A DNA stretch of 24,826 nucleotides, from the IMG/VR virus record IMGVR_UViG_3300015371_000165, positions 1 to 24,826 of that record; one strand, 5' to 3'. Source of the DNA: a virus. Below are positions 1 to 24,826 of the stretch, one piece after another; within the stretch, counting starts at the first letter, position 1; every line of letters starts with the position of its first letter. The translations under genes were made by a program, and so were the position numbers. A model generated the notes under the pieces. The model ran no database searches. It saw nothing but the letters and a program-made list of their open reading frames with translations, and was not told the DNA's origin.

Positions 1-85
1 CGAGGGCACTGCCGAACCAGAACACGGTGAGCAGGATAACGATCACGATGGCGGCCAGGATGATGCCGTACTCGACGGTGGCCAC
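1..85 (-). CDS. Partial ORF with Flp-pilin-like hydrophobic helix (runs off left edge)
   Basis: This ORF opens with a GTG at 85 and is still open at the window edge, so only 28 residues are visible. They begin MATVEYGIILAA and continue as one hydrophobic stretch ending in FWFGSAL. The pattern of Thr, a residue, Glu-Tyr, then a long Ile/Leu/Ala/Val helix resembles the N-terminal helix of Flp/Fap (Tad) pilins, where Glu lies at the start of the mature helix. It follows the stop of the 62-residue gene by three bases and is in the same frame, with no clear Shine-Dalgarno. It could equally be a small phage membrane protein of the lysis region. Without the remainder the pilin resemblance is only suggestive. 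Confidence 0.5.
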   Translation of the reverse strand, partial: MATVEYGIILAAIVIVILLTVFWFGSAL

Positions 86-88
86 CCG

Positions 89-277
89 TCAACCGTGATC
101 GCGGGGGATCATCGCCAGACCCCGGAACAGGTCACGCTCGGCCGTCACGTCTCTGAGCTCGTACTCAAGCGTCCTGATCTGATCGTTCTTGCTGCTGATG
201 AGCAGCTTGAGCAGGAACACGGCAACGCCGATCAGTCCGCCGATGAGGCTGGTAATCGTGACGACATCAATGGTCAC
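89..277 (-). CDS. Small membrane protein with coiled-coil tail, spanin- or holin-like
   Basis: This is a 62-residue ORF with a GTG start that overlaps the stop of the upstream gene as GTGA. Residues 5 to 27 form one membrane span rich in Ile, Leu and Val. The rest is charged and likely helical (KNDQIRTLEYELRDVTAERD), as in a short coiled coil. A single N-terminal anchor plus a coiled-coil tail fits inner-membrane spanins (Rz-like) or small holin-associated proteins, though it is shorter than typical Rz. Its place after an endolysin and a holin-like gene supports a lysis role, but no family is recognised with certainty. The overlap suggests translational coupling. Confidence 0.7.
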   Translation of the reverse strand: MTIDVVTITSLIGGLIGVAVFLLKLLISSKNDQIRTLEYELRDVTAERDLFRGLAMIPRDHG

Positions 278-585
278 GAGCCATCGGGCCTGGTGTTCGG
301 CACGAACGGCGAGACCGCCGGCTCCCTGGCCGGAGCAGGGTCAGGGATAGGCAGGAATGTTGGCGTGGGCGCGCGTGTCGGGACGGGGAACGGCTCCGTG
401 GCCGGCGATGAAACGGGCAGGACGACGGCAGCGGGCGCAATGACCAGTGTCGGCGTCGGCTCAGTGAGGACCTGTTCAGCAACCTGCACCGGAGGCGGAT
501 GCAGCCCAAGGCCGACAAGCGCACCGAGCACACCGCCAGTCGCGATGTACACGGCACACTCTACGTAGAGCCTCCGGATCGGCAA
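274..585 (-). CDS. Membrane-anchored proline-rich protein of the lysis region
   Basis: This is a 103-residue ORF beginning with TTG directly after the TGA of the holin-like gene; an AGG lies about nine bases upstream of it. An in-frame GTG ten codons further in is an alternative start. Residues about 10 to 28 make one hydrophobic span with several glycines. The remaining three quarters is dominated by Pro, Ala, Thr and Val (for example TRAPTPTFLPIPDPAPA), which suggests an extended, unstructured external tail. This architecture could suit a spanin-like protein that bridges the envelope, or an accessory holin. No catalytic motif is visible. The function is inferred only from position. Confidence 0.65.
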   Translation of the reverse strand: MPIRRLYVECAVYIATGGVLGALVGLGLHPPPVQVAEQVLTEPTPTLVIAPAAVVLPVSSPATEPFPVPTRAPTPTFLPIPDPAPAREPAVSPFVPNTRPDGS

Positions 586-744
586 TCAGAGCAACCTGGC
601 GATGGCCAATCCCGCGATCAGCCCGAAGACCACGGTGTTCGACTCAGGCAGCACGCCGACCAGGCCCAGGATCGCGAGCAGCAGCACGATCACCGCGATG
701 ACCGCACCGACCGTTGCCCACGCTGGGGCGCCTTGAATGACCAT
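586..744 (-). CDS. Holin-like protein with two membrane spans
   Basis: This 52-residue gene has a near-ideal Shine-Dalgarno AGGAGG six bases before its ATG. The protein is almost entirely hydrophobic. Residues about 10 to 32 form one span (VGAVIAVIVLLLAILGLVGV), a short polar turn PESN follows, and residues about 37 to 52 form a second span ending in Arg-Leu-Leu. Small proteins with two spans directly downstream of an endolysin are commonly holins, which open the cytoplasmic membrane and release the endolysin. It begins 9 bases after the endolysin stop and is followed at once by the next membrane protein gene. The holin role is inferred from size, topology and neighbours. Confidence 0.8.
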   Translation of the reverse strand: MVIQGAPAWATVGAVIAVIVLLLAILGLVGVLPESNTVVFGLIAGLAIARLL

Positions 745-753
745 GTGTTCCTC

Positions 754-1206
754 CTATGTGAGCCAGACCACGCTCCAGCTCGGGCCGAGACGCTGCCAGT
801 CATCCTTATAGAGCGTGTCCCAGATGCCTTTGTAGCCAGGCGCTGAATTTGCCAGCCACAAGCTGGACCCTTGCACGCCGCGGACCGCCACCCAGTGGTA
901 ATAGGCAGCCCCTGACATCAGGGCTGGCGTGCCGTCCACGGCGAGCTCGTAGACCGTGTCGTAGTCGAGGTAGCCCTGGTCGCTGTTGTAGCCGGTCTGC
1001 TCACGGATGACGCGCTGGAGCTGCGCGCCTGAGCCATCCATGAGTCCATACGTGCCATTGATCTGGTCGGGGTACCCGATGGCGTACACCACCGCTTCAC
1101 GGTTGCCGTAGACGTCGGTCCCGCGGGCGTAGCCGAGCGCACGCTCCACCCACTCGGTACTGCAGGCCGAACACGTCCAGTCGTACAGCTGCCCAGGCTG
1201 CGTCAT
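754..1206 (-). CDS. C39-like cysteine peptidase, probable endolysin
   Basis: From the ATG this is a 150-residue protein that looks like a papain-fold (C39-like) cysteine peptidase. The likely nucleophile is Cys12 or Cys15 in YDWTCSACS. The catalytic His is probably His104 in YYHWVAVRG, with Asn120 in WLANSAPGY as third partner. Standalone domains of this type occur in phages as peptidoglycan-cleaving endolysins, and the next gene is holin-like. The ATG has no Shine-Dalgarno. Thirteen further codons upstream in the same frame, ending FAYDPW, look like real coding sequence but have no ATG, GTG or TTG before the frame closes. This suggests either an unusual start or entry by -1 frameshift from the preceding ORF. 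Confidence 0.8.
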   Translation of the reverse strand: MTQPGQLYDWTCSACSTEWVERALGYARGTDVYGNREAVVYAIGYPDQINGTYGLMDGSGAQLQRVIREQTGYNSDQGYLDYDTVYELAVDGTPALMSGAAYYHWVAVRGVQGSSLWLANSAPGYKGIWDTLYKDDWQRLGPSWSVVWLT

Positions 1207-1207
1207 C

Positions 1208-1251
1208 CACGGGTCGTAGGCAAACGAGACGCCCGTGTCTACTGAAAAGGG
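1208..1251 (-). promoter_or_regulatory. Candidate -1 ribosomal frameshift signal before the endolysin
   Basis: On the minus strand the heptamer C CCT TTT (1251 to 1245) sits in the X XXY YYZ phase of the 61-residue ORF, two codons before that ORF's stop. A 7-base spacer (CAGTAGA) is followed by CACGGG (1237 to 1232), which pairs with CCCGTG (1213 to 1208). An inner CGT/ACG extension is possible with one bulged A. The -1 frame leads directly into the endolysin. These are the expected parts and spacing of a programmed -1 frameshift site. Short GC stems are frequent in such DNA, so the arrangement could be chance. Confidence 0.4.
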
Positions 1252-1424
1252 AGGCGATTGACCTTGTTATCGGCTTCGTACCACCAGTACTGTGCGTCGC
1301 GCGCCAGCGTAAGGCTTACTTTTTGACCCTCGTCCAGGATGACGAACCGCTCGTCGGAGCGAGCCTCGTCACCGTTATCGGCGATCGCCTGGGCCACGCC
1401 GGGCCCGATGCTCCAGTCGGTCAT
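1239..1424 (-). CDS. Small conserved-looking phage protein upstream of the endolysin
   Basis: This is a 61-residue acidic ORF. Its ATG overlaps the stop of the preceding gene as ATGA, and GGGA lies about seven bases upstream. It starts MTDWSIGPGVAQAIADNGDE and ends in RLPFQ. The centre reads like a small beta domain (RFVILDEGQKVSLTLARDAQYWWYEA). I do not recognise a characterised family with certainty, though short phage proteins that begin with IGPGV and end near RLPF seem familiar. The stop codon lies just after a CCCTTTT heptamer, so part of the translation might extend into the endolysin frame, giving a product of about 220 residues. Confidence 0.7.
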   Translation of the reverse strand: MTDWSIGPGVAQAIADNGDEARSDERFVILDEGQKVSLTLARDAQYWWYEADNKVNRLPFQ

Positions 1425-1624
1425 GGCGGCGTCCCAACGATGTGAGCGCCGTCGGCGGACAGGTACGCCGGGTCGAACCTGGTCAGGTTGTCGTATTCGG
1501 CCATGTCGTGAATGACCGCCACTTTGTGGTCGGGTCCCACGCCGCCGGACGGCTCGAGTCCGTCGATCCTGCGCGTCGTCTCGTGATACACGACCTGAAA
1601 CATCTTGTCGCTTTGCTCAGCCAT
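1421..1624 (-). CDS. Small hypothetical phage protein
   Basis: This is a 67-residue ORF with ATG at 1624 and a GGAGG about nine bases upstream, inside the end of the preceding gene. It overlaps the next gene by 4 bases. The sequence is mixed and hydrophilic (for example MFQVVYHETTRRIDGLEP), with no membrane span, signal peptide or known motif. Its place between a tail-end gene and the lysis genes would fit a small structural or chaperone role, but nothing in the sequence proves this. The good ribosome site and the tight packing argue that it is a real gene. Confidence 0.7.
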   Translation of the reverse strand: MAEQSDKMFQVVYHETTRRIDGLEPSGGVGPDHKVAVIHDMAEYDNLTRFDPAYLSADGAHIVGTPP

Positions 1625-1627
1625 ACG

Positions 1628-1984
1628 CTATGCCTCCACCCACCGACCAGCACCATCCATCCGGTTCACATTCAGTCGCACGTGCGACTCGGGCAGCGCA
1701 TCGGTCCCGGCTGGTACGTTGCCGCACGCGCAGCCCTCGCGCTGCGTCTTCTGGATAAACATCTGCTGGCCCATCGTGGCGTCAGCCCCGCCGCCCACCG
1801 GCCAGGTGGATGTTGCACCGCAGCCGTCCGGACAATGCAGCACGATGAAGTTGTGGTTGTGCGAGCCGTCTATCTGTGTGGCCCACTGGACTTCGGCGGC
1901 GGGGATGGTGCCGCTATGACCCATCTCGTCGTAGACCACGTCGACAGAACCGTCTGCGTTGAAGGCAATCGGTCGTACGCTCAT
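1628..1984 (-). CDS. Small protein with a Cys/His cluster, downstream of the tail fibre
   Basis: This is a 118-residue ORF whose ATG overlaps the fibre gene's stop as TAATG, so it is probably translationally coupled. Four cysteines lie in two groups, Cys51 and Cys55 in HCPDGCG and Cys85 and Cys87 in CACG, and His42, His44 and His50 sit just before the first group. This could form a zinc-binding knuckle, although the spacing does not match a standard zinc ribbon. The first 40 residues look beta-rich (VDVVYDEMGHSGTIPAAEVQ). No family is recognised. Its position after the fibre gene suggests a fibre-associated or assembly protein, which is inference only. Confidence 0.75.
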   Translation of the reverse strand: MSVRPIAFNADGSVDVVYDEMGHSGTIPAAEVQWATQIDGSHNHNFIVLHCPDGCGATSTWPVGGGADATMGQQMFIQKTQREGCACGNVPAGTDALPESHVRLNVNRMDGAGRWVEA

Positions 1985-3138
1985 TAGGGATTCGCCTCGA
2001 CAACCACAGTTCCCAGGCTCGTATTTGGGAAGATAAGCGTCGCATTTCCTGCGACCAGACCACTAGCTACCGTCGCTGAGATCTGCGTGCCGGCCGGGGT
2101 TATCCCTCCCCCGCTTATTGCGGTGAGCGTGATTGGCGAGGCACCCGCACCATAGCACTGGAACCCGCCGGGGCCTGTCGGGAACGTCACCGTCGGAGTA
2201 ACGGCCTTGCGCGTGGTAAACCGCAGTGGCGCTAGCGCGTTGGTAGCAGCGTAGGCTTGTCCAGTTACCAGGTACTCGCCGTTCGTTCCGCCGATCGTTT
2301 CGTAGTAGCGGAGGCACCGCGCCAGGTCGTCGGCCGGGTGCAGCGGCGCGTAGTCGGCCGCGACTGAGCCGACCACCAGCATGGCGTTGTCCAGATACGC
2401 CGTGCAGCTCGCGGCGAACAGCACGTTGAGGTTGATAAAGGTCGCGCTGGCGGGAACCGCGACGGATACCGACAACGTTGCGTACTGACTGTCGCCCACG
2501 TGGAAGGCGGAAAAGACACTAACCAGCCCGCCGTCTCCACTAACCCCTAACCGGACGGCATTCGCGGTGCCGCACTTGACGCTCATCGAGAACGTGACGG
2601 TTCGGCCCCGGACGTTTGGTTGCTCTGTGGCCAGCTTCAGCGGTTGAGCAATGTTGGACGTGCCGCCGCCGGTGCCCAGCACAAAAGTGCACGCGGCGCA
2701 ATACCCGGATACGAGCGCATTAGCCGCGTCTCTGGATACGGACAGGGTGTCCGTCCCAACGATTGACAGGTAATAGCGATCAGGCCCCCAGCCTGACGCC
2801 GTGAACGGCCCGGTTCCTCTCTGCCATATCTCAAAGCCGCCATTGGTCAGCAGGTTGGCGCGCGCCGTGTCGCTGGCGAGCTTGGCGTTGGTGATCGTCG
2901 CGTTGGCGATGTCGGCGGCGACGATCGTGCCGTCGGCAATCATGCCGCTGGTGATCGAGCCAGCAGCGGGGGCTACCGGACCGCCCTGGTGAGCTCCGCC
3001 ATGCGTGTGGCCGGTGACGTTGTTGAACAGCCCATCCAGGGTGCGCAGGCTGTTGGCCAGGTTGATGGTCAGGTAATCGGCGTTATCGTCGGCATCGACC
3101 GCCGTCGAAAGATTCAGTTCCGTCGTGCTCCCGCTCAT
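1984..3138 (-). CDS. Tail fibre or receptor-binding protein
   Basis: This 384-residue protein has a strong AAGGAG ribosome site. The N-terminus contains VTGHTHGGAHQGG, a His/Gly segment typical of phage fibres. Next is a run of short imperfect repeats (residues about 60 to 92, for example GTIVAADIANATITNAKLA) like the trimeric shaft of fibre proteins. From about residue 97, LLTNGGFEIWQRGTGPF begins a carbohydrate-binding-module-like jelly roll. The C-terminal part starts near DDLARCLRYYETIGGT, which is also common in fibre tips. The protein most likely binds the host surface. It follows the 712-residue tail protein by 9 bases and is coupled to the small Cys/His gene. Confidence 0.85.
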   Translation of the reverse strand: MSGSTTELNLSTAVDADDNADYLTINLANSLRTLDGLFNNVTGHTHGGAHQGGPVAPAAGSITSGMIADGTIVAADIANATITNAKLASDTARANLLTNGGFEIWQRGTGPFTASGWGPDRYYLSIVGTDTLSVSRDAANALVSGYCAACTFVLGTGGGTSNIAQPLKLATEQPNVRGRTVTFSMSVKCGTANAVRLGVSGDGGLVSVFSAFHVGDSQYATLSVSVAVPASATFINLNVLFAASCTAYLDNAMLVVGSVAADYAPLHPADDLARCLRYYETIGGTNGEYLVTGQAYAATNALAPLRFTTRKAVTPTVTFPTGPGGFQCYGAGASPITLTAISGGGITPAGTQISATVASGLVAGNATLIFPNTSLGTVVVEANP

Positions 3139-3147
3139 GCTTGCTCC

Positions 3148-5286
3148 TTAGAAGTGTCTCAGGTCGCTGATGGCGAATCCGCGCGTGTCGCCGATCGTGG
3201 TGCCGCGTACACGGCCAATGGTGCCGTACGTTTCGAGCAGGCCGAACTGGGTCGCCTGTACGTCGATGGCCCAGCCCTGGCCGCCGCGCTGGGAGTGCGT
3301 CACCATGCGCTCGGCGTAGTTGAACAGCGCCACGTCCATGACCACCTCGTCCGGAAACTGGAGGGCCACCGTGGCAGGCGCGGCGGCAGCCCGCAGCACC
3401 AGGTCGCGCACGTAACGGCCCGACTGGCGCACGCTGGCGCCGTCGCGCCGAGCGACCACGTCGCGCGCGTCGATGCTGTAGGTAAAGTCGCGGCGGAAGG
3501 CGGGCACCAGCCGCTCGTGCAAGCCCACGCCCTCGAGGATGGGCGTGCTCGTCGGCGTGCCTTCGAGGCTGATCAGCACTTCCAGTGCGGTGCCGGCGAC
3601 CGACTTCGAGGCGTCGATCCGCTGTCCGTTGTACGTGAACGGATTCGGGTCCAGCTCGATGAAGTCGCCCACCGGATCGGACGAGGGCAGGCCAGCTTTG
3701 CTGCCGCGCTGGCGATAGCTGATCCTGATGCGTGAGCCGACCGGAAACAGAGGACCGAACACGCTGAAACCAATTGTCTGCTTCACGTCAGCCTGGAACA
3801 TATCCGTGTGCAGCGGCATGACGATGTAGCTGGTGTCGGTGGTGTAGTCGGCGGCGTTGTCCGGCGTGAGCGGAAACGGTGTCAGCTTGATCCAGTCGTA
3901 ACTGCCATCGCTAAAGCCGACGTAGAGCCGCGCGTCGGGGGTGACGCTCGAGACGAGTAGCGAAGTGGCCTGACGTCCGGTGTACCTGACCAGCGCACCG
4001 TCCCACTGGTCGGAAAAGGCGTAGCTGGTGCCCGTGTCGCTCTGTCTCGGCTCCCAGTTGCCATACGTCAGCAGGTACGAGTTGTTCAGCGCGGCGTTGT
4101 AGACCACGCCGAAGGCCATCTGGCTGTTCCAGCCGGCGAACGCCTGGACCGGGCCACGCACCTCGCTCAGGTTCTGCAACTGGCGGCCTGGTCCCTCGGG
4201 GCTGAGCGTCAGGCCACCCTGGGCCTCGAGCCGCCAGAAGGCGCGCCCGGCGCGGAACCACAGGCTGCCCTGCCACGCCGCGGCAGTACGCCCGTTGGTC
4301 GGGTCGATGGTGTTCTGCAGGCCCGGATACATGTCGTTGTCCGAGCCGTCACCGTTGACGGTGAACAGGTCGCCGTCGGCCTTGAAGATCACCAGCCGGT
4401 TGGTGGTCTGACGCAGCGCGGTGACCTTGATGGAGGGCGTGCCGATCAGGATCGGCCCCGACCAGCTGCCGGCCACCTTGGGATCGCTGGTCACCTTGCG
4501 GATCATGCAGGCAGTACCGTCCGCTGCCCACAGCTCGTCGCCGACGCGGCACAGGAAGTTCGGCAGGAAGCCCGCCGGCAGCACGCACGGTCGCCAGACG
4601 CCGCCGCTGTACTCCTCGAGCACGCCGTCGTCCCAGGCGACGTACAGCGCGTCGACGGCACCGCTGTAGGCGCCCGTGAAGCGCACCGCGTCGGTGGCGA
4701 TGTGGCCGGCCCGCGAACGGCTCACCACCTGGCCGGCGTTCGAGTCGTCGGTGCGCTCGAGCACGTTGGCGCCAGCCAGCACGAACAGCGCAAGCTGGCT
4801 GGTGGCATTGTTCGCCTCGACGAACATGCGCACCGAGCCGGTCTGGGGCGGCACGACCTGGTGCGAGGCTGGTCCCAGCCCGAACAGGCCGCCGGTCACC
4901 CAGCAGTTGATGGCGTAGTGGTAGCGACGATCGGTGCGGCTGCTCTGGACGCTCTCGCCGAAGCCGCCCGTGGGTCGGAACTCGAAGGTGTGCTCGCGGT
5001 AGATCGGCGCCGAGTCGTAGCTTGCCTGGGGCGGCAGGTTATCGCCCAGGTTCTGCTGCTTCCTGCCGAGCAACAGGCCGTTCTGGGTGCTGGGGATCAG
5101 CATCAGCCCGTCACGGAAGATGTTGCTGAGCTTGGCCGAGCGCAACTGCCCGATGACTATCGGTCGCATCGAGCCGATCGTCTTGCCGCGGCTCGAGCCG
5201 ATGTTGCTGATCTGCTCGGGCGTCTTCTGCAGCGACATGCGCATGTCCCAGGGCCACGGCCTGCGCCTTGACGACTGCGTTGGCAC
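3148..5286 (-). CDS. Large tail protein, nozzle or hub candidate
   Basis: This 712-residue protein starts at GTG 5286, directly after an in-frame TAG, with AGGG eight bases upstream; ATGs at 5244 and 5238 are alternatives. Residues about 80 to 480 contain many short beta units with aromatic and Gly turns (for example ALYVAWDDGVLEEYSGG), suggesting a beta-propeller-like body. A second beta domain and an edge-to-edge C-terminus follow. Position after the connector genes and before the fibre fits a tail nozzle or hub, to which fibres attach. The motif RGxTIGxxRxxxIxxLR occurs near both ends, at residues 33 to 49 and 694 to 710, and again in the upstream repeat protein. No enzymatic motif was seen. 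Confidence 0.8.
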   Translation of the reverse strand: MPTQSSRRRPWPWDMRMSLQKTPEQISNIGSSRGKTIGSMRPIVIGQLRSAKLSNIFRDGLMLIPSTQNGLLLGRKQQNLGDNLPPQASYDSAPIYREHTFEFRPTGGFGESVQSSRTDRRYHYAINCWVTGGLFGLGPASHQVVPPQTGSVRMFVEANNATSQLALFVLAGANVLERTDDSNAGQVVSRSRAGHIATDAVRFTGAYSGAVDALYVAWDDGVLEEYSGGVWRPCVLPAGFLPNFLCRVGDELWAADGTACMIRKVTSDPKVAGSWSGPILIGTPSIKVTALRQTTNRLVIFKADGDLFTVNGDGSDNDMYPGLQNTIDPTNGRTAAAWQGSLWFRAGRAFWRLEAQGGLTLSPEGPGRQLQNLSEVRGPVQAFAGWNSQMAFGVVYNAALNNSYLLTYGNWEPRQSDTGTSYAFSDQWDGALVRYTGRQATSLLVSSVTPDARLYVGFSDGSYDWIKLTPFPLTPDNAADYTTDTSYIVMPLHTDMFQADVKQTIGFSVFGPLFPVGSRIRISYRQRGSKAGLPSSDPVGDFIELDPNPFTYNGQRIDASKSVAGTALEVLISLEGTPTSTPILEGVGLHERLVPAFRRDFTYSIDARDVVARRDGASVRQSGRYVRDLVLRAAAAPATVALQFPDEVVMDVALFNYAERMVTHSQRGGQGWAIDVQATQFGLLETYGTIGRVRGTTIGDTRGFAISDLRHF
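3157..3207 (-). repeat. RGxTIG motif, copy 3 (C-terminus of the 712-residue protein)
   Basis: This encodes RGTTIGDTRGFAISDLR, residues 694 to 710 of the 712-residue tail protein, two residues from its end. It shares nine invariant positions with the other two copies (Arg1, Gly2, Thr4, Ile5, Gly6, Arg9, Ile13, Leu16, Arg17). It is the most diverged copy. Confidence 0.75.
5140..5190 (-). repeat. RGxTIG motif, copy 2 (N-terminus of the 712-residue protein)
   Basis: This encodes RGKTIGSMRPIVIGQLR, residues 33 to 49 of the 712-residue tail protein. The motif itself looks like an octapeptide used twice (TIGSMRP, then VIGQLRS). It is close to copy 1 in the neighbouring gene. Confidence 0.8.
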
Positions 5287-5329
5287 CTATGTAGCCCTAC
5301 AATATGCGGATGGCACCTGACGCCGGCGG

Positions 5330-6364
5330 CTACTCTGCGTGGGCACTGCTCACCTCGAAGTCGAACTGCTCGCCGTCCCACTGGACGTAGCGCCAGTTGC
5401 CGGTAGTCGTGAACACGTCCTGCCATTTGACCGACGGGCCGCCGCTGATGCGGAACGCGCCGTCTGACCAGTAGATGTAGACCAGCTGGATGGACGGCAC
5501 CAGCGTGCCGCTCGTCTGGGCCGAGCCGCTGGAGGTGCCGCTCAACGAGCGAGCAGCCCGGAGCGTGCCGCCACTCGAACTCGAGCCGACAGCCAGGCCA
5601 GCCAGCAACCTGGAGCGCCGCAGCAGCACGCTGACGCTCGCCACACCCGCGGCGAGGGCGCCCAGCGTACGTCGAGCCGACAGCGCGACGCTGACGGTGG
5701 CGCGTCCAGCAGACAGCGCCGCAAACGAACCTTTCTTGCCTAGGATCGCGGCGACGCTCGTCGACCCCGCGGACAGACCGCTGAAGGTGCGCTTGACGGA
5801 CAGGCCAGCAGCGACGGCTGCCAGCCCGGCGGACAAGCCACTGAGGCCAACCCGTCGCCGCAGCGAAACACTGACGCTGGCAACACCAGTCGAAAGCGCC
5901 GACAGCGCCCGCTTGCGACTCAGGCTGACCGCGACAGTGGCAATACCCGCGGCCGACACGCTCAGGCTGCGCTTACGACTCAGCAGGACCGCGACGCTGG
6001 CGACGCCGCTAGCCGCGCCGAGCAGCGAGACGCGCACGCGGCTGAGCGTCACGCTGACGCTTGCGACACCAGCGGAGAGTGCGCTCAGACTGCGCTTGCG
6101 TCCGATCTGAACGGCAACACTAGCGACGCCCGCCGCGATAGCAACCAGCGATCGCTTACAACTCAGGCTGACAGCAACTGTTGCCGCGCCCGCGCTCAGG
6201 CGTGAGCCGAGCGAGCGTCTGGCGCTGATCTTCGTGATCGGCCGCAGCTGCGCGATCGTCTTCGGGCGCAGGCTGCCGATCGTCTGACCACGCGAGCCGC
6301 TAACCGCCGACGGCCAACCGGCAACGCGGCCTACGCCGTCGGTGCGCGCCTGGAAAAACGCCAA
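5330..6364 (-). CDS. Tail-associated protein with twelve 20-residue repeats
   Basis: This 344-residue protein starts with TTG at 6364, two bases after the upstream stop, with GAGG seven bases before it. Residues 25 to 41 carry the RGxTIG motif. Residues 49 to 291 are twelve head-to-tail repeats of mostly 20 residues with consensus near RSLSALSAGVASVSVSLSRK; the last, RSLSGTSSGSAQTSGTL, resembles GTSxGxAxxxGxL repeats known to me from phage tail proteins. Residues 292 to 344 form a different, aromatic-rich C-terminal domain (VYIYWSDGAFRISGG). The repeats alternate small and hydrophobic residues, as in stacked beta strands, so a fibrous shaft is likely. The gene sits between head-tail genes and the large tail protein. 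Confidence 0.8.
   Translation of the reverse strand: MAFFQARTDGVGRVAGWPSAVSGSRGQTIGSLRPKTIAQLRPITKISARRSLGSRLSAGAATVAVSLSCKRSLVAIAAGVASVAVQIGRKRSLSALSAGVASVSVTLSRVRVSLLGAASGVASVAVLLSRKRSLSVSAAGIATVAVSLSRKRALSALSTGVASVSVSLRRRVGLSGLSAGLAAVAAGLSVKRTFSGLSAGSTSVAAILGKKGSFAALSAGRATVSVALSARRTLGALAAGVASVSVLLRRSRLLAGLAVGSSSSGGTLRAARSLSGTSSGSAQTSGTLVPSIQLVYIYWSDGAFRISGGPSVKWQDVFTTTGNWRYVQWDGEQFDFEVSSAHAE
5492..6220 (-). repeat. Twelve tandem repeats of about 60 bp inside the 344-residue gene
   Basis: Twelve units of 60 to 66 bases encode the repeated peptide. Most units are exactly 60 bp, so successive units stay in register. DNA copies have diverged more than would be expected of a recent slippage event, while the protein pattern (Arg/Lys, Ser-Leu, Ser-Ala-Gly, Val-Ala-Ser-Val) is kept. 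This points to an old expansion kept by selection on the protein. Confidence 0.85.
6242..6292 (-). repeat. RGxTIG motif, copy 1 (N-terminus of the repeat protein)
   Basis: This encodes RGQTIGSLRPKTIAQLR, residues 25 to 41 of the 344-residue protein. It is clearly built of two octapeptides, QTIGSLRP and KTIAQLRP. It lies just before the 20-residue repeats start. Confidence 0.8.
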
Positions 6365-6366
6365 GC

Positions 6367-6768
6367 TCAGTCCTCGGTCACCGTCAACGACGACGCCGCG
6401 AAGCGCGCCTGGTCGCCCACGTTCATGACGGTGCTGGTGGTGTCACCCCAGTACAACTGGTTGCCGGCGGTGACCGCGTCCATGATCGCCCAGCCGACGA
6501 CGGTGTACGGGGTGGTCGTCACGGCGGGAAAGGCGATCTCGACGTTGTTGCTGATGCTGTTGGTGGTGCGCGTCCACGACGCGGATGCCACGGCCTGGCG
6601 CGCGTAGCTCGAGCCAGAAACTTCCGTGCCTGCCGCCGCGTCACTGGGTACGGCGGTATACAGCGCCACGTACACCGTCGACAGCGCGCCCAGTGCGGGC
6701 GTTGCGCCACCTTTAAAGATGTGGTCCAGCAACCTGGCTTCCAGCGCGTCAGTTTTCGATCCGGCCAT
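6367..6768 (-). CDS. Phage structural protein of the VYVALYT / GTEVSG family
   Basis: This is a 133-residue protein with ATG at 6768 and AAAGGA about eight bases upstream. The signature runs LEARLLDHIFKGG, then TVYVALYTAVPSD, then GTEVSGSSYARQAV, then a beta-rich C-terminus with VVGWAIMDAVTAGN. I recognise this pattern from many phage genomes, where it is annotated as a minor tail or structural protein; its exact role is not known to me. It probably forms a small beta-sandwich on the virion. It lies 14 bases after the collagen-like gene and 2 bases before the repeat protein's start. The longer upstream reading frame is a shadow of the collagen-like gene. Confidence 0.85.
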   Translation of the reverse strand: MAGSKTDALEARLLDHIFKGGATPALGALSTVYVALYTAVPSDAAAGTEVSGSSYARQAVASASWTRTTNSISNNVEIAFPAVTTTPYTVVGWAIMDAVTAGNQLYWGDTTSTVMNVGDQARFAASSLTVTED

Positions 6769-6782
6769 ACCGAGCGTCCTTT

Positions 6783-7064
6783 CTAGGGAGAAGGTGGAGG
6801 CGGACCGCCAGGGTCGAGAACCGCCATGATGCGTTGCACGTACGCGCGCAGATCGGAGTCGATCGCACCGGTGGTGCCCGCCGGTCCTGCCGGCCCTTGC
6901 TGCCCGGTTGCGCCAGGCGCGCCCGGCGGACCGGGAGGTCCAACGGGACCGGGAGGTCCCGGCGGGCCGGGCGGCGGACTGGGCGAACCGACGATGCCTC
7001 CCTGGCGAGGCACACCAGGCAGCTCGGGGAGGTTGATCACCACCGGTATGGCGCGATTGGTCAT
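6783..7064 (-). CDS. Collagen-like virion protein
   Basis: This 93-residue ORF overlaps the connector gene by 4 bases (ATGA) and seems to rely on coupling, since no clear ribosome site is seen. Residues 33 to 66 are eleven uninterrupted Gly-X-Y triplets (GPPGPPGPVGPPGPPGAP, then GATGQQGPAGPAGTTG), rich in Pro at X and Y, as in collagen. A short helix with heptad-like hydrophobics (DLRAYVQRIMAVL, residues 71 to 83) follows and could hold three chains in register. The protein ends in a proline run. It is probably a trimeric rod in the tail or neck. Collagen-like segments are known in phage fibres, usually embedded in longer proteins rather than standing alone. Confidence 0.85.
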   Translation of the reverse strand: MTNRAIPVVINLPELPGVPRQGGIVGSPSPPPGPPGPPGPVGPPGPPGAPGATGQQGPAGPAGTTGAIDSDLRAYVQRIMAVLDPGGPPPPSP

Positions 7065-7942
7065 AACGACAGGCCAACCACCTCGGAAAAGCCGACCTCG
7101 CGCTGACGAGCGGATGGAGTCCAGATCATCGATTGGCGCGTGAACTCGAGCGCGGCCATTGCTTGCGTAGCCTGGTTGCTACCAGCCGCGGCCTCGAACA
7201 GGCGCGAGGGGAACAGGTGCCACGCCTCGATGTGGCCGGCTGAGGCGGCGTAGTCGAGATCGACGGACAGCACGTCGTCGTCGTTGGTCGGGCCCGTGCT
7301 CGAGTCGGCGTCGTTGACCCACGACGCTGCCGGCCGCAGCGCGGTGACCCACAGGTTGGCCGGCGTGTACGGCCCGCTGGTGTTGCGCAGCATGACGTGC
7401 CCGGATTGCATGGTCGCCTCGAAGGGCGCCTCGCCAAACGGCCTGTACCAGCCATACTGGACGCGCACGACCTGGCTGGGGCTGGTGATCCACGGCTGCT
7501 GGTGGGTCAGGTCGATGTCGCCGTAGTCGCTGGTCAGCTCCGCGGCGAACATGTCCTCAAGAAAGCAGCGCCGCAGTCCGGCGAGCACGGCTGCGCGGAG
7601 TTCCTGGGCCGGGTTGAGGTGGTGAAACTCGAACCACTCGCCCGCGGCGGGGATGCTGCCCCACGGGCGGTCCGGGATGACCCTGCCCTGCTCGGGGTCG
7701 TACACGTCAGCGGTGCGCTGCCGGTCGACGACGTCCAGGCTGAGCGGCGTGCCGTCGAGTGTCTCGCCGCGGCGCAGCATCCACAGGTTGGTGACGAGGT
7801 CCTGGTCCATGCTGGAGCGCAGCTCGGGAAAGTTGGCGAAGGTGAACTGCGCCGTGTTCGGTATCTGGCGATCGGTGAAGAAGCGCCAGTACGGCCCGAC
7901 GCGGCGCGCGACTTCCTGCTCCAGCTGGGCGAGGGTGATCAT
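7061..7942 (-). CDS. Connector or neck protein, head-tail adaptor candidate
   Basis: This is a 293-residue protein with ATG at 7942 overlapping the upstream stop as ATGA, and AGGA five bases before it. It begins MITLAQLEQEVARRVGPYWR, a helical start like those of head-tail connector proteins. A central segment (ELRAAVLAGLRRCFLEDMF) is also helical and is followed by a beta-rich stretch and a final region around AALEFTRQSMIW. Position after the capsid and small head genes and before tail genes is where podoviruses and siphoviruses encode neck proteins. The assignment rests on context and general sequence character; a specific family was not identified. Confidence 0.75.
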   Translation of the reverse strand: MITLAQLEQEVARRVGPYWRFFTDRQIPNTAQFTFANFPELRSSMDQDLVTNLWMLRRGETLDGTPLSLDVVDRQRTADVYDPEQGRVIPDRPWGSIPAAGEWFEFHHLNPAQELRAAVLAGLRRCFLEDMFAAELTSDYGDIDLTHQQPWITSPSQVVRVQYGWYRPFGEAPFEATMQSGHVMLRNTSGPYTPANLWVTALRPAASWVNDADSSTGPTNDDDVLSVDLDYAASAGHIEAWHLFPSRLFEAAAGSNQATQAMAALEFTRQSMIWTPSARQREVGFSEVVGLSL

Positions 7943-8352
7943 GCCGTCCTGAAGGTCAGGTCGGGCGTGAGCGTGACAAAACTTCCGACGGTCACGGAGA
8001 TGCGGTAGTGGTACGTCGTGGCAGTCGTCAGGCCCGTCAGATTGGCCACGATCGCGCCGCTGCCGGAGGCGGGCGTGGCGGCCTGGTTCGAGCCGTACGC
8101 CGTGGTGGTGCCGTAGTTGACCACCATGCCGGTGCACGCCTGGTCGACGACCCAGTTGACCGTCGCCGTGGTGGCCGCGATCGGCGCGACGGAGATGCCC
8201 CGAATGCTGGCGCCCATCAGCGCGGCCTTGCCGGAAGCGATCAGGCTCTGGACGAACGCCTCGTCGGTGATGTCAGCCTGGTGGCCCTTGCCGTAGTACG
8301 TCGTCGCGGTAACCGAATCCTGCGACGGCGCGTTGAAGACCACCCGCGACAT
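7939..8352 (-). CDS. Small head-region protein: GKA domain fused to a fibronectin-III-like domain
   Basis: This 137-residue protein starts at an ATG overlapping the previous stop as TGATG. Residues 1 to about 47 carry the domain seen in the two preceding genes (ATTYYGKGHQAD, then SLIASGKAALMG). Residues about 50 to 137 look like a fibronectin type III or related Ig-like sandwich: ATTATVNWVVDQACTG, then VVNYGTTTAYG, then LTGLTTATTYHYRI, with the classic Tyr of strand F. Such domains are frequent on phage surfaces, where they decorate heads or tails and may bind host glycans. The most likely role is a decoration protein. The fused domain is absent from its two paralogues. Confidence 0.8.
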   Translation of the reverse strand: MSRVVFNAPSQDSVTATTYYGKGHQADITDEAFVQSLIASGKAALMGASIRGISVAPIAATTATVNWVVDQACTGMVVNYGTTTAYGSNQAATPASGSGAIVANLTGLTTATTYHYRISVTVGSFVTLTPDLTFRTA

Positions 8353-8546
8353 CAGGCGGCCTCTGGAGGAGCAAAGAGCGCCTCGGGCACGCCGTCGAGC
8401 AACTCGGCCTTGCCCTCGAGGATGAGCGACTTGATGTAGTCGTAGTCCTCCGCCACGTAGTCAGTCTCGTGGCCGGGGCCGTAGGTGGTCGCGGGATGAT
8501 CAGGTCGTGGGTCGGTGGACACTGCCAGGAAGCGCATGCGCGGCAT
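8352..8546 (-). CDS. Small head-region protein with GKA domain (middle paralogue)
   Basis: This is a 64-residue protein with ATG at 8546, GGGAG nine bases upstream, and a stop codon of the previous gene directly abutting the start (TAAATG). Its centre reads ATTYGPGHETD, then SLILEGKAELLDG, matching the N-terminal domain of the following gene almost position for position. It ends in a short Pro/Ala tail. The pattern of a beta strand, an acidic turn and a helix that ends in GKA is common in small proteins near phage capsid genes, but I do not know a defined function. Tandem duplication with its neighbours is the simplest explanation. Confidence 0.8.
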   Translation of the reverse strand: MPRMRFLAVSTDPRPDHPATTYGPGHETDYVAEDYDYIKSLILEGKAELLDGVPEALFAPPEAA

Positions 8547-8792
8547 TTATTTTCTCTCCCTGGCTGGCGGCGACTTGGCCTGCTCGCCCGTGTCTTCGCG
8601 CGAGGTGCGCGCGGAATAGTTGCCTTCCTTTGCGGCCGCTTCGGCCTTCTTCTCGTCGTCGATGGACGACGCCTTGCCATCGGCGCGCCAGTCGCGGAAC
8701 ACCTCGTCGTCCACGTCAACCTCGGCGCCCGCGGCGAAAAGCTCGCCGGTCTTCGGGTGGGTGAGCGGCACCAGCGTGCGGACCTTGGGCAT
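8547..8792 (-). CDS. Small head-region protein with GKA domain (first paralogue)
   Basis: This is an 81-residue protein with ATG at 8792 directly after the previous TAA and AAAGG upstream. Residues 1 to about 40 (MPKVRTLVPLTHPKTGELF, then GAEVDVDDEVFRDWRADGKA) hold the same fold pattern as the next two genes, and also resemble a domain widespread in small phage proteins. The second half is hydrophilic, Lys/Glu-rich and probably unstructured. Function is unknown; the position close to the major capsid gene suggests a head protein. Confidence 0.8.
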   Translation of the reverse strand: MPKVRTLVPLTHPKTGELFAAGAEVDVDDEVFRDWRADGKASSIDDEKKAEAAAKEGNYSARTSREDTGEQAKSPPARERK

Positions 8793-8960
8793 TTACTTCT
8801 TGCCTTTCTTGCGTTCAGGCAGCTTGCTTTCCTTGACACCCTTGAGCTTCTTCTGCGCCTCGGCGGCGGAAAAGCCAGGCACGTTGCCTCCGGCCGCGTA
8901 GCCGAAGAAGCGTGCCTGAGCTCTGCTCACGGGCTTCTTGTAGGGACGTCCACCAGGCAT
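8793..8960 (-). CDS. Basic 55-residue protein
   Basis: This short gene starts at ATG 8960 with AGGGGG about seven bases upstream. Its TAA abuts the next ATG. The protein starts MPGGRPYKKPVSRAQARFFG and ends with ESKLPERKKGKK, so it is strongly basic, with about a quarter Lys or Arg. The SRAQARFFG segment followed by a Gly-rich turn and a helix resembles small phage proteins with SKAQQRxFG motifs that I recall without a known function. The charge suggests nucleic-acid binding or contact with an acidic partner; the gene just upstream encodes a very acidic peptide. Confidence 0.75.
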   Translation of the reverse strand: MPGGRPYKKPVSRAQARFFGYAAGGNVPGFSAAEAQKKLKGVKESKLPERKKGKK

Positions 8961-8962
8961 CT

Positions 8963-9076
8963 TCAGCCCCCTGGTGCGGGTGTCGGTTCAGGCTGCGGCT
9001 CGGTGGGCGGCGGCGCCTCGGGCTGGTCGTCGTCGTCCGGCTCTTCGGGCGGATCTGGCGGGCGTGGATCAGGCAT
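8963..9076 (-). CDS. Acidic proline-rich 37-residue protein
   Basis: This microgene begins at ATG 9076, five bases after the capsid stop, with GAGG about ten bases upstream. The stop lies two bases before the next ATG. The peptide starts MPDPRPPDPPEEPDDDDQPE and continues with Pro, Glu and Thr; about 40 percent is proline, and nearly all charges are negative. It must be largely extended. It is either a small accessory of the capsid or a translational spacer. The clean fit between two genes supports reality, although low-complexity ORFs of this length can arise by chance in GC-rich DNA. Confidence 0.6.
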   Translation of the reverse strand: MPDPRPPDPPEEPDDDDQPEAPPPTEPQPEPTPAPGG

Positions 9077-9081
9077 TCGGG

Positions 9082-10095
9082 TTAACCCTCACCGCCTGTT
9101 GCCGCCTTCTGTTGCACAGCGAAGAAGGGATAGCGCGACGCCTTGGTCGACTGTTGACGGTTGATCGGGTTGGGCACCGCCCAGGCAAACCGAGCCGTGA
9201 CGCGCAGCGCGACCATGTCCTGCTGCATCAGGTTGTACTGAATCACCGGAGGTGAGCCGTTGTCGGTGATGACGCCGGTGTCGAACATCTCCATGCTGAT
9301 ATCGTCTCTGACGGCGAGCATCGACTGGTCCCACTCGCCACCGATCATCGAGTAACCGGTAGCACCGGTGTTGAAGCTGGCGAGGCCCGCGTTGGAGAAA
9401 ATGATCGGCTCGCCGAAGAGCGTGCCGGTGTTGATCGCGGCGTTCGGCGTGGAGTTGTCGCCGATGAACAGCAAGCCTTTCTGGGTGTCGCGCATGCCGC
9501 GCAACTTGGACTTGACCTGGCGGCGTGCCCAGAAGCCAGTCACGTCGAAGCCATCAGCTTCCACCAGGCCCATGGCCGTGTTCACGTCGTCGAGGAAGTC
9601 GACTGTCGAGGTCCCAGCAACCACCAGGTTGCCCGCGGCATTCGCACCCGCGACGATGCTCGACGGGAACGTCGTCGGCGCATTGGTGCCGAAGAAGATC
9701 GCGTCGTCGAGCGCGACGCCGAAGGCCTCGGTAATTTTTGGCTTGACCTGCGACCAGAAGTCGTAGTCCATGTCGTCGAGCAGGTTCTTGGCGATCGGCA
9801 CGATGACCGCCATCTCTTCAGCGTTGAGATAGACGTTGTCCCACTGCAGGGTGGTGGTCTGCTTCATGCCGATGTCGCGTGCATCGAGGCTGGCACCGGT
9901 GACCCAGTAGGCAACCGGGAGTTGGCTCATGACCGGGATGCGCTGCTGGGCTCGCTTCATGCGCACGTGCGGCATGAGTTGCAGCGCCGCGCTTTTGACC
10001 TCGATCGACTGGACGATCTCGCGCTGAACTTCTTCTGGGATCAGCGGGCCGCTGCCTGGAACGGCTCGGGTGGCGATGCTGTTGTATGGCGTAAT
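9082..10095 (-). CDS. Major capsid protein (HK97 fold)
   Basis: The reading frame encodes an HK97-type capsid protein. Features include LIPEEVQREIVQ near the N-terminus, then SAALQLMPHVRMKRAQQRIPV, WDNVYLNAEEMAVIVPIAKN, and the helix LDDAIFFGTNAP, with a C-terminal beta part. The first ATG in frame (9975) would remove the conserved N-arm. Between the upstream in-frame stop and that ATG there is no ATG, GTG or TTG. The best candidates are ATT at 10095 or ACG at 10092, which follow GAGGG by 4 and 7 bases and would give an N-terminus (M)TPYNSIATRA. That yields 337 or 336 residues. The start is chosen on homology-like character and the Shine-Dalgarno. Confidence 0.85.
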   Translation of the reverse strand: MTPYNSIATRAVPGSGPLIPEEVQREIVQSIEVKSAALQLMPHVRMKRAQQRIPVMSQLPVAYWVTGASLDARDIGMKQTTTLQWDNVYLNAEEMAVIVPIAKNLLDDMDYDFWSQVKPKITEAFGVALDDAIFFGTNAPTTFPSSIVAGANAAGNLVVAGTSTVDFLDDVNTAMGLVEADGFDVTGFWARRQVKSKLRGMRDTQKGLLFIGDNSTPNAAINTGTLFGEPIIFSNAGLASFNTGATGYSMIGGEWDQSMLAVRDDISMEMFDTGVITDNGSPPVIQYNLMQQDMVALRVTARFAWAVPNPINRQQSTKASRYPFFAVQQKAATGGEG

Positions 10096-10115
10096 TCTAC
10101 CCTCTAATCTTAGAT

Positions 10116-10126
10116 TTGTATTACAA
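10116..10126. promoter_or_regulatory. Palindrome TTGTATTACAA between divergent genes, possible operator or promoter
   Basis: A perfect 5-1-5 inverted repeat lies in the AT-rich gap between the divergent capsid and HNH genes. On the plus strand the overlapping TACAAT (10122 to 10127) resembles a -10 box. If used, transcription would start almost at the HNH ATG, giving a leaderless message. No convincing -35 box is present. Its small size means it could be chance. Confidence 0.3.
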
Positions 10127-10136
10127 TGCCTTACTC

Positions 10137-10616
10137 ATGGAGAATTGGGCACCAATCGCCGACTGGGAGGGTAGCTACGCCGTTTCCGACGCAGGCAACG
10201 TCTACAGCTATCGGCGAAAAACCAACTTGCGCGGATTTAATGCGGGAGCGGGCTATCTGGCCGTCACGCTTGCTGATAAGCCCAAGAGACAGCGCGCGTA
10301 CGTGCACATCTTGGTTGCTGAGGCTTTCCTGCCACCCAGGCCCGGCCCCCGTTTTGAGATCAACCACATCAATCTCGACAAGACTGACAACCGTGCAATC
10401 AACCTCGAGTGGGTTGTCCATGCACGTAACCAGGGTCACGCTGCTGAACATGACCGAATGCGCAAACCCAAGCAGCGCAAACTCACAGATGAGCAGGTCC
10501 GCTGGATACGCACGAATCGCAATGGATCAGCCCACAAGATGGCCGACCAGCTTGGCGTCACGTCGATCGTGATCTACCAAATCTGGAACGGCTTGACGTA
10601 TCGCGATGTGTTCTAG
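10137..10616 (+). CDS. HNH homing endonuclease with NUMOD4 and HTH domains
   Basis: This 159-residue protein is the only plus-strand gene. It starts MENWAPIADWEGSYAVSD, the NUMOD4 motif, which contacts DNA in homing endonucleases. The HNH nuclease core follows: His57, Asn76-His77 in EINHINLDKTDN, Asn85 and Asn89-Leu90-Glu91-Trp92. Residues about 117 to 155 (LTDEQVRWIRTN, then KMADQLGVTSIVIYQIWNG) form a C-terminal helix-turn-helix for sequence recognition. Free-standing enzymes of this kind cut the homologous site in related phages and spread by repair. It lies between scaffold and capsid genes, opposite to the operon. A TTG at 10116 in frame is less likely as start. There is no Shine-Dalgarno. 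Confidence 0.9.
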   Translation: MENWAPIADWEGSYAVSDAGNVYSYRRKTNLRGFNAGAGYLAVTLADKPKRQRAYVHILVAEAFLPPRPGPRFEINHINLDKTDNRAINLEWVVHARNQGHAAEHDRMRKPKQRKLTDEQVRWIRTNRNGSAHKMADQLGVTSIVIYQIWNGLTYRDVF

Positions 10617-10639
10617 GAATGGGAGTGATCCTCTCTGCT

Positions 10640-10663
10640 CGAGGACCACCTGTGTGGCCCTCG
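10640..10663 (-). terminator. Stem-loop just after the scaffold gene (terminator or processing site)
   Basis: Two 10-base arms separated by a 4-base loop pair fully on the minus-strand RNA (CGAGGGCCAC with GTGGUCCUCG, one G-U pair). On the plus strand the same pair would be an A-C mismatch, so the hairpin belongs to the minus-strand transcript. It starts two bases after the scaffold TAA. No U-run follows, so it is not a typical intrinsic terminator; attenuation or RNA processing between scaffold and capsid is possible. Confidence 0.5.
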
Positions 10664-10665
10664 GA

Positions 10666-11412
10666 TTACAAGGCTCTGTGATTGCCCAGGCTCTGTCGCA
10701 AGAGATCGCTGACGGTCTGGTCGGCTGCTGACGGAGCGCCGCTGCCGACGAACTCGGGCTCGGTCATACCGGGGCGAAACTCGCTGAGAACCTGTTTACG
10801 GAAGGCGGGGTTGCGACGGAGCTTGGTTTCGGCATCCCTGGCCCCCTCGGCCTTCCAGTGTTTTTCGAGCGCTTCGAGCGACTTGGTGACGATCAGCTTG
10901 CGGCCATCCAGCCCTTGCCCTGCACCCTCGAGCTTGAGGATGCGATCGCGTTCCGCCTGGGGCAGCGCCTGTACGAGCGGGTCGAGCGAGTACTTGTCGT
11001 GCTCGGCGCCGATCTGGGCGAACAGCGTCGAGACTTGCTGATCGCCAAGCGCCAGCTGTTCGGCATTGCGCTCTTCCTCGGCGTACTGCCACGGGTCCTC
11101 GTCACGCAGCTTGCGGCGACGTTCCGAGTTGGCTTGTGCCGCACGCTTGGCTTCGCGGCGTTGCGTCTCCGCGTCAACGCGCTTTTCGAGCTCCTCCCGC
11201 GTCAGCGTGAACGTCTCGGTTGCTGGTTCCCCGCTGTGCGGCGGCTGACCCCCCTCAGTCGACTCCGCTCCTGCCTCCGTGTGGCCGCGCCACAGGCGAC
11301 GCCACCACGGCGGATTTTGCGTTGTCTCCTCGGGTGAATCAGGCGCGGCCTCAGCCTGGTCAGCACTCGGCGCAATCTGTTCGTCGGACGGAGGTTCTTG
11401 TGGCTGCATCAT
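10666..11412 (-). CDS. Scaffold-like protein
   Basis: This is a 248-residue protein with tandem ATGs at 11412 and 11409 and GAGG a few bases upstream; the second has the better spacing. The first 65 residues are acidic and rich in Pro, Glu and Ser, interrupted by PPWWRRLWRG. The remainder is highly charged and helical (LTREELEKRVDAETQRREAK, then further Lys/Arg/Glu-rich helix). A disordered acidic N-terminus, a coiled-coil body and position directly before the capsid gene match capsid scaffolding proteins, which shape the procapsid and leave before or during packaging. The final part (PEFVGSGAPSAADQTVSDLL) is less charged. No protease motif is visible. Confidence 0.8.
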   Translation of the reverse strand: MMQPQEPPSDEQIAPSADQAEAAPDSPEETTQNPPWWRRLWRGHTEAGAESTEGGQPPHSGEPATETFTLTREELEKRVDAETQRREAKRAAQANSERRRKLRDEDPWQYAEEERNAEQLALGDQQVSTLFAQIGAEHDKYSLDPLVQALPQAERDRILKLEGAGQGLDGRKLIVTKSLEALEKHWKAEGARDAETKLRRNPAFRKQVLSEFRPGMTEPEFVGSGAPSAADQTVSDLLRQSLGNHRAL

Positions 11413-11420
11413 ACGTCCTC

Positions 11421-13538
11421 TTAATAGGTAGGCTGGTATGCGCCCGGCCGATACGTCGACCAGTCGAAGTTCCACGGCATGACGCCGCCACTGAAGCCGG
11501 TCGCGGCTCCGTAGTTCTGGCCGGGCAGCACGTTCGCCGGCGTAGGCATCGGCGCCGGCCCCACCTGCGGTGCTGGCTGCGGCTGGGGTCCCGGCCCAAC
11601 CTGCGGTGCTGTTTGGAGTTGTGCGGGGTTGAAGTTGAAGTTGGTGCGGTTCAACTGAGAGTTGATGTCGACGCCACCGGCCAGCGCAGTCGGAGTCGAC
11701 TGGCCGGCGATCTGCGCCGCGGTGGGGCTGATGTGCGCGAGCGCCTTTGCCGTGGCCTGTTCGTAGATGTTCTGGTAGTCGGGCATCGGCGTGACGAAGG
11801 CGTTGTTGAACTGCTGCGCATTCATCTGCTGCGGGAACGACTTCGTCGCCACGGCGTTGTTCATGTTTGCCATGAAGTCGCCGAAGCCGGGTCCGACGCG
11901 GTGTTCGCCAGCCACGGCCCGCACCACGTCGGCGCCGGCCGTCTGAGCCGTCCCAAGGTTCTGGCGCTGCTGCTCGTCGATCTTCATCTGACGCGCCAGC
12001 TTTTCGTCCTGCTGCTGCTGCAGCAGTTGCTGTTTCTGGGTGTCGATGTTGGCCGCCCACCACTGGTCGTACTCGGCCTGTGCCTGCTCGGGCGTATACG
12101 CCGGGCCGATCTTGCCCTGCAGCTCCTGCAGCTTCGCGCTGGCCATGTTGCTGAGCTGCGTGACCTGCCCGGCGACGTCCTTGGGCTGGTAGTTCGGGTT
12201 GGGCTCGCGGCTGTACTGGTTGGTGTCCGCGTTGTAGCGGACCATGAACGGCTCGGTGGTACCGGGCTGTTGGGCGATCGTGTTCGGCGGCGTGCCTGGG
12301 AAGGTGCGCGACTTGGTGTCCGACGGGACGGTGTAGCTGCCGTTGCCGTCGGCGACGACCTCGACCAGGCGCGTCTGGCCGTTGACCGTCATCGGCACTT
12401 CGTAGCGCGTGCCGGCCGGCTTGATCGCGCCCGCGGCGCGGCTCAGCGCCGGGTCGTAGGGCCGCGGCTGCTCGTTGGGGTCGTAACTCCAGTTACCGTT
12501 GTGGTAGGTCTGCTTGCCCAGGTAGCCGCCGCTGACCGGCACCCACTGCTCGTCGCCTTCCTTGGCCTGTGCCAGGCCGGTGACCGGTACGAAGTCGGGC
12601 TGGCCGGGCTGGCCGGCACTCGGGTTCTGCTTGTAGGTCGTGCCGCCGACGGTCTTCGTCTCGATCGGCTTGGTTTCCGCGCCGTAGCCGGCAATCGTCT
12701 CGATCGCGCCGTTGTCCTTGCGCTGGCCGACGTAGACGACCTGGCCGTCCTTGGTCACCTGGCGCACCGAGCCGGTGACGTACGGGCTGGTGTTGACCGT
12801 CAGGTTTTCCATGCCCGGCACGGGCTTGGGCGGACCGCCCTCCGGCGGCGTGCCCATCCAGATCAACTTGCCGTCGGGCGTCTCGATCTGCTTGATGTCG
12901 TTCCAGCCCTTGGCCTTGTTGCCCAGGTCGGTGGGGTTGCCGGGCATCTTCTCGAAGACGCCGGTGGCGCTGTTGGTGCCCCACAGCTCTTCGCGGCCGT
13001 CGGCGAACGGCAGGCGCTGAACGCCGGTGTAGCCGGGCTGGTCTTTGTCGAGCTTGCCCTGGTCGTCGCGGCCGGTGATGCTGTAGCTGTACTGGCCGCT
13101 GGCGTCCGGCTGGGAGCGCGACAGGTGCAGCTTGACGAGCTGGCCAGTCGACGGATTGACGACGCCGATGACGTAGTCGGCGCTCGGGCGGACGACGAAC
13201 TCCTCGACGTCGGGGTTGGTGACCGGGTCGTAGGCAGGATTCTTGACCGTGGTCCCGACGTTAGTCGGCTGATGGCTGGTACCGGCAATCTGCCAGCCGC
13301 TCATCTGCGAGGCGCGCAGCGCGTCGTTGATCCTGTACCAGTCGTACTGGTCAGCGCCCGGAGGGCCGGCGGGGTCGACCGGTGCCGGTCCGTACGGGGT
13401 GGTATTCGGCGGGACGCCGCCGGGCTGGTACGGCGCTACGGGAACGGCACCGCCAGTGATGCCCTTGGGATACTGCGCGCCGCCACCTCCGGGCGGAGGA
13501 GGAGGCGCCCCCTGGCCTGGAGTTTTAAGGACAACCAT
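11421..13538 (-). CDS. Large virion protein with degenerate beta repeats, internal virion candidate
   Basis: This is a 705-residue protein with the strongest ribosome site in the window. It begins with a Pro/Gly run (TPGQGAPPPPPGGGG). Residues about 110 to 420 contain loosely repeated units of a beta hairpin, such as DGKLIWMGTPPEGG and DGQVVYVGQRKDNGAIETIAG, followed by a Gln-rich helix at about 490 to 530 (DTQKQQLLQQQQDEKLARQM). The C-terminal tail repeats APQVGPxPxP. No enzyme motif is seen. It lies between the giant hydrolase protein and the scaffold, and therefore probably belongs to the set of internal virion or ejection proteins. This role is inferred from order and size, not from a recognised family. 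Confidence 0.75.
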   Translation of the reverse strand: MVVLKTPGQGAPPPPPGGGGAQYPKGITGGAVPVAPYQPGGVPPNTTPYGPAPVDPAGPPGADQYDWYRINDALRASQMSGWQIAGTSHQPTNVGTTVKNPAYDPVTNPDVEEFVVRPSADYVIGVVNPSTGQLVKLHLSRSQPDASGQYSYSITGRDDQGKLDKDQPGYTGVQRLPFADGREELWGTNSATGVFEKMPGNPTDLGNKAKGWNDIKQIETPDGKLIWMGTPPEGGPPKPVPGMENLTVNTSPYVTGSVRQVTKDGQVVYVGQRKDNGAIETIAGYGAETKPIETKTVGGTTYKQNPSAGQPGQPDFVPVTGLAQAKEGDEQWVPVSGGYLGKQTYHNGNWSYDPNEQPRPYDPALSRAAGAIKPAGTRYEVPMTVNGQTRLVEVVADGNGSYTVPSDTKSRTFPGTPPNTIAQQPGTTEPFMVRYNADTNQYSREPNPNYQPKDVAGQVTQLSNMASAKLQELQGKIGPAYTPEQAQAEYDQWWAANIDTQKQQLLQQQQDEKLARQMKIDEQQRQNLGTAQTAGADVVRAVAGEHRVGPGFGDFMANMNNAVATKSFPQQMNAQQFNNAFVTPMPDYQNIYEQATAKALAHISPTAAQIAGQSTPTALAGGVDINSQLNRTNFNFNPAQLQTAPQVGPGPQPQPAPQVGPAPMPTPANVLPGQNYGAATGFSGGVMPWNFDWSTYRPGAYQPTY

Positions 13539-13543
13539 CTAGT

Positions 13544-13553
13544 TCACCTCCTT
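13544..13553 (-). promoter_or_regulatory. Very strong Shine-Dalgarno AAGGAGGTGA for the 705-residue gene
   Basis: The sequence AAGGAGGTGA is almost fully complementary to the 3' end of bacterial 16S rRNA, with 8 bases between AGGAGG and the ATG. It begins on the last base of the upstream TGA. It suggests that the 705-residue protein is made in larger amounts than its coupled neighbours. Confidence 0.85.
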
Positions 13554-16500
13554 CAGAGTGCCGAAGACTGCTGCCGGACACGCTGCGCCGGGTTGCTGCC
13601 GCTGGCGCGAAGCTGACGCACCACCTCCGCGCCCGCCTTCTGCCGCGCGGCGTCCATCGATTTCGTGATCAACGCGGTACGCGCGGCTTCGCTCTTGGAA
13701 AACGACGGCATGTCCATCGCGCGGCGCAGGTACTGGTCGAAGTACTGGTTGGTGAGTCGCTGGTACTCGGTCTGCTCGTCGCGCCGCAGCGGAATACGCT
13801 GGATGTCGCTTGGCACCGCGGACGGCTCGTAGTAGCTGCCCAGATCACGCAGCCGCTGGCGGATGTCGTTCTGCAGCAACTGGTCCGGGCGCGAGACGTC
13901 CTGCCAGGATTGGCCGCCGGTGCCGCGCACGAATCGACCCAGCCCACTGCCAACCACCGGCAGGTCCGACAGCAGCCCCGGTGCGCGCGGCGGCGTGCCG
14001 CTCGCGACGTCGCTGGCGCCCAGTGCGGACGAGCCGAGTCCGTTGAGCATGTCGCGCACGACGAAGTCCACCTGGCTGGGGTGGATGCGCGCCGTCTCGC
14101 CGCCGGGCACGTACGAGGTCACCGCGTCTTCGAGATGCGGCGCCAGGAGCTTGCCGAGTGCCGAAGCATTCTCGTCGCTGAAGCGGTTGGCGATCGTGGT
14201 GCCGCGGAACGGGTCGCGGTTGCTGCTCAGCGCGCCGACGGTGCCGATCGGCGCCGGCAGCAGGCCGTACGTGGCATCCAGCGGGTTGCGCACGTTCAGC
14301 GGCGACAGCGCCGACAGGCCGGCGCCGGCGAGCTCGCCCGCACCACGGGGGGCGCCCTCGCCGCTGATGCGGTCGTAGCCCTCGCGCGCGGCAATGGCGA
14401 ACGGAGCGAACTCGCGCAGGTTCATGTCGATGTGTTGCGGCATACGGTTGCCGTTCTTGTCGACCGGCGCCTCGCCCGGCAGCATGACCACCACGCCCTG
14501 GTCCTTCAGGTACTGTGGCACGTTGTCGTAGTCCTTCGAGCGCTGCGGGTCGGAGCGGTTCCACATCTCGGCGGCAACCGTCGGCAGCCCGACGAGCGAG
14601 ACGCCGGCGAGCGCCATGGCCGCCGGGTCGCGCTTCCACAGCCGCGCGAACTGGGCGCCGCCCTGCATGCCCGCGTTGAAAAACGGGATCCAGTGGTTGA
14701 GAGCTTTGGCGAACTGGCCGCCGCGGTCGAAGTCGATGGTCACGTCACGAGCGCGCGCCATCGCCTCGAGCTGCGTCTCGCCGCGCTGGCGTGCGACGCG
14801 GTAGGCGGCGATGCGCGGCGCTTGCTCGAAGCGGTTGCCGAGCGCCTTGACCCAGCCGAAGGCGGCCGCGTCGCTGAGCAGCTTCTTTGCGTCGTCCGCA
14901 TTGCGGATCTGGAAGGCGTTCTTGCGCGTCAGCTCAGACAGGCGCTTTTCCGCCTCCTGGACGCCGCCACCGAAGAAGTTCCCGCCGCGCATCCCGCCGC
15001 CGGCCAGCTCGAGCTCGCGCGCACCCTGGCCGGTCATACGGCCGCTGCCGAGTCCCTGGAGCACGTCGCCGTAGGCGCGCAGGAACTCGCGCATGGCGCT
15101 CGGTCCCAGGCCCAGCTTGTTACTCATGAGCGCGCGCGTGGCGACGCCGGCGATCGCCGCGCCGGCGATCTTCTGGCCGCGGTTCGGGTCATCGTTCGAG
15201 GTCGCCGCCGCGGTGGCCAGCGCCGGCCCCAGGTTGAGGGCCATCGACGGCAGGTTCCTGCCGAAGCCGCCGGCCGCGGTGGTGCCGATCGAGTAGCCCG
15301 CCGCGTCGATGAGCGAGTTGCCGGCGAGCCACAGCGGATTGCGTGAAACGGCTGTTTCACGCATCAGGTTGGTGAGCTTGCTAGCCGCACGCGACACGGC
15401 ATCCGGTGCGACACCAGCCTGCTCGATGGCCTGCTTGAGGTACGGATTGTCGGTGACGTACTCCTGCTTCTTGCCCTCGACGAAGGCGCTGATCTTCGAC
15501 TCGCCGCGACCCGGTCTGGGTGTGTAGTCCGGGTGCAGCAGCGCACCGCTCTCGCCGCCGGCGTCGATGTACTCCTTGAGTGTGTCGGCGATGCGGCGCA
15601 GCGGGCCGCCCTCGCCGCGGGTGGCGTTGATGGTCTGGTTGACCACGCGGTTACGGTTGCCCAGCGCGTAGGTGCGGTCAGCTTCCTTGAGCAGCGCGGC
15701 AACCGGGTTCATCGCCTCGCCCTGGCTACCCTCGAGCGTGTACGGGTGCAGGCCGGTGTCGTTGACGCTCAGGCGTGAACCGCGCGCCATGGCCGGACCG
15801 CCATCCTCGCCGATGTAGTCGAGCTGGCGCGTGGGCGTCCAGTCCGGGTACAGGCTGCGCAGGTTGTCGGCCGTGTCCTGCGACACCAGCCCGCTGTCGA
15901 CCTGCTCCTGCAGGAGCTGCTCGCGGAAGTTGCGCACCGCTTGCCGCGCGTCCTGCATGGCTCGCCACGTCTCGGGCTGGTCGGCGTATTTCGTTTCCAG
16001 GTTGCGGATGTTCTCGAGCACCTGGTCGTAACTCTGGCCCTGGAATTTTCGGCCGGTGAGCTGCGCCCAGCCCTGCGCCTGTGCCGCGGCGGGCAGGTCC
16101 TGCTGTGCTTGCTGCACATCCTCGAGTGCTTTCTGCACCCGCTTCTCGGCGCGGCCCACCTCGTCCTGCAGCCCCTGGCGGCCGCGCGCCTGTGCAGTCT
16201 GCAGCCGCTCGAGGTTGCGCTGCTCGTAGCGCAGGCGCACATTGGCCGCGGCGTACTGAGGTGTGGGGTTGTAGCGCGGCTGCTGCGCAAACGCCGTCTC
16301 GGAGGCGCCCTGTGCGCGCTGTTCGATGGCGGCGCTGCGCGCACCGGAGCGCTCGCCGAGCGCTGCTCGCAGGCGTGCGGCTCGGTCTTCGGCACGCCCC
16401 ACCTGGCGGCCGAGCGTCTCCACGTACGGGTTCTCGGGATCGCGGCCGAAGAGGCGATCGTAGCGCTCGTTCAGCTTGCGGGCGTTTTCCTCGGCGATGA

Positions 16501-19411
16501 TCAGGTCGCGCGACTCCGCGTTGGTCACCAGGCGCGCGTTCGGGCTGGCGGTCACGCGCTCGGCGGCAGCCTCGGAGTTGACCTGGCGCGCTACCTCGGC
16601 GGCGGCTTCGAGCTGGGCGCGCGCGTTCTCCACGCGCCGCTGCGCCGCGTCGATGCCGATCCGATCGCGTGTGCGCGGATTGGCGGCGACGGCCTCGGCT
16701 TCGTTGACCGCATCCTGGGCCGCGTTCCAGTCCTGCAGCGCGCCCTCCAGGCGCTGCTGCATGCTCTGCGGTACGCCGCCCTCCAGGTACTGCTGCTCGA
16801 CCTGCTTGGCCAGCCCCTCGCCGATGGACTTGTTGGTGTAATGCTGCTGCAGGTCGTAGTAGTCGTTCAGCGCCTCGCCTGGGATAGCCCGCAGCGCCGG
16901 GCCGAGCGCGATCTCGGTCGCCGCCGAAGCCTGGTGCGTCGGGTCGAAGCGAATCTGGAGCGCGACGTTTTCCTCGTCGGTGAGCGGCCGTCCGAGTCGT
17001 TGCCGGAGCGCCTCGCCGATGTGGTTGACGTCGACGTTGCGGTCGTAGAACTGGCGCACGAAGGCGTCCCAGCCGCCCTGCACCCCGTTGCGCTCGAGCG
17101 AGGCGTTGATGCTGCTTTCGCCGCGCGTGGCGAGCTCGCGCACGATGCTGGGGGTGCCGACATTTGAGGGCAGCACGCCGGCCACCGGGCCGCCAGCGGG
17201 TGCGGCGGCACGCGCCGTGTCGAAGGCCTCGCCGAGCGCGCGCGTGACGCCTTCGGTGCCGCGCACGCGGTGGATCAGCTCGCCGATCGCCTCGAGCGGA
17301 TCGAGGAACGGCGGGATCTCCAGCCGCGGGTCAGCACCCAGACGCGGATCGTAGACGCCCAGCCCACCGGGTCCGGGCAGCGGCGACTGGCGGTTCAAGG
17401 CTTTCTGACCAGCGGCCTCGACGGCGGCCAGCACCGCGTCGCCGGGAGACTTGCCGCTGAAGTCCGGCGGCAAGATCTCGGGCGCGCCGATGTCCTGCAG
17501 CGTGTGCCCGCCGGGCAGCTCGTTGAAGCGCTCGAGCTCCTGGCGCGTGCGGCTGTACAGGTCATCGCGCCGCTTGCGGTCCTCCTCGCCTCCACCGGGT
17601 GGTGGCGGAGGCCCTCCGCCCAGCACGCTGGAGAGTGCGCGCTGGATCGCGCCGCCGATGGCGCTGCCGAGCTGATCCAGCGGCGAGCCCTCGTCCGCGG
17701 TGGCGGTGTCCCAGCGATCAAGCTCGCGCTGCAAGGTCGAGCGCGTGTCCTGCGCACCGGTCGCCGGCGGCTGGGAGGTGTGTGCATATTGCACTGCCTG
17801 CTCGAGCTGCTGGACCTGCGGGTCGTTGGGGTTCTGCGGCTGCGGCCGTGTCTGCTGCGGCGTGGTGAACCAGTTGGTGGGGTTCAGCGCCTGCATCGCC
17901 GCCTGCTTCTGCTGGTTCAGGTAGTCGGCCGGTGGATGCGCCGTGCTCGGCGCCGGCGCCTGCGGGTTGTCGGCAAACAGCGCGCCCTGGATGGCGCCCA
18001 TGCGCGCCTCCATCTGGGCCGGCGTCATCCACTCGGCGCCGCCCTTCAGGTCGAGGCCGGACTGCCCGACGTGGAACGCACCGGTCTGCGGGTTGTAGCC
18101 GTCGGCGTAGAAGTAGTGGCCGGGCGTACTGATGGTGATCGGGTTGCCGGTGCTGGCTTCGGTGGCCATCGCGCCGATGTTCGCGCCCACCAGTCTGGTG
18201 GGGATGCCCAGCTTCTCGAGCAGCTTCTGTTCGCTGCCGATGCCGGCCATGCCCGCGGCCGGCGTCCAGCCGACGCTCGCGGCGAGGTCGGTTGCCTCGC
18301 GCAACGTGGGATTACGGCCGTAGGCCTGGGCGAAGCGGACCGCGGCGGCCGGTCCGCAGGCTGCATACGCCTCGTCACTCGACAGTTGCCGGTCACCGAA
18401 CTGGCTCGTCGACAGAGCCGTGCCTGCAGTCGGGGGCGCTCCAGGAGGCAGAGGTGCCCTCGACTGCAGATCAGGCTGTACCGCGGACTTGCCCGCGTTG
18501 CCCAGGATGCTGCTGACGTACGACTGCGTTTCCTTATAAGGAGGCACACCGCCGTACTGCTCCACCGCGCCGGGCCCGGCGTTGTAGGCGGCCAGGACCT
18601 TGGCCCAGTCGCCGCCGTACTGCTTCAGGTGGCGCGCGTCCATCTGCGCCGCTGCCTCGAGCGCGGCGTACGGGTCGGTGGGATCCAGGTTCAGGCCAGC
18701 AGCGGTGCCGGGCATGAACTGGGCGATGCCGATCGCGCCGGCCGGGCTCTTGGCCGTCGGGCTGAAGCCCGACTCCTGCTGAATCTGCGCGACAAAGATG
18801 TCTGGGTCGACGCCCGCGCGCGAGGCTGCCTGGCGCGCGTAGGCGCGCAGGTCGCCGCCGACTGGCACGTTCGTCGTCGACGGCGACGGCGTCGAGATCG
18901 GCGACGTCTGATCGGCAAACGGCGACGGCTGCGGCGCGACGGGCGCGCCCCAGGTACTGGGCGGTCCGGCCGTGCCGCTGAGCTGGCCGCCGGGCACGGT
19001 CGGCACCAGCGGCACCGTGGGTGTGAGCTGGCCCTGCACGCCGGGCGGCTGCGGCGGGGTGACCTGCGGCGGCGGGGTGGGCGCCGGCGTGGGCGGCAAC
19101 AGCAGCGGCGCCGGCGGCAGCGCCTCTGGTACAGGTGGCGGCGACGGAGGCGGCACGACCGCGGGCGCCGGTGCCTGCTGCGGCAGTTGCGGCAGCGCTG
19201 GCAGCTGCGGCAGCGGGATCTGCGGCAGCTGCGGCAAGGGGATCGCCGAGCCGAAGGCCTGCTCGGGAATCTCGTAGCCGAGCGCGTCGATCCTGGCCTG
19301 GTTGCGCAGGCCGAAGCTCATCGCGCCGATGCGCTGTTCGTTGGCCTGCTGGAACTGGGACGCCCGGTAGCGGTTGTACTCGTCTTCCGGGACGTCGGGC
19401 AGCATGCTCAT
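13553..19411 (-). CDS. Giant virion protein with lytic transglycosylase and C39-like peptidase domains
   Basis: This 1952-residue protein starts at ATG 19411, overlapping the previous stop as ATGA. Residues 55 to 185 are a Pro-rich linker with LPQ repeats. Residues about 187 to 305 are an SLT lytic transglycosylase with Glu213 in QQESGFSPTA, then GAIGIAQFMPGTA and AAYNAGPGAVEQYGG. Residues about 345 to 480 are a C39-like peptidase with Cys352 in AACGPAAA and His432 in GHYFYADGYN. A coiled coil spans about 864 to 1127. Near 1552 to 1577, ARDVTIDFDRGG and LNHWIPFFNAGMQG resemble the LPD38 domain of large polyvalent proteins. The two hydrolases would cut glycan and peptide of the wall during DNA entry. 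It probably belongs to an ejection complex like that of T7 gp16. Confidence 0.85.
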   Translation of the reverse strand: MSMLPDVPEDEYNRYRASQFQQANEQRIGAMSFGLRNQARIDALGYEIPEQAFGSAIPLPQLPQIPLPQLPALPQLPQQAPAPAVVPPPSPPPVPEALPPAPLLLPPTPAPTPPPQVTPPQPPGVQGQLTPTVPLVPTVPGGQLSGTAGPPSTWGAPVAPQPSPFADQTSPISTPSPSTTNVPVGGDLRAYARQAASRAGVDPDIFVAQIQQESGFSPTAKSPAGAIGIAQFMPGTAAGLNLDPTDPYAALEAAAQMDARHLKQYGGDWAKVLAAYNAGPGAVEQYGGVPPYKETQSYVSSILGNAGKSAVQPDLQSRAPLPPGAPPTAGTALSTSQFGDRQLSSDEAYAACGPAAAVRFAQAYGRNPTLREATDLAASVGWTPAAGMAGIGSEQKLLEKLGIPTRLVGANIGAMATEASTGNPITISTPGHYFYADGYNPQTGAFHVGQSGLDLKGGAEWMTPAQMEARMGAIQGALFADNPQAPAPSTAHPPADYLNQQKQAAMQALNPTNWFTTPQQTRPQPQNPNDPQVQQLEQAVQYAHTSQPPATGAQDTRSTLQRELDRWDTATADEGSPLDQLGSAIGGAIQRALSSVLGGGPPPPPGGGEEDRKRRDDLYSRTRQELERFNELPGGHTLQDIGAPEILPPDFSGKSPGDAVLAAVEAAGQKALNRQSPLPGPGGLGVYDPRLGADPRLEIPPFLDPLEAIGELIHRVRGTEGVTRALGEAFDTARAAAPAGGPVAGVLPSNVGTPSIVRELATRGESSINASLERNGVQGGWDAFVRQFYDRNVDVNHIGEALRQRLGRPLTDEENVALQIRFDPTHQASAATEIALGPALRAIPGEALNDYYDLQQHYTNKSIGEGLAKQVEQQYLEGGVPQSMQQRLEGALQDWNAAQDAVNEAEAVAANPRTRDRIGIDAAQRRVENARAQLEAAAEVARQVNSEAAAERVTASPNARLVTNAESRDLIIAEENARKLNERYDRLFGRDPENPYVETLGRQVGRAEDRAARLRAALGERSGARSAAIEQRAQGASETAFAQQPRYNPTPQYAAANVRLRYEQRNLERLQTAQARGRQGLQDEVGRAEKRVQKALEDVQQAQQDLPAAAQAQGWAQLTGRKFQGQSYDQVLENIRNLETKYADQPETWRAMQDARQAVRNFREQLLQEQVDSGLVSQDTADNLRSLYPDWTPTRQLDYIGEDGGPAMARGSRLSVNDTGLHPYTLEGSQGEAMNPVAALLKEADRTYALGNRNRVVNQTINATRGEGGPLRRIADTLKEYIDAGGESGALLHPDYTPRPGRGESKISAFVEGKKQEYVTDNPYLKQAIEQAGVAPDAVSRAASKLTNLMRETAVSRNPLWLAGNSLIDAAGYSIGTTAAGGFGRNLPSMALNLGPALATAAATSNDDPNRGQKIAGAAIAGVATRALMSNKLGLGPSAMREFLRAYGDVLQGLGSGRMTGQGARELELAGGGMRGGNFFGGGVQEAEKRLSELTRKNAFQIRNADDAKKLLSDAAAFGWVKALGNRFEQAPRIAAYRVARQRGETQLEAMARARDVTIDFDRGGQFAKALNHWIPFFNAGMQGGAQFARLWKRDPAAMALAGVSLVGLPTVAAEMWNRSDPQRSKDYDNVPQYLKDQGVVVMLPGEAPVDKNGNRMPQHIDMNLREFAPFAIAAREGYDRISGEGAPRGAGELAGAGLSALSPLNVRNPLDATYGLLPAPIGTVGALSSNRDPFRGTTIANRFSDENASALGKLLAPHLEDAVTSYVPGGETARIHPSQVDFVVRDMLNGLGSSALGASDVASGTPPRAPGLLSDLPVVGSGLGRFVRGTGGQSWQDVSRPDQLLQNDIRQRLRDLGSYYEPSAVPSDIQRIPLRRDEQTEYQRLTNQYFDQYLRRAMDMPSFSKSEAARTALITKSMDAARQKAGAEVVRQLRASGSNPAQRVRQQSSAL

Positions 19412-20970
19412 TGCAAGCGGAACGACCCCGCCGACCCGCCGCCGGTGGCGTACTTGGGCAGCGCCTGCTTGAACAGGTTCACAGCGTCGTCCTGGTTGTA
19501 GCCCTGCGACTCCCAGACGCCGAGCAGCATCTGTTGCTGGCTGGGCTGCAGCGCATTCCACGTCTGCGGCGCCATCTGGTTGGGCGCCACGAGCGCGCCC
19601 TGAGCGCTCTGGAGCTCCTGTTGCTGGGGCTGGCCGGTGGCCTGGTTGACGAAGCCGCCGAGCGTGACCGCGTTGGGGTTGACGCCCGTGGTCGCGCCGC
19701 TGCCCGGTACGTACTGGCCCGCGGCAGCCCGGACGAGGTCGGTCATGCCCCCCGGCGTGGCGCCCAGCACCTTCTGGTACTGCGCCCAGTCGGCGGGCCC
19801 GCGCAGGTTCGACAGCAAAGTCAGGTACCTGTTGGCGGTGTCCTGCTGGAACTGCTGGTAGGGCAAGGTCAGGTCGCCGACCTGGGGCGCGTTCACGCCG
19901 GCCTGTCCGGCCTGACCCGGCGCGCCGGGGGCGTAGTACTTGCCGTACAGCCCGGCGAGCGCCTGCGCCTGGGCGAAGTACTGCTGCTGCGCCGACAGCG
20001 TCTCCTGGGGCGTACCCGGTCCGCCGGGGCCACCGGCCTGGCCGGGGTTCCACGTGCCGCCCGCAGCTTCGACAGCCTGACGCGCGGCGTTGTTGGAATC
20101 GGCCACCCACTTGTTCATGGCCGCGTTCCAGTCGCCGCCGTTCGAGTAGAAGTACGCCTGCTGGGTGCCCTGATCCAGGTCCTGGAATTTCTGCCCGCCG
20201 TAGTTGGTGCCCGGCGGCAGGACCTGCGCCGGCGCCTGGTACATGCCTGTCTGGCCAGCCTGGGCGACGGCCTGGTTGATCGCGGCGCTGTTCAGGTTGC
20301 TGTACTGCGATAGCCCGGCGAGTGTCTGCTGCGGGAAGTTCTGGGGCGGCGCGAGCTCGAGCATCTGCGCCTTGGACGCCGGCAGCACGTTCATCGTGGT
20401 CAGGTCGCCGTTCCAGCCCATCGCCTTGGCCTGAGGGATGTTGACCCGCTGCAGCTGGCCGCTCGGCAAGACGTAGCTGATCTGGACGTCGCCGTACCTG
20501 GCCGTGTCATACGTGCCGGGGTCCAGCCGCACAAACGTACCAGGGGTGTATTCCGACTGCCTGGGGGCTGCATACCAGCCCGTCAGCCCGGCCGCGTTCT
20601 GGGCCATGCCCTGGGCGCCGGACAGCTCGCCCATCGTCTGCCCGGCGTTCACGCCGGTGAAGCCGGGGATGTAGCCGATGGCGCCGGTGGCCTGTCCAGA
20701 CGCTAGCGTGGGCGTACCCATCGGCGGCGCGTTGGCTGCCAGACTACCCAGGCTCGTCCAGTCGCCACCCGGCGCCCAGCCGAACGCACCGGCCATGTTC
20801 ATGGCCTGCGTCATGGCGGCGTTGGCTTTCTGGAACGCGAGCGTGTCCGCATCGCCGGCGAGCTTGGCCTGGTTGTAGGCGATCTGCGCCTGAGAGGAGG
20901 CCCAGTTCGACGCGGCGTTGATGACAGACGGGTCGGTGGTGTTCACGCCCGGCATGGTCGGCATGCTCAT
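19408..20970 (-). CDS. Ala/Gln/Gly-rich virion protein, internal virion candidate
   Basis: This is a 520-residue protein with ATG at 20970, overlapping the previous stop as TGATG, and GGAG seven bases upstream. It starts with helices rich in Ala and Gln (NWASSQAQIAYNQAKLAGDA). The middle has a small beta part (RYGDVQISYVLPSGQLQRVN), and the second half is again Gln/Ala-rich with Pro/Gly linkers (PGQAGGPGGPGTPQETL) and ends with a helical region including LQPSQQQMLLGVWESQGYNQ. The composition and position before the giant hydrolase gene resemble podovirus internal core proteins. No family is recognised. Longer frames upstream are shadows of neighbouring genes. Confidence 0.75.
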   Translation of the reverse strand: MSMPTMPGVNTTDPSVINAASNWASSQAQIAYNQAKLAGDADTLAFQKANAAMTQAMNMAGAFGWAPGGDWTSLGSLAANAPPMGTPTLASGQATGAIGYIPGFTGVNAGQTMGELSGAQGMAQNAAGLTGWYAAPRQSEYTPGTFVRLDPGTYDTARYGDVQISYVLPSGQLQRVNIPQAKAMGWNGDLTTMNVLPASKAQMLELAPPQNFPQQTLAGLSQYSNLNSAAINQAVAQAGQTGMYQAPAQVLPPGTNYGGQKFQDLDQGTQQAYFYSNGGDWNAAMNKWVADSNNAARQAVEAAGGTWNPGQAGGPGGPGTPQETLSAQQQYFAQAQALAGLYGKYYAPGAPGQAGQAGVNAPQVGDLTLPYQQFQQDTANRYLTLLSNLRGPADWAQYQKVLGATPGGMTDLVRAAAGQYVPGSGATTGVNPNAVTLGGFVNQATGQPQQQELQSAQGALVAPNQMAPQTWNALQPSQQQMLLGVWESQGYNQDDAVNLFKQALPKYATGGGSAGSFRLQ

Positions 20971-21434
20971 CAGCTCACTCCTTGTGGCGGCATGGCCGCG
21001 GTCTGCACACCGCGCGGCAGATATGGCACCGGCACCGGCGAGGGCGGCGGCGCCTGGGTGGCCTGCGTCGGCGGCGGTCCGCCGAGCCCCGGCGGGGTGG
21101 GCAGACGCAGCTCCGGGTAGGCCTTGATGACGGCCTTGTAGACCAGCGTGAAGCCCTGCGGTCCGAGCCGCTGGATCTGCGCGTCGCGGCCCTGCATGTT
21201 GGGCGTGCCGTCCGGGTTGAACAACTGGTCGCGGTAGTACTGCAGCTTTTGCTGCTCGCTGAGCGCCGCGGCGCCTGGCGCCAGCCCGCCGGGCGACATG
21301 GCCAGCGCGATCTTCGTCGAGGTCTGGTCGATCCAGATGGCCAGGTCGCTGGCCACGCGGTCGATGACCGAGGGGGAGCCCTGGCCGCGGGGGCGCGACT
21401 CGAGGTGAGGTGTTGGGTACTCGGGCTGGCTCAC
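20970..21434 (-). CDS. 154-residue protein downstream of the portal
   Basis: The start is the GTG at 21434, which overlaps the portal's TGA as GTGA with GGGA a few bases before it. Residues about 20 to 60 are helical (VIDRVASDLAIWIDQTSTKI), followed by LSEQQKLQYYRDQLFNPDG, and a helix near TLVYKAVIKAYPELRL. The last 45 residues are Pro-rich (PPPSPVPVPYLPRG). It may be a small head or internal virion protein that accompanies the larger ones encoded next to it. No known domain is seen. A much longer reading frame through this region is an antiphase shadow of the portal gene and should not be annotated. Confidence 0.7.
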   Translation of the reverse strand: MSQPEYPTPHLESRPRGQGSPSVIDRVASDLAIWIDQTSTKIALAMSPGGLAPGAAALSEQQKLQYYRDQLFNPDGTPNMQGRDAQIQRLGPQGFTLVYKAVIKAYPELRLPTPPGLGGPPPTQATQAPPPSPVPVPYLPRGVQTAAMPPQGVS

Positions 21435-23569
21435 CGCGGTCCCATCGGCAGCATGTTGGGCGGCGGCATGGGCACCACCGGTCCGCCGCCGGCACCGCCA
21501 CCCATCGGGATGCCGCCCGGCGGCATGGCCGGACCCGGCATGGGCGGCGGGGGAGCGGCCGGCAGGCCCATGCCCGGCACCGGTACGGGATTGCCCGGCA
21601 TGCCGCCGGCGCCGCCGCTGGGTGGCGTGCCGGGGGTGCCGGGCACGCTGGTGGGCGGCCCGCCGGGAGCGCCGCCCATCATCTCCTGGATGCTGGGCAT
21701 GCCCGGCGCGTTCATCTTCTGGGCCTGCAGGGTGCCCAGCTTCTGGGCGATCTGGTCGAACAGCATCTGCTGAATCTCGGGGCGCTGCTTGGTGTCGTGC
21801 AGCAGCCACGAGGCGTCGACCTCGTCGGGGTTGCCGCCGGCTTCGGTGACGGCGTCCTCGCGACTGATGAGCTTGAGCTGCATCTTCTCGCCGATGGCGC
21901 GGATCTCGATGATCTCGTTGCTGGGCGTGCTCGGGCTGAGCTTGACGGTGTAGCGATGCACGCCGTCGAGGTCGTCCGGGCCGAGCCGCAGCCAGGCGCC
22001 CTTGGAGCGGTTGGCGCCGCGCTTGGCGCCCGGCTTCGACTGCTGCTCGCCCCAGGCGTAGACGTTTTCGGCGATGCAGTTCTCGATCAGCCAGCTCTCG
22101 AAGCCGGTGCGCTCGGCGAGCGCCACCTCGCCGTTCGACACGATCGGGTTGAACGCCAGCCCGGCCAGGTACGCGGCCTGGTTCAGGGCGTAGCCCGACT
22201 GGTCGGCGCCGACTGCACCGGAAAAGGCGGCCGGCATGGCGCGCTCGATCAGCTGCTGGATGTTGGCGATGAGCTTGCCGGCGTCGGCGCCCGACTGGGG
22301 CTGGTCGACGGGCGACACGTCGAACGGGTACAGCTTGCCTGGCTCGATGCGCGGCCCGCCGGCGTTTGATTCGCGGCCATCCAGCCCGTACGGCGGCTGG
22401 GGCAGGCCCGGGATCGAACCGGGCGCCTGGGTCTGCTTCCACGACGGGAAGCCGGTCAGGTACGCGGCGTTGCCCTGGATGGTGAGCAGCGCGTCCAGCA
22501 GCTTGAAGAGCTCGAGGTAGCCGTACAGCACGCTCAACCCGGCGTGCTCCGGCAGCCGGGATGCGGTGGTGATGCCCAGCGCGTGGAAGTACGGGCCCCG
22601 CAAGGTGCCCAGGTGCTTGTCGCCGTAGCCGTGGCGCACGACCTTGCACAGCGTGGACTTGTCCAGGCCGCGGCTGGTCTGGTTGGGACCCTGCAGCAGG
22701 ATGACCTGCACCTCGTCGTCCCAGGCCTCGATGCAGCGCAAACTCTGGGAGCCGGCGCTCTTCATCACGTGGCTCCACTCCGCGCGCGCCAGTCCGGCGG
22801 CCCGTGGATCCAGGCCGCTCCAGGTATCCGGCGCGACGACGTTGCCCGAACTGTCCAGTCCGGCGCCGAAACGCTCGAGCGCCTGCAGGTACGGCAGGTC
22901 CTTGATCTCGACCACGCTGGTCAGCCCGTTTTCGTTGTTCGTGTAGTAGAAGGTTTCGGGCGGCACGTCGGTGGTCGCGATCGGGTACGGCATCTGCAGC
23001 TTGTACTCTTCGGTGCGCTTGTCGTAGGCCAGGTCCTGGGCGTGCTGGTCCAGCTCGCCGTCGTCCTCGAGCTGCTTGCGGTACTGCTCGCTCTTGCTGC
23101 TGTAGTCGCTCCAGGCGACGCTCGAGCGCTCGCACGTTTTCAGGATGGCCTCGCCCTTGACCGCGAGCGACCACATGAAGACCCTGAACAGCTGTCGGCG
23201 CGCCTCCTGCTCCTGACGGTGCCAGGACGCCTCGAAGAAGCGCTCCCGCAAGGTGGAGTTTTCCTGGTACACGTCGCCGAAGCCGATCGGGCGGAAGCCG
23301 ACCTGCGGGGCATTCACGCTGAGCGCGGCGCAGATGTTCTGGGCGATGTGCAGCGCCAGCGGCGCGCGCACCTCGACGGCGGTCTTGCGGTACGCCTCGG
23401 GGATCTCGACCTGAAACTCCTGGAACAGCGTAGCGTCGATGTCGCGGTACAGCGCGTCTCGGGCGGCGAAGTCGCGCTGCAGCTGCTCGGCGAGCTCGCC
23501 CGTGGCGCGCTGCATGGCCTCGACGTCTTTACGATCGGTGATCTCGTCGGTGTCCGTCAGCGACGCCAT
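21431..23569 (-). CDS. Portal protein
   Basis: This is a 712-residue protein with GGGAGG six bases before ATG 23569. It has the character of a podovirus-type portal: a helical N-terminus (RKDVEAMQRATGELAEQLQR), the segment EVRAPLALHIAQNICAALSV, then FEASWHRQEQEARRQLFR and further alternation of helix and strand, with a length close to that of P22 gp1 (725). It forms the 12-fold ring through which DNA enters and leaves. Residues about 610 to 712 are a low-complexity tail of Pro, Gly, Met and Ala (for example PMPGPAMPPGGIPMGGG), which is unusual for portals. Two genes upstream is the terminase. The gene's end overlaps the next by 4 bases. Confidence 0.85.
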   Translation of the reverse strand: MASLTDTDEITDRKDVEAMQRATGELAEQLQRDFAARDALYRDIDATLFQEFQVEIPEAYRKTAVEVRAPLALHIAQNICAALSVNAPQVGFRPIGFGDVYQENSTLRERFFEASWHRQEQEARRQLFRVFMWSLAVKGEAILKTCERSSVAWSDYSSKSEQYRKQLEDDGELDQHAQDLAYDKRTEEYKLQMPYPIATTDVPPETFYYTNNENGLTSVVEIKDLPYLQALERFGAGLDSSGNVVAPDTWSGLDPRAAGLARAEWSHVMKSAGSQSLRCIEAWDDEVQVILLQGPNQTSRGLDKSTLCKVVRHGYGDKHLGTLRGPYFHALGITTASRLPEHAGLSVLYGYLELFKLLDALLTIQGNAAYLTGFPSWKQTQAPGSIPGLPQPPYGLDGRESNAGGPRIEPGKLYPFDVSPVDQPQSGADAGKLIANIQQLIERAMPAAFSGAVGADQSGYALNQAAYLAGLAFNPIVSNGEVALAERTGFESWLIENCIAENVYAWGEQQSKPGAKRGANRSKGAWLRLGPDDLDGVHRYTVKLSPSTPSNEIIEIRAIGEKMQLKLISREDAVTEAGGNPDEVDASWLLHDTKQRPEIQQMLFDQIAQKLGTLQAQKMNAPGMPSIQEMMGGAPGGPPTSVPGTPGTPPSGGAGGMPGNPVPVPGMGLPAAPPPPMPGPAMPPGGIPMGGGAGGGPVVPMPPPNMLPMGPR

Positions 23570-23664
23570 GTCCGCCTCCCGTCAGCGCAGCAGTAGCCGC
23601 CGGCGATACCGGCGAGCACCACGAACCAGTAATAGAAACGGCTATGGCGCAGGCTCGGCCTCAC
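23557..23664 (-). CDS. 35-residue membrane microprotein overlapping the portal gene
   Basis: This ORF was found by reading the gap between two genes. GTG at 23664 overlaps the previous TGA as GTGA, and GGAG lies about nine bases upstream. The peptide starts MRPSLRHSRFYYWFVVLAG, continues IAGGYCC and ends in a basic tail, so it has one span flanked by Arg residues. Its last 13 bases overlap the start of the portal gene in another frame. The start-stop coupling and ribosome site support translation. A membrane protein between head genes is odd; it could be a misplaced lysis or superinfection protein, or a leader peptide. Confidence 0.55.
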   Translation of the reverse strand: MRPSLRHSRFYYWFVVLAGIAGGYCCADGRRTWRR

Positions 23665-24356
23665 GCGCGTTGCTCCGTTACCCAGAGCGCGGTGTACATG
23701 CTGGAGTGGATGCCGGTGTTGAGGGCACTGGCGTACAGGAAGATGCTGACGCGGTGCGGGCCGGCAGCCGGTGGGCTGGTGTGATACACCGTTCCCGCCG
23801 TAGGCACCCCGTATCCGGCGGCGGGAGCGTGCAACAACTGGAGTGACGGCCAGTTCACGCTGCCATCCACGCCCACGCCGACAAAGCAGATCGTGCCAGC
23901 AGTCTGCGAGGTGATCGTGGTAGCAAATTCGATGCGCCAGATGCCAACGCCGGTCGATGTGAGGTTCGCGCGTACATCGGACTCGCTCCAGACGTTGATC
24001 TGGGGCACTACGTAGTTGCTCGGGTTAAACCAATAGCCCAGCAGCGACTGCGCCGTGCCCGCCGGCAGGTTGATCCTGCCGCCCTGAGGCTGGATGTTGA
24101 TGCCTTTGGCGTAGATGTTCAGGTCCAGGTATTGCGACGTGTCGCGGTCGTACGACTGGATAGTGCTGCTTTGCTTGGGAGTATGCGCCAGTTCCAGCCC
24201 ATTGCCACGCACCGGGTAGACGGCCTGCCCGAGCGTGGTGCCAGTAGCGCGCAGCAGCGCCGAGTCGAGCTGGCCGCGATGCGTGCTGAGGCCACTGCTG
24301 AGCTCCTGAAACCCATTCTGGGAACGACTGAAGCCGGTCGTCTGGGTGAACGTCAT
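23661..24356 (-). CDS. Beta-rich structural protein between terminase and portal
   Basis: This is a 231-residue protein. The ATG at 24356 shares a base with the terminase stop (TGATG), and GAGG lies eight bases upstream. An upstream ATG at 24413 lies inside the terminase and is less likely. The sequence is rich in Ser, Thr, Gly and aromatics with short beta strands (LDLNIYAKGINIQPQGGRIN, then IWRIEFATTI, then RVSIFLYASALNTG), like a jelly roll. Such proteins are usually virion surface or fibre components; here it stands between packaging genes. No family is recognised. There is no catalytic motif and no membrane segment. Confidence 0.75.
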   Translation of the reverse strand: MTFTQTTGFSRSQNGFQELSSGLSTHRGQLDSALLRATGTTLGQAVYPVRGNGLELAHTPKQSSTIQSYDRDTSQYLDLNIYAKGINIQPQGGRINLPAGTAQSLLGYWFNPSNYVVPQINVWSESDVRANLTSTGVGIWRIEFATTITSQTAGTICFVGVGVDGSVNWPSLQLLHAPAAGYGVPTAGTVYHTSPPAAGPHRVSIFLYASALNTGIHSSMYTALWVTEQRA

Positions 24357-24826
24357 CAGCCAAACCTCAACGTGACGGGTTGCTGCGGCTGGGGCGGCTG
24401 CGCCTCGGCACACAATCCGTAGCGCAATGCATCCACGGCGTGGTCCTCCGTCTTCTGGCCGCGGAGAGAATCCGCGACGTCCTCCGGATCGAGCGGGTCG
24501 ACCACCATGGTGGGTAAGGTCCGCACCAGGTTCGGAGCGGCGCCCTCGAGGACCTGGAGTCTCGGTAACGGAGTTTCCGCTGAATCGTGTGCTAACGCAC
24601 GACGCACGATCGCCCAGCCCTGTTTTCTGGAGTTCATGCCCGGATACACCGGCTGGACTCCGTTGCTCCAGTACACCGCTGCAATACTCGGCCGCTGCTG
24701 CTCCGTACGCAAATTGAACATGGACGGATCCAGAATTCTCAGGTGGAGTTTCTCGTCACCGGTCATGTCCACGATTTTCTGCGCCTGTTGCTCGTCTCGG
24801 AGTCCGGCCGCGTACAGCTCTCTATA
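24356..24826 (-). CDS. terL: Terminase large subunit, C-terminal part (cut by right edge)
   Basis: Only the last 156 residues lie in the window, and the frame is open to the edge. They begin YRELYAAGLRDEQQAQKI, followed by LHLRILDPSMFN, where the Asp of DPSMF is a likely nuclease-domain metal ligand. Near the end, KTEDHAVDALRYGL is the standard C-terminal signature of the RNase-H-like nuclease domain of large terminases. In the full protein an N-terminal ATPase would drive DNA into the procapsid, while this domain cuts the concatemer. The next gene starts on its stop codon. The small terminase subunit is not in view and presumably lies to the right. Confidence 0.9.
   Translation of the reverse strand, partial: YRELYAAGLRDEQQAQKIVDMTGDEKLHLRILDPSMFNLRTEQQRPSIAAVYWSNGVQPVYPGMNSRKQGWAIVRRALAHDSAETPLPRLQVLEGAAPNLVRTLPTMVVDPLDPEDVADSLRGQKTEDHAVDALRYGLCAEAQPPQPQQPVTLRFG

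Follow-up and report, generated by a model that had tools for sequence, protein, structure and literature searches.

We found a family of phage lysin loci in which programmed frameshifting very probably yields two products, a short domain and a fusion of this domain to the lysin. We infer the slipping from the comparison of homologous loci, starting from one locus in a viral DNA of 24,826 nucleotides (hereafter, the window). The interpretation is favored because a common junction, the arrangement of the reading frames, constrained codons, missing start codons, repeated switching of the shift direction and two folded domains all point to it.

The predicted frameshift site in the window

The locus (Table 1) begins with a 61-residue ORF whose ATG overlaps the stop codon of a preceding 67-aa ORF (ATGA, 1421-1424). 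This ORF would be the default product. On the minus strand it ends with AAC AAG GTC AAT CGC CTC CCT TTT CAG TAG, encoding N K V N R L P F Q *. The heptamer C_CCT_TTT lies in the 0 frame inside the 1266-1239 ORF overlap and conforms to the pattern X_XXY_YYZ. The original prediction had placed the end of the ORF, the heptamer and the stop one codon later correctly to the base.

The -1 frame from the site reads CCC TTT TCA GTA GAC ACG GGC GTC TCG TTT GCC TAC GAC CCG TGG ATG, and the junction peptide expected of the fusion is ..NRLPFSVDTGVSFAYDPW... This lysin frame is open from 1266, with a TAA at 1269-1267, and contains no ATG, GTG or TTG until the ATG at 1206-1204. As had been predicted, this ATG lacks a Shine-Dalgarno sequence: its duplex energy is +0.4 kcal/mol, versus a mean of -6.8 for 61 starts of the N-domain (the domain encoded by the short ORF).

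A stable downstream structure 5-9 nt away is usual for -1 frameshifting, but it is not required. The predicted stem CACGGG/CCCGTG after a 7-nt spacer does exist. However, the folding of its region does not exceed that of dinucleotide shuffles (z -0.18; 83/200 as good), and the stem was not seen in L024, the sole other GTNAAYCGNCTNCCTTTYNNNTAG contig that we found. In addition, its 3′ arm falls within codons of the conserved DPW motif. Given the shuffle-level folding and the position of this arm, the stem alone is no evidence. By contrast, the candidate slip site, the absent start and the coding-like linker are together, judged from the relatives, beyond chance.

Table 1. Features of the predicted frameshift locus in the window
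Feature	Position	Strand	Details
61-residue ORF	1424-1239	minus	ATG 1424, TAG 1239; 60-residue N-domain, one codon and stop
C CCT TTT slippery heptamer	1251-1245	minus	-1 shift would give CCC TTT; homologous site in relatives
0-frame stop TAG	1241-1239	minus	one codon past the slip site
-1-frame linker, 13 codons SVDTGVSFAYDPW	1207-1245	minus	joins N-domain to lysin domain; homologous linker disordered in L041 model
C39-like cysteine peptidase (lysin) domain	754-1206	minus	ATG 1206 to TAG 756-754
Predicted frameshift product, 223 aa	757-1424	minus	60 aa from frame 0 and 163 aa from frame -1; inferred from frames and homologues
Possible downstream stem CACGGG (1237-1232) / CCCGTG (1213-1208)	1208-1237	minus	7-nt spacer; not above chance
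52-aa hydrophobic protein, probable holin	586-744	minus	directly downstream of lysin; sequence and weak PHROG holin match, E 0.015

Homologous loci and their frames

A scan of viral contigs with the lysin domain returned six relatives, with matches that begin 3-8 residues before the ATG. A profile scan led to 74 loci, and a scan with the N-domain added more. The set used for statistics comprises 86 readable viral loci, forming 74 clusters at 97%. L038 and L040 have an N-domain and a +1 junction, but were excluded since their Cys motif is FTC.

In all 86 readable loci the lysin domain follows immediately upon the N-domain, and none of the 74 clusters has a separately started lysin. The arrangement that had been named as contrary to a fusion, i.e., a separate gene with its own start and nothing conserved upstream, occurs in none of the readable loci with an N-domain. 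Some lysin relatives lack the N-domain (e.g., L001, L044 and L154); the N-termini of these are different, and each lies in frame with a start.

A shift at the same junction is required in 67 of the 74 clusters. The shift is +1 in 51 clusters and -1 in 16, including the window, while 7 clusters are in frame. The terminal Phe at which the frame changes is the same across clusters, and it usually belongs to Pro-Phe or Ala-Phe. Typical junctions are CCC TTT TGA and CCC TTT CGG TGA (pattern CCC TTT CGN TGA) for +1, CTG GCT TTC TAG and C CCT TTC TGA for -1, and GTC CCT TTT GAG and CTC CCT TTC GGT GAC for in-frame loci. The original prediction called for a check that the heptamer is kept among homologues. 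The junction and the need to shift are kept, but the -1 heptamer is not: the direction is not conserved, and most relatives need +1. The exact site in the window is its own, and L024 is the other canonical C_CCT_TTY_NNN_TAG case.

In-frame fusions occur in L004, L029-L033, L036, L041, L045 and L149. These lineages show that a protein with both domains fused does exist as a type of product, and the relatives support the predicted fusion of about 223 residues arising from a ribosomal slip at the junction. A rival explanation is that the frame difference in the window is an assembly or sequencing error, the true gene being in frame like L041. The window is a single metagenomic record, and one extra base in the C/T run would produce an in-frame fusion. 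However, the other 66 shifted clusters come from independent contigs, identical junctions recur in separate assemblies, and in the window the heptamer is perfect and a stop follows one codon further on. We therefore consider such an error very improbable.

Neither the N-domain nor the lysin domain matched any phage in INPHARED, and no N-domain was found in prokaryote genomes. A lysin relative (L154:5001-5441) does occur in one Chloroflexota MAG, joined in frame to another N-terminus, which is similar to what the neighboring upstream gene encodes. Its presence in a Chloroflexota MAG is a hint of the host phylum.

Codons, stops and starts at the junction

The codons at the junction are strongly constrained. 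All 51 clusters of the +1 class use TTT for the Phe (background 18%); codon p-values ignore shared descent, but this constraint is nonetheless complete across a diverse set. The Pro codon is CCC in 46/48 of the +1 class (background 28%) and CCT in 13/13 of the other classes (background 15%). These constrained codons are the ones that would allow tRNA re-pairing in the needed direction. One observation counts against frameshifting: the -1 sites with GCT TTY offer poor re-pairing in the P site. We discounted transcriptional slippage, because no run at the site exceeds four bases.

The 0-frame stop lies 0 or 1 codon past the Phe in 66/67 shifted clusters. Within the +1 class, TGA directly follows TTT in 30/51 clusters, and one sense codon, mostly CGN, precedes the stop in 20/51. 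The lysin frame is stop-free from the N-domain stop to the catalytic Cys in 67/67 clusters. Differences among the linkers exhibit a third-position excess (69/143 differences, p 1.6e-4), and the FAYDPW residues ahead of the ATG are kept as coding among relatives. This agrees with the amino-acid conservation that had been expected there.

The original prediction regarded simple coupling as an alternative. In this case, translation would terminate at TAG 1239 and reinitiate at ATG 1206, 32 nt past the stop, giving a free 150-residue lysin and no fusion. Some ATG, GTG or TTG precedes the Cys in 53/67 shifted clusters, including the window, which is compatible with coupling. Yet the remaining 14 clusters have none of these codons between junction and Cys, and five of them (L027, L068, L133, L148 and L153) also lack CTG, ATT, ATC and ATA there. 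Where candidate lysin starts are present, their mean Shine-Dalgarno pairing is -3.7, versus -6.8 for N-domain starts. The window ATG itself has no Shine-Dalgarno sequence, and Q frequently takes the place of the M in the common SMPGQ motif. Coupling also leaves unexplained the constraint on the Pro-Phe codons, the proximity of the stops to the Phe, the coding conservation ahead of the ATG and the existence of in-frame fusions. These points make coupling an improbable explanation, in favor of programmed frameshifting.

Candidate stimulatory hairpins

In the +1 class, the 24-base segment that immediately precedes the slip codons folds unusually well, with a mean of -6.26 kcal/mol versus -4.28 kcal/mol for permuted sequences (z -8 to -9). 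In this control, codons were permuted within column and amino acid, preserving the same proteins. For ten other stretches of this gene, used as controls, z ranged from -2.1 to +1.4, and the signal is missing in the -1 class (z -1.0). The upstream stems keep their pairing despite differing in sequence (CCGG/CCGG, GCGG/CCGC, GCGA/UCGC, CCUC/GAGG, ACGUC/GACGU and ACAACGCU/AGCGUUGU). The end of their 3′ arm adjoins the E-site codon, at a distance of 6-10 nt from where the Phe codon ends. When the relation between hairpin and shift direction is corrected for relatedness, it comprises four independent pairs only and is not statistically established. A criterion based on contiguous base pairs did not separate the classes, and a lax hairpin criterion accepted all -1 clusters as well.

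Nothing special was seen in structures downstream of the site in the +1 class. Some -1 relatives (L043 and L128) have strong downstream stems. The L089-L112 group has a hairpin, AUCGAGCCG/CGGUUCGAU, about 8 nt past the -1 slip site, downstream of GCT TTY TAG/TAA. A different strong stem occupies the same place in L128, in a shifted register.

We also noticed a purine-rich GAGGAGG or GAGAGGG tract roughly 25-33 nt ahead of the slip site in L002, L020, L021 and other +1 relatives. The tract resembles a Shine-Dalgarno sequence and is complementary to the slip sequence CCCUUUY, with the hairpin in between. It may merely reflect Glu-Glu or Glu-Arg codons.

Changes of direction and a proposed mechanism

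On a tree of both domains, the frame class changes about 9-10 times, and at least five of these changes are forced by supported branches. The window (-1) is the sister of L008 (+1). The three in-frame groups retain C CCT TTY, and ribosomes slipping -1 there would run into TGA immediately or one codon later. Such a -1 exit would give a short product in the in-frame lineages, although the -1 stop may be inherited and not selected. Judging from these patterns, selection seems to keep both products while the junction stays fixed.

We propose that most ribosomes in the window would translate the 61-residue ORF to its stop, and a small autonomous domain would be set free. Some ribosomes would slip one base back on C CCU UUU, with the tRNAs re-pairing on CCC UUU. 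They would then pass the UAG and translate the C39-like peptidase, and the two domains of the resulting 223-aa fusion would be joined by a flexible linker. In the family as a whole, the junction has stayed in place, and the slip would have been re-made many times, usually as +1 and sometimes as -1. In +1 relatives, with a stop or CGN codon pending in the A site, tRNA-Phe would shift its pairing from UUU to UUU/UUC, and the hairpin abutting the E-site side would probably help. A few lineages would have become fused in frame, retaining a -1 slip site that leads to a stop within a codon.

A broader proposal is that this is a recoding-dependent lysin family with two selected products, an exchangeable route (+1, -1, or in frame with a -1 exit to a stop) and a refolding hairpin at the edge of the E site that drives +1. 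We offer this version tentatively, with our confidence falling somewhat short of even.

Protein domains and the possible role of the two products

We used AlphaFold2 to model the in-frame homologue L041. In the model, both domains are folded (mean pLDDT 89), and residues 63-69 form a disordered stretch. The slip point coincides with the domain boundary in this model, and the disordered linker begins at the slip. The N-domain of the window, modeled alone, has a pLDDT of 91.9 and consists of one helix and four strands; this fold has no significant structural match in the PDB or BFVD. A Foldseek search with the fused L041 model found the peptidase domains of PeiR, PCAT1 and ComA (E about 1e-5 to 1e-3). 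By sequence, the lysin domain has no match in Pfam, PHROG or the PDB. Its Cys and His are invariant among the homologues, and the L041 model points to a C39-like, papain-like fold. The candidate triad in the window is Cys (WTCSAC), His (YYHW) and Asn (ANSA).

Most of the 18-19 relatives searched have no match to Amidase_2, Amidase_3, NlpC/P60, M23 or GH25. Because these five common lysin families are mostly absent and a holin-like gene follows, the C39-like protein is likely the endolysin. Two small ORFs come after the holin-like gene in the window (89-585, minus strand). One is proline-rich with a hydrophobic start and the other has a membrane helix and a coiled coil, resembling a possible spanin-like pair.

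Whereas the junction and frames have comparative support, we can only infer what the two products do. By analogy with two-polypeptide endolysins, the role that we favor for the short domain is that it might be an extra subunit or a wall-binding partner of the lysin. This is the weakest step of our proposal, and we regard it as possible but doubtful. Alternatively, if the frameshift is real, the N-domain could be a minor virion protein, with frameshifting hanging the peptidase on a few copies. There is precedent in phage structural proteins, in which frameshifting adds Ig-like extensions and the decoding route, +1, -1 or in frame, seems not to matter (PMC5009743). Moreover, the N-domain gene comes after other small genes and a large tail-region block. 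However, the holin-like gene after the lysin and the scarcity of matches to the common lysin families favor a role in lysis. In addition, many of these phages already carry a giant virion protein with an SLT domain. A virion role thus appears unlikely.

SLT domains are located in giant proteins of many relatives. The window encodes a 2185-residue protein (13553-20110, minus strand) with SLT transglycosylase and LPD38 domains, which resembles internal virion proteins with endolysin domains. Elsewhere in the window, a 166-residue ORF (10116-10616, plus strand) runs opposite to the other main genes, adjoins the capsid gene and, by eye, resembles an HNH homing endonuclease. One minus-strand ORF (6783-7064) has collagen-like Gly-Pro-Pro repeats (GPPGPPGPVGPPGPPGAPG), and another (5330-6364, 344 residues) consists of repeats, each about 22 residues long, that have diverged from one another (of the type SLSALSAGVASVSVSLSRKR).

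Comparison with known systems

Phage frameshifting with exchangeable direction is already known for structural proteins, as are lysins with two products made by internal starts. We found no report of a lysin made by frameshifting in the literature, of which our coverage was partial and thin on subscription journals. Gene callers will overlook lysins of this kind or call them too short, since the enzyme itself lacks a good start.

The Listeria phages PSA, A118 and A500 use +1 frameshifting at CCC_UGA in a tail shaft gene, and +1 or -1 frameshifting in capsid genes (PMC5009743). As in our family, a phage gene has a Pro codon and a stop at the site, short and extended products, and a direction that depends on the phage. 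Unlike those structural proteins, the product here is a lysin, the slippery Phe codon UUU(Y) is conserved and the +1 relatives have an upstream hairpin. In our family, nature has replicated one junction many times over in three frame states, so that it can be tested directly which trait selection maintains.

Two-polypeptide endolysins arise from single genes through internal in-frame starts, which yield a C-terminal piece (PMC9430671). Similarly, one lysin locus here is predicted to give a full-length enzyme and a short isoform. The difference is that the short piece is N-terminal and made by default, ending at a 0-frame stop, while the enzyme would require frameshifting; the locus does not qualify as an internal-start system. 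The predicted catalytic fold and the Cys, His and Asn candidates resemble those of C39 peptidases and the pseudomurein endoisopeptidase PeiR, although the lysin has no sequence match in the PDB or Pfam.

The E. coli prfB gene shifts +1 at CUU_UGA with a Shine-Dalgarno sequence juxtaposed to the E site (PMC6321510). In the +1 relatives, as in prfB, a P-site YUU would slip +1 with UGA in the A site and a stimulator directly 5′. Their layout is prfB-like overall, with a slippery P-site codon, a slow A-site codon or stop and a candidate hairpin at the E site. In contrast to prfB, the candidate stimulator is an mRNA hairpin and not Shine-Dalgarno pairing with rRNA, and there is no autoregulation; the comparison applies to these relatives and not to the window. 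Upstream refolding hairpins juxtaposed to the E site are reported to stimulate +1 and attenuate -1 frameshifting on 70S ribosomes (PMC6321510). The hairpin of the +1 relatives likewise abuts the E site, but it is a natural, conserved candidate, whereas those hairpins were designed constructs. If it acts, it would be the natural counterpart of a mechanism demonstrated in such constructs.
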